48,031 nucleotides of DNA, from the NCBI GenBank assembly GCA_023666965.1, contig JAMPAZ010000009.1:1-48031 (forward strand). The letters are read 5' to 3'. The position numbers were made by a program, and so were the translations under genes. The notes below the pieces were generated by a model. It was not told the origin of the DNA. It worked only from the letters and a program-made list of their open reading frames with translations, and did not search any database. Shown in pieces: positions 1 to 48,031 of this stretch. This stretch comes from Muribaculum sp. GTDB taxonomy: Bacteria > Bacteroidota > Bacteroidia > Bacteroidales > Muribaculaceae. Every line of letters starts with the position of its first letter. Position 1 is the stretch's first letter.

Positions 1-116
1 CTCCACTTTTTTATGCCCCTCCCTCCCCGCTCCGCGTCCCCCTGTGCCCGTATTTTGTGCCGTCCATCGCCTTAAATGTGAAAATTATATAAATTTTAAG
101 TTAACGTTAATGTTGA

Positions 117-148
117 TTTGTGGGAGTTAAATCAAATGGCTATATTTG
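117..148 (+). promoter_or_regulatory. Bacteroidetes-type promoter of the 198-2063 gene
   Basis: TTTG at 117-120 and TATATTTG at 141-148 are separated by 20 bp. This fits the -33 TTTG / -7 TAnnTTTG consensus of the Bacteroidetes primary sigma factor. The predicted leader is about 45 nt. Bases 1-116 hold no gene or repeat that I can see. Confidence 0.6.
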
Positions 149-197
149 CGTTTAATCAATCATATTTTGTTAACCATAACCAAAAGAACATTTAAAA

Positions 198-2063
198 GTG
201 AATCCTCTCTCTCCCTCTCGTAGAAACTTTGGGCTTATTCTGCCCGGTTTATTGGTCATATCGCTGACCCTCTCTACATTTAAAACAGTTAATGCCGCCA
301 TTACTGAAGATTTCAGTGGAAAAATGAGCGTGGCGTATTGTTCGGTTAAAAATGGTAAATGTACCTTCACATTAATTTCAACTGAATCAAAACATAAAAA
401 GCCTCATGTAGAAATGTCGCTTGATAAGGACTTTTCTCGTGCAAAATATCTCTTTGAACTATCCAAGTCCGGTAAAGATTATGTTGCGGCAATATCCTCC
501 GACGAAGTCGAAGCGGGTACCTACTACTGGCGCGTTGCGGATGCGTCAGGTAATATGATAATACCGGAGGACGGCACGCGGTTGGATTTTGGTACTCTCC
601 CCGTTGATGCTTACTCCATAAAGCTTGACCCATCGTTCTATGATGATGCGGAATTGAGCAATGAAACTGAGTTGAGTCTTGAATCCGTTTGGCTCCGTTC
701 TGAGAATAATGGTAACCGTATAGAGTGGGCAAATGCCCCATATTGTGGTAAACTCTCAATTTATATGGAGCCGAGTACAGACTATACTAATAACCACGGG
801 ATGGTCGTCAAAGGAAATACCATTTATGTAGCTCGCGGAACTCATAATGTCTCTAACTGGAAATATGACAGGAAGCAGGTGTGGATTGATCGTTACGACT
901 TAACTACCGGTGTCACGTTGCCGATGCTGCGTGTCCGCCAAGATAATGGCGAGGATTTTACCGACGGAGACTTAATGACATTACTCGGTAATGATTCCGA
1001 TGGAACGGTTTATTTCACATCGTCCATAGTGGCAAGCAATGGTAATAAAATTCGTCTCTATACAGTTGACCTTGATAACATTGTCATTCAAGATGGCTAT
1101 GAGGTGGCACTTTCTCATTTTGAAAATGAGTTTACTGTTCCAGCTTCCCCGGTTTACGTGCGTTTTTGTGAGGTCAGAGGATCCATAAAGTCAAAAGATT
1201 ATTATTTGTGGGGTGCTCCCGGGTGGGATAACGGCAATGTTCGCATGGAGAGTCTTGAGGTTCCGGTATATCGATGGAAATGTACCGGCACGAGCACATC
1301 CATGAAAACGGCGGTGATAAAACATTTTTCTAATACTGCCGCCGACCCAAAATTGTATATCGAACTTATGTCGCCCAAGGTAATTCCGGTTGACGATGAT
1401 AGATTCTATTTTCAAGGATTGACCTCTCAGGCAGATGTATATTTTTATCCCACTTTGTACAGCCTTCCATTGAATAACGACACCGAATGTCAGTTGATTA
1501 CCACCCTCACAGAGGCTCCGGCATCTGTCCAGACGAATATGACAAATTCTCCGATTGGTTTGTCAATGTTCAACATTGACGGGAAGTCAGTGCTGGCCTA
1601 CAGTAAAAGATCGACTATGGGCACAAGTGTCCAGCTTGTCGAATTGCCGGAAAACTCGCGATCTTTCAGCAATGCTAATCCTCTTTGGAATATAAATCCT
1701 TCGGGATTCTCCGACTATCAGATACAGGGGTGCAACGTCGCGTTTATGCCCGATGAAGGCAGTTCCGCAGGTGGAAATCTTATAGTCTATGTTCCAAACG
1801 GTGGATTAGGGCTTTACCGACTCTCTGTTAAAGGTACTACTGTGGGTCTGGATGGCACTTTCGGTCAAGATGATATATCGATTTTGGGTAGGATCATCAC
1901 ATTTTCGCATGAGTGTCACAACGTCCGAGTCGTTGACATGTCGGGCCGTGTGAATATTCACCTTGACAAAACTGATTCAATCGATGCCTCTTCCCTCAGT
2001 CCGGGTGTGTATTTTGTCGTTTCGCCTTCATTGACAAAGAGTTATAAAATCATTTTGAACTAA
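198..2063 (+). CDS. Exported protein with T9SS-type A sorting-like C-terminal domain
   Basis: This 621-residue protein starts at a GTG; no in-frame ATG would keep the signal peptide. Residues about 10-33 form a hydrophobic signal sequence ending in TVNA. The middle is rich in Asp, Asn and aromatic residues and has beta-type, propeller-like strand patterns (repeated segments of the form ILxVDLD or IYVARGT), but I recognise no enzyme family. The last ~65 residues follow the type IX secretion sorting-domain pattern: VRVVDMSGRV, then SLSPGVYFVV, then a terminal YKIILN. By analogy the tail would direct outer-membrane translocation, and the protein would act at the cell surface or outside. It stands alone with its own promoter and no polysaccharide-utilisation partners. 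The function of the body is unknown. Confidence 0.75.
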   Translation: MNPLSPSRRNFGLILPGLLVISLTLSTFKTVNAAITEDFSGKMSVAYCSVKNGKCTFTLISTESKHKKPHVEMSLDKDFSRAKYLFELSKSGKDYVAAISSDEVEAGTYYWRVADASGNMIIPEDGTRLDFGTLPVDAYSIKLDPSFYDDAELSNETELSLESVWLRSENNGNRIEWANAPYCGKLSIYMEPSTDYTNNHGMVVKGNTIYVARGTHNVSNWKYDRKQVWIDRYDLTTGVTLPMLRVRQDNGEDFTDGDLMTLLGNDSDGTVYFTSSIVASNGNKIRLYTVDLDNIVIQDGYEVALSHFENEFTVPASPVYVRFCEVRGSIKSKDYYLWGAPGWDNGNVRMESLEVPVYRWKCTGTSTSMKTAVIKHFSNTAADPKLYIELMSPKVIPVDDDRFYFQGLTSQADVYFYPTLYSLPLNNDTECQLITTLTEAPASVQTNMTNSPIGLSMFNIDGKSVLAYSKRSTMGTSVQLVELPENSRSFSNANPLWNINPSGFSDYQIQGCNVAFMPDEGSSAGGNLIVYVPNGGLGLYRLSVKGTTVGLDGTFGQDDISILGRIITFSHECHNVRVVDMSGRVNIHLDKTDSIDASSLSPGVYFVVSPSLTKSYKIILN

Positions 2064-2241
2064 ATAGTTGTCGGTGGGGCTATTAGTATTAGGGAAGATT
2101 CTACTTGCACCATCCAAAATCAAAGCTGAAAACATCCTATTGAATTGTTCAGATAACTTTGGCGAACTAAGAAAACTAAGAAAAATCTGACGGGAAAAGC
2201 CATTTTAGGCCACGGAATTTAAAATTTTGGCATTTTTTGTC

Positions 2242-2249
2242 TACTTTTG
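2242..2249 (+). promoter_or_regulatory. Putative -7 box (TACTTTTG) of the GH35 gene
   Basis: TACTTTTG matches TAnnTTTG and lies 43 bp before the ATG at 2293. No good -33 TTTG is seen at the expected spacing. A second match, TAACTTTG at 2154-2161, could be an alternative site. The box lies inside the longer TTG-initiated reading frame, which argues for the later ATG start. Confidence 0.45.
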
Positions 2250-2292
2250 TAGAAATAAACCAATTAATTTTAAATCCAAATACCTCCTGTTT

Positions 2293-4671
2293 ATGAATAA
2301 AATCGTAAAAAGCATGGTCTTGTCGGCGGCACTGTGGTGTCTTTCCCCGATTGCGTGCCATGCCGGTGCATCCAAAGTTGATGCGGATATGCCGCAAACG
2401 TTTGAAGCCGGTAAAGGAACGTTCATGCTCAATGGCGAGCCATTTGTGGTGAAGGCTGCTGAGCTCCACTACCCCCGAATCCCAAAGCCGTACTGGGATC
2501 AGCGTATTAAACTCTGTAAGGCATTGGGAATGAATACAGTTTGTCTGTATGTGTTCTGGAATGCCCATGAACCCGAACCCGATGTTTATGACTTTGAAGG
2601 TCAAAACGACCTCGCTGAATTTGTGCGTCTGTGCAAGGAGAATGACATGTACGTCATCCTTCGCCCCGGTCCGTATGTCTGCGCTGAGTGGGAGATGGGT
2701 GGCCTCCCTTGGTGGCTATTGAAGAAAAAAGACATCCGACTTCGTGAAATGGATCCCTATTTTGTAGAGCGTGTCGGTTTATTCGAAGAGCAAGTTGCAA
2801 AGCAGGTAGAAGGGCTTACCATCAAGGACGGGGGCCCCATCATAATGGTACAGGTTGAGAATGAATACGGTTCTTACGGAATAGATAAAGAATACGTTTC
2901 CACGATCCGTGACATTGTCCGTAAAAACTTTGGCGACGTGACCCTATTCCAGTGCGACTGGTCGTCCAACTTTACCAACAATGGCCTCGACGACCTTATA
3001 TGGACAATGAATTTCGGAACGGGTGCAAACATCGACCAGCAGTTTGCTCGACTTAAAGAACTGCGGCCAGACAGCCCGCTGATGTGCAGCGAATTTTGGA
3101 GCGGTTGGTTTGACAAGTGGGGAGCTAACCACGAGACACGGCCTGCGGAAGATATGATCGCCGGTATCGATGAAATGCTCTCAAAAGGTATCTCTTTCAG
3201 CCTCTACATGACTCATGGGGGTACCAACTGGGGCCATTTTGCCGGAGCAAACTCCCCCGGCTTCGCACCTGACGTGACCTCTTACGACTATGATGCTCCA
3301 ATCAGCGAATCCGGTCAGACGACTCCAAAGTATTGGCAGCTACGCGAGACGCTCGCCAAATACGCCGACGGTAAGTTGCCTAAAGTCCCTGCTACGATTA
3401 AGCCGGTGTCTGTGCCCGAATTCAAACTAATAGAGGTGGCTCCTTTGTTCAATAGTCTGCCTAAGTCAATAAGAAGTGAGGGTGTCATGACTTTTGAAGA
3501 TATGGACCAAGGCTTCGGAAGTATGCTTTATAGGACTTTATTACCGAAACTTGAGAATGGTGCGACGCTTACAGTCAACGATGCTCATGACTATGCACAA
3601 GTTTTTGTCAACGGCAAATACATTGGGAAACTGGATCGTCGCAACGGGGAAAAAATGCTTTCGCTCCCGCCAACCGCGAAAGGCGATACATTAGACATCC
3701 TTGTAGAGGCTATGGGGCGAATCAATTTTGGACGTGCAATAAAGGATTATAAGGGTATAACAGATAATGTCGTTCTGACTATTGTCCACAACGGGCATGA
3801 ATATTTCGATTACCTAAAGAATTGGGAGATTTTCCCCCTGCCTGATAAGCTCGATTTTTACAACTCGATGGAATACTTCCCGATTGAAGCCTTCACAGCC
3901 GGCGACAACGGGCGTTTACCAATCGGTGTATATCGCGGAACATTCAACGTGAAAAAACCGTCAGACACATTCCTCAATTTTGAGACGTGGGGCAAAGGTC
4001 TCGTCTATGTCAACGGGCATCCGCTCGGACGTATTTGGGAAATCGGACCGCAGCAGACGCTCTATGCTCCCGGATGTTGGCTGAAAAAGGGTGAAAACGA
4101 AATTCTCGTGTTTGACATCGTCGGTCCGCGCGAGGCCAAATCGGCAGGACTCGAATCCCCGCTTCTTGACCAATTGCTCGTTCAAAAGCCGTTAACGCAT
4201 CGGACCGAAGGTGAATCCTTGAGTCTCTCCGGCGAGACTCCCGTTTTATCTGCGTCGTTTAAGCCCGGTAATGGTTGGCAAGAAGCTAAATTCGACAAGC
4301 CGGTAACCGGTCGCTACGTTTGTCTTGAGGCTCTTAATGCTATCGACGGAAAAGACCTCGCCTGTATCGCAGAAATGTATTTGCTTAACGACAAGGGTGA
4401 GCGCCTGTCGCGCGAGCCGTGGATCGTCGATTATGCCGACAGCGAAGATGTTGCCCGAGTCAATCGGTCGGCCGACAAGATTTTTGACCTTCAGGAATCA
4501 ACATATTGGAGCACTGAATCCGGAGCGAAGTTCCCCCACTCAATAGTCATTGACTTAGGCGCGACTCACAAACTGTCGGGACTACAGTATCTCCCACGAA
4601 TGGAGAGCGATGTCCCCGGCGCTATAAAAGACTATAAAGTCTATGTTAGCGACAAACCGTTCAAAAAGTAG
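2293..4671 (+). CDS. Beta-galactosidase, glycoside hydrolase family 35, with discoidin-like C-terminus
   Basis: The protein has 792 residues from ATG 2293. An upstream TTG at 2227 would put 22 unlikely residues before a clear signal peptide (MNKIVKSMVLSAALWCLSP, cut near CHA). The GH35 barrel starts at about residue 40 with the family motifs HYPRIPKPYW, YVFWNAHEP and LRPGPYVCAEW. E191 in VENEYGSYG is the expected acid/base and E267 in CSEFWSGW the expected nucleophile. Two beta-jelly-roll domains follow (motifs VFVNGKYIGKLDR and GLVYVNGHPLGRIW). The last ~130 residues resemble an F5/8 type C (CBM32-like) module that stops soon after KDYKVYVSDK, slightly short for that domain. It probably removes terminal beta-galactose from plant or host glycans in the periplasm or at the surface. 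No SusC/D genes are adjacent. Confidence 0.93.
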   Translation: MNKIVKSMVLSAALWCLSPIACHAGASKVDADMPQTFEAGKGTFMLNGEPFVVKAAELHYPRIPKPYWDQRIKLCKALGMNTVCLYVFWNAHEPEPDVYDFEGQNDLAEFVRLCKENDMYVILRPGPYVCAEWEMGGLPWWLLKKKDIRLREMDPYFVERVGLFEEQVAKQVEGLTIKDGGPIIMVQVENEYGSYGIDKEYVSTIRDIVRKNFGDVTLFQCDWSSNFTNNGLDDLIWTMNFGTGANIDQQFARLKELRPDSPLMCSEFWSGWFDKWGANHETRPAEDMIAGIDEMLSKGISFSLYMTHGGTNWGHFAGANSPGFAPDVTSYDYDAPISESGQTTPKYWQLRETLAKYADGKLPKVPATIKPVSVPEFKLIEVAPLFNSLPKSIRSEGVMTFEDMDQGFGSMLYRTLLPKLENGATLTVNDAHDYAQVFVNGKYIGKLDRRNGEKMLSLPPTAKGDTLDILVEAMGRINFGRAIKDYKGITDNVVLTIVHNGHEYFDYLKNWEIFPLPDKLDFYNSMEYFPIEAFTAGDNGRLPIGVYRGTFNVKKPSDTFLNFETWGKGLVYVNGHPLGRIWEIGPQQTLYAPGCWLKKGENEILVFDIVGPREAKSAGLESPLLDQLLVQKPLTHRTEGESLSLSGETPVLSASFKPGNGWQEAKFDKPVTGRYVCLEALNAIDGKDLACIAEMYLLNDKGERLSREPWIVDYADSEDVARVNRSADKIFDLQESTYWSTESGAKFPHSIVIDLGATHKLSGLQYLPRMESDVPGAIKDYKVYVSDKPFKK

Positions 4672-4690
4672 CCGACTTTACAAGACAATA

Positions 4691-4733
4691 AAAAGGAATG
4701 GCATCGGAGAATTTCCGGTGCCATTCCTTTTTT
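4691..4733. terminator. Bidirectional terminator between GH35 and the 58-residue minus gene
   Basis: AAGGAATGGCATCGG pairs with CCGGTGCCATTCCTT (one mismatch) around a short AT-rich loop. The stem has A-runs on its left and T-runs on its right, so it can end transcription in both directions. It lies 20 bp after the GH35 stop and 55 bp after the stop of the minus-strand gene at 4788-4964. Confidence 0.85.
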
Positions 4734-4787
4734 CTGACCGATTCCAGTCTGGTGTCCCCCTGTGATAGAGGCGGCATGAAGCCATAG

Positions 4788-4964
4788 TCAGTTCATTATC
4801 ATGCTTCCCAGCGTGGTCGAAAGCCGTGGCTCATAGTGGTAGCACCTTGCAAATTGGTGCAGAAACTCGAGAGTAGAGCGTCGAGGAGCTTCCTTTACAG
4901 CATTTCGATCCAATGCCTGTTCTGTCAATGATGTGTGATTTGATGGAGTAGATTTTTTATCCAT
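4788..4964 (-). CDS. Small conserved-looking protein of 58 residues
   Basis: ATG at 4964 opens a 58-codon frame ending in TGA at 4788. The N-terminal half is polar and Lys/Ser/Thr-rich. The C-terminal half contains TLEFLHQFARCYHYEPRLS and ends with LGSMIMN. A compact aromatic and basic helix followed by a short hydrophobic end recalls short uncharacterised Bacteroidales proteins, but I cannot verify homology here. The frame fills most of an otherwise empty gap between two plus-strand genes, and a terminator facing its 3' end sits at 4691-4733. No clear TAnnTTTG box was found upstream. The function is unknown. Confidence 0.6.
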   Translation of the reverse strand: MDKKSTPSNHTSLTEQALDRNAVKEAPRRSTLEFLHQFARCYHYEPRLSTTLGSMIMN

Positions 4965-5105
4965 AGGCTAACTGCTTTAATTAGTTAATCTGTACATATA
5001 ACGTCCCCTGCGCCCCCTTTATTATATTTTAAGTGAAAATATCACAACAAAATAATTCTACCGATTGTTAATAGTGCATAAAGAATCAACTAAATTATTT
5101 CTGTT

Positions 5106-5672
5106 ATGAATCTCACTAATTTCAACTTCGTTGGTTATTCCAAGAGCTGGTGGCTCGTTCTGATAACCGGTATTTTAATGGTGATTTGTGGCTTTGCATA
5201 TTGGTTCTGGCCCGTAGCCGGTTTTGCCATTGCATCGCAGATTTTCGGTTGGATGCTTATCCTCGCCGGTATTGTCCAGCTGTGTGTGGCCGCAGGCCCT
5301 CATTTCCCGAAAGGGTGGGGATGGTGGATTGCCGGTGGTATGATAGACATGTTCATCGGGTTCCTTATGGTAAGAAGCATTTTGCTCTCCGAAGAAGTAT
5401 TTCCGTATTTCCTTGCGCTAATCTTCATTTATTGGGGAATAACGTTGATTATCAGTTCTGTAAACGGCCATAAAGGTAAATATTGGTGGCTATATCTTGT
5501 CAACGGCATTCTGCTGATGCTCATCGGATTCTTCTTCGTAGAAGCCGGATGGATTCAGAATATGGCCATGGTCAGCTTCCTTACTTCATTGGCTTTCATC
5601 TACTGGGGATTCTCAATCTGCATGTTCGCCTACGACATCAAGCCTCTTCCGGAGGATGGCGATGAGAAGTAG
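5106..5672 (+). CDS. HdeD/DUF308-family inner-membrane protein
   Basis: This 188-residue protein is almost entirely hydrophobic, with six predicted transmembrane helices in three pairs. Each pair carries the DUF308 pattern of aromatic and Gly residues (for example GILMVICGFAYWFWPVAG, FGWMLILAGIVQL, FIYWGITLIISS, NGILLMLIGFFF and FIYWGFSICMF). HdeD of E. coli belongs to this family and is linked to acid resistance, but the biochemical role is unknown and most Bacteroidetes members are uncharacterised. The gene has its own terminator and no co-directional neighbour within 270 bp, so it is probably monocistronic. Confidence 0.88.
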   Translation: MNLTNFNFVGYSKSWWLVLITGILMVICGFAYWFWPVAGFAIASQIFGWMLILAGIVQLCVAAGPHFPKGWGWWIAGGMIDMFIGFLMVRSILLSEEVFPYFLALIFIYWGITLIISSVNGHKGKYWWLYLVNGILLMLIGFFFVEAGWIQNMAMVSFLTSLAFIYWGFSICMFAYDIKPLPEDGDEK

Positions 5673-5713
5673 CTCTTGACCGACTATATACGAGCATTAT
5701 ATTTTCTGAACTT

Positions 5714-5749
5714 GAGCGGGAACCCATTGCAGGAAATTCCCGCTCTTTT
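5714..5749 (+). terminator. Rho-independent terminator of the HdeD-like gene
   Basis: GAGCGGGAA (5714-5722) pairs perfectly with TTCCCGCTC (5737-5745), followed by TTTTAGTT. It starts 41 bp after the stop codon. Confidence 0.85.
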
Positions 5750-5887
5750 AGTTAAATAATCTTATAGCGACTATTTCCGCCTTGTTTTTCCTTTGCTTAA
5801 AACATCTTTTTATCGTACCTTTATCCACCTTGCGGGTAGTATAGTCTGGGTTGCCGTCGGTATGCGCCTCGATTAAACCCCGCACGC

Positions 5888-5906
5888 ATAACTTAGTCTA
5901 AGTTAT
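5888..5906. promoter_or_regulatory. Perfect 19-bp palindrome, candidate operator
   Basis: ATAACTTAG-T-CTAAGTTAT is a perfect inverted repeat with 9-bp arms, 44 bp before the ATG at 5951. Its size and near-zero spacer look more like a dimeric repressor site than a terminator. No canonical TAnnTTTG box is evident here; TACCTTTA at about 5816 is a near match. Confidence 0.45.
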
Positions 5907-5950
5907 ATCATTGAGTATTAATTTAATCATTATAGGAGGACTTGAGTCTT

Positions 5951-7126
5951 ATGATAGCAAAGAAGGCATTTTTATCCGCAATTCTGCTCGCAGGGTGCGT
6001 AGCTTTTGCATCCGCCCAGAATAGCTATTATGACGATGACATTTACTACGATGCATCTAAGGACCAAAAGGTTAAAGCCCAGAATGCAGCGCACAAAAAA
6101 GCCAAGGAAGAGCAACGCCAACGCGAACTTGAGCAACAGCGACAGGCCGAGCAGCAATATTACGAGCAGCTCTACCGTGCCTACTACGGCAATTACGACC
6201 CTACTCTTGGTGGACACGACTTTGAGGGAGCAGACGCATATACCGTCACTGACGGGTCAACCCGTAATGTCGACGAATATAACCGTGCCGGCAAGTACGC
6301 CCGGCGCGATACATCCGCTACGGCTTCCAGGAACGAATCCGACGATTTCGCTTACACCAGGCGCATAGAAAAATACCACAATGGCGATATTATTGCCGAT
6401 GTCAATGATCCCGCTGTCGTCGACTATTACTATTCGTCGCAGCCCGACATAAATATCTACGTGACCTCTCCATATTGGGGATTTTATTCTCCTTGGGACT
6501 GGTATTACGGCTATCCCTATAGTTGGAACTATTGGAATTGGTATTGGGGTCCCTCTTGGAGCCTGTCTTGGGGCTGGGGACCCGGTTGGGGTTGGGGCCC
6601 GTCCTGGGGTTGGTCTTGGGGCTGGGGACCCGGTTGGGGCTGGGGTGGCCCCGGTTGGGGTGGTGGCCCCGGTTGGGGCATAGCCTCTCGTCCCGGAAGT
6701 TTCACTCCCAATGGACGCAGACCGACCGGTGTCCGCAACGGCTACACTGGCTTGTCTTCCAATCCGCATAACCGTCCCGGAGTGTCTGGCGGTTCCACCG
6801 GGACAACTTACAACCGTGGAGGCAATCGTTACGGCCTGTCTTCAGGACAAGCCGGAAACTATCGTCCTGGCGGGACTACTACCACGCGTCCTGCTTCCGG
6901 AGTCCCTGCTTATGGAGGGTCGTCAACCGTCAATCGCAACGGAAGCTATGGTTCCACCAACATCAATCGTGGACGTAATTCCTCGACGTCAAATAGTTCG
7001 ACGTATCATTCCGGATCGACCACCTCGCGTAGTTCCGGCTCTTTCGGCGGTTCGCGTAGCGGTGGAGGCAGTTCGTCACGTTCCACCGGAGGTGGCGGTT
7101 CCAGCCATCGTGGCGGACGTCGTTGA
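5951..7126 (+). CDS. Exported low-complexity protein rich in Trp-Gly repeats and Ser/Gly/Arg tail
   Basis: The protein has 391 residues from ATG 5951. AGGAGG at 5935-5940 sits about 10 bp before this codon, an unusually strong Shine-Dalgarno site for this genome, and rules out the TTG at 5942. The signal peptide contains LLAGC, a possible lipobox at Cys16, but also a good signal peptidase I site at ASA-QN, so lipidation is uncertain. A Gln/Glu/Lys/Arg-rich helix (about 35-75) comes next. A region of about 60 residues (about 175-245) then alternates Trp, Gly and Pro, and a Gly/Ser/Arg/Asn/Tyr-rich disordered tail ends in RGGRR. No enzyme fold is seen. Being only 73 bp upstream of an outer-membrane barrel gene, with no terminator between, it is probably co-transcribed with it. 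An envelope role is inferred from context only. Confidence 0.8.
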   Translation: MIAKKAFLSAILLAGCVAFASAQNSYYDDDIYYDASKDQKVKAQNAAHKKAKEEQRQRELEQQRQAEQQYYEQLYRAYYGNYDPTLGGHDFEGADAYTVTDGSTRNVDEYNRAGKYARRDTSATASRNESDDFAYTRRIEKYHNGDIIADVNDPAVVDYYYSSQPDINIYVTSPYWGFYSPWDWYYGYPYSWNYWNWYWGPSWSLSWGWGPGWGWGPSWGWSWGWGPGWGWGGPGWGGGPGWGIASRPGSFTPNGRRPTGVRNGYTGLSSNPHNRPGVSGGSTGTTYNRGGNRYGLSSGQAGNYRPGGTTTTRPASGVPAYGGSSTVNRNGSYGSTNINRGRNSSTSNSSTYHSGSTTSRSSGSFGGSRSGGGSSSRSTGGGGSSHRGGRR

Positions 7127-7199
7127 TGTTGCGCTCATGCTTTTATTTTCAAGTATATAAGTAATATTTTTCCTATCATCAACTTATCAAAAGACCGAT

Positions 7200-8888
7200 A
7201 TGAAAAAATTTGTATTCATAGCTCTCGCTTCTGCATTCCCGGCTGTCGGCTTTGCCCAGTCTGCAGTCGATGTCGCCACGCTCTCACAGCTCGATATGCG
7301 CGGAACGGCCCGTTTCATGTCCATGGGTGGTGCTTTTACCGCTCTCGGTGGCGATTTGTCTACTCTTTCGCAAAACCCTGCCGGCATCGGCATATACCGC
7401 AGCAGCGAGATTGGTATCACTCTTGACCTCGATTTTCAGTCGTTTAAAACCACTGCCCCCGGATATGTCGGCGACAAGTCGCAGACCAAATTCGCCTGCA
7501 ACAACTTCGGTTACGTCGGCACGGTTAACCTCTACAGCGAGTCTACCCCTACAATATCGTTCGGAGCCACTTACAATCGAGTCGGATCTTTCGACCGTGT
7601 TACCCGTGGAGCGTTCCGCAATCTCGGAGGTGCCTCGTTAAGCAACTATGTGGCCGCTATGACCAACTCCGAAGGAGCCATCTATCCCGCCGACATGGAG
7701 TACAACGGCTTGTATGCCAACTATAATCCCTATATCGACGGCAATGCGCCCTGGTTAAGCATCCTCTCCTACACCGGATTTGTCATCAACAATAATCTCG
7801 AGGACGTTGTGCAACCCGATGGTTCTGTAAAGACTGAAGAGACCGACACCTATTTCGGATTGATGGGCGAGGGTACTACCGGTACCGCTAATTTTGAAAC
7901 TCGCGAAAAGGGATATGTCGATGAATACAATATCTCGATCGGAGGCAACATCTATAACACCGTTTACTGGGGACTCAGCGTCGGAATCACCGACCTTGAG
8001 TATAAGCAGATGTCCTATTATCAAGAAAATCTCAAGGATGCTTACATTGCCGCTGAAAATGCCGAATCAGGCTCTGGCGACATCGTTCGTGGCGATGCCG
8101 ATTATCGTATCGACAACTATCTGCACTCATCTGGCGAGGGCTTCAACCTTAAGTTTGGTCTAATTGTGAAGCCTATCCCCGAATTCCGTATCGGTCTTGC
8201 CGTGCATACTCCCACATGGTATAAGATGACTGATTCCTATTGGGGTGGTGTCGACTATGTCTACACTCCTTACGATACACGTTACAATGTTAATCGTCCC
8301 GATCCATCCGACCCCAATCTTTACATCACCAACGACGGCGAAAGCTGGCATGACTACAATATGCGCACCCCGTGGCGTATGATGGTGGGTATGGCCGGCG
8401 TAATCGGTGGACAGGCAATTATCAGCGCCGACTATGAATACCGTGGTACCAACATGCAGCTCTCCGACGTGGACAACAATGAGTACGATGTTGTAACCGA
8501 AGATATTAAGACATACTACAAAGGCACCAATATCTTCCGCGTCGGCGCGGAATACCGTGTGACTCCGCAGTTTAGCATACGTGCCGGTTACAGCTACGAA
8601 TCTTCTCCCGTTAAGACTGAAGCCGCTAACGACGGTGTGATGATTTGGACCGGGGGAACCATCCCAAGCTATACATTCAACCGATCTACTCAGTATGTCA
8701 CTGCCGGTCTTGGCTATCGATTCGGTGGATTTTATGCCGACCTGGCTTACGTCCATCGTCATCGTGAATCTACTTGGCATGCATTCTCCCCTGTAATTGT
8801 CGACTATGCTATCGACCAAGATTCACCCTCGGCTAAGGTTTCCGCCAATTACAATCAAGTTGTTCTTAGCTTTGGGTATAAGTTCTGA
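7200..8888 (+). CDS. OmpP1/FadL-family outer-membrane transport protein
   Basis: This 562-residue protein has a cleavable signal peptide (MKKFVFIALASAFPAVGFAQ). The conserved N-terminal hatch region of the OmpP1/FadL/TodX family follows: GTARFMSMGGAFTALGG, then LSQNPAGIGIYRSSEIG. Beyond that come alternating amphipathic beta-strands separated by Asp/Asn/Tyr-rich loops. It ends with the outer-membrane signature VVLSFGYKF, with a terminal Phe. Family members let hydrophobic small molecules cross the outer membrane; Bacteroidetes members are often annotated as hemin receptors with little evidence. It lies directly after the Trp/Gly-rich protein gene. The substrate is unknown. Confidence 0.85.
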   Translation: MKKFVFIALASAFPAVGFAQSAVDVATLSQLDMRGTARFMSMGGAFTALGGDLSTLSQNPAGIGIYRSSEIGITLDLDFQSFKTTAPGYVGDKSQTKFACNNFGYVGTVNLYSESTPTISFGATYNRVGSFDRVTRGAFRNLGGASLSNYVAAMTNSEGAIYPADMEYNGLYANYNPYIDGNAPWLSILSYTGFVINNNLEDVVQPDGSVKTEETDTYFGLMGEGTTGTANFETREKGYVDEYNISIGGNIYNTVYWGLSVGITDLEYKQMSYYQENLKDAYIAAENAESGSGDIVRGDADYRIDNYLHSSGEGFNLKFGLIVKPIPEFRIGLAVHTPTWYKMTDSYWGGVDYVYTPYDTRYNVNRPDPSDPNLYITNDGESWHDYNMRTPWRMMVGMAGVIGGQAIISADYEYRGTNMQLSDVDNNEYDVVTEDIKTYYKGTNIFRVGAEYRVTPQFSIRAGYSYESSPVKTEAANDGVMIWTGGTIPSYTFNRSTQYVTAGLGYRFGGFYADLAYVHRHRESTWHAFSPVIVDYAIDQDSPSAKVSANYNQVVLSFGYKF

Positions 8889-8910
8889 TCGGATTTGACT
8901 GTTTTTTTAC

Positions 8911-8918
8911 TACCTTTG
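8911..8918 (+). promoter_or_regulatory. Putative -7 box (TACCTTTG) upstream of the helicase gene
   Basis: TACCTTTG matches TAnnTTTG. The predicted transcription start falls at the foot of the hairpin at 8927-8958, so the 5' leader would itself be the terminator-like stem. The nearest TTTG upstream is only 13 bp away, not the usual 19-20. Confidence 0.45.
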
Positions 8919-8926
8919 CATACAAG

Positions 8927-8958
8927 GTGCCTCCGACACGCTCCGGGGGCACTTTTTT
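8927..8958 (+). terminator. Terminator-like hairpin between the FadL-like gene and the helicase
   Basis: GTGCCTCCG (8927-8935) pairs with CGGGGGCAC (8944-8952), with one G-T wobble, followed by six T. It probably ends the upstream OMP transcript. Because a TAnnTTTG box precedes it, it could also act as a 5' attenuator for the helicase gene starting at 8970. Confidence 0.7.
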
Positions 8959-8969
8959 AGTGAAGCTAA

Positions 8970-10982
8970 ATGATGCCGTCCGAAATTAAGAATATAGATC
9001 TTGACAATGCGGAGTTTCAGAATGCGTGGAAACTGATTCGGTTCACCCGCCAGTCCATTTTCCTGACAGGAAAAGCCGGAACCGGCAAGTCTACGTTCCT
9101 GCGCTATGTATGTGAAAACACTGCAAAGAAGTTCGTTGTGCTCGCCCCAACCGGTATAGCGGCCGTGAATGTCGGCGGACAGACATTGCATTCGTTTTTC
9201 CGAATCCCGTTCAAGCCGCTACTGCCCGACGACCCTGAGTTTGATGTGAAAAGATTCAAGTCAAGAATGAAGTATCCTAAGCCTCTTCAGAAGCTCATCC
9301 AAGAGCTCGACTTGATAATCATCGACGAGATATCCATGGTGAGAGCCGACATAATCGACTTCATTGACAAAGCCCTCAGAATATATTCGGGCAATATGAG
9401 GGAACCTTTCGGAGGTAAACAGCTTCTGCTCGTGGGCGACATTTTTCAGCTCGAACCGGTGGTAACCGGCGACATGCGCGATATTTTATCCCACACATAT
9501 CCCCAACAGTTTTTCTTCTGTGCAAAGGCTTTCTCACAACTGAGCATTGTGCCCATCGAGTTGACAAAAGTCTATCGGCAGACCGACTCCTGCTTTATTG
9601 ATATGCTTGACCGAATCCGTATCGGCCGGCCATTGCCGTCCGACATAAGTATGCTCAACGATCGTATTGTGCCCTCCGGCGAAGCGTTTGCCGATGGCGG
9701 CGCAATGGTTATGACGCTCGCCACGAAACGCGACATGGTGGATGCCATCAACGATTCTCATCTTGCCGAACTTGCCTCGCCAGAGGTATGCATTGAGGGA
9801 ACTATTTCGGGCGATTTTCCCGAAAACTCATTGCCTAATCCGCTTGAACTTGTCTTAAAGGTTGGTGCGCAGGTTGTTTTCGTCAAGAACGACCCCGACC
9901 GCCGTTGGGTAAATGGAACCCTCGGACGTGTCTATATGGTCAACGAAGACAGTGTGATGGTCGAGACGGAAGATGGCGAGAAGCATCAGGTAGAGCCTGC
10001 CGTATGGAGCAATGTGCGCTACACCTACAATGAAGCTGAGAAGAAAGTCGAAGAGGAAGTCCTTGGCACGTTTACGCAGATTCCTCTCAAACTCGCCTGG
10101 GCGCTTACCATACACAAAAGTCAAGGACTTACATTCAAGGATGTCGTGATTGACCTTGGTCGGGGCACGTTCAGCGGAGGTCAAGCCTACGTGGCTCTAA
10201 GCCGGTGTCGCAGCCTTGCAGGTCTAAGGCTCGTCAGTACGATTAACGAACGTGACATTTTTGTCAATCCCGCCGTGGTGCGTTTCAGTCGCATGTTCAA
10301 CGATGACTCTGTCATTAATGATGCTCTCGAACGTGCCAAGGCCGACGATGCTTATTCCGAGGCACTCGATGCCGTTAAACGCTCCGACCTCCTAACCGCC
10401 TTTGATCGTTTCACGGAAGCATTGCGCCTGCGAAACGAACTTGACAATCAGCTTTTGATGCGTTTTGCACGCCGAAAACTCGCCTCCCTGTCATCCTTCA
10501 AGCGAAAAGCCGATGAATTGCAGTCCGAACTCGATGCCTCTACTGAGAAACTGCATCGCTTGGCGTTGGAATATGTTGCCATGGGTGATGAATGCCGTCG
10601 CGAGGGGATGGATCCCACTCCGATTCTCGCCAACTACGATAAAGCACTCGACCTATGGCCCGAAAATGTCAAGGCGTGGATGGGGAAGGGACTTACCTAT
10701 TCCGGTATTTCTGACGATGACCTTGCTTGCGCGTGTTTCCGTAAAGTGCAAGAATTAGACCCTAAGAACTTTCTCGCTCCTTTCATGCTCGGAAATGTGG
10801 CATTTACGTCAGGTGAATATGCTGAAGCTCTAAACCAGTATCTTATCGCGCTCTCAATCGATGACACTCAGCCGCATCTCCATGACCGGTTGGCCGAGCT
10901 CTACGATAAAGTCGACGATATATCTTCCGCCGATGAGCATCGGGTAAAAGCTAAGGCTCTGCGAAAAAAGCGCCGTAAATGA
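8970..10982 (+). CDS. PIF1/RecD-like superfamily 1 helicase with C-terminal TPR region
   Basis: The protein has 670 residues. Walker A is GKAGTGKSTF (about residues 34-43) and Walker B is LIIIDEISMV. GDIFQLEPV corresponds to the motif III region. The C-terminal RecD/PIF1 (UvrD_C_2) block contains LAWALTIHKSQGLTF, then GQAYVALSRCRS, the motif that couples ATP hydrolysis to strand movement. From about residue 450 the sequence changes to helical repeats of the TPR type (for example ALDLWPENVKAWMGKG), suggesting a protein-interaction tail. The start is either of two adjacent ATGs (8970 or 8973). It probably unwinds DNA 5' to 3' in recombination or repair, which agrees with recF 24 bp downstream. 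The specific role is not known. Confidence 0.88.
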   Translation: MMPSEIKNIDLDNAEFQNAWKLIRFTRQSIFLTGKAGTGKSTFLRYVCENTAKKFVVLAPTGIAAVNVGGQTLHSFFRIPFKPLLPDDPEFDVKRFKSRMKYPKPLQKLIQELDLIIIDEISMVRADIIDFIDKALRIYSGNMREPFGGKQLLLVGDIFQLEPVVTGDMRDILSHTYPQQFFFCAKAFSQLSIVPIELTKVYRQTDSCFIDMLDRIRIGRPLPSDISMLNDRIVPSGEAFADGGAMVMTLATKRDMVDAINDSHLAELASPEVCIEGTISGDFPENSLPNPLELVLKVGAQVVFVKNDPDRRWVNGTLGRVYMVNEDSVMVETEDGEKHQVEPAVWSNVRYTYNEAEKKVEEEVLGTFTQIPLKLAWALTIHKSQGLTFKDVVIDLGRGTFSGGQAYVALSRCRSLAGLRLVSTINERDIFVNPAVVRFSRMFNDDSVINDALERAKADDAYSEALDAVKRSDLLTAFDRFTEALRLRNELDNQLLMRFARRKLASLSSFKRKADELQSELDASTEKLHRLALEYVAMGDECRREGMDPTPILANYDKALDLWPENVKAWMGKGLTYSGISDDDLACACFRKVQELDPKNFLAPFMLGNVAFTSGEYAEALNQYLIALSIDDTQPHLHDRLAELYDKVDDISSADEHRVKAKALRKKRRK

Positions 10983-10993
10983 GAAAAATTCAG

Positions 10994-11001
10994 TACTTTT
11001 G
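10994..11001 (+). promoter_or_regulatory. Promoter -7 box of recF, 6 bp before the start codon
   Basis: TACTTTTG ends at 11001 and the recF ATG begins at 11007. Since this box normally sits about 5-6 bp before the transcription start, the mRNA would begin at or next to the A of ATG. No -33 TTTG is seen at the standard distance. Confidence 0.5.
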
Positions 11002-11006
11002 TATCT

Positions 11007-12113
11007 ATGATACTTAAGCGGATTAAGATATGCAATTTCAAGAACATCGGTGATGCCGACCTTGAATTTTCCCCTAAAGTCAACGGCTTTTTGGGTAATA
11101 ATGGTATGGGTAAAAGCAACCTGCTTGATGCCATTTACTACTTGAGTTTCTGCAAGAGCTTTTCCGGAATGACCGATTCGATGCTCTTGCGCCGTGGTGA
11201 AGACTTCATGCTCGTGCAGGGAGCATATCTCCGGCGCGGACTCGACGAAGATGTGTCTATTGGCATGAACCGCGGCAAGCGAAAGAGCCTGCGCCGACAA
11301 GGCAAGGAATATCAGCGCCTCTCAGCGCACATAGGGGCTTTTCCGTTAGTCATGTCCTCTCCCGAGGACATCGAGTTGATTCGCGGTTCCTCTGATTCGC
11401 GTCGCCGGCTCATGGACATGGTCATTTCTCAAAGCGACCACATTTACCTCGACGAACTTATTCGCTATGGCAGGGCGCTGGAACAACGCAACAAGCTCCT
11501 GCGCGACGGCGTGACAGATCGCAATCTGTTTCTTGCCGTGGAGATTGCCATGGAGCGGGCTGCCGCATACATCCATTCGGCCCGTGCGGATTGGATTGAA
11601 AAGTTGACCGCCATCTTCCGTAGATATTATGAATCCATCGCCGGCACTTCCGAGCAGGTGTCTCTCACTTACGACAGTTCTCTTAACGCTCCCGGATCTT
11701 CTATGTCGGCGTTGCTCGACTCTGCCCGTCACCGCGACGAATTGCTCCGCCACACATCCGTCGGACCCCATCGCGACGACATTGAGATGCTCATTGACGG
11801 AATGCCAATGCGACGTGCCGCCTCCCAGGGGCAGTGCAAGACCTACTCAATAGCTCTTCGCCTTGCCCAGTACGACTTTCTCTATTCCACGCTCGACGGT
11901 ATAAAGCCGTTGCTCCTTCTCGACGATATTTTCGACAAACTCGACACCTCACGAGTGGAAAAGATCATGAAGGTAGTGACGGGTTCCGGATTCGGTCAGA
12001 TATTTGTCACCGATACCAATCGAACCCATCTCGATGAAATCATGTCGCATACGGCCGGCGACTATTCGTTGTGGAACGTAGCCGACGGCACATTCAATCC
12101 CCTTTCCCACTGA
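11007..12113 (+). CDS. recF: DNA replication and repair protein RecF
   Basis: This 368-residue protein has the normal RecF length. It has an SMC-like ATPase head: Walker A GNNGMGKSNLL near residue 32, the signature region ASQGQCKTYSIALRLAQ near 280, and Walker B PLLLLDDIFDKLD. RecF binds single-/double-strand junctions and helps RecR/RecO load RecA at gaps. The next gene, a DUF721/DciA-like protein, starts 6 bp after the stop, so the two are co-transcribed. recF has its own TAnnTTTG box overlapping the end of the helicase gene spacer. Confidence 0.97.
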   Translation: MILKRIKICNFKNIGDADLEFSPKVNGFLGNNGMGKSNLLDAIYYLSFCKSFSGMTDSMLLRRGEDFMLVQGAYLRRGLDEDVSIGMNRGKRKSLRRQGKEYQRLSAHIGAFPLVMSSPEDIELIRGSSDSRRRLMDMVISQSDHIYLDELIRYGRALEQRNKLLRDGVTDRNLFLAVEIAMERAAAYIHSARADWIEKLTAIFRRYYESIAGTSEQVSLTYDSSLNAPGSSMSALLDSARHRDELLRHTSVGPHRDDIEMLIDGMPMRRAASQGQCKTYSIALRLAQYDFLYSTLDGIKPLLLLDDIFDKLDTSRVEKIMKVVTGSGFGQIFVTDTNRTHLDEIMSHTAGDYSLWNVADGTFNPLSH

Positions 12114-12118
12114 TTGCA

Positions 12119-12409
12119 ATGAAGCGTACCGAACCACGTCTGCTTAACGACATAATCACAGACTATCTGCGCGCCGACGGAATGGAGCAGACCCACAACG
12201 AGCAGAAAGCCGCCTATCTTTGGCCTGAAGTAGTAGGTCCCGGAATCAACCGCTACACAACGCGTCGGTTTGTTCGGCAGGGGGTCATGCACGTCTACAT
12301 TAGTTCCGCATCTCTGAAGAGCGAACTTTCTTTTCACAGGGAGCGCCTTGTCCAAGCCCTCAACCGCGCTGTCGGCAGCCCAGTCATAACCTCCATCCAA
12401 TTCCACTGA
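12119..12409 (+). CDS. DUF721 / DciA-like protein
   Basis: The protein has 96 residues from ATG 12119; a longer frame from 12071 would overlap recF and add no conserved sequence. It has the DUF721 core: a helix with LLNDIITDYLRADGM, then AAYLWPEVVGPGINRYTT, and the beta segment GVMHVYISSASLKSELSFHR. DciA proteins load or assist the replicative helicase in bacteria without DnaC, and DUF721 genes often follow recF. Position and motifs agree with this role, but the family is diverse. The stop is followed by a gene-free gap to 12748. Confidence 0.87.
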   Translation: MKRTEPRLLNDIITDYLRADGMEQTHNEQKAAYLWPEVVGPGINRYTTRRFVRQGVMHVYISSASLKSELSFHRERLVQALNRAVGSPVITSIQFH

Positions 12410-12748
12410 CCGAACCGATTGTCCTGAATTGCGATTATGGGTGTATCGGATTCTCCGATTCGTGCAAAATTAGTTCCGCTATATGTATTATATGGACAAT
12501 TATAGTTTATCCATACATTATGCCGGCAATGCATATTGAGCGATGCTAAACCGTGGAATCTCTGTGTAACCGGGGATTCGCATTCGCTCACACCCCGGAT
12601 ACATAGAGATTTTAAAATTTTTCGACCTAATATGATTTTGGAGCCATAAATTTTAAGTGGCTTACGGGAGATTCTATGACGAAAGAGATTTGTTAAAAGT
12701 TTATACCGAAGATGTTGCAAATAGTGTGCGTGGTACAAACTTAAAGGT
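12410..12748. other. Gene-free gap with REP-like repeat
   Basis: This 339-bp stretch has no credible reading frame. It holds one copy of the 42-bp palindromic repeat at 12558-12610, a small hairpin (TATGGA/TCCATA near 12491-12512) and a minus-strand TAnnTTTG match at 12465-12472 (CAAAATTA on plus) that would point antisense into the DUF721 gene. The rest shows nothing that I recognise. Confidence 0.5.
12558..12610 (+). repeat. REP-like palindromic repeat, copy A
   Basis: An imperfect 18-bp inverted repeat: ATCTCTGTGTAACCGGGG on the left and CCCCGGATACATAGAGAT on the right, 16 of 18 positions pairing. The 17-nt loop contains TTCGCATTCGCTCAC. The same core occurs at 21635-21675 (inverted), 21799-21840 and 43529-43570. 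Confidence 0.8.
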
Positions 12749-13255
12749 TTATTGGCGGAGAGAGCGCTTGACGCGGATGCCCGGACGTATGAGGAGCGAG
12801 AAGGCCGTCGAACGGCTCATATCCTCTGAAATGTACTGGATGTGGTAATTGCCACGCAGGTGCAGTCCCGAGAGGTCGAAGCTGACCGGTCCTTGATATG
12901 GTAAGCCCTGTCCACCTACAAGACGTTCTTTTATGGTGATGTCCATCCCTTTTATTGTGATGGCAAGTGCAATCGACGAACCATCGGTTCGCAGCAATCC
13001 ATCAAACCCTCGGCGGGAGAACATTGGTCCTGAGTCACCGACATGTACTTCCAAATGCGCCCCACCGTCATTGTCGGAGATGGCAGCTTCGCCGATAAAT
13101 CCCGAACTCGTCTCGTCATACGTCCCCTTTATGAAATAAGTCGTTGCGGCATGGCGCGGTTGCGGACGTATCACTGCCGCCACTACCGCCATGGCAATGA
13201 TGAATCCTATCACACACCATTCCACGGTTCCCAACGCTATCCATAACTGTATCAT
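12749..13255 (-). CDS. Membrane-anchored protein of unknown function
   Basis: This 168-residue protein begins with a hydrophobic segment (about residues 8-30, VEWCVIGFIIAMAVVAAVI), probably an uncleaved signal anchor. A soluble domain with beta-strand and Gly-rich patterns follows (YFIKGTYDETSSGFIGEA, LEVHVGDSGPMFSRRGF, GMDITIKERL, VSFDLSGLHLRGNYHIQY), and the C-terminus is basic. No catalytic motif is seen and I do not recognise the family. The gene is divergent from mscS, and TATCTTTG ends 6 bp before its start codon, suggesting a leaderless transcript. The topology would place the domain in the periplasm. Confidence 0.75.
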   Translation of the reverse strand: MIQLWIALGTVEWCVIGFIIAMAVVAAVIRPQPRHAATTYFIKGTYDETSSGFIGEAAISDNDGGAHLEVHVGDSGPMFSRRGFDGLLRTDGSSIALAITIKGMDITIKERLVGGQGLPYQGPVSFDLSGLHLRGNYHIQYISEDMSRSTAFSLLIRPGIRVKRSLRQ

Positions 13256-13260
13256 ATCGA

Positions 13261-13268
13261 CAAAGATA
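13261..13268 (-). promoter_or_regulatory. Promoter -7 box of the membrane-anchored unknown
   Basis: On the minus strand this reads TATCTTTG. Its final G (13261) lies 6 bp from the A of ATG (13255), the same spacing as at recF and the SpoU methyltransferase. Confidence 0.5.
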
Positions 13269-13365
13269 CTCTTTTTTATTCTGAACTCTTACATATAGGC
13301 GCACGTTATTTCTACGTTACGTCTGCCACCGCGGCGTAGGTATGTACAACTATTTATTTTGAGAG

Positions 13366-14811
13366 ATGGTTCAACTTCTTATTCCCCGACATGCATTGGC
13401 ATCATGGCTGTTGAAAGTCATCGACAACTTTCTGACCACGATTGGATTGACTCGTTCCGGTACTGCCGAACAGATCGTATACACGATAGTGGTTATCGGT
13501 GTGGCATTGCTTTTAGGATGGATTATACGTAAAATCGTGGTTTTAATTCTACAAAAGATTGTCTACCGCCGTCGCACCATGTTGATAGAAGATCTGCAGC
13601 GCGAGGAGATTATTAGAAAAAGCACTCATATAATTCCCCCCTTAGTATTTCTTGCTTTAATACCTTTTGCGTTTGAGACCGATCCGAAGACGCTCTCTTA
13701 TATAGTTCGGTTTGTGCTGATTTATTTCCTGATTGTTCTCGGGTGGACTATCTGTGCTGTTTTTAATATTGTGTGGTCGTATTATGACAGACGTGAAAAC
13801 ATAAAGAAGCTGCCTTTGAGAGGGGTGCTGAACATCACTAAGGGAATTGTCTGGATTATCATAGCTATAATAATTATCTCCATTATTTTAGATAAGTCAC
13901 CCGGAACACTTTTGGCCGGACTGGGGGCATTTGCCGCTGCGTTGATGTTAATTTTTAAAGACTCGATTTTAGGGTTCGTGGCCGGTCTTCAGCTGTCGTT
14001 CAACGACATGGTGAGAGTAGGCGATTGGATTGCCGTGCCGGGAACCATTGCTAACGGCATCGTGGTGGACGTCTCGTTGACCACTGTGAAGATACGTAAT
14101 TGGAACAATACCACCCTGACAATACCGCCGTACACTCTCGTCTCTACTCCCCTTCAGAATTGGAACAAAATGAAGGAGCGCGGGCGTCGTCAGATAGAGA
14201 GTTCGCTGCTTATCGATGTCAGCACTGTCGCGCCGTCTACGCCTGAACTTCTGGACAGGCTAAAGAAGATTGATATAATGCAGGACTATATCACAGTTAA
14301 TCAGCAGTGGGCTGCAGAAGGGAAGGCTACCAGCCTGATGCAAGGCGATGTGCACGTCAACGGAAGTATCGACACAAACCTCGGACTTTTCCGTGCCTAC
14401 GTCGGTCTGTATCTGCGTCGTCACCCATACGTGTCGGTAGACTCTGGAGCCACGTGCATGGTGCGACTGCTTGAACACACTCCTAACGGCATCCCGTTGC
14501 AGGTGTTCTGCTATGTAAATACGGTCGACTGGGTCACGTTTGAGGGCATTCAGAGCGACATATTTGAGCATTTGATGGCTATTGCGCCAACTTTCGGGCT
14601 CTCGGCTTTCAGTTCTCCCACTGGCCGCGATGTCGTCAACATTGCCAATGCAAATCCGCAAGGGCTTCCGTATAACGGCACTGCGCCGGTGAATATGCCG
14701 GCATACGATCCTAAGACCAATTTTGTGATTCCTCCGAATACATCAGGCGACCCGGGATACACTTTCTCAACCGTGGCTGTCTATCCTAAGGATTTAGAGC
14801 CTGTCCCATAA
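13366..14811 (+). CDS. MscS-family mechanosensitive ion channel
   Basis: The protein has 481 residues. About five hydrophobic helices precede the MscS pore region, GTLLAGLGAFAAALMLIFKD, rich in small residues as expected for the pore-lining TM3. The MscS beta domain follows: GFVAGLQLSFNDMVRVGDWI, then GIVVDVSLTTVKIRNWNNTT with IPPYTLVSTPLQNW. The channel opens under membrane tension and releases solutes on osmotic downshock. The C-terminal ~60 residues are Pro/Asn/Gly-rich. The last four codons and the TAA stop lie inside the left terminal repeat of the element at 14797-15149, so the native C-terminus has been replaced or trimmed. Of the larger-MscS (YbdG-like) type by length. Confidence 0.92.
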   Translation: MVQLLIPRHALASWLLKVIDNFLTTIGLTRSGTAEQIVYTIVVIGVALLLGWIIRKIVVLILQKIVYRRRTMLIEDLQREEIIRKSTHIIPPLVFLALIPFAFETDPKTLSYIVRFVLIYFLIVLGWTICAVFNIVWSYYDRRENIKKLPLRGVLNITKGIVWIIIAIIIISIILDKSPGTLLAGLGAFAAALMLIFKDSILGFVAGLQLSFNDMVRVGDWIAVPGTIANGIVVDVSLTTVKIRNWNNTTLTIPPYTLVSTPLQNWNKMKERGRRQIESSLLIDVSTVAPSTPELLDRLKKIDIMQDYITVNQQWAAEGKATSLMQGDVHVNGSIDTNLGLFRAYVGLYLRRHPYVSVDSGATCMVRLLEHTPNGIPLQVFCYVNTVDWVTFEGIQSDIFEHLMAIAPTFGLSAFSSPTGRDVVNIANANPQGLPYNGTAPVNMPAYDPKTNFVIPPNTSGDPGYTFSTVAVYPKDLEPVP

Positions 14812-15149
14812 TATCTGTTAAGTCTGAGGCGGTCAGCCATTGAGTAGATTTATTCGTGAGATGAGGGAGTGTACTTGACGTACACGACCGAAGAACACGG
14901 ATAAAGATGCCAATGGATGGCCGAGGCGAAAGTAACTAGCCCTCGTTTCTGACTGGCGTTGAGGAAAGATAATGATTTCATGCATGAATAACGCAGTGGG
15001 ACAAAGAAAATTACTTTTGCTTCGCATCTCCCGGGCGCTTTTGACGCCGGCTCACGGTCACAATGCCACAGCATTGCTCCCTCTCACCGCCTCCAAAATC
15101 ACTCCGAGATATGCGACCTCAGCGTTAACATATATTATGGGACAGGCTC
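14797..15149. mobile_element. MITE-like element 1 (353 bp)
   Basis: Terminal inverted repeats begin GAGCCTGTCCCATAATAT at both ends and extend ~35 bp with few mismatches. TTA flanks each end (14794-14796 and 15150-15152) as a 3-bp target duplication. Inside are a long hairpin (14838-14915) with GTGTAC-TTGAC-GTACAC at its core (14869-14885) and an inner inverted repeat, GCGAAAGTAA (14926-14935) with TTACTTTTGC (15011-15020). No transposase is present; short frames inside look non-coding. The TWA duplication resembles that of IS5-family and PIF/Harbinger-type elements. The element is homologous to 40629-41103. Confidence 0.8.
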
Positions 15150-15310
15150 TTAGATGCATCGGCCGACGATTCCGCGCCGTCCGGTGCCGCTCCAAAGACT
15201 TAGACACCTTAATTTAATAAATATTAAAATGAGTGTATGAGAGTAAACGCAAGCCTATATGGGTGGGTTATAATATTACGAATATCTAAAAATTACAAAA
15301 ACTCCGGTTT
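15150..15310 (+). other. Leader region of the efflux operon
   Basis: An AT-rich 161-bp spacer between element 1 and the outer-membrane factor gene. No TAnnTTTG box or repressor gene is visible in it. The nearest plus-strand -7 match upstream is TACTTTTG at 15012-15019, inside the element. Confidence 0.4.
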
Positions 15311-16735
15311 ATGAGTAAAAAAATTTGGTTTCAACTATTGATGGGGCTTTTATTGTCGATGCCTGCGACGTTAGCCGCTTCGGGGCTTGACCCGGCAAAA
15401 GAGCTGACCGATTCTGTTCCCGGTCATTGGGTCTATAATGAACATTTTAATCAGGCATTGCCTACTGAGGATAATTGGTGGGCTAACCTCGACGATCCTG
15501 TTCTCGACACCCTTATCGCGTTGAGCGAGACACATAGTGCCGATGTATTGATCGCCGCCCGCAGGATTACTGTAGCGCGTCAAGCTTTAAATTCGGCCCG
15601 GTCGGCGTATATGCCCACGGTCAATTTTAGTGCGGGATGGTCAAAGTCGCGTTCTTCTGGTGCGCTCGGCGACGATCTTGTTCCGGCTACGACGGCAGAC
15701 TACTTCGATCTTGGACTTAGCATGAGCTGGGAAATCGATGTATTCGGAAAGATTTATGAAAAGTCAAAGCAACAGAAGGCTCTTTGGAATGCTTCACGCG
15801 CCGACTATGCCGCAGTGATGACCGCGCTAAGTGCTAACATTGCCAAAGCATACGTCCAACTGCGCGAATATCAAGCGCAGTGGGCTGTGGCTAAAGAGCA
15901 TATATCTTCGCAGGCCAAGATTGTGGAGATTACCGAGGCTCGCCACGAGGCAGGGCTTGCGTCGATGCTCGACGTATCGCAGGCGCGCCAAGTCTATTAT
16001 TCCACACAGGCCTCCATGCCGACGCTTGAAGCATCGATACGCAACTCCGTATATTCGATTTGCCTCCTTGTCGGAGTCTATCCAAGAGAGCTTTCTGACC
16101 TCCTTAATACGATGAGAGAGATGCCCGATTATCAGCAGATAGTCCCCGTGGGCGTACCGATGGAGCTTCTTCGCCGTCGTCCGGATATAGTGGAATCAGA
16201 GTATCAGCTCGCGGCCGCCGCTTCGGCCTTGGGAATAGCCAAGAAGGATTTTCTCCCAACGTTGACACTCAACGGCTCTATCGGAACTTCTGCGCACAAG
16301 ATAGACAATCTGTTTAAGAATCAAAGCCTTACCTATGCCATCGCGCCGACGTTGACGTGGACAGTCTTCGACGGCCTGTCCAGGAAATACAATGCCATCA
16401 GTGCTCGCGAACAGATGGAGATTGAAATCCATAGTTATAATTCGACTGTTATGACCGCCGTGGAAGAGGTCGATGTGGCTATCTCATCTTATATCGGCTC
16501 GTTGCAAAACATCGATTTTGTCGAGCAGGTGATAGAGCAGAGCCGTAAAGCTCTCGATCTGTCGGTAGACCTCTATAAGCGGGGACTTTCGCCGTTCAAC
16601 AACGTCGTGTCGGCACAAATGTCGTTGCTTGAATATCAGAACAACCTGATTTCTTCCAAAGCAAATGCACTGACTTCCCTGATCACCCTGTATGAAGCCT
16701 TGGGAGGCGGTTGGGACGCATCTTCAATTGAATAA
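15311..16735 (+). CDS. Outer-membrane efflux protein, TolC/OprM (NodT) family
   Basis: The protein has 474 residues with a signal peptide (MSKKIWFQLLMGLLLSMPATLA) and no lipobox Cys, unlike OprM. The two OEP repeats are visible. The first has DNWWANLDDPVLDTLI, then ARRITVARQALNSARSAYMPTVN and SWEIDVFGKIYE. The second has the family hallmark LLRRRPDIVESEYQLAAAAS followed by KKDFLPTLTLNG and PTLTWTVFDG. It forms the trimeric outer-membrane channel of a tripartite efflux pump. It is the first gene of a three-gene operon: the adaptor starts 22 bp downstream and the permease 16 bp after that. Putting the outer-membrane factor first is less common than adaptor-first. No TetR- or MarR-type regulator is adjacent. 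Confidence 0.95.
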   Translation: MSKKIWFQLLMGLLLSMPATLAASGLDPAKELTDSVPGHWVYNEHFNQALPTEDNWWANLDDPVLDTLIALSETHSADVLIAARRITVARQALNSARSAYMPTVNFSAGWSKSRSSGALGDDLVPATTADYFDLGLSMSWEIDVFGKIYEKSKQQKALWNASRADYAAVMTALSANIAKAYVQLREYQAQWAVAKEHISSQAKIVEITEARHEAGLASMLDVSQARQVYYSTQASMPTLEASIRNSVYSICLLVGVYPRELSDLLNTMREMPDYQQIVPVGVPMELLRRRPDIVESEYQLAAAASALGIAKKDFLPTLTLNGSIGTSAHKIDNLFKNQSLTYAIAPTLTWTVFDGLSRKYNAISAREQMEIEIHSYNSTVMTAVEEVDVAISSYIGSLQNIDFVEQVIEQSRKALDLSVDLYKRGLSPFNNVVSAQMSLLEYQNNLISSKANALTSLITLYEALGGGWDASSIE

Positions 16736-16757
16736 TCCACTATAAAAAATTACATAT

Positions 16758-17882
16758 ATGAGACATCAAGTATATGCGCGGCTGGCAATAGCCGGATTCG
16801 GACTGGTCTGCATTGCATCGTGCGGACAAAAGAAAGCCGATACTTCGGCTGATGAGATAATGCCTGTAGACGTAGCTATCCCTACGGTAGAGTCGGTCAC
16901 TTTGCATAAGACTTACCCCGGTGTTGCGTACGCCAACGCCACGGCGAAAATAGTGGGGCGCGTCAACGGACAGCTATTGACTCAGAACTATACGAGCGGG
17001 TCGCTTGTCAAGAAGGGCGACGTGCTTTTTACAATAGAATCATCGACTTACCGCGATGCCGTGCAGCAGGCGCAAGCTACGCTCGCGACGGCTAAGAGCG
17101 AATATGAATACGCATCAAACCAATATGCGGCCATGAAGAAAGCCCTTGAGAGCGATGCCGTGTCGCAGATGGACGTGATTCAGGCTAAAAGCAACATGGA
17201 CAAGGCCGAGGCATCGATAAAGAATGCGCAGGCGGCCTTAAGCGACGCGCAGACCATGCTCGGATATTGTACGGTGCGCGCTCCGTTTACCGGACATATT
17301 TCGGCATCGACTATCGACCCCGGTTCGTATGTGAGCGGTGAAGGCTCGCCCGTCGAACTTGCCACCATTTACGACGATTCAAAGATAAGTGTCGACTTCT
17401 CGATTGAAAACGCTCAGTATGAGACAATGATCGGAAAGACCGGCAAAATCGAGGATGAGGCATACAAGCGTGTCCCGTTGACGTTTGAGGAACCTTTGGC
17501 GCATGAATATTTTGCCAATCTGACTTATCTGTCGCCGTCGGTAGATACAAGCACGGGTACAATCCTACTTAAAGTGGGGCTTGAAAACACCTACGGTGAA
17601 CTTAAGCCGGGCATGTACATCACTGTTAACCTTCCATACGGAATGAACACGGAAGCCATTCTCGTCAAGGATGCCTCCATCGGCACGGATCAGCAGGGTA
17701 AATATCTGTATGTGGTCAACGATTCAAACCAGGTGGTATATACCCCGATTAAAGTGGGCGATGTCTATCAGGATTCACTCCGCATCGTCACAGACGGAAT
17801 CAAACCTCAGTCGAAATATGTCACTTCGGCATTGCTGAAGGTGCGCGACGGCATGGAGGTAAAGCCAATAATGAAGAATTAA
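16758..17882 (+). CDS. RND efflux periplasmic adaptor (membrane fusion protein), lipoprotein
   Basis: The protein has 374 residues. The lipobox IASC places the lipid-modified Cys near residue 22, so it is anchored to the inner membrane. Barrel-sandwich halves ([27 protein letters not shown] and [19 protein letters not shown]) flank an Ala/Gln-rich coiled-coil hairpin (about 95-160). A beta-barrel and a membrane-proximal domain follow ([14 protein letters not shown]). This is the HlyD/AcrA-type bridge between permease and outer-membrane channel. It sits between its two partners in one operon. Confidence 0.95.
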
Positions 17883-17898
17883 CCTAAAACTGTTCGCT

Positions 17899-20800
17899 AT
17901 GTTTTCGAAATTTTTCATAGACCGTCCCATTTTCGCCACGGTATTGGCGATATTGATGGTGATAGCCGGTCTGATTACCATATCTTCCCTCCCGGTGGCG
18001 CAGTTCCCGGATATTACGCCCCCGACAGTCAGTGTTAGTGCCACGTATCCCGGAGCCAATGCGTCGACAGTAGCCCGAACGGTCGGTGTGCCTATCGAAG
18101 AGCAGATCAATGGAGTCGAGGATATGCTTTACATGAGTTCTACATCAAGCTCCGACGGAAGTTACAATCTGACCATTACTTTCGAGCAAGGAACGGATAT
18201 TGATCAGGCCGCCATAAACGTCCAGAACCGACTTTCGCTTGCTCAGTCGCAGCTTCCTACGGCAGTGGTGGAGCAGGGATTGCAGGTCAACAAGGAGTCA
18301 ACCAACATCGTGCTTTTCTGCTCTCTCACCGGTGATGAAGAGCATAACTATGATGCCTTGTATCTTACCAACTATGCCAACATCAATCTTGTAAACGCTC
18401 TTGCTCGTGTTAAAGGTGTTGGAGGCGTGGATGCATTCGGTGGTGGAAATTACAGTATGCGTATATGGCTCGACCCCGAGGCTATGCGTGCAAGAGGGTT
18501 GACCCCGGCTGACGTACGCGAGGCAATCGCGTCGCAGAATATGGAGGTGTCGGCCGGTACGGTCGGTGCCGCGCCTAATCCCGACAACGACGCATTCCAA
18601 TTTACACTTACTTCACAAGGGCAGTTGACAACGGCTGAAGAGTTTGAAAATATTATTCTCCGCGCCGATGGCAACGGTGCCCAACTACGTCTTAAGGATG
18701 TGGCGAGGGTAGACCTCGGAAGTATAAGCTACGCGGCCACGACGAAGGTGTCGGGGCAAGACGCCGCATTGCTCGGTATTAAGCAGCTCCCTGGTGCAAA
18801 TGCTCTATCTGTGGCTAAGGCTGCCGAAGCTGAACTCAAGAGACTTGCGGAATATTTTCCGCCGGGAGTGAAGTATAGCGTGGTACTCGATACGTCGGAG
18901 TTTGTAACCGCTTCAATTGACGAGGTACTTGTGACTTTCGTGGAGACAACCCTAATCGTACTTGTTGTAATCCTTATATTCCTTCAGAACTGGAGAGCCG
19001 TAATAATTCCGATGCTCACCATACCGATTTCGCTTATAGCCACTTTCGCGGTTATGAAGTTGGCCGGATTTACGATAAACACGTTGACTTTGTTCGGACT
19101 TGTGTTGGCGATTGCCATCGTGGTGGATGATGCCATCGTGGTGGTTGAGGACTGTGCGCGACTTGTCGACGAAGGGAAGCTGTCGCGCCGACAAGCGGCC
19201 GAGAAGGCTATGAACGAGCTGACCGGCCCTGTCGTAGGGGAGGTGCTTGTGCTTCTTTCAGTGTTCATTCCTACGGCCTTCGTCAGCGGAATTACCGGAG
19301 AACTTTACAAACAGTTCGCGCTGACAATAGCTATTTCAACGGCGTTCTCAGGCTTCAATGCATTGACCTTCACTCCGGCCATGTGTGCCCTGTTCCTGAC
19401 TCCGAGCAATAAGAACAGCAAGAATCCGATATACAGAATATTCAATAAAGGGTATAATGTCGTTGAGACTTTCTACGGCAAGTGCGTCGATAAGATGTTG
19501 GCTCATGCGGGAGTGGCGTTGTCGGTGTTTGTGGTTTTGGCTGTCATCGGAATAGCTGCGTTCCTTTATTGGCCGACGAGCTATGTCCCGGAGGAGGATC
19601 AGGGCTACTTTATGTCGTCAATCCAATTGCCTCAGGGAGCTTCGCTCGAACGCACACAGAATTTGGTCAACGACCTATCAGATAAGATTCGCAAGGAGAT
19701 ACCCGAAGTTAAGGATGTGATGGCCATCTCCGGATTTTCGTTCATGGGTGGCGGAGCATCGTCCAATATGGGCAGCTTGTTCGTAGTGTTAAAGCCTTGG
19801 AAAGAACGCAAGGGAAAGGGTCAAAGTGTGTTTGACATCATCGACAAAGTCAATGAGTTGAGCGCATCGTATCAGGAAGCCATCATATTCTCGGTAAATC
19901 CTCCGGCGCTTCCGGGTATCGGTATGTCATCGGGACTTGAAATGCAGCTTCTTGATATAAACAATTTGGGCGCGGCCAAGCTGAAGGAAGCGGTTGAAAA
20001 TGTCATAGCGGCAGCCGAAAAGAATCCGAAGATAAAGAGCGTCACTACGCTGTATGAGGGTGAAGTTCCGCAGTATAAGATAAACATCGACCGCGACCGC
20101 GCCAAGATGGAGGGACTGACTTTGAGTGACATAAACTCCACGTTGGGAGCTTACATGGGCGGAAGCTATGTAAATGACTTCAGTGAGTTCGGGCGTGTAT
20201 ATCAGGTGACCATTCAAGGCGACGATGAGGCACGCGGCAATATAAGCGACGTGTTGAAGCTGAGTGTGCGTAATTCCGACGGAAAGATGGTGCCGTTTGC
20301 GGCGTTCTGTACTGTCGAGCAATCGATGGGCGTTCCGTTGTCGTCGCGCTATAATATGTATGGTACGGCTTCTGTCACAGCGACTCCTGCTCCCCATGTC
20401 AGCTCGAGCGATGCCATCAAGGCGATGGAGGAAATCGTAAGCGAGACTCTCGGTACAAATTATTCGTACGCATGGACCGGCCTTGCGTATCAGGAAACCC
20501 AATCGGGAACGACTGTAACGGTGGTGTTTATTTTCGCCATCATCTTAACCCTGCTCGTGCTTGCGGCGCAGTATGAAAGCTGGACTGATCCGGTTGCCGT
20601 GATCTTATCAATGCCGATTGCCATTCTCGGTACGGTTCTCGGATGTATCATTATGTCGCAGAGTATCAGTATTTATACTCAAATCGGATTGATCCTGTTG
20701 CTCGGACTTTCAGCCAAGAATGCCATCCTTATTGTCGAGTATGCGACATACTTCCGCAAGTCAGGCCTTCCGATTATCAAGTCGGCACATGATGCGGGAG

Positions 20801-21093
20801 TGATACGTTTCCGACCGATTATGATGACTGCCATTGCATTCATTTTTGGTGTAATGCCAATGATGTTTGCCACAGGAGCCGGGGCAGAGAGCCGTATATC
20901 GCTCGGTTCGGCAGTGGTATGGGGTATGTTGCTGAACGCAGTGATTGGTATCTTGTTCGTGCCTAACTTCTGGGATTTGATGCAGTCGCTCCAGGAAAAG
21001 GTGTTCGACAAGATGTTTAAAGATGTTGATACTGTACCTGCTTCGCCGTCGGACAGTGGGAATTCCGACAGTCCGATATCGGGAGGTGTATAG
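17899..21093 (+). CDS. RND multidrug efflux permease, HAE1/AcrB type
   Basis: This 1064-residue protein has the normal AcrB length. It starts [18 protein letters not shown], the conserved cytoplasmic helix and TM1. Proton-relay residues are present: the Asp pair D410-D411 in [10 protein letters not shown] (TM4) and K940 in [15 protein letters not shown] (TM10). Two large periplasmic loops follow TM1 and TM7, with porter and docking subdomains ([15 protein letters not shown], then [21 protein letters not shown]). It exchanges protons for amphiphilic drugs, bile salts or fatty acids. The HAE1 subfamily is clear, but the substrate range cannot be read from the sequence. The cytoplasmic tail is Ser/Asp-rich ([15 protein letters not shown]). 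Confidence 0.97.
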
Positions 21094-21483
21094 CACTCTT
21101 ATTAACTTGTTAAAAAAATAGCAGAGATTCGTCAGACCGGAGTCGTCGACGGCTTAACGCTAAACTCTTCATCACCCGGATTCCCGGGACGGCACTTTCG
21201 AGGATTCTGATTCGCCGAATGTGCGTTCCGGAGCATTTAAGAGGCATGGCATGCACATGCACCGTGTTCTCCGGGGTCTCGCGAAGAGAGCGTTTCGCCT
21301 GACGATTCCGGTCTGCCGTTCCCGCCCGATAATGGCCGCGGACCATGGTCGGGTGCGACGCGCATTTTGGAGCTTATGAAGTCGGTAGGACGGTCGGCCC
21401 GGATCCGAAGTGCCGACCAATTTCCCCGGCTTCAATAGACTCCGAATGCGCCGTCGCCGCAGATTCGGATTAATCGAACAATG
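21094..21483 (-). ncRNA. Gene-free GC-rich segment, possible minus-strand structured RNA
   Basis: No convincing protein is coded here: the 104-codon minus frame is Arg/Pro-rich with shadow-like composition. The minus strand has TACCTTTG at 21491-21484, stems soon after the predicted start (TCCGAAT with ATTCGGA; GGTCGGC with GCCGACC) and a run of seven T at the far end (21112-21118). This layout suits a transcribed non-coding RNA of about 370 nt. It lacks the signatures of RNase P RNA, tmRNA and SRP RNA. Only moderate structural support is visible by eye. Confidence 0.25.
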
Positions 21484-21491
21484 CAAAGGTA
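21484..21491 (-). promoter_or_regulatory. Minus-strand -7 box in the 21.1-21.9 kb gap
   Basis: It reads TACCTTTG on the minus strand and directs transcription leftward into the GC-rich gene-free segment. No -33 partner is seen at the standard spacing. Confidence 0.35.
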
Positions 21492-21634
21492 CGATGTAAT
21501 TTTGCGATTGATAGTGTAAAATTGGGGTAAAATATGTCGTACATTAAACGGAGTAGCCGATTTTGCACCGAAACGGTGTGATGCCGAGCAAACTAAGGGA
21601 TTTGTATTTTGTCGTAGACTCCAATTATTTTGAA

Positions 21635-21675
21635 ATCTTTGTGTAGCCGGGGCGTGAGCGAAAGCGAACCCCCGG
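21635..21675 (-). repeat. REP-like palindromic repeat, copy B (inverted)
   Basis: On the minus strand it reads CCGGGGGTTCGCTTTCGCTC followed by ACGCCCCGGCTACACAAAGAT, matching copies C and D at most positions. It forms the left outer arm of a ~206-bp inverted structure with copy C. Confidence 0.8.
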
Positions 21676-21700
21676 ATATGCGCGGACAATACCGATCGCA

Positions 21701-21775
21701 CTCCGCTATGCGAGAGAGCTGCAACGCCATTATGTTTTATGACTAATCGATTAGAGGAGCTCTCGCATAGCGGAG
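21701..21775. repeat. Inner inverted repeat between REP copies B and C
   Basis: CTCCGCTATGCGAGAGAGCT (21701-21720) pairs with AGCTCTCGCATAGCGGAG (21758-21775), 18 bp with a 2-nt bulge, around a 37-nt loop. It is nested inside the outer arms made by the two REP-like copies. Confidence 0.8.
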
Positions 21776-21798
21776 CTCAATTTCATTCTCTACAATTT

Positions 21799-21840
21799 AC
21801 CGGGGGTTCGCATTCGCTCACGCCCCGGCTACATAAAGAT
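21799..21840 (+). repeat. REP-like palindromic repeat, copy C
   Basis: ACCGGGGGTTCGCATTCGCT followed by CACGCCCCGGCTACATAAAGAT. It is the best consensus copy of the four and faces copy B in inverted orientation. Confidence 0.85.
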
Positions 21841-21885
21841 TCCGTGTTTTGACGTAACGCAATATACATTAATTATGAGTGAATT

Positions 21886-21917
21886 TTTGCTATAAGCATG
21901 TGTTTTGATTATATTTG
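21886..21917 (+). promoter_or_regulatory. Promoter of the alpha/beta-hydrolase gene
   Basis: TTTG at 21886-21889 and TATATTTG at 21910-21917, spaced 20 bp, give a full Bacteroidetes consensus promoter. The predicted start at about 21922 leaves a leader of about 24 nt before ATG 21946. Confidence 0.65.
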
Positions 21918-21945
21918 CGAATATTAATTGAAAATTGTGGGTGAA

Positions 21946-23313
21946 ATGGGAAGTAAGATTTTGAGGCTCTTTATTGTCTTAAGCGGTATGATGGGGGCCA
22001 CATTTGGGTATGGAATGTCCGGAGATTGGCATGGTAGGCTCGATCTTGGGGGTGGGAGGAATTTGAGGCTCATTTTACATATCTCGGAATCCGACTCACT
22101 GGTCACGATGGATTCTCCGGACCAGAATGCGTATGGTCTTGAGGGTGAAACGGTATTTCTCTCAGAGGATTCGGTAAATTTCCGGATAGGGAGGCTTATG
22201 ATGGGATATGCCGGGCGCGTATGCGGGGATACCATCAGCGGGACGTTTCAGCAACGGGGATTTAAGTTCCCGCTTTCGCTGGTGCGTGGAGTGGAAAAGT
22301 TAAACAGACCTCAGACCCCTCAACCTCCATTCCCATATAAGACAGAGGAGGTTAGAATCGCAAATCCGACTTCCGGAGCCCTTTTGGCCGGAACCTTGAC
22401 TGTGCCGGAAAACAGTTCAGATGCGACACCGGCAGTAGTTTTGGTAAGCGGCAGCGGACTGCAGAACCGCGATGAGGAATTGTTTGAACACAGGCCGTTT
22501 GCAGTTATAGCGGACTATTTAGCCAGAAATGGAATAGCTTCGTTGCGTTATGACGACAGAGGGTTTGGCGAGTCGTCAGGTGATGCGTCTGTTGCAACCA
22601 CAGAAGATTTTGCATCTGATGCAGATGCCGTGCTCGGTTGGTTGCGTGCTCGGTGCCAATTTGGTAAAACGGGCATTGTGGGTCACAGTGAAGGTGGAAT
22701 TATCGCGTATATGCTCGGAACGAAAAGTGGCGGACCGGACTTTATCGTGTCGATTGCCGGCCCATCGGTGAAAGGAACTAAGACCATAGCCTACCAAAAT
22801 AAGGTGGCTGTAGAAAATTCCGGGGTTCCTGGACCGCAGGCTAATGACTTCGCCATAGCTGTCGAGAACGTTTTGGAATTTAAGCTGTCGGGTCAGACGC
22901 GTACATCAGTTTCAGATGAGGAACTGGCGGCCTTCTATCCTCAATACCGCGACAATGCTTTGACGCGTCGTCTGGGAGAATCGCTTAGAGCAGTGCTTGT
23001 GTCTGACACCGGCAATATTTGGATGAATTATTTTCTGGCATACGACCCGTCGGCGGACCTAAGCGGATTACGGGTGCCTGCGCTGATAGTATATGGAGAG
23101 AAGGACAGCCAGGTTCCTCCTTCTTTAAATCTGGAGGCGGCTCGCAAACTTGCTCCCAAGGCGGATGTAAGGTGCTATCCGGAGCTTAATCATCTGATGC
23201 AACATGCCGTCACGGGGCATTCGTCGGAATACGGCTCTATTGAAGAGACGATTTCGTCGGACCTGCTCAGAGACATCCGAGACTTTATCCTTGCCCTTTG
23301 CCTTGGGGGATAA
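21946..23313 (+). CDS. Exported alpha/beta-hydrolase (serine hydrolase)
   Basis: The protein has 455 residues from ATG 21946. Upstream TTG 21928 lies closer to the predicted transcription start and would only lengthen the signal peptide, MGSKILRLFIVLSGMMGATFG. An N-terminal beta domain of about 120 residues (DWHGRLDLGGGRNLRLILHI, VCGDTISGTFQQRGFKFPL) precedes the hydrolase fold. The hydrolase core has the oxyanion-loop region VVLVSGSGLQNRDEE and YDDRGFGESSG. The nucleophile elbow is GHSEGG (S248), the acid is likely Asp in YGEKDSQVP and the base His in ELNHLMQ. This architecture matches periplasmic S33-like esterases/peptidases of Bacteroidetes. The substrate is unknown. It appears monocistronic. 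Confidence 0.85.
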   Translation: MGSKILRLFIVLSGMMGATFGYGMSGDWHGRLDLGGGRNLRLILHISESDSLVTMDSPDQNAYGLEGETVFLSEDSVNFRIGRLMMGYAGRVCGDTISGTFQQRGFKFPLSLVRGVEKLNRPQTPQPPFPYKTEEVRIANPTSGALLAGTLTVPENSSDATPAVVLVSGSGLQNRDEELFEHRPFAVIADYLARNGIASLRYDDRGFGESSGDASVATTEDFASDADAVLGWLRARCQFGKTGIVGHSEGGIIAYMLGTKSGGPDFIVSIAGPSVKGTKTIAYQNKVAVENSGVPGPQANDFAIAVENVLEFKLSGQTRTSVSDEELAAFYPQYRDNALTRRLGESLRAVLVSDTGNIWMNYFLAYDPSADLSGLRVPALIVYGEKDSQVPPSLNLEAARKLAPKADVRCYPELNHLMQHAVTGHSSEYGSIEETISSDLLRDIRDFILALCLGG

Positions 23314-23536
23314 GAGATGGGTGAAAAATGTGAGGTCGATGTGTGCGTGTGTCAAAAAAAAGTGGTAACTTGCGGCATTGTTAACGAGTTAAGTTAATCG
23401 GATTAAATCTGCCGGGATTTAATTTTTATTGGCAGGTTGTGTCAACAAGTTGTGCTGCAAACGTGTTACATATTTACAGCAAATGAGATCGCATGGGTGC
23501 TTAAAAGTTAGCATGAGATCAAATTGAGGGAAATAA

Positions 23537-23971
23537 ATGGCAAAGGAACAGATGTCAAAGTCGACCGACATAAGGATTATCGATTTGCCGCGGATAGAGG
23601 ATCCGCGAGGCAATCTGTCGTTTCTGCAATATCCTGACCAGGTGCCGTTTGAGATAGAACGGGCGTATTGGGTATATGATGTGCCCGGGGGTGCAGAGAG
23701 GCAGGGACACGCTTTCCGCCGGCAGCATGAGTTTATAATAGCCTTGTCTGGATCGTTTGACGTGGTGCTCAACCGTGGCGGCGGAGTGGTCCGACACCAT
23801 CTGTCGCGGTCGTACTATGGCGTTTATGTGCCACCAATGACATGGCGAAGTCTTGACAACTTCTCGACAAATTCAGTGGCACTTGTCTTGTCGTCGACGG
23901 AGTATGATCCAACAGACTATATCGAGGACTACGACGACTTTGTCAGGCTTGTTAATATCGTTAATAATTAA
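23537..23971 (+). CDS. FdtA/QdtA-like cupin, dTDP-sugar 3,4-ketoisomerase family (variant active site)
   Basis: This 144-residue single-domain cupin carries the sugar 3,4-ketoisomerase family motifs: [33 protein letters not shown] and the C-terminal [15 protein letters not shown]. Characterised FdtA/QdtA enzymes convert dTDP-4-keto-6-deoxyglucose to the 3-keto isomer with a His pair in a GGHAH-type motif. Here the motif is QGHAFR, so the second His is Phe60. It may be a subfamily with a different substrate or a partner of the full-motif paralogue at 25116-25535. It is first in a three-gene cassette; the aminotransferase begins 14 bp downstream. Confidence 0.85.
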
Positions 23972-23985
23972 AACACTCAACTATT

Positions 23986-25101
23986 ATGTGTACTATCAGA
24001 TATCCGTTTTTGGATTTAGGGAAGGTGAACGGACGTTATGCCGACGAGATTAAAGGTGTATGCGCTAAAGTGATAGACGGCGGACGCTATATCGGCGGAC
24101 GCGAGGTGGAAAAATTTGAGGAGAAGTTGGCCAATTACGTCGGCGCAAAACATGCTGTCGGCGTCGGATGCGGACTTGACGCATTGCGGATGATTTTGCT
24201 TGGCTACATAGCTTTAGGACATATTAAGGAGGGTGACGAGGTAATTGTCCCGTCGAACACATATATCGCGACTGTGCTCGCAGTAAGTACAAGCCGATTG
24301 AAACCGGTGCTTGTGGAGCCGTCGAAGACCACTTTTAATATAAATCCGTATCTGATAGAACAAGCCATCACTCCGCGTACGAAGGCCATCATCACTGTGC
24401 ATCTCTACGGGCGGCCGTCGTTTGACGACGATCTTGCCGACGTGGCATCGAAGCATGGTCTGATGATAATCGAGGATAATGCTCAGGCAATAGGCGCAAG
24501 CGTCAACGGAGTTAAGACCGGTCATCTGGGACGAGCGGCGGCTTTCAGCTTCTATCCGACCAAAAATCTCGGAGCGTTGGGCGACGGGGGAGCGGTCACG
24601 ACGGACGACGATGAGCTGGCGGCTATAATAAGGAAGTTGCGCGACTATGGCAGGACGGAAGATCAATATATTAATGACGTACAAGGATTTAATAGCCGAC
24701 TTGACACGATGCAGGCCGCAGTATTGAACCTTAAGATGCTGTATTTGGATGAAGAAAATTCGTCGCGGCGGTGTTTGGCATCGGTCTATGACAAGGAGAT
24801 TGACAATCACTTGGTGACAACTCCCGATCCGGGACCGGACTATCATGTCTATCATCAATATGTGGTGAGGGTGAAGGATCGCGACAGATTCCGTAAATTT
24901 CTGCTTGACCGAGGCATCGAGACTGCCGTGCACTATCCAGTGCCTCCTCATCGTCAGAAATGTTATCCGGAGTTCTGCGGGGTCAATTTGACGATTGCCG
25001 ACCGCTTGGCCGAAGAGGTTGTCAGTCTTCCTATCAGTCCTGCCTATATCTCGGTAGACGATGCTCGTGCGATAGCCTACGTTATAAATTCATTTAAGTA
25101 A
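23986..25101 (+). CDS. DegT/DnrJ/EryC1/StrS-type sugar aminotransferase
   Basis: This 371-residue PLP enzyme has the family length. It starts [17 protein letters not shown]. The cofactor-binding Asp is in [11 protein letters not shown] (about residue 164) and the internal aldimine Lys is K193 in [15 protein letters not shown]. It would transfer an amino group from glutamate to C3 of a dTDP-3-keto-6-deoxyhexose made by an adjacent ketoisomerase, giving a dTDP-3-amino-3,6-dideoxyhexose (FdtB/QdtB role). It is flanked by two cupin genes 14 bp away on each side, so the three form one operon. No acetyltransferase or glycosyltransferase follows, so later steps must be coded elsewhere. Confidence 0.93.
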
Positions 25102-25115
25102 TCAGAGTAGAGGAG

Positions 25116-25535
25116 ATGAGGGGAAATACGATAGACGACTGCCGCATAGTAGACATTGAGACTCACTCTAACGGTCGTGACGGCAATCTGTCGGTCATGT
25201 CCGGCGGCGAGGAGTCATTGTTTCCGCTAAGGCGCGTCTATTACCTCTATGATGTCCCCGGCGGAGAAAGCCGAGGAGGACACGCCCATCGGGAACTACA
25301 CGAGATGCTTGTTGCCGTTAGCGGCAGTTTTACCGTTACGATAGGCGACGGAAAAAGTCGGCGGACGGTGATGCTTAACCGTCCGAACCGCGGACTTCAT
25401 ATAGTGCCGGGCATCTGGCGTACGCTTGACGAATTCTCGTCGGGGGCGGTTTGTTTGGTGATTTCTTCGCTTCCATACGACGAAGCTGACTATATCCGTG
25501 AATATTCTGACTATTTGGAATATAAAAAAGGATAA
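25116..25535 (+). CDS. FdtA/QdtA-like dTDP-4-keto-6-deoxyglucose 3,4-ketoisomerase
   Basis: This 139-residue cupin carries the complete family motif RGGHAHRELHEMLVAVSGS, with H56 and H58 as the expected catalytic pair. YYLYDVPGGE precedes it and GIWRTLDEFSSGAVCLVISS follows. It keeps the tail motif YDEADYIREYSDYL. It should make the 3-keto sugar used by the upstream aminotransferase. It is a diverged paralogue of the cupin at 23537-23971. An AT-rich spacer follows before glpK. Confidence 0.9.
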   Translation: MRGNTIDDCRIVDIETHSNGRDGNLSVMSGGEESLFPLRRVYYLYDVPGGESRGGHAHRELHEMLVAVSGSFTVTIGDGKSRRTVMLNRPNRGLHIVPGIWRTLDEFSSGAVCLVISSLPYDEADYIREYSDYLEYKKG

Positions 25536-25591
25536 AAAGCTAATGCCATATAGAAACTTTTCACTATATTAGCCGTTGAAATTATGTGAGA

Positions 25592-25613
25592 CATATCCAA
25601 TCAGCGGGATATG
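25592..25613. promoter_or_regulatory. Inverted repeat upstream of glpK, candidate operator
   Basis: CATATCC and GGATATG form a perfect 7-bp inverted repeat with an 8-bp spacer, 68 bp before the glpK ATG. It could be a regulator site for the glycerol operon. No TAnnTTTG box was found in this gap. Confidence 0.3.
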
Positions 25614-25680
25614 CCCATAAAATAGTCCTAACACTTTAAATCCGGTCACTTACACCATGGAAGTGACACACATTAACATT

Positions 25681-27177
25681 ATGGATCAATACATTCTATC
25701 GCTTGACCAGGGTACAAGCAGTTCGCGTGCCATAGTCTTTGACCACAACGGTTCGATCAGAGCGGTCGCTCAGCATGAGTTTGAACAAATTTTTCCGCGT
25801 TCTGGATGGGTTGAGCACGACCCCCACCAGATTTGGGCATCGCAGGCGTCGGTGGTAGCTGAGGCAATCTCAAAGATTGACATCAACGGAACCAACATCG
25901 CGGCTATCGGAATCACCAATCAGCGTGAAACGACGATTGTTTGGGATATAGACACTGACGAACCGGTATATAACGCCATCGTATGGCAAGACCGGCGAAC
26001 TTCGGAGTATTGCGACGAACTACGCGGTCGAGGATTGACTGAAATGATCAAGCAGAAAACGGGACTGATAGTAGATGCGTATTTCAGCGCCACAAAGATA
26101 AAGTGGATACTTGACAATGTTCCTGGAGCCAGAAAGCGTGCTGACGAGGGTAAGCTTCGCTTTGGGACAGTAGATTCGTGGCTGGTATGGCGACTTACGC
26201 GAGGAAATATACATGTGACCGACGTCAGCAATGCCGCACGAACGATGTTGTTTAACATCAACACTCTGCGCTGGGACAAGGAGCTTCTTGAGCTGTTCGG
26301 AATACCCGAATCGATGATGCCGGAGGTGAAATCGTCGAGTGAGGTGTATGGCTATACGACGACGACCCTGTTTGCTCATAAGGTTCCGATTGCGGGCATC
26401 GCTGGCGACCAGCAGGCGGCACTTTTCGGGCAGATGTGCGTAGAGCCGGGATCGGTAAAGAATACGTACGGCACCGGATGCTTCCTGCTGATGAATACGG
26501 GCAATAAGCCTATCGTGTCAAAGAACAGGCTTCTGACCACTGTGGCATGGAAGATCGGCGACGATGTCACGTATGCGCTTGAGGGTTCAATATTTGTGGC
26601 CGGCTCAGTGGTGCAGTGGCTCCGTGACGGCCTTAAGTGTATCGAAAAGTCGTCGGATGTAGAGAAGCTTGCCGCATCGGTGCCAGATACCAACGGGGTG
26701 TATTTCGTACCGGCGTTGACGGGGCTTGGCGCACCGTATTGGGATCAATATGCACGCGGGGCCATATCCGGTATCAGCCGCGGCACGACAGTGGCTCATA
26801 TCGCCCGCGCCGCTCTTGAAGGGATCGCATACCAGACCTATGACATAGTATCGGCAATGGAACGCGATGCGGGACTGCCGATAGCCAATCTGAAAGTCGA
26901 CGGGGGCGCATCGCGCAATGACCTACTGATGCAGTTCCAAAGCGACATACTTAACACTGAGGTGCTTCGACCGAAAGTGACCGAAACGACCGCTTTGGGT
27001 GCGGCATATTTGGCCGGTCTCGCCGTGGGTTACTGGAAGAATATTGATGAAATCAAGGAGCAATGGCAGGTCGAACAGTCGTTCAAGCCTGTCCTTGACG
27101 AAGAGAAAGTTAAGCGGGAGATTGAAGGATGGCATGATGCCGTCAGACGTGTGTTGACAACGGATGAATGTAAATAA
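25681..27177 (+). CDS. glpK: Glycerol kinase
   Basis: The protein has 498 residues from ATG 25681, the usual GlpK length; ATG 25657 would add eight residues before [24 protein letters not shown]-family motifs are present: the phosphate-1 loop [22 protein letters not shown], the substrate region [23 protein letters not shown] and the adenosine motif [16 protein letters not shown]. It phosphorylates glycerol to glycerol-3-phosphate for lipid synthesis or glycolysis. glpF follows 6 bp downstream, so uptake and trapping are coupled in one transcript. No glycerol-3-phosphate dehydrogenase is adjacent. Confidence 0.97.
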
Positions 27178-27183
27178 AAATGA

Positions 27184-27969
27184 ATGGCAATGGAACAGGA
27201 AGTATCGGTATTTGTGCAGTGTGTTTTTGAGTTTTTAGGCACATTGGTGTTGGTATTGCTCGGATGCGGCGTGGTAGCATGTGTCAGCCTAAGGAAATCG
27301 AAGGGTGAAGGTGCGGGATGGATTGTGGTCACGTTAGCGTGGGGACTGGCCGTGTTCTGCGGTGTGCTTATAGCAGGCCCTTGGTCGGGCGCACATCTTA
27401 ATCCGGCTGTCACGCTCGGGCTTGCGGCGGCGGGAAAATTCCCGTGGTCTGACGTGGGCCCGTTTATCGTAGCTCAGATTCTCGGTGGAATTTTAGGGGC
27501 TGTGCTCGTCTACGTGTTCTATAAGGATCATTTTGACGCGACCGAGGATGCAGAGACAAAATTAGGCGTGTTTTCGACCATACCTGCCATTGACAATAGA
27601 GCGCGTAACCTTATCTGTGAGGTGATAGGAACGTTTATCTTGGTTTTGGTCATTTTATTTATCGGCGACGATGGCAACTCGGCTCAGGTGGTGAATGAAT
27701 CGGGTTACAGTGCCAAGGTGGGTTTGGGAAGTGTCGGCGCTCTTCCGGTAGCGTTGTTGGTCGTAGTGATAGGCATGAGTTTAGGCGGTACGACGGGCTA
27801 TGCGATTAATCCTGCGCGAGACTTGGGACCGCGCATAGCGCATGCCATCCTTCCGATTAAAGGGAAGGGGGACAGTCAGTGGCATTACAGCTGGGTGCCT
27901 ATCGTAGGGCCGGTATGCGGCGGAGTTCTTGCCGCTATTCTATATTGGTTTATAAAGATGATGATGTGA
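27184..27969 (+). CDS. glpF: Glycerol uptake facilitator (aquaglyceroporin, MIP family)
   Basis: The protein has 261 residues and six transmembrane helices with two re-entrant NPA loops: GAHLNPAVTLG and GYAINPARDLGPR. The Asp after the second NPA-R (NPARD) is the aquaglyceroporin hallmark that widens the filter for glycerol. ATG 27190 is an alternative start. Its last 20 bp overlap the 3' end of the convergent rhamnosidase gene, so there is no intergenic terminator. Confidence 0.95.
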   Translation: MAMEQEVSVFVQCVFEFLGTLVLVLLGCGVVACVSLRKSKGEGAGWIVVTLAWGLAVFCGVLIAGPWSGAHLNPAVTLGLAAAGKFPWSDVGPFIVAQILGGILGAVLVYVFYKDHFDATEDAETKLGVFSTIPAIDNRARNLICEVIGTFILVLVILFIGDDGNSAQVVNESGYSAKVGLGSVGALPVALLVVVIGMSLGGTTGYAINPARDLGPRIAHAILPIKGKGDSQWHYSWVPIVGPVCGGVLAAILYWFIKMMM

Positions 27970-30900
27970 TAGAATCTGATGACGGCGCCTTACGGGGAAT
28001 CTCGTAATGGTGCCGTCCCGGAGTCAGACGTTCAGATAGGATTGAGCCGTCGGCTTTGCGCAAGGAGAGCGAAGCCGACGTGTTTGCCGGTATGCTAAAG
28101 TCGTAGACAATATGTGAGGGTTCAATCCGCCATGAACTGTCAATCCGTCCATAGGGAGAGTCGAAGTGTCCTTTGGCAAATGTCATCTCTCCGGTGGGAT
28201 CGGGCTCGGGGGCGAGAATGAAGTGTTGCCATCCGGGATCGGCTTCGTCTCGGCGTATGCCGAGAGAATAGTTAATCATCCATGCGCCGACCGATCCGAA
28301 AGAGTAGTGGTTGAATGAGTTCATGCTGTTGTTTGAGCCAAATCCATCGGTCAAAGTGAACGAGTTTAGCCGTTCCCAGACGGTGGTTGCACCTTGGTCG
28401 ACCGGATATAGCCATGACGGGAAGGAACGTTGCTGGAGCAGTCGGTAGGCGTAGTCGGATGCGTTGCAGTCGGATAGAGCCTTGCTGATCCATGCCGTTC
28501 CGATAAATCCGGTCATAAGCGAGTAGGGAGGGTACGTGCGTCCGTCGTCGGCAGTGTTTTCGCGAGAAAGCGTTGCGAGGAAGTTGTTGCGGAATTTGTA
28601 GTAGTTCGTTTCGTCAACAGCTCCGAGGGCAAGTGGAACGGCATACGTGGTCTGTAAATCGACCGGTAAACCTTGTTTGTCGGGGACGAATGCGGAGAAA
28701 ATTGTTTTTCCCGTTTCCGAATCAATGTAGGTAGAGTTGAAAAAACGTTTGCGTTTATTGTGCATATCGGAATACTTACGACTGTCGTCGTCGCGGCCAA
28801 GAATTTTTGCAACGTCGCGCATAATTGCGAGGTCGTAGATGTAGTAAGCTTCCCAGATGAGCGACTTGTCCATGCGGTCGTATTCGAGCCCGAGCCAATC
28901 GCCGAGGTCGCCCCATTCGTGATTCTGCACTAAAATTCCTGTTTCTGGGTCGATGTCGTGGTCGGAAACGTACTCGATGTATCGACGCATTGATTCATAG
29001 TGCTCGGCCAGAAGGGTGGTGTCGGCTGTCATTTGGTAGGCTTCCCAAGGAACGGTTATACCGGCACTTCCCCAAAGTAGACCTCCGAAGCCTCCGCTCA
29101 TGGGGACGACTTCCTGGTAGCGGCCGGATGGTAGTTGCGTGTCGCGCATGGAGCGAAGGTAGCTTCTCAGGAAGGGGTATAATGATGCAATATGTAGAGC
29201 TGTGCGTGAAAACACGGATATGTCGCCGGTCCACCCCATGCGTTCGTTACGCTGAGGACAGTCGGTGGGGATCGAGAAGAAGTTTGATTTCGAGGACCAA
29301 AGCATGTTTTGCCATAGGCGGTTTACGCGGTCATTAGAAGTGACGTATGATGCCGCAGGGTCGCCGAGCGATGTCAGCGCGACGGCCATAACGTTGTCTA
29401 TCGGCAGGGGGGAGTCGATGCCGGAGATTTCGATGTAGCGGAATCCGTGATAGGTGTTTATGGGAGAGATGCATTCATTGCCACCTCGGGCGATGTATAT
29501 GTCGGAAGCCATGGCCGCGCGGATGTTTTCAAGCATAACCATGCCTTTGTGAGAGCTGTATCGGGGCATGTCCGGGTAGAGGACTTCTGCAAATCGGAGG
29601 CGTATTTTCGTACCTGGTTTAAGGTTGGTCAGACGTATATGGGGAATGCCGGCCAAGTTTTGTCCGAGGTCGTAGACGTAAATTCCGGGGCGTGGCTCGG
29701 TCATGGCTATGGCGGCGATGGTGTCGGAGGGGTGTACATCGATTCCAACCGACGACTTTAGAATCGCATTGTCGAATTTGGACTCCGGTTTAACGGCTAT
29801 AGAGGCTTTCCATCCGGAGTCGTCGAAGTCGGTGAAAGTCCATCCTTCAAAAGTCGGCTCTTTTGTAGCGTCGTAGACTTCTCCCTGGAACAGACTGCCG
29901 TAGCGAAGCGGTCCATCGACGGTGTATTTCCAATGTTCAGGCTGTGAGACGATAGTACACTTTGAGCTGTCGGCATACTCGATGACAATCTTTGTGAGCA
30001 AGGACTGACGGTCGCCGTAGTAATTCCAACTGTGACCGACAAAACCGGCCCCTCCGCTCCACCATCCTTCGCTTATAGTTCCGGCTATGGCATTTCGACC
30101 GCGTTCGACGAATGGTGTGACATCGTATGTTTGATAGGGGTGAGTCTTGTTGTACTCCGTGAGTCCAGGATTTAGGTATGATTCGGTCAGCCGGTTTCCG
30201 TTTAAGTAAAGATCGTAGGCTCCACGTGCCGTGGCATAAAGCCTGGCCTTAACTATCGGTTTTTGTCCTAAATCGAACTCTGTCCGCATTAAAGGTGCCG
30301 ACTTTATCGGCAAAGCCGGTACGATGGTGGTTCCTGATACTTCGAGCGGTTCGGAGATAATGTCGGCGATTTTGCGGGCCGGTGATCGGTAATGTCCTAT
30401 TTCAGCGTTGGAAAATATGGCTTTGGTGGCTTTAGGAGCCATGAATCCGACGGCTGCTACGACGGGAAAGGCTATATAGTCGCCCCCGCGACCTACAGGA
30501 TTAAGCTCGACAGTGCCAAGACGGTGGCCGTCAATCCATATATCTGTGGTGCCGAGCACAGAGTTAAAAGCCAGTCGATGAGTGGCGTTGGCGTTATGGC
30601 GATTGATTATAGAATCGGGTATAGTGAGAGAATAAAGGGGTAGTTCGGGATTGTCATCGGGGTGATAACCTGACCGATAGATGTTTAGCGACGGCTTATT
30701 CTTTTTCTTGTCTCCGAGTGAAAGCTCCATGCGGATGAACGATTTGGCCGGTGCGGATTCGAGATTAAAGATGTTCATGTCGCGACTTAAGAGCCGAGGG
30801 TCATCCATTCCGTAGAGCAGGGATGCCGATCGTCCGCCCTTGGCGATGGTGATGTCGGTGGCGATTCGGAACACGGGGAGATAATCGGGATAGAAGGTCA

Positions 30901-31336
30901 TGTCGGAATCGTCGGGACCAATCCACTGCGCACCGTCCCATCCGGAATCGAGCAGACCAGTCTCCCACCACGATGAAGCTTCGGCCCGCGAGTCGGCTTT
31001 ATTGTAGACTTTGAGATGCCATCTGTAGCGAGTCGAGGGCTTAAGTGCGGGTCCGAAGTATGGGATGTTGACTGACTTTGCGGACAAAATCTCTCCGGAA
31101 TCCCAAACATCGTTGCCGTTTTCGTCGCTGACTGTTATGGTGAATGACTTTTGTGCGACCGGACTTTCTGTCGGGTCGTAGGATAATTTCCAACTGAATA
31201 CAGGGCGCTCGTCGTCGAGTCCGAGCGGATTAGAAAGATGGCTTGTTTTTAAGTCGACGACTTCAAATGCTCCGGCGTGGCTTGAAATTAGGCACAAAGC
31301 CGATGCCAAAGCATACAGACGGTTAAGATGACGCAT
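27950..31336 (-). CDS. Alpha-L-rhamnosidase, glycoside hydrolase family 78
   Basis: The protein has 1128 residues with a signal peptide (MRHLNRLYALASALCLISSHAGA). A fibronectin-like N-domain (NPLGLDDERPVFSWKLS) comes first, then an inserted beta-rich region of about 180 residues. The rhamnosidase N-domain (ARLYATARGAYDLYLNG) follows. The (alpha/alpha)6 catalytic domain carries the GH78 signature TDCPQRNERMGWTGDISVF and NHEWGDLGDWLG. The C-terminal beta-sandwich contains SPYGRIDSSW. It should release terminal alpha-L-rhamnose from plant glycosides or pectin. Its start is 9 bp after the cinA stop, so it seems to be the third gene of a tsaD-cinA transcript, an odd setting for a polysaccharide enzyme. 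Confidence 0.93.
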   Translation of the reverse strand: MRHLNRLYALASALCLISSHAGAFEVVDLKTSHLSNPLGLDDERPVFSWKLSYDPTESPVAQKSFTITVSDENGNDVWDSGEILSAKSVNIPYFGPALKPSTRYRWHLKVYNKADSRAEASSWWETGLLDSGWDGAQWIGPDDSDMTFYPDYLPVFRIATDITIAKGGRSASLLYGMDDPRLLSRDMNIFNLESAPAKSFIRMELSLGDKKKNKPSLNIYRSGYHPDDNPELPLYSLTIPDSIINRHNANATHRLAFNSVLGTTDIWIDGHRLGTVELNPVGRGGDYIAFPVVAAVGFMAPKATKAIFSNAEIGHYRSPARKIADIISEPLEVSGTTIVPALPIKSAPLMRTEFDLGQKPIVKARLYATARGAYDLYLNGNRLTESYLNPGLTEYNKTHPYQTYDVTPFVERGRNAIAGTISEGWWSGGAGFVGHSWNYYGDRQSLLTKIVIEYADSSKCTIVSQPEHWKYTVDGPLRYGSLFQGEVYDATKEPTFEGWTFTDFDDSGWKASIAVKPESKFDNAILKSSVGIDVHPSDTIAAIAMTEPRPGIYVYDLGQNLAGIPHIRLTNLKPGTKIRLRFAEVLYPDMPRYSSHKGMVMLENIRAAMASDIYIARGGNECISPINTYHGFRYIEISGIDSPLPIDNVMAVALTSLGDPAASYVTSNDRVNRLWQNMLWSSKSNFFSIPTDCPQRNERMGWTGDISVFSRTALHIASLYPFLRSYLRSMRDTQLPSGRYQEVVPMSGGFGGLLWGSAGITVPWEAYQMTADTTLLAEHYESMRRYIEYVSDHDIDPETGILVQNHEWGDLGDWLGLEYDRMDKSLIWEAYYIYDLAIMRDVAKILGRDDDSRKYSDMHNKRKRFFNSTYIDSETGKTIFSAFVPDKQGLPVDLQTTYAVPLALGAVDETNYYKFRNNFLATLSRENTADDGRTYPPYSLMTGFIGTAWISKALSDCNASDYAYRLLQQRSFPSWLYPVDQGATTVWERLNSFTLTDGFGSNNSMNSFNHYSFGSVGAWMINYSLGIRRDEADPGWQHFILAPEPDPTGEMTFAKGHFDSPYGRIDSSWRIEPSHIVYDFSIPANTSASLSLRKADGSILSERLTPGRHHYEIPRKAPSSDSITSSSL

Positions 31337-31345
31337 TTTCCTTTT

Positions 31346-32593
31346 TTAGTTTTTGCGGATTTCCTCGACGGCCATGATCATCGCCGCCATGCTTGCCCGG
31401 AATATGACTCGCTGACGATTGCCGGGGAAGCGGTGGGAGAAGCTGAAAGTGCGTTCCGGAGTCCTGACGGCAATCCATACTGTCCCGACGGGTTTTTCAT
31501 CGGATCCACCGGCAGGGCCGGCTATACCGGACGTGGCGATGGCGCAGTCTGTGCCCAAAGCTCTGCATACACCTTCGGCCATCTGCTCGACAACTTGGCG
31601 GCTGACAGCTCCGAATTGTCTAAGAGTTTCTTCGTTTACGCCTAAAAGATTGTGCTTTACTTCGTTGCTATATGCTATGACGCTCCCTTTGAATGCTTCT
31701 GAACTGCCCGGTATGGATGTGAGCAGGTGCGCGATGTTGCCTCCGGTACAGCTTTCGGCCGTGGAGATAGTGAATTTTTTATCGATGAGCAGTTGCAGCA
31801 ATATCTCCTCGAGGGGAATGTCTTTGTCGGCTAACACGTGTTCGGACCCGAGCATTTTCACGAGCTGGCTGTGGCGGTAGTTAATCTCGGACCTAAGGAG
31901 GGCTTCATCGCGGTGATGTCCGTCGATGCGCAGACGAACAATACCTGCGTTGGGCAGATAGGCCAGATGAAGAAATTCGGGTAGCGAGTCTTCCCAGTCT
32001 GCGATGGTCATGGCAAGAAGCGATTCGCTGTAGCCTGTCACCATCACGTTGCGGTGTTCGATGTGTCCGTCGATCGGGAATCGGCCGACGAGTTTGGGGA
32101 GGACTGCCTTGTCGAGCATTTCGCGGGTTTCGAACGGCACTCCCGGCATTGCGACGAGAACTTTGCCATCGTGCTCGAACCACATTATGGGAGCAGTACC
32201 GACGAGGTTTTGGATTACTTCGCAAGAGGTAGGCACTAAAGCTTGGCGTTCGGTAAGTTCGTTCATCTTAAGTCCGCGCTTTTCTATGACACGCTTTACA
32301 TTGTCGAGGACTTCTGGATCTTCGACGAGTTCACCCCCGAAATATCGGCAGAGTGTGGCTTTGGTGATGTCGTCTTTCGTGGGTCCGAGTCCGCCGGTTG
32401 TAATAACGACATCGCTCAACTCGAAGGCGCGGTCAATGGCACGAAGAATGTCGTCGGCATTGTCGGCTATGACTTGTACGTCGTTGACTTTCCAGCCCAT
32501 AGGGTTTAGTCTAACGGCAATGTCGCCTGAATTTGTATCGATGACTTGCCCTATCAGCAGTTCGTCGCCTATTGCTATTATTGAAACATTCAT
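31346..32593 (-). CDS. cinA: CinA-family nicotinamide-nucleotide amidohydrolase
   Basis: The protein has 415 residues and two domains. The N-terminal molybdopterin-binding-like (COG1058) domain has IAIGDELLIGQVIDTNS and TTGGLGPTKDDITK. The C-terminal PncC amidohydrolase domain has STAESCTGGNIAHLLTSIPG, VIAYSNEVKHNLLGV and TSGIAGPAGGSDEKPVG. CinA hydrolyses NMN back to NaMN, and the N-domain can act as an ADP-ribose pyrophosphatase. It lies between tsaD (28 bp upstream) and GH78 (9 bp downstream). Confidence 0.95.
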   Translation of the reverse strand: MNVSIIAIGDELLIGQVIDTNSGDIAVRLNPMGWKVNDVQVIADNADDILRAIDRAFELSDVVITTGGLGPTKDDITKATLCRYFGGELVEDPEVLDNVKRVIEKRGLKMNELTERQALVPTSCEVIQNLVGTAPIMWFEHDGKVLVAMPGVPFETREMLDKAVLPKLVGRFPIDGHIEHRNVMVTGYSESLLAMTIADWEDSLPEFLHLAYLPNAGIVRLRIDGHHRDEALLRSEINYRHSQLVKMLGSEHVLADKDIPLEEILLQLLIDKKFTISTAESCTGGNIAHLLTSIPGSSEAFKGSVIAYSNEVKHNLLGVNEETLRQFGAVSRQVVEQMAEGVCRALGTDCAIATSGIAGPAGGSDEKPVGTVWIAVRTPERTFSFSHRFPGNRQRVIFRASMAAMIMAVEEIRKN

Positions 32594-32621
32594 AGTCGGG
32601 TGTTTTAATGAGGTTAGTTTT

Positions 32622-33638
32622 CTATACGGTCACTCGGGCGTAGGGAGTGGCATCGAGCGGACAGAGTTGGCCGTCGAGATATTTGAAGTAGCCGGCAATG
32701 GCCACCATGGCGGCATTGTCGGTGGTGAATGAACGCTTGGGGATGAATGCTTTAAGTCCGTTGCTCCGGCAATAGTCGGCGATGGCGTTGCGTACACCGG
32801 AATTGGCCGATACACCTCCTCCTATTGCAATAGTTTTTACTCCCGAAGCCTTGACCGCTTTGTCAAGCTTGTCGAGCAGTATGGCGATGATGGTATGCTG
32901 GAGCGAAGCGGCCAAATCGGCAAGGTTTTTTTTGACAAAATCAGGGTCAAGTTTGACGTTGTCGCGGAGGGTGTAAAGGAATGAAGTCTTTAGACCGCTG
33001 AAGCTATAGTCGAGGCCGGGAATGTGGGGACGTGAGAATTTAAACCGCAAAGGGTCGCCCTCGGACGCAAGTCGATCGATGTGGGGGCCTCCGGGGTAGG
33101 GGAGTCCCATCACTTTGGCGCACTTGTCAAAGGCTTCGCCGGCCGCGTCGTCAATAGTCTGTCCGAGCACTTCCATCTCCTTGGGGCTTTTCACGAGAAT
33201 GAGTTGGGAATTGCCTCCGGAAATGAGCAGGCAAAGATAAGGGAATTCCGGCACTTCATCGGATTCGTTTTCGCGGATGAAGTGTGACAGAACATGTCCA
33301 TGTAGGTGATTGACATCGACCATGGGGATTTCGAGCCCTACGGAGAGTCCTTTGGCAAATGACGTGCCTACGAGCAACGACCCGAGCAGACCGGGACCCC
33401 GAGTGAACGCGATGGCTGTTAGGTCGTGCTTGTCGATTCCTGCGCGTCGAATCGCGGTGTCGACTACGGGGACGATGTTCTGCTGGTGTGCGCGTGAAGC
33501 GAGCTCTGGCACTACGCCTCCATATTCTTCATGTACTTTTTGGCTGGCGATGACGTTGCTAAGCAACAGTCCGTCGCGAATGACTGCCGCCGAAGTATCG
33601 TCGCAGGACGATTCAATGCCGAGAATAGTAATGCTCAT
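32622..33638 (-). CDS. tsaD: tRNA N6-threonylcarbamoyladenosine transferase TsaD
   Basis: This 338-residue protein has the standard length. It begins GIESSCDDTSAAVIRDG and carries the metal-binding motif VNHLHGHVLSHF (the two His of HxxxH). The ASKHA nucleotide-binding segments include LLISGGNSQLILV and GLPYPGGPHIDRLA. The C-terminal AIGGGVSANSGVR and TDNAAMVAIAG are also conserved. With TsaB/TsaE it makes t6A37 in ANN-decoding tRNAs. It heads the minus-strand cluster tsaD-cinA-GH78. No TAnnTTTG box is visible just upstream. Confidence 0.97.
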   Translation of the reverse strand: MSITILGIESSCDDTSAAVIRDGLLLSNVIASQKVHEEYGGVVPELASRAHQQNIVPVVDTAIRRAGIDKHDLTAIAFTRGPGLLGSLLVGTSFAKGLSVGLEIPMVDVNHLHGHVLSHFIRENESDEVPEFPYLCLLISGGNSQLILVKSPKEMEVLGQTIDDAAGEAFDKCAKVMGLPYPGGPHIDRLASEGDPLRFKFSRPHIPGLDYSFSGLKTSFLYTLRDNVKLDPDFVKKNLADLAASLQHTIIAILLDKLDKAVKASGVKTIAIGGGVSANSGVRNAIADYCRSNGLKAFIPKRSFTTDNAAMVAIAGYFKYLDGQLCPLDATPYARVTV

Positions 33639-33767
33639 ATAAATAATAGTCAGAAAAAGTCAAATAAGTTCATTATGGAGTCCAGTTGTCGGACTCCGCC
33701 GACCTTGCGCAGTCGGCTTTCTTAATACTTGACCCGCAATGCGAGAATCCGGAGGAGGTGGAACGGT

Positions 33768-35276
33768 TTAAGGTCGGTAAGTGACTGTCTCGGGTTCGGA
33801 CTCGATGGCTTTGAGGATGTCGGCGCGCGACGGCTGTACCGCGCTTACCATGAATTCCGGCACATTGTAGGACTTCATCAGTCGGTGGTAGTAGCCGGGA
33901 TCTTCCTGCGGAACGATAAAGGCCTTAGCCGACTTGCCTTCGGGTGAAAAGTAAGTGATGTAAGGGCGGGTATATGAGCCGTCGTCGCGGCGTGAACTGA
34001 ATATGATCCAACGTCCGTTTGACGACCAAGAGTGGTAGCTATCGACGTTGTCACTGTTGGCTTCGGCCAGAGGCTCTGTTTCTCCTGATTCGAGGTCGGT
34101 TACGAATAGGTCGCTGTCTTTATGCCAAATATGGAATGTGCCGTGGTCGGCTTCGCAGAACAGGAGGTAGCGTCCGTCAGGCGAAATTCTGGGCAAGAGC
34201 GCGCTACGGCTCCTCCCGGAAGCATAAACTACTGTGTCGGGCTCAGAAAAGGTTTTGTCCTCACGGTTAAAACGGCGAGAAACTATGTCGTAGCGGATTT
34301 GATCGAACTTATGCTCAACGTTGCTTTTATCGGTACCTTCCGGGTAGCGGGCTACACTGTAGAAAATGCGCTCACCGTCAGGACTCCAAGCCGGAAATGT
34401 CTCTAACAGTGTTGTGTCGTTTGCCACGGGGGAGACTTCGGATGCCTCCATGTCGTAGAGGATCACGTCGGATGAGCTGTCGAGAACCTCGATTTTCTGA
34501 TTGTCTTTTAAAAAGAATTGCTGGTGGGTGTCGTTGACGGAATATGCTATCAAGTTGGGGTCGGTTGGATGCCAAGCTTGGTAGACTCCGGCCGAAATGG
34601 TGCTGTCGGTCTTCAAGTTGACACGACGTACATTTTTTCCGTCCATGATGTATGTGCCTCCATTGAATTGTCGGAGATGAAATTGTGATTTGCCGTCGCG
34701 ATACTGGTTGCGCGGTACATGGCAATTAATACAATAGCCACGCGTCTCATCACGATTGTAGGTGTTATTGAAAATTACCGACTCGTCAAATGAAGTGAGG
34801 TCGCGCTGATTGACTGTTAAAAGTCCGTACATCGTGTAAGATGGCTCGATCAGACGGTATGAGAAATGCGAGTCGATGGAATCAGGGGCAACATGGTTGA
34901 CTGACGAATAGCGGGTCCACGCTCCATTGGCGTCTTTCACGTATACGTTGAGAGTGACATCCCGGCCGGCATTATCTCCAATAAATTGGCGCCAACTGTC
35001 CATATCCCATTTCACCGTCTGTCCGCCAACAGCCATAGAGGAGCCGTCGGCAGCTTTCAACTCGGCGATGTATTCTTCGCCCGGAATGCGTATCTCAAAA
35101 TTCATGGGCGCTATGTTCGGAGGAAATACAATGGCGGTATAATCGGGATGGATTGCGGGGGCTTCGGAGCTGTCAGTCACACCGGTGACGGGCACTTCAA
35201 CGGACCGAGAACATCCGGCGGTTAAAATCAAGAGCATGAATAGGAATGCTCCAATACTATATCTTACACTGTTCAT
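33768..35276 (-). CDS. Lipoprotein with PD40/TolB-type propeller repeats and a CxxCH heme-c motif
   Basis: This 502-residue protein has a lipobox, LTAGC, with Cys22 as the likely lipid site. An immunoglobulin-like segment (APMNFEIRIPGEEYIAEL) is followed by CINCH at residues 182-186, a canonical c-type heme attachment motif. Five or so beta-propeller blades with PD40-type motifs come next: ETFPAWSPDGERIFYSV, LLPRISPDGRYLLF and YHSWSSNGRWIIFSS. It would be on the periplasmic face of a membrane. Such proteins occur in Bacteroidales, and in my recollection they are linked to DUF6057 genes; one lies 2.8 kb away here. The function is unknown and electron transfer is only suggested by the motif. 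It has its own -7 box at 35316-35323. Confidence 0.8.
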   Translation of the reverse strand: MNSVRYSIGAFLFMLLILTAGCSRSVEVPVTGVTDSSEAPAIHPDYTAIVFPPNIAPMNFEIRIPGEEYIAELKAADGSSMAVGGQTVKWDMDSWRQFIGDNAGRDVTLNVYVKDANGAWTRYSSVNHVAPDSIDSHFSYRLIEPSYTMYGLLTVNQRDLTSFDESVIFNNTYNRDETRGYCINCHVPRNQYRDGKSQFHLRQFNGGTYIMDGKNVRRVNLKTDSTISAGVYQAWHPTDPNLIAYSVNDTHQQFFLKDNQKIEVLDSSSDVILYDMEASEVSPVANDTTLLETFPAWSPDGERIFYSVARYPEGTDKSNVEHKFDQIRYDIVSRRFNREDKTFSEPDTVVYASGRSRSALLPRISPDGRYLLFCEADHGTFHIWHKDSDLFVTDLESGETEPLAEANSDNVDSYHSWSSNGRWIIFSSRRDDGSYTRPYITYFSPEGKSAKAFIVPQEDPGYYHRLMKSYNVPEFMVSAVQPSRADILKAIESEPETVTYRP

Positions 35277-35315
35277 ATTTCGGATTAATGGTTTTTCTGT
35301 TTTTTAGAGATTGTA

Positions 35316-35323
35316 CAAAGTTA
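35316..35323 (-). promoter_or_regulatory. -7 box of the PD40/CxxCH lipoprotein gene
   Basis: It reads TAACTTTG on the minus strand, 40 bp before the start codon at 35276. No clear -33 box is seen. Confidence 0.45.
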
Positions 35324-35490
35324 CGCAATTTCCACAAATTCAGGAATCAGAATGGCGAGAATCAGTAAACTTTTAGACTTGTTAAGTGGTTATAATCTAA
35401 AAATAAGTCGTTTTGTGTCGGCTCCGGTGTAAATCAGACTTAAAGAATCAAGCGAGTAAACATATTTATTAACTAAATTTATAAGATATT

Positions 35491-35769
35491 ATGAAGTGTC
35501 ATGGTGAAACTTTCCTTTTGGGCCTGCTGTTAGGTGCATTCGCAGGAATGTATGCTGAACGTTACTCACGTACCACGATGAAAGGTCGCAAGATGCGGAG
35601 GGAAATTAACCGTACGGTCCGAGAATTATACGGCAATGCCGAACAGCAAATCGGACGTTTGAAAGAAAAAGCCGAAAATAGTGTCAATAAACTACGCGAC
35701 AAGGGCGAAGAAATAATGGACGCTGTTGAAGAAACCACTGAAAAAGTGGAAAAGGCAGTGGGCAAGTAG
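35491..35769 (+). CDS. YtxH-like small membrane protein
   Basis: The protein has 92 residues. One transmembrane segment with Gly/Ala spacing (about residues 8-22, FLLGLLLGAFAGMYA) is followed by a basic stretch and a long charged amphipathic helix of heptad character (residues 50-90, KEKAENSVNKLRDKGEEI). This matches the YtxH/general-stress small-protein layout. No enzymatic motif is present. It is convergent with radA, which ends 37 bp away. Confidence 0.75.
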   Translation: MKCHGETFLLGLLLGAFAGMYAERYSRTTMKGRKMRREINRTVRELYGNAEQQIGRLKEKAENSVNKLRDKGEEIMDAVEETTEKVEKAVGK

Positions 35770-35805
35770 GCTCAGGAGTTGTCCTGCCGGCGTAGGTCGG
35801 CACGG

Positions 35806-37179
35806 TCACGCAAAGAGCGCACGAAAGGCTTCCTCAACTTTTGCGACCTCGATGATTTGAATCTTCAGGCGCGAAGTGTCGAAGCCTTTTATGTTGTATT
35901 TCGGCACTAATATGGACGTGAAACCGAGCTTTTCGGCTTCGAGTATTCGCTGTTCGATGCGCGTTATCGGGCGTATTTCGCCTGACAGCCCGACTTCGCC
36001 CGACATGCAAATATCGCGAGGAATGGCCATGTCGACGTTTGAAGACAATATGGCGCATATTACGCTCAGGTCAAGCGCCGGATCGTTGACTTTCAATCCG
36101 CCGGCGATGTTAAGAAACACATCTTTTTGTGCCAGCTTAAAGCCTACACGTTTCTCCAGCACAGCCAGAAGCATGTTCATGCGCTTTGAATCAAAGCCGG
36201 TGACTGAGCGTTGAGGTGTTCCGTAGGCTGCTGTCGAGACTAAAGCCTGAGTCTCAATCAAGAAGGGCCTGATTCCTTCAAGGGTGACTCCGATTGCGGT
36301 TCCGGAAAGGTCGGTATTTTCGTTCTGAGACAGCAAGAGTTCCGACGGATTGGTCACTTCGCGCAGACCTCGCTGAACCATCTCGTATATTCCCAATTCC
36401 GATGTAGATCCAAAACGGTTCTTAATCGACCGCAGGATGCGGTACATGTAGTGGCGGTCGCCCTCAAATTGGAGCACAGCGTCGACGATGTGCTCAAGCA
36501 CTTTGGGCCCGGCTATGGACCCCTCTTTGTTTATGTGCCCGATGAGCAACACCGGCACTCCTGATGTTTTGGCATAGTTCAGCAGCCGTGCGGCGCATTC
36601 CCGCACTTGGCTGACGCTGCCGGCCGAGGATTCGATGGCATCGGAGGCGATGGTCTGTATTGAATCAACGACAACAATTTCCGGTTCAATGGCTTCGATA
36701 TGCCCCATAAGACCTTCCAAGGAGGTGTCGCAGACGATGAAGCAGTTGTCGCTAAGGCGTCCGATGCGGTCGGCTCTCATTTTCAATTGCGAGGCGCTCT
36801 CTTCGCCAGAGACGTAAAGTATGCGTCTTCCGCGTATCGAAAGGATATTTTGAAGTACGAGCGTCGATTTTCCTATTCCCGGTTCTCCGCCAATAAGCAC
36901 CAGCGACCCTTGCACAAGACCTCCTCCGAGCACGCGGTTAAGCTCTTCGCTGGGCATGTGGATGCGCTCTTCTGTGGTGGCCTCGACCTTAGATATTGGC
37001 ATGGGTGCAGGTCGGTTGCCTGTATGGGTAAAAGTGGAGCTTTTAGATGTCTTTGTGTTGACACGCTCCTCGACCATTGTATTCCATTCGCCGCAAGACG
37101 GACAGCGTCCAACCCATTTCGACGATTCGTTTCCGCAATTACTGCAAAACCACACTGACTTTATCTGCTGTTTGGCCAT
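35806..37179 (-). CDS. radA: DNA repair protein RadA (Sms)
   Basis: This 457-residue protein has the full architecture. A C4 zinc finger (CSNCGNESSKWVGRCPSC, residues 12-29) comes first. The RecA-like ATPase has Walker A GGEPGIGKSTL and IVVVDSIQT. The RadA-specific KNRFG motif follows (SIKNRFGSTSELG). The Lon-like C-terminal domain has LNIAGGLKVNDPALDL. It drives branch migration of recombination intermediates. The SpoU methyltransferase gene is 21 bp upstream on the same strand, so the two are probably co-transcribed. Confidence 0.97.
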   Translation of the reverse strand: MAKQQIKSVWFCSNCGNESSKWVGRCPSCGEWNTMVEERVNTKTSKSSTFTHTGNRPAPMPISKVEATTEERIHMPSEELNRVLGGGLVQGSLVLIGGEPGIGKSTLVLQNILSIRGRRILYVSGEESASQLKMRADRIGRLSDNCFIVCDTSLEGLMGHIEAIEPEIVVVDSIQTIASDAIESSAGSVSQVRECAARLLNYAKTSGVPVLLIGHINKEGSIAGPKVLEHIVDAVLQFEGDRHYMYRILRSIKNRFGSTSELGIYEMVQRGLREVTNPSELLLSQNENTDLSGTAIGVTLEGIRPFLIETQALVSTAAYGTPQRSVTGFDSKRMNMLLAVLEKRVGFKLAQKDVFLNIAGGLKVNDPALDLSVICAILSSNVDMAIPRDICMSGEVGLSGEIRPITRIEQRILEAEKLGFTSILVPKYNIKGFDTSRLKIQIIEVAKVEEAFRALFA

Positions 37180-37200
37180 ATTCTTCTTATATAGCGGTGC

Positions 37201-37986
37201 TTATGAGGGACTGTTAACTATCGATCTTCGGCGAAATTCGCTTAAAGTGATTGCGGTGGCGGTCCCGACGTTGAGCGATTCGCTCGTGACGGCATTCTTC
37301 GGATACGACGGAATCCAAAGTCGGCTTCCGACGCATGCTGCGACTGAATCTGAGATGCCCTGTCCTTCGTTTCCCATCACGATGAATCCTGAATCCGCCA
37401 ATTTGGCGTTATAAATATCTTGGCCGTAAAGAAATGTACCGTAACATGGTGTGTCGTCGCCGTACTTCTTTAGGAACTCCACAAGATCTATGTACAATAC
37501 GCGTACGCGCGAGATAGCACCCATAGTGGCCTGTACGACCTTCGGGCTGAACACGTCGACGGTGTCTTCGGAGCAGATTATCTGACGAATGCCAAACCAA
37601 TCGGCGACACGGATAATGGTGCCCAGATTGCCCGGGTCTTGGATGCGGTCAAGCACCAGGGTCAGATTTGACTTAAACTCTGCTTCCGAAAGTTCGTATT
37701 TTGGCATCTCATATACGGCAAGAACCTGCGGCGGTGTCGACAGATGGCTCATGCGCTCCAGGTCGGCCCGAGCAGCGTTTGTTATGGCATCTCCAAACTC
37801 GGTTATCTCGTTCCTATATCGAAGTTGCCATGCCTTGGTGGCAAATATATAGCGGGATTGGAAATACTTTAATGTGTCGAGCACGCATTTCGTGCCTTCG
37901 ACAACAAAAAGCCCTGACTCGCGACGCTCTTTTGCGCCATCGAGCGAAGCCACCATCTTGCGTAACCTGTTAGTCATATTTTCCAT
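37201..37986 (-). CDS. TrmH/SpoU-family RNA 2'-O-methyltransferase
   Basis: The protein has 261 residues from ATG 37986; an upstream ATG at 38004 would lie beyond the promoter box and is rejected. An N-terminal substrate-binding domain (GLFVVEGTKCVLDTLK) is followed by the trefoil-knot SpoU domain. Motif 1 is LVLDRIQDPGNLGTIIRVAD, motif 2 is FIVMGNEGQGISDSV and motif 3 is WIPSYPKNAVTSESLNVGTA, where Ser/Asn residues bind AdoMet. It methylates rRNA or tRNA ribose; the exact target is not evident. radA lies 21 bp downstream. Confidence 0.92.
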   Translation of the reverse strand: MENMTNRLRKMVASLDGAKERRESGLFVVEGTKCVLDTLKYFQSRYIFATKAWQLRYRNEITEFGDAITNAARADLERMSHLSTPPQVLAVYEMPKYELSEAEFKSNLTLVLDRIQDPGNLGTIIRVADWFGIRQIICSEDTVDVFSPKVVQATMGAISRVRVLYIDLVEFLKKYGDDTPCYGTFLYGQDIYNAKLADSGFIVMGNEGQGISDSVAACVGSRLWIPSYPKNAVTSESLNVGTATAITLSEFRRRSIVNSPS

Positions 37987-37991
37987 AACTG

Positions 37992-37999
37992 CAAATATA
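37992..37999 (-). promoter_or_regulatory. Promoter -7 box of the SpoU methyltransferase, 6 bp before ATG
   Basis: It reads TATATTTG on the minus strand. The G at 37992 is 6 bp from the A of ATG at 37986, predicting a leaderless transcript. Confidence 0.5.
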
Positions 38000-38086
38000 T
38001 GCAATTCTCGGCAAACTTTGGCCCCGAACTCAATAAATCATGGAAATTGTCATTGCTTCCGTCATTGCATGTAAAACCAGGATGTG

Positions 38087-39574
38087 CTATAGGAACGTGG
38101 CCGGCGGAACGTAGTCCGGAATACCGGCGAACTCCGGGTCGGTCTTCATTAATTCAGGGTGGTCGATGAACCGGCGGTAGTGCTCTGCCCATGACCGATG
38201 GAATATGGTAGAGAGAAGGATGTCGTTATATTTCCGAGCCAGCTCGTAGTCACCGTTCAGTAAGGATGCTCTGACCATGTATTTAAGAAAGAATACGCGT
38301 TTGCCGTATTTGACGGTGTGCTCCATTGACCACCGGTATGTGTTGTTCGCTTTGCCGAGATGGTAATTGACCGGAACGTTGAGGAATACATTCGTGGTGA
38401 TACCTTCGCGACGTATACCTGCGGCACTTTCTGAGTCATAGACATTCTCCCCTCCTTCAGTCTTCTCGACATTGAACTGCGGACGTTGTATCCCATAGAC
38501 GAGAGGCAACCCAAGGCGCTTGCGAGTCAGATTGTTGAGAATCATCATGTTGAAGTCACGCTCAACATCGGACTCATTAATGACGTTGAAGGCCTGAGTC
38601 CATTGGCAACGATCGATGTAACGCAACATTTCGATCGAGCATTTAACCTGTTTGCTGACGCTCATTGAAGCTGACACGACGCATACGGCAACAATAATAA
38701 TCGCAGAATACCCGAATAATGGCTTACGGGGGAATATTTGACGATTGATAGCGGTTTGGATTGCAAATAAGGATAGCGCGACGGCTATAGCCCCGAAAGT
38801 TACTTCGAGCCATCGTTCTAAATTTTCGTGACTGAACTCGGGCAGGCCCTTAAGATAAAGGGCATCGTTATCTACCGATATACCGGGAATTAAGGCATAG
38901 CAAATCCAAGGCACCACTGCCATTACAACTATTCCGATGACGGGAGAAATGATGCGGATCCATCGGCGTGAGGCAAATGCAGAAAATATTTCATAGACCG
39001 AGCACATTCCAACGGTAAGTACGGAATAGAAGCCGAGAGGCAGATAAGTTAAAGTGATGGCAATTATAAGTATGATTCGGCCCCATAATGGTCTGATTGA
39101 ACGGTAGAGCCAAAAGAGCAGGATTGATATTAAGGTGCCTATGGTTTGTGAAAAGAAATAGCCCTGAGAGCTCATCGTGAGCCAGCCTTCGTCCATTCCG
39201 GCTACTGAACATAGCAGACAGAGAGGGACGACGAACAGGAGCAACTGTCTTCCTTCGCCTTGAATCCGAAACGCTTTGCGCGAAGCATAGACTATGAGCA
39301 ACCAAAGTACGATCAGAATAGTAGATCCTAACCACGGGTAGTATAGAAACTGTATGAGGAAGGTACCGATGTATTTTAGGAATCCTGCCGGATACGACGT
39401 TGTCTGTTTCCAAAACAGCATGTTTGGTTCAAATAGGGACATTTCGTCGAACCAACGCAACATCGTCCTGTTCAAGATTGGCAACATTATATATGAGAAT
39501 ACGGCGAAGGCCACTACGGTCATGTTGAACGGCTTTTTCAGCCAGACTTTTATATTGTGTATGATATTTTCCAA
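38087..39574 (-). CDS. DUF6057-family polytopic membrane protein
   Basis: The protein has 495 residues and about ten predicted transmembrane helices in the first 320 (for example FAVFSYIMLPILN, ILIVLWLLIVYASR, IILIIAITLTYLPLGFY and GIVVMAVVPWICYALI). A soluble C-terminal part of about 180 residues has helical-repeat character (NNTYRWSMEHTVKYGKR, ARKYNDILLSTIFHRSW). The pattern matches a Bacteroidales family annotated DUF6057 with no known function. The layout loosely resembles membrane glycosyltransferases of the GT-C type, but no catalytic Asp/Glu motif is obvious. It has its own -7 box at 39620-39627. Confidence 0.75.
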   Translation of the reverse strand: MENIIHNIKVWLKKPFNMTVVAFAVFSYIMLPILNRTMLRWFDEMSLFEPNMLFWKQTTSYPAGFLKYIGTFLIQFLYYPWLGSTILIVLWLLIVYASRKAFRIQGEGRQLLLFVVPLCLLCSVAGMDEGWLTMSSQGYFFSQTIGTLISILLFWLYRSIRPLWGRIILIIAITLTYLPLGFYSVLTVGMCSVYEIFSAFASRRWIRIISPVIGIVVMAVVPWICYALIPGISVDNDALYLKGLPEFSHENLERWLEVTFGAIAVALSLFAIQTAINRQIFPRKPLFGYSAIIIVAVCVVSASMSVSKQVKCSIEMLRYIDRCQWTQAFNVINESDVERDFNMMILNNLTRKRLGLPLVYGIQRPQFNVEKTEGGENVYDSESAAGIRREGITTNVFLNVPVNYHLGKANNTYRWSMEHTVKYGKRVFFLKYMVRASLLNGDYELARKYNDILLSTIFHRSWAEHYRRFIDHPELMKTDPEFAGIPDYVPPATFL

Positions 39575-39619
39575 GGTTCTACTTATTTATATTGTGATGT
39601 ATTGGATTATGAATCAGTG

Positions 39620-39627
39620 CAAATTTA
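39620..39627 (-). promoter_or_regulatory. -7 box of the DUF6057 gene
   Basis: It reads TAAATTTG on the minus strand, 46 bp before the start codon at 39574. Confidence 0.45.
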
Positions 39628-39658
39628 CGCATTTATTTTGAATGTTCACCGATATGGC

Positions 39659-39696
39659 AAAAAGAAAGGTGGAGAGAACTTCCTTCTGCTCCACCT
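39659..39696 (-). terminator. Minus-strand terminator downstream of the DUF6155 gene
   Basis: AGGTGGAG (39667-39674) pairs with CTCCACCT (39689-39696); read on the minus strand the stem is followed by TTCTTTTTG. It lies ~265 bp past the stop of the DUF6155 gene, so that mRNA would have a long 3' UTR or the gap encodes an unrecognised small transcript. Confidence 0.55.
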
Positions 39697-39959
39697 CTCA
39701 CGTTTCAACTATTTATTTATGAGAACCTCAGTGTCCCGGTATCACTACCCGATCAAAGAGGACGAGGGATGTGAAAAAGCGGGTTATATCACTGTTTTCA
39801 TCAATAATAACAATTTGAAAAAGCGAATGGAGGTTGCGAGAAGGCGATAATTCGACTAAAAGTGCTTAAAAAAAGTAAACGGTAGGAATAATTTATGCTA
39901 ATATTATCAAATTAACTTAATTGTGGTGTGATTATAACACTTTTAGCTATTGGAAACAG

Positions 39960-40484
39960 CTATCTCATGTTGTCAAGGAAGTTATTGTATGCTTCTTCGA
40001 GATCGTCTTTTATGGGATAGCGCAGACTTTTCGACATGGCGAGTATGCGTTCGACGGCAGGCAAAGACTCATCTAAAATGCCGTTGGCGTACATGTGGGT
40101 CAAAGCTTCCTCAAATGTGTTAACCCTAAGATTTTCGACCGAAGTCTTAATCCATGACCGCATCAGTATGGCATACTGTGTAGCGCGCTCCACCGTGTAT
40201 AGCCTTAAATTCGCTATCAATCGAGGACTCGGATGCAGTGTGATGAACTCTTTAAGTGCCTTCTTACACACAGACGATCTCGCTTTGGCTCGGCCTTTGG
40301 CGGGGAAAAATTCCTTATGGATTATGGCCTTGTACTTTTCATACATCGATACTTCGTCAGGTGCGACGAAGTATTCGAGAAATTCACGTGCATCTTTGCG
40401 AGCGTCGTATATTTCCAAAATCACTTCTTTCAACTGTTCACGGTCTAAGTCGTTCAGAATTTTTTTTAGTGCTGATTTTGACAT
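39960..40484 (-). CDS. DUF6155-family protein
   Basis: This 174-residue soluble, largely helical protein starts MSKSALKKILNDLDREQLKE, the recognisable DUF6155 N-terminus, followed by EIYDARKDAREFLEYF. The middle has a basic stretch (KGRAKARSSVCKKALKEF). The function is unknown, and no membrane segment or catalytic motif is seen. It has a full consensus promoter and stands alone. Confidence 0.8.
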   Translation of the reverse strand: MSKSALKKILNDLDREQLKEVILEIYDARKDAREFLEYFVAPDEVSMYEKYKAIIHKEFFPAKGRAKARSSVCKKALKEFITLHPSPRLIANLRLYTVERATQYAILMRSWIKTSVENLRVNTFEEALTHMYANGILDESLPAVERILAMSKSLRYPIKDDLEEAYNNFLDNMR

Positions 40485-40511
40485 AACTGTTTTTTGTGAC
40501 CTTAGCTAATG

Positions 40512-40542
40512 CAAAAGTAGCATTATATTGGTATTCCGCAAA
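40512..40542 (-). promoter_or_regulatory. Promoter of the DUF6155 gene
   Basis: On the minus strand TTTG (40542-40539) and TACTTTTG (40519-40512) are 19 bp apart, a full consensus. The leader would be about 23 nt. Confidence 0.65.
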
Positions 40543-40628
40543 GTGGGTGGAAAATATTTGTATGATTTGGTGCTTGTTTGGTCAAAATTTCCTGATTATT
40601 GTTCTTATTTTCTCTTTTGAAGGAATAA

Positions 40629-41103
40629 GAGCCCATTCGATAAGGAATGTTAGCGCTGGGGTAGCATATCCTCGAGGGATTTTGGTCGTGAGGTGAGGGC
40701 GCGTGGCCGTAGCCACGTAACCGAACCGAACGGCCAAAAGCACCGAGGAGATGCGAAGGCGATGGTAATTTTTGTTGTATCATGGAGCGAAGTATTTCGT
40801 GGCTGGAAAATTACCGAAGACTTTGCCGAAATTACGAACGCTAAATATCAACGGCATCGGCTATGTGCCAAATAACGTGTATTGCCATTCTAATCAAGCA
40901 CTTATGGTAGAACATTAATTCATCATATTAAATATGCTGTTCGTGCTGTAGGCGGTGAAGGAAATTACCATCGCCTCGGCCTCTCATTGGCAGATTTATC
41001 CTTGTTCATTGGTCGTGTACATCAAGTACACTCCCTCTTCACAAGGATGAATCTGCTCAATGATAGTCCGCCCCAGCGTTAACATTCCTTATCGAATGGG
41101 CTC
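40629..41103. mobile_element. MITE-like element 2 (475 bp)
   Basis: Terminal inverted repeats begin GAGCCCATTCGATAAGGAAT at both ends (about 33 bp, one mismatch). TAA flanks both sides (40626-40628 and 41104-41106) as the target duplication. Near the right end is a hairpin, CAGATTTATCCTTGT (40991-41005) with ACAAGGATGAATCTG (41041-41055), around GTGTAC-ATCAA-GTACAC (41015-41031). GGCGATGGTAATTT (40758-40771) and AAATTACCATCGCC (40962-40975) form a perfect inner inverted repeat flanking a core of about 190 bp. No transposase frame is present. It is homologous to element 1 in opposite orientation. Confidence 0.85.
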
Positions 41104-41124
41104 TAAAAATCCGGTAAAAATGTT

Positions 41125-41132
41125 TACCTTTG
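41125..41132 (+). promoter_or_regulatory. -7 box of the second FadL-like gene
   Basis: TACCTTTG lies 36 bp before ATG 41168. The -33 box should be near 41101-41105, exactly the junction of element 2 with the chromosome, and no TTTG is there. Confidence 0.5.
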
Positions 41133-41167
41133 TGTCGTATAATTTAATCATAATTAAAATTCAAGAG

Positions 41168-42508
41168 ATGAAAAAACTTTTTCTGTCGTTTATTGGCATT
41201 GTGGTTCCTTTTCTAACCTTTGCGGAAGGTTACCAGGTAAATACATTGAGCGCCAAGCAGGGAGGTATGGCGCATACCGGCGTTGCATTAAAGCTCGGAT
41301 CTGAGAGCATGTACTTTAATCCGGCGGGTATGGGATTCATGGATAAGACGCTCGACTTGTCAGGTTCGCTTAATGCCGTGATGCCCACGGCCAAGGCAAA
41401 GCATGACGGCAAGTGGTATGAGACTGATAATAAGGTGAGTACCCCGATGATGCTTTCTGCCGCATTCAGCATTTATGACAATTTGAAAGCGGGAATAACC
41501 CTTTATACTCCTTATGGAAGCAATATCAATTGGGGCGACAATTGGCCCGGCGCGATATTAAACCAAAAGGTCAGTCTAACTACATTTACTATTCAGCCTA
41601 CCTTGGCTTGGCGAATAACGCCGAAGCTTTCTGTCGGTGCAGGATTGATGATTGCTTGGGGAAATGTTGACTTATATAAGGGACTTGTGGTGCCCGGAAC
41701 TCTCGACAAGATGCTTCAAGCGATGGGTATGCAGTATGCATTTGGCAATACAACCCCGGCATCGGTCAATCTGACGGGAACCGCAAATTTGGCTTTAGGC
41801 GTAAATGTCGGGGTCATGTATGACATAGACAGCCGATGGACAGTCGGGGTCAATTTCCGTTCGAAAATGTCAATGAAGGTGAAGAAAGGGGATGCAAGCA
41901 TCATATATGCCAACGAAGTGGCTCAAAACGTACTTGGGGAAACACTGAATGTGCTGAATACGGCTAATTTTGCCGCTGAAATGCCAATGCCGGCCGTTCT
42001 TACTTTTGGAGTAAGCTTCAAGCCGATTGAGACACTGACGTTAGCTTTTGATGCACAAATGACTGGTTGGAAGACTTATAAGCATCTAAATATAGACTTT
42101 CTTGACGAAAAACTCACGGCATACAACCAGAGTCTGACGAAGAAATATAAGAATGCCTGGGCATTCCGTTTAGGTGCGCAGTATGCCCTTACGAATCGCT
42201 TTGACGTGCGTGCCGGCTTAATTGTGGACATGACTCCGGTCAACGATGAGCATTATAATCCGGAGACGCCGGGAATGACAAAAATTGAACCGTCGATAGG
42301 TTTTTCGTTCAGACCGATAGATAATTTGTCTATAGATTTCTCAATGATGTATGTGGCCGGCCTTGGCAAGAACGGCGCTAAGTGCACGTATGAAGATTTG
42401 CTGGCAAAAACGGCTCAAGGATTGCTTGGCGGGTATGAAAAAACTTTCGAGGCTGACTATCGTGTCAATGCATACGTGCCATCGATAGGCGTTTCATATT
42501 CATTCTGA
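41168..42508 (+). CDS. FadL/OmpP1-family outer-membrane transporter
   Basis: The protein has 446 residues from ATG 41168 (AAGAGATG context); a longer frame from 41060 reads through the end of element 2 and is rejected. The signal peptide is MKKLFLSFIGIVVPFLTFA. The mature N-terminus EGYQVNTLSAKQGGMAHTG and SMYFNPAGMGFM are the FadL hallmarks (NPA-type hatch). Strands with GAGLMIAWG, GVNVGVMYDIDSRWTVGVNF and FRLGAQYALTNRFDVRAG follow, and the protein ends in IGVSYSF. It probably passes long-chain fatty acids or other hydrophobic compounds. A lipoprotein gene follows 78 bp later. Confidence 0.92.
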   Translation: MKKLFLSFIGIVVPFLTFAEGYQVNTLSAKQGGMAHTGVALKLGSESMYFNPAGMGFMDKTLDLSGSLNAVMPTAKAKHDGKWYETDNKVSTPMMLSAAFSIYDNLKAGITLYTPYGSNINWGDNWPGAILNQKVSLTTFTIQPTLAWRITPKLSVGAGLMIAWGNVDLYKGLVVPGTLDKMLQAMGMQYAFGNTTPASVNLTGTANLALGVNVGVMYDIDSRWTVGVNFRSKMSMKVKKGDASIIYANEVAQNVLGETLNVLNTANFAAEMPMPAVLTFGVSFKPIETLTLAFDAQMTGWKTYKHLNIDFLDEKLTAYNQSLTKKYKNAWAFRLGAQYALTNRFDVRAGLIVDMTPVNDEHYNPETPGMTKIEPSIGFSFRPIDNLSIDFSMMYVAGLGKNGAKCTYEDLLAKTAQGLLGGYEKTFEADYRVNAYVPSIGVSYSF

Positions 42509-42586
42509 TTTCGAAAGCAGAAAAAGATGTTTTGAACCATCTGATATTGGAATTTGTTTAGTAAGGAAAATTAACGTTTTATAACT

Positions 42587-43195
42587 ATGAAGTATATTAC
42601 ATCAACCATTGCATTATGTGCGGCGTGTGCTTCGCTGATTTTTTCATCCTGCTCGGATAAAGCGGAGTTTGTTGGCTCTTGGAAAGCGAGTTCAGCAGTA
42701 AGTCTTAATGCGCCTCGATCGGGTGCGACAGTTGCTTCGCTGTCTTATATCGATTTTTTTGAACCGGTAGAAAAGTCCGACGGCACGGTTAAATTGTCAA
42801 ATGAATATTTTGTCAGCGAGCCTGTGATAGTTGACTCTGTTGCATCTGCTACAGCACAGATGCAATTTACGGCAGTCGTTTCTGTAGCAGGAAGTTGGAC
42901 TTACGATATTGATGATAAAGATGATCTTCTGCTTTCGTTCGATCTGCCTTCTGTCAATGTCGACTTGGTGTCGGATAATGTTTCGATAGATGGAGAGCTG
43001 ACGGAGGATATGCGTGACTCGATTGTGGCTCGTTTGATTCCTGTATGGAAGGGTGAGCTTACAAGGGATTTTCAACGGGAAATGTCGCGTTACTCGGTAG
43101 TTGACGATGTGGAGGTTAGCAAAGACGGTAGCGTGATGACTTTGGAGGTGCATTCGCCCGAAGCGAAGATTCATTTTCGCAGGGTGATTCCTTGA
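42587..43195 (+). CDS. Putative lipoprotein of unknown function
   Basis: This 202-residue protein has a lipobox FSSC (lipid Cys at residue 22), followed by SDKAEFVGSWKASSAVSL. That opening resembles lipocalin/calycin-like or DUF4923-like beta proteins that begin with a GSW motif, but no family can be assigned firmly. The rest alternates beta-strands (AQMQFTAVVSVAGSWTYDI, LLLSFDLPSVNVDLV) with a charged helix (ELTEDMRDSIVARLI). It follows the FadL-like gene in the same direction and may share its transcript. Confidence 0.75.
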   Translation: MKYITSTIALCAACASLIFSSCSDKAEFVGSWKASSAVSLNAPRSGATVASLSYIDFFEPVEKSDGTVKLSNEYFVSEPVIVDSVASATAQMQFTAVVSVAGSWTYDIDDKDDLLLSFDLPSVNVDLVSDNVSIDGELTEDMRDSIVARLIPVWKGELTRDFQREMSRYSVVDDVEVSKDGSVMTLEVHSPEAKIHFRRVIP

Positions 43196-43241
43196 GATTT
43201 TAGACGGCAGTTTTTCGTTAGGACAATTTTTATGGGGGAGG

Positions 43242-43508
43242 GAGGCTGTGTCAAAATATCATTTGCTTCTGAAAGAAGATTAATTTGTATAGCCGGGTAA
43301 AGCGGTCGTTAGACCGATTTGCCCGGCTATATATTGGAATAATATGCGAAATCTGCAAAGATTTATTGTTGATTAATAAGTTGTTAAATCTTTCCAGATT
43401 CTATTACTGTTTCAAACATAAACCGGGGATAGGCGCGTTGTGCCAATCCCCCGGCTAATCAGTTTTGTGCATATTTCAGATGCGATAATTGCATTTTGAC
43501 ACACCGTC
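43242..43508. mobile_element. Possible MITE or IS remnant with TGTGTCAAAAT inverted ends (267 bp)
   Basis: GAGGCTGTGTCAAAAT (43242-43257) is matched in inverted orientation at 43493-43508 (14 of 16). The 11-bp core TGTGTCAAAAT is perfect. Inside are a hairpin with TATAGCCGGG and CCCGGCTATA arms (43288-43331, with an inner CGGTC/GACCG stem) and another with CCGGGGAT and ATCCCCCGG arms (43423-43454). No clear target duplication or coding frame is present. The ends recall those of many insertion sequences. Confidence 0.5.
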
Positions 43509-43528
43509 ATTCCTCTTGTTTGTTATTT

Positions 43529-43570
43529 CCCGGGGGTTCGCTAACGCTCACCGCCTGGTTACATAGAGAT
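43529..43570 (+). repeat. REP-like palindromic repeat, copy D
   Basis: CCCGGGGGTTCGCTAACGCT followed by CACCGCCTGGTTACATAGAGAT. It matches the consensus of copies A-C, with changes in both the loop and the right arm. Confidence 0.75.
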
Positions 43571-43658
43571 GCCGGGGAGGATGAGTGCCGTAGCACATGG
43601 GATTGTCGCGGAGGTAGGCGTGCCTTGGTATAGTCTCTCTTGTTTCTTTATCTGGATT

Positions 43659-43973
43659 CTACAGAATGCTGTCGATGGCGTTGGCTAAAGTGGTTTTTGC
43701 TTGTGAGCCGGCAAGTCGGTTGACTAATTTACCCTCTTTGAACAGAAGAATTGTAGGGATCGACATAATCCTATATTCTTCTGCAAGTTCGGTATTTTCA
43801 TCGACATTGTATTTCCCCACGTAGGCTTTTCCTGCGTATTCGTCGGCGAGAGCTTCAATTATTGGACTCATACGCATACACGGTCCACACCAAGTGGCCC
43901 AGCAGTCGACAACTACCGGTTTTCCGCCGGCTATATACTCCTTGACATTTTCGTCGGTAAATTCGATTTCCAT
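43659..43973 (-). CDS. trxA: Thioredoxin
   Basis: This 104-residue protein has the standard length. The redox site is WCGPC (Cys29 and Cys32) in CWATWCGPCMRM, with the cis-Pro loop MSIPTILLFKEGK. An extra Cys at position 24 precedes the active site. No signal peptide is seen, so it is cytosolic; it reduces protein disulfides with thioredoxin reductase. It has its own consensus promoter at 44021-44051 and lies after dnaE on the same strand. Confidence 0.95.
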   Translation of the reverse strand: MEIEFTDENVKEYIAGGKPVVVDCWATWCGPCMRMSPIIEALADEYAGKAYVGKYNVDENTELAEEYRIMSIPTILLFKEGKLVNRLAGSQAKTTLANAIDSIL

Positions 43974-44020
43974 TTTGTTTATTTATGTTTTTAATATTGT
44001 TGTCAGTAGATTTTCAAGAG

Positions 44021-44051
44021 CAAAATTATAAATAACCGTGCAACCTACAAA
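44021..44051 (-). promoter_or_regulatory. Promoter of trxA
   Basis: On the minus strand TTTG (44051-44048) and TAATTTTG (44028-44021) are 19 bp apart. The leader is about 43 nt. The box lies just past the dnaE stop, so thioredoxin is expressed independently. Confidence 0.6.
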
Positions 44052-44075
44052 ATCAATCTGCGGGTTTAGGAACAG

Positions 44076-47000
44076 TTATGCGTGGTTGATTTCAAAATCC
44101 ACCTCCATTTCGTCGAGTGTCGACAGCAGATGTCGGTTAATCGGAATTTTTACTCCGGAAGCCAACTTCAGGCTACGATTCAGAGCCGTATCCTTGATTC
44201 TGAAAAACAGATTACTCTTGTTTTCAGACGATGACTTAATTAAATCGTTCAGAATGCTGTGTAGGTTTTCGTTAAACGACTCGACATTGACATTTATGGT
44301 GATTCCGTCGATAAGATTGCCTTTGGACTGTTCGAGCAATGACATGCCTGTGATTTGGAACTTAACGTCGGAGTTGGCAAAGCGCCGTCCGTAGTGCCCC
44401 CGTATAAGCACGGGAGTGCCGGTGATTCCGAATTTTCCGTAGTCGATGAAGTCTTGCCCGAATAGCATGAATTCGGATGTTCCGGTAAAATCTTCAATCT
44501 TAAGAACGGCAAAGTTACCCTTACGCCCTTGCTTTATGGTATAGTCGATTACCATGCCTCCGAGAACATATTCCCGGTTTTCGACCGGTCCCTCGTCGGC
44601 AAATTCCTTTAAGGAATGGGAGCATCCATATTTGATTTCGATGTAGTAAGGATCCAGAGGGTGGCCTGAGAGGTACATGCCCACTAACTCGCGCTCTTTG
44701 TCGAGTTTAGCAATATCGGCCCATGCAATTGCCGGCTTTATCGGCGGGCGACCGGCGGTATTGAGGTTTTCTTCAAATCCTCCGAAAAGGGAGTTTTCTT
44801 GAGTGTCTTTTGAGTTCTGATAATTTTGTCCGTAGCGCGAAAGTAATTCCGACAATGTTTCTCCGCGGCTGTTTTGTTCAAAAAAGTCTTCGCGTTTGAT
44901 GTCGGGCATGAAGCAGTCAAAAGCCCCGGCCAAGGCGAGATTTTCGAGGGTGCGTCGGTTGATGGCTCCTTTATCAACTCGCTCGACGAAGTCGTAGATT
45001 GATGTGAACGGTCCGTCCTGGTTGCGGGCATTTATTATTGCGCTTACTACGTTGCCTCCGATTCCTTTTATTCCGGCAAGGCCGAAGCGGATGTCGCCAC
45101 TTTTATTCACACCGAAAGCAGAGAAAGATTCGTTGACATCGGGTCCCTTTACGCTTATGTGCATCGACTTACACTCGTCCATGAAGTTGGTAAGTTTGGT
45201 AATGTCGTTGAGATTTCGGCTGAGCACGGCCGCCATGTATTCGGCAGGATAGTTTGCCTTGAGGTAAGCTGTCTGGAATGCGACCCATGAGTAGCAAGTT
45301 GCGTGGCTTTTATTGAAGGCGTAGGAAGCAAACTTTTCCCAGTCAGACCATATCTTTTCGAGTACTTCCGGTTTATGTCCGTTGGCTTGGCCTCCTTTTA
45401 GGAATTTTTCTTTCAACGCCATCATCTTGTCGATAAGCTTTTTCCCCATCGCTTTTCGGAGTGTGTCGCTTTCGCCTCGAGTGAAGTTGGCGAGTAGTCG
45501 TGATAGGAGCATGACCTGTTCTTGATAGACGGTTACTCCATAGGTATCTTTAAGATATTGCTCCATTATCGGAATGTCGTAAACGATCGGCGACTTTCCC
45601 TGCTTGCGCTCGATAAAGTCGGGGATATAAGACATTGGCCCTGGCCGATAGAGCGCATTCATAGCAATAAGGTCTTCAAAAACTGATGGCTGCAGTTCGC
45701 GTAGATATTTTTGCATTCCCGGGGACTCAAATTGGAACGTGCCGGTCGTGCGCCCTTCGCAATAAAGCTGATAGGTCTTTTTGTCGTCAATTGGAATGGT
45801 ATCAATGTCGACATCGATGTTCCGTGTAAGCTTGATATTGGCCAGTGCTTCTTTAATTATAGATAGAGTTTTTAGGCCAAGGAAGTCCATCTTGATAAGT
45901 CCGGTCTCCTCAATCACACTTCCTTCGTATTGGGTTACAAGCAGTTTGCTGCCGTCTTTGTCGGCTGCAGTGCTGACCGGGACCCAGTCGGTTATGTCGT
46001 CACGGCCGATGATGACTCCGCAGGCGTGCACACCGGTGCCGCGCACGTTGCCCTCAAGCTCTTTAGCATATTTCAGCGTTTCCTTAATCAAAGGGTTGGG
46101 GCTGTTCAACTCGGTCATGAATTCGGGGACATGTTCGTAGCAATTTTTTAATGTGGGTTTTAGCTCTTTCCCGTTGACCTCCGGCATGTGCCTTGGTATA
46201 AGCTTGGTCAGTCGATTGCTTTCCGAGATGGGTAGTTGCTCAACGCGTGCGACGTCTTTAATTGCCATTTTTGCCGCCATAGTCCCGTAAGTAATGATGT
46301 GCGCCACTTTTTCGGCACCGTACTTTTCTGTGACATATTTCAGTACATCGGCTCGTCCGTCATCGTCGAAGTCAATGTCAATATCCGGCAAGGAGATACG
46401 GTCAGGGTTTAGAAATCGCTCAAAAAGCAGGTCGTACTTAATTGGGTCGATTTGTGTGATTCCGAGGCAATAGGCCACGGCGGATCCGGCCGCTGAGCCA
46501 CGTCCGGGTCCGATAGACACTCCACGGTCGCGTCCGGCTTGAATGAAGTCCTGTACGATCAGGAAGTAGCCTGGAAATCCCATGTTCTTTATTGTGTCAA
46601 GCTCAAAATCGATGCGTTCACATTGCTCTTTGTTGGGCTCGCCCCATCTGCGTTTGGCACCTTCATACGTCAAATAGCGGAGGTAATCGTCGTTGTCGGT
46701 AAATCCGTCGGGCAGGGGGAAGTTTGGCAGAATAGGTTTATGGTCGATGGAATATGTCGTTACCTTGTCGAGAATTTCAAGGGTGTTTGATAGAGCTTCC
46801 GGCACATCGGCCCAGATTTCGTTCATCTCTTTCTGCGTCTTCATCCACTCTTGTTTTGTGTAGCGCATACGCTTGTCGTCGGTAAGGAACTTGCCGGTGC
46901 TGACGCAGATCAGTCTGTCGTGGGCTTCCGCATCATTTTCGTTCACAAAGTGTACGTCGTTTGTGGCTATTAACTTTATCCCCAATTTTTTAGCGATGTC

Positions 47001-47717
47001 GATGAGCACTGGATTGACTTTCTCCTGCATCTCATAGACATCTCGGCTCGCACCCGGCTTGTCGGTTCGGTGTCGTTGCAGCTCGATATAGTAGTCTTCG
47101 CCAAATGTGTCTTGAAACCATTTGACCTGTTTCTCCGCTTCGGCGATGTCACCCGCCATTATCAGTTTTGGAATTTCCCCACCGAGACAGGCTGAACACA
47201 CTATCAATCCCTCGCGATGCGAATAAAGTGCGTCTTTGTCGGTTCTCGGATGATGATAAAAGCCCTCTGTCCATGCCTGAGAGACGATTTTTATAAGGTT
47301 GTGATAGCCTTTTTCGTTTTTTGCAAGTACAATTAGATGTCTCCCCTTGTCCGTTTTGTCCGTCTTGTCGTGTAGGGAACGGTTTGCAACGTACATCTCG
47401 CAACCGAAAATAGGCTTAAAAATCTTCTTTTTTAATGCGTCGGCCTCTTCCTCCTTTGCTTTTGCTGTTTCTTCGTCTCCCTTGGATCTGGCTTCTTCGG
47501 CTGCCTGCTGGGCTGCCTTTATTTGGTCGGTAGTCTTTCCGTTTTTCTTTTTAGTGTAATTGTAGAATTCTTTTATGCCGAACATATTGCCATGGTCTGT
47601 AATAGCCAATCCCGGCATTCCGTCGGCAATTGCCTTGTCAACAAGCGCTGCTACCGATGCTTGTCCGTCAAGCACCGAGTATTGGGTGTGTACATGTAGG
47701 TGTATAAATGGTTGCAT
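44076..47717 (-). CDS. dnaE: DNA polymerase III alpha subunit
   Basis: The protein has 1213 residues from ATG 47717; a GTG at 47765 would add 16 residues not expected for the family. The PHP domain comes first: FIHLHVHTQYSVLDG and ITDHGNMFG. It contains a Lys/Glu/Ala-rich coiled insert (about residues 55-95), common in Bacteroidetes DnaE. The palm has GPGRGSAAGSAVAYCLG and the catalytic Asp residues in PDIDIDFDDDGR (D445, D447). The thumb/fingers (YRPGPMSYIPDFIERK, AFNKSHATCYSWVAFQTAYL), a helix-hairpin-helix (IKGIGGNVVSAI) and a C-terminal OB fold follow. It is the replicative polymerase. Confidence 0.97.
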   Translation of the reverse strand: MQPFIHLHVHTQYSVLDGQASVAALVDKAIADGMPGLAITDHGNMFGIKEFYNYTKKKNGKTTDQIKAAQQAAEEARSKGDEETAKAKEEEADALKKKIFKPIFGCEMYVANRSLHDKTDKTDKGRHLIVLAKNEKGYHNLIKIVSQAWTEGFYHHPRTDKDALYSHREGLIVCSACLGGEIPKLIMAGDIAEAEKQVKWFQDTFGEDYYIELQRHRTDKPGASRDVYEMQEKVNPVLIDIAKKLGIKLIATNDVHFVNENDAEAHDRLICVSTGKFLTDDKRMRYTKQEWMKTQKEMNEIWADVPEALSNTLEILDKVTTYSIDHKPILPNFPLPDGFTDNDDYLRYLTYEGAKRRWGEPNKEQCERIDFELDTIKNMGFPGYFLIVQDFIQAGRDRGVSIGPGRGSAAGSAVAYCLGITQIDPIKYDLLFERFLNPDRISLPDIDIDFDDDGRADVLKYVTEKYGAEKVAHIITYGTMAAKMAIKDVARVEQLPISESNRLTKLIPRHMPEVNGKELKPTLKNCYEHVPEFMTELNSPNPLIKETLKYAKELEGNVRGTGVHACGVIIGRDDITDWVPVSTAADKDGSKLLVTQYEGSVIEETGLIKMDFLGLKTLSIIKEALANIKLTRNIDVDIDTIPIDDKKTYQLYCEGRTTGTFQFESPGMQKYLRELQPSVFEDLIAMNALYRPGPMSYIPDFIERKQGKSPIVYDIPIMEQYLKDTYGVTVYQEQVMLLSRLLANFTRGESDTLRKAMGKKLIDKMMALKEKFLKGGQANGHKPEVLEKIWSDWEKFASYAFNKSHATCYSWVAFQTAYLKANYPAEYMAAVLSRNLNDITKLTNFMDECKSMHISVKGPDVNESFSAFGVNKSGDIRFGLAGIKGIGGNVVSAIINARNQDGPFTSIYDFVERVDKGAINRRTLENLALAGAFDCFMPDIKREDFFEQNSRGETLSELLSRYGQNYQNSKDTQENSLFGGFEENLNTAGRPPIKPAIAWADIAKLDKERELVGMYLSGHPLDPYYIEIKYGCSHSLKEFADEGPVENREYVLGGMVIDYTIKQGRKGNFAVLKIEDFTGTSEFMLFGQDFIDYGKFGITGTPVLIRGHYGRRFANSDVKFQITGMSLLEQSKGNLIDGITINVNVESFNENLHSILNDLIKSSSENKSNLFFRIKDTALNRSLKLASGVKIPINRHLLSTLDEMEVDFEINHA

Positions 47718-48031
47718 AAGGTGACTGGTCTTTATATAATAAATGTGGCCTGAGTGTGATTCCACTCTCCAAAGTTACGTTATTATTCTCGAATTATGAG
47801 AATAAGAAATCTTAAAATTATCGACGCCGTGCGTACATCGTGTTCTTGATGGATAAACTTGATTAGTATTAATGAGTGCCAAGCTGAAAATGTTCGGCGG
47901 AATATAGTTAACAAAAGTTAAATATTTAAATTTATGATTTTCGTAATATGTTGTAAAACATGTTTTTCCGAAAATATGGCGGTTTTGGACAGCCGACGGT
48001 GTGCGTGAGAAATTTGGCGGTTACAAAAGTT
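47718..48031. other. Upstream region of dnaE, no further gene
   Basis: This 314-bp AT-rich end of the window holds the dnaE -7 box and an 8-bp inverted repeat (TTATTCTC at 47783-47790 with GAGAATAA at 47798-47805). No reading frame or RNA gene is recognised to the window edge. Confidence 0.4.
47770..47777 (-). promoter_or_regulatory. -7 box of dnaE
   Basis: It reads TAACTTTG on the minus strand, 53 bp before ATG 47717. The perfect inverted repeat TTATTCTC/GAGAATAA lies 6-28 bp upstream, in the spacer to the expected -33 box, and could be an operator. Confidence 0.45.

What the first reader, a model, noticed from the sequence alone, without database searches (positions are those of the whole stretch)
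40758..40975. Compensatory changes between the two elements imply conserved folding
In element 1 the inner arms read GCGAAAGTAA and TTACTTTTGC; in element 2 they read GCGATGGTAA and TTACCATCGC. Both arms changed together. The terminal repeats behave likewise: they differ between elements but match within each. This is the signature of selection on a structure (RNA or cruciform DNA), or of arm-to-arm gene conversion, rather than of plain sequence conservation.
Basis: partly seen in the sequence, partly recalled or inferred. Interest (0 to 1): 0.75.

Follow-up and report, generated by a model that had tools for sequence, protein, structure and literature searches.

The report
Mobile DNA ends with conserved hairpins
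The two repeats are shortened, transposase-less copies of a jumping gene, and their ends carry a hairpin whose two sides have changed together across many related bacteria, which suggests that a folded single strand helps such elements to spread.

Summary
E2 (40628-41104) and E1 (14796-15150, minus strand) are MITE-type elements with TIRs and TWA flanks, each keeping a vestige of an IS5-family transposase. The terminal repeats do change together across the family, but their mismatches show no pairing bias (G.T 11, A.C 14). The 'compensated' inner arms hold for these two elements, not for the family (identity 0.51 within, 0.47 between). The real covariation is in a ~98-nt hairpin, H, inside each terminal repeat: 95% of cells paired, 25 of 33 pairs with two-sided changes. 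It is strand-specific: on the inward strand G.T outnumber A.C 63:16 between families, against 14:13 in singletons of resident copies, so selection seems to act on copies that spread. H occurs in 85 of 149 family genomes. In relative G004, nine of nine 163-bp MITEs carry H, while six IS copies with the same TIR tip and open transposases lack it: H is an accessory, not a general transposase requirement. Mechanism: inferred. Rfam: no match.

The parts
40628..41104 (+). E2, 477-bp MITE-type element (transposase-deleted IS5-family element); flanking repeat TAA at 40626-40628 and 41104-41106
   Evidence: TIR pair; boundaries and flanking repeats; single full copy in the assembled genome
40628..40659 (+). 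E2 left terminal inverted repeat and spacer (32 nt)
40660..40757 (+). E2 left hairpin H (98 nt)
   Evidence: R1 match 88 bits; RNA fold -54.5 kcal/mol, z -7.5; DNA -30.1, z -6.8; opposite strand as RNA -42.1, z -5.7
40759..40768 (+). E2 left inner arm (GCGATGGTAA)
40779..40868 (+). vestige of the C-terminal end of an IS5-family transposase (MERSISWLENYRRLCRNYER*...)
   Evidence: tblastn 57% over 30 residues, E 5e-9; translation; also found (44%, residues 212-250)
40965..40974 (-). E2 right inner arm
40976..41072 (-). E2 right hairpin H (97 nt, pointing inward)
   Evidence: R1 match 74 bits; RNA fold -49.0 kcal/mol, z -10.3; opposite strand -47.7, z -10.5
41073..41104 (-). E2 right terminal inverted repeat and spacer
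14796..15150 (-). E1, 355-bp MITE-type element; flanking repeat TTA at 14794-14796 and 15150-15152; two further copies at 97% on contigs C10 and C55
15119..15150 (-). E1 left (transposase-sense) terminal inverted repeat and spacer
15021..15118 (-). E1 left hairpin H
   Evidence: R1 match 89.7 bits
15011..15020 (-). E1 left inner arm (GCAAAAGTAA on the minus strand)
14937..14981 (-). vestige of the transposase N-terminus, MKSLSFLNASQKRGL, beside MKPNSLLNIKQKRWL of the relative in L021 (judged by eye)
14926..14935 (+). E1 right inner arm
14828..14924 (+). E1 right hairpin H (pointing inward)
   Evidence: R1 match 79.7 bits
14796..14827 (+). E1 right terminal inverted repeat and spacer; it supplies the stop codon of the mscS-like ORF 13366-14811

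Best explanation
E1 and E2 are non-autonomous, internally deleted copies (MITEs) of IS5-family insertion sequences with IS1031-like ends. Their fullest relatives (L174, L133, L063) have the order TIR - hairpin H - transposase - hairpin H - TIR, with both H pointing inward. Shown by computation: H is a strand-specific structure kept by compensatory change between families, on both ends and with several TIR types, while copies already sitting in a genome appear to lose it freely. Also shown: some MITEs carry H although the insertion sequence with the same TIR tip and an open transposase has none. Inferred: H is an accessory cis module of the mobile unit. It is not what the transposase must bind, but it raises the chance that a copy is made and kept in circulation. 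The strand that runs inward from a tip folds, most likely as single-stranded DNA while the element is copied or moved (possibly as RNA), and a common host partner recognises the fold with its conserved GARGGAG / GACYGA internal-loop bases. TIR co-change has a separate cause: both ends must fit the same transposase.
For: Element identity: TWA flanks (27 of 38 distinct places have identical 3-bp repeats, 36 of 38 are TWA on both sides); transposase vestiges in E1 and E2; relatives with DUF4096 and DDE_Tnp_1 domains; a 670-bp intermediate with both H and part of the transposase (L093); a relative without E1 at the same site. H: 18-row MAFFT alignment, 95.3% of cells paired, 25 of 33 pairs with two-sided change, covariation score 0.631 v. 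shuffled 0.218 and at most 0.154 when partners are slid; 96 distinct rows, 92.3%, 0.645 (alignment fitted to the model). Strand: G.T 63 v. A.C 16 in 24 rows under 80% identity (41:16 without the two most G.T-rich pairs); left ends 35:8, right ends 23:5; nine rows from eight genomes with single-H loci 23:5. 80 of 82 H near a transposase piece point inward (rows partly redundant). Resident copies: singletons G.T 14, A.C 13 (v. 63:16, p 0.011); 56 of 316 paired and 24 of 152 unpaired sites hit; 37 of 56 paired singletons break the pair. Accessory, not transposase-bound: in G004, TIR tip AGAGATTGTCTAAA bounds nine 163-bp MITEs, all with H, and six 870-bp IS with an open 271-aa frame, none with H inside. 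Copy number: H in 19 places in G407, 18 of 19 in 192-194-bp elements; 79 matches in G036; 99 in G004. No orientation bias to host genes (11 v. 11 co-directional).
Against: No transposition assay, RNA-seq or probing is available; movement of the G004 MITEs by the same-TIR IS is inferred from the shared tip. If the transposase works without H, a benefit of H at movement is not obvious, and an RNA or host-level role gains weight. Seven H-less IS5-family relatives of 877-910 bp were found (no H), three of them with open frames (L171, L175, L177). L042 has an intact 279-aa transposase and lacks the right H; L022 lacks it too. One of the four resident-copy families (G004) gave singletons 6:1, so the 'free decay' result rests on the other three and is small. 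Counted by pairs, the strand bias at the 80% cut is weaker: 18 pairs favour G.T and 7 A.C, p 0.04; 16 and 7, p 0.09, without the two richest pairs.
Confidence: 0.45

Rival explanations
1. H acts as RNA in transcripts that read into the element from flanking genes: the folded leader insulates the ends or keeps the transposase from being made from host promoters, like the fold-back control of IS10 and IS50 (recalled); in MITEs it would shape host transcripts instead.
For: Inward orientation on both ends and the G.T excess suit an inward transcript. The left H lies upstream of the transposase start. H folds well as RNA. H is absent from IS copies whose transposase should not need it, so a role outside the transposition reaction is possible.
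Against: Right-end H is antisense to the transposase, yet has the same strand bias (23:5). MITE families without transposase keep H. No terminator-like tail follows H in E2. H is not placed preferentially in the sense direction of neighbouring genes (11 v. 11).
Confidence: 0.3
2. The arms co-change without selection, by templated correction of an imperfect palindrome (strand switching) or gene conversion between arms.
For: Long palindromes are prone to templated repair (recalled). One G041 subfamily shows several adjacent compensated changes in the same copies.
Against: Templated repair should not favour G.T over A.C; 63:16 between families against about 1:1 in resident copies argues for selection. 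The internal-loop bases are kept while the stems change: 103 of 122 distinct H carry both motif halves, counted with slightly loosened, unanchored patterns. Left and right H of one element are hardly homogenised.
Confidence: 0.08
3. H is kept because it is useful to the host where it sits (mRNA stability, attenuation).
For: Copies avoid divergent promoter regions: 12 convergent, 2 divergent, 22 co-directional of 36 complete cases among 40 loci, with a crude ORF caller; 39 of these 40 loci hold a single H match. MITE transcripts are described as forming stable stem-loops (PMC10969869, passages).
Against: Resident copies show no clear sign of keeping pairs (one of four families, goes the other way). 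No orientation bias. The placement is what purging of harmful insertions alone would give.
Confidence: 0.08
4. The whole element is selected to fold end to end (TIR with TIR, inner arm with inner arm).
For: E2 folds as one closed structure, -230 kcal/mol. TIRs co-change.
Against: TIR mismatches show no G.T excess (11:14); inner arms do not co-vary.
Confidence: 0.05

Closest known systems
IS5 family of insertion sequences (IS1031-like group)
   Same: Transposase domains DUF4096 + DDE_Tnp_1 and NCBIfam NF033580; short TIRs, many starting GAG or GAC; 3-bp TNA-type duplication (the group's TNA rule is recalled).
   Different: H-less relatives found here are 870-910 bp; H-bearing relatives with transposase are 958-1182 bp with a ~100-nt hairpin in both ends (L141, L133, L174, L063), or in the left end only (L042, L022).
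MITEs of Porphyromonas gingivalis (MITE464/PgRS, BrickBuilt), with IS5-family TIRs
   Same: Bacteroidales MITEs whose TIRs match IS5-family elements (ISPg1 GAGACCATTGCA and others; PMC4596501, passages read); long predicted stem-loops.
   Different: BrickBuilt stem-loops come from its tandem direct repeats and no transposase remnant is kept; no covarying, strand-specific hairpin was seen in the passages read.
REP/REPIN palindromes with RAYT transposases; IS200/IS605 ends
   Same: Small non-autonomous units with imperfect, strand-specific hairpins, many copies per genome (recalled; PMC3116915 seen in the listing only).
   Different: Those are mobilised by HUH single-strand transposases (recalled); here the relatives encode a DDE transposase and the elements have TIRs and target duplications.
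IS110-family bridge RNA
   Same: A structured, covarying sequence in the non-coding end of an insertion sequence (PMC11208160, listing and start of abstract only; the covariation and its place are recalled).
   Different: Different transposase family; H is a single hairpin on one or both ends, and guide loops were not looked for.

Membership tests
IS5 family (parent of E1/E2) | IS5-type DDE transposase in the autonomous relatives | tested here: met
   DUF4096 and DDE_Tnp_1; NF033580 is the best NCBIfam hit, at or below its cut-off for these partial copies (109 of 110 bits for L021); vestiges in E1 and E2
IS5 family, IS1031-like group | 3-bp TNA target duplication | tested here: met
   E1 TTA/TTA, E2 TAA/TAA; 27 of 38 places identical, 36 of 38 TWA on both sides; the group's definition is recalled
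IS5 family, IS1031-like group | placement of the transposase in the group by a tree with reference members | not tested
   No ISfinder reference set on hand
MITE | short, TIR-bounded, no functional transposase, dispersed copies | tested here: met
   E1: three copies of 355 bp, about 97%; in G004, 22 loci with E-type ends have TIR pairs 338-352 bp apart; E2 itself: one copy only
MITE | mobilised in trans by a present-day transposase | tested here: inconclusive
   Own-genome transposases with E1-type ends are split over two ORFs (L022) or interrupted by N (L021); no E2-type partner found. For the 163-bp MITEs of G004 an open same-TIR IS exists; movement itself not tested
Known Rfam RNA family | match to a covariance model | tested here: not met
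   No match over the window; none at H with E up to 1 in L022, L024, L066, L093 (two matches elsewhere in L022) or with E up to 0.1 in ten further loci
REP/RAYT or IS200/IS605 | HUH (Y1) transposase, no target duplication | tested here: not met
   Relatives carry a DDE transposase and 3-bp flanking repeats
Intrinsic terminator | stem followed at once by a T run | tested here: not met
   The only terminator-like site in 40500-41300 is at 40534, outside E2; not tested for other copies

The most novel reading that the evidence does not exclude
H is a portable helper hairpin: MITEs with many different TIRs, some matching insertion sequences that lack H, carry the same fold on the strand that runs inward from the tip. 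It would work with several DDE transposases through a shared process, as folded single-stranded DNA (or a cis-acting RNA) that makes a copy more likely to move. DDE insertion sequences with TIRs are not usually thought to use such a part.
Probability: 0.3. Interest if true: 0.8.

Novelty: new variant of a known kind. Interest (0 to 1): 0.65.

Why it matters
MITEs and IS5-family elements are ordinary, but a covarying, strand-specific hairpin shared by MITE families with different TIRs, and present in MITEs whose matching insertion sequence lacks it, is not something I found described (searched Bacteroidales + MITE + IS5; other searches; open-licence papers only). If H helps copies to move, elements that use TIRs and DDE transposases also profit from folded single strands, and the many H copies in Bacteroidales become a natural test set. 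The covariance model also gives a way to find these elements, which Rfam misses.

Tried and rejected
Whole-element folding as the selected unit: rejected for the inner arms and unsupported for the TIRs. Terminator: rejected for E2. Known RNA: no Rfam match at H. Host-gene orientation as a clue to an RNA role: no bias. H as a general requirement of the transposase: my draft leaned this way; checking one search's loci showed H beside, not in, two G004 IS copies, and searches showed that this IS lacks H while MITEs with its TIR tip have it. I lowered the best explanation from 0.55 to 0.45 and raised the RNA rival from 0.25 to 0.3, the host-use rival from 0.07 to 0.08, the portable-module reading from 0.25 to 0.3 and interest from 0.6 to 0.65 for that reason. 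A first count of resident-copy mutations used folds that included flanks and TIRs; its singletons were G.T 11, A.C 13, and it was replaced (H only, 6:1, small) and on three other families. L306, at 41 differences a different family, was dropped; with it singletons were 10:13 in those three families, without it 8:12. Rows dropped elsewhere: three reverse-strand matches and five short ones (107 to 99 rows); four reverse-strand matches. Pairs with poor TIR agreement at the fixed offset (L097, L111, L187, L188) were left out. could use 17 of 21 elements. One search stopped with an error after printing 10 of 17 elements; eight of the ten have a credible TIR pair (L174 with H; L171, L175, L177, L181, L139, L140, L145 without), L172 and L143 do not; six of the rest were retried, mostly without a good TIR. 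One search contained one wrongly typed place (L325, no hit). In one search the TIRs of a few loci (for instance L236, L264) were not well placed.

Full report
What is there. The finding's interval (40758-40975) is the interior of a 477-bp element, E2, at 40628-41104, with imperfect terminal inverted repeats. The comparison element, E1, is at 14796-15150 on the minus strand, 355 bp. Both are flanked by 3-bp repeats (E2 TAA/TAA, E1 TTA/TTA). The genome, an assembly of 2.4 Mb in 66 contigs, holds two more copies of E1 at 97% identity (C10, C55), one full copy of E2, and several partial or transposase-bearing relatives. One same-genus genome, G005, appears to be Barnesiella sp. WM24, since L132 matches its transposase at 100% on a contig of the same length; close hits are mostly MAGs named Muribaculaceae, Porphyromonadaceae or Bacteroidales.

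Origin. Two relatives in the same genome, L021 and L022, share the left end of E1 and encode IS5-family transposase pieces (DUF4096, DDE_Tnp_1, NF033580). L093 in relative G012 is a 670-bp intermediate with both ends and parts of the transposase. E2 keeps some 20-30 codons of a transposase C-terminus (40779-40868, 57% over 30 residues). E1 keeps what looks like the first 15 (14937-14981, by eye). E1 and E2 are therefore separately deleted derivatives. E1 lies in the 3' end of an mscS-like gene. In G012 (L319, the one homologue examined) the gene runs on without an element, and joining the flanks of E1 minus one TTA gives an open C-terminus of similar make-up.

TIRs: in 21 distinct elements, left and right TIRs agree at 0.96 within an element and 0.76 between elements (0 of 2000 permutations). 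This is real, and expected if one transposase must bind both ends. If the TIRs were kept for pairing, leftover mismatches should favour G.T on the pairing strand; they are G.T 11, A.C 14, other 16. Inner arms: 0.51 within and 0.47 between in 17 usable elements, 781 of 5000 permutations as high. E1, E2 and L117 are the three with 9 or 10 of 10 matching positions (E1 through its copy L020).

The hairpin H. Starting 32 nt from the tip is a ~98-nt hairpin. The 13 ends first aligned share it in the same inward orientation, with conserved GARGGAG and GACYGA around an apical stem whose sequence changes freely. On an 18-row MAFFT alignment, 95.3% of cells form standard pairs, 25 of 33 pairs have two-sided changes, and the covariation score is 0.631, against 0.218 in shuffles and at most 0.154 when partners are slid by 1-3 columns, a control that keeps relatedness. 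On 107 model-aligned rows (96 distinct) the score is 0.645, with slid values of at most 0.136; on one of five measures (pairs with a two-sided change, 28) 12 of 500 shuffles do as well. That alignment leans towards the structure, and three of its rows are reverse-strand matches. Of 122 distinct H in two model searches, 103 carry both motif halves by loosened patterns. Left and right H are two recognisable types.

Strand. Selection on a palindrome in double-stranded DNA gives G.T and A.C mismatches equally; selection on one folded strand tolerates G.T. On the inward strand the counts are 321 v. 50 over 99 rows and 63 v. 16 over the 24 rows under 80% identity (41:16 without the two most G.T-rich pairs). 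By pairs rather than cells, 18 favour G.T and 7 A.C at that identity cut (p 0.04), which is weaker. The bias holds on left ends (35:8, 12 representatives of 47) and right ends (23:5, 9 of 33), and in nine rows from eight genomes with single-H loci (23:5). The right-end strand is antisense to the transposase, so a role in the transposase mRNA alone cannot explain it. Near transposase pieces, 80 of 82 H point inward (rows partly redundant). Of the two exceptions, L183 appears to be a MITE beside an IS; L111 was not followed up.

Resident copies. In three MITE families of G041 and G036 (41 copies after dropping L306) and one of G004 (18 left and 23 right H), singletons, taken as changes after insertion, give G.T 14 and A.C 13, against 63:16 between families (p 0.011). 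56 of 316 paired sites and 24 of 152 unpaired sites carry one (p 0.69), and 37 of 56 paired singletons break the pair. G004 alone was 6:1. The numbers are small, but they suggest that installed copies decay freely and that selection acts on copies that spread. They also make a strand-biased mutation process an unlikely cause of the G.T excess.

Distribution. The model finds H in 85 of 149 genomes of the family (20 of 30 genera) and in 10 of 295 of the order, 7 of them in other families. Read by eye, the loci of six of those seven genomes look like ~160-200-bp single-H MITEs with their own TIRs; L202 (G168) showed no TIR. G407 has 19 H matches, 18 of them in 192-194-bp elements; G034 alone carries about four TIR types around H.

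H and the transposase. Of the eight relatives with a credible TIR pair, seven are H-less, 877-910 bp, with 89-112 nt from TIR to start; the H-bearing L174 is 1112 bp with 243 nt. The clearest case is G004. The tip AGAGATTGTCTAAA bounds six 870-bp IS copies, each with an open 271-aa frame and no H inside. The same tip bounds nine 163-bp MITEs, each with one H, and one more that is interrupted by a double-H MITE. In four of the six IS copies a 163-bp MITE abuts the IS with one base between, always on the 3' side of the transposase. So this transposase works, by its copy number, without H, and yet the MITEs with its tip carry H. This goes against my draft reading that the transposase needs H, and for H as a portable accessory. 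Whether single-H MITEs got H from the H-bearing IS lineage or the reverse is open.

Mechanism. I favour an accessory cis role in spreading, with the inward strand folding. The identity of the elements and the structure of H are well supported; the step from 'kept in copies that spread' to a benefit at movement is inference, as is the choice of DNA over RNA. An RNA role in transcripts reading in from outside is the main rival.

Literature. The prokaryotic MITE review PMC10969869 (passages) says that MITE transcripts form stable stem-loops. PMC4596501 (passages) describes P. gingivalis MITEs with IS5-family TIRs. PMC12730594 was read in passages only, for IS5 subgroup names. Nothing seen describes a covarying hairpin in the ends of IS5-family elements; the library lacks most subscription papers.

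Noticed in passing
window 14796-14811: The E1 tip supplies the last residues (LEPVP) and stop codon of the mscS-like ORF 13366-14811; the native C-terminus appears to lie on the far side of E1.
   Followed up: yes
L328 (G004:C1:308700-310200) and L327 (G004:C1:582500-584000): H-less IS copies directly abut a 163-bp single-H MITE with the same TIR tip, one base apart (four of six IS copies); in L328 a further H MITE with another TIR abuts the other end. Either insertion next to element ends is favoured, or the pair moves as one unit.
   Followed up: partly
L059 (C11:1094184-1094211), L060 (C55:14358-14385), L061 (C11:535777-535804): 28-bp palindromes AGAGCCCATTC-6 nt-GAATGGGCTCT (up to 2 mismatches) made only of the E2-type TIR, flanked by TAA or TTA: TIR-to-TIR relics without any interior. 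A similar 63-bp relic of the E1 TIR is at L096:1514-1576.
   Followed up: partly
contigs C1, C3 and C17 of the own genome (L028, L095, L025): These contigs end inside E1-type sequence, so the assembly probably holds fewer E1-type copies than the genome.
   Followed up: no
L062 (G004:C1:2413800-2418400): An H-bearing IS copy is split by other sequence with a 460-aa ORF that looks like another transposase (by eye).
   Followed up: no
window 40485-41170: E2 sits between two divergent genes (DUF6155, minus; FadL/TodX-type outer membrane protein, plus). The mechanical ORF start at 41060 lies in E2; an ATG at 41168 is the likelier start.
   Followed up: no
38 element places: In 9 places the flanking triplets are TAA on one side and TTA on the other, which a strict 3-bp duplication does not give; recombination between copies is one possible cause.
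   Followed up: no
L281, L285, L289, L291 (G041): A subfamily of resident MITEs shares adjacent, mostly compensated changes in the middle stem (pairs 20-73, 21-72, 22-71 of the family consensus).
   Followed up: no
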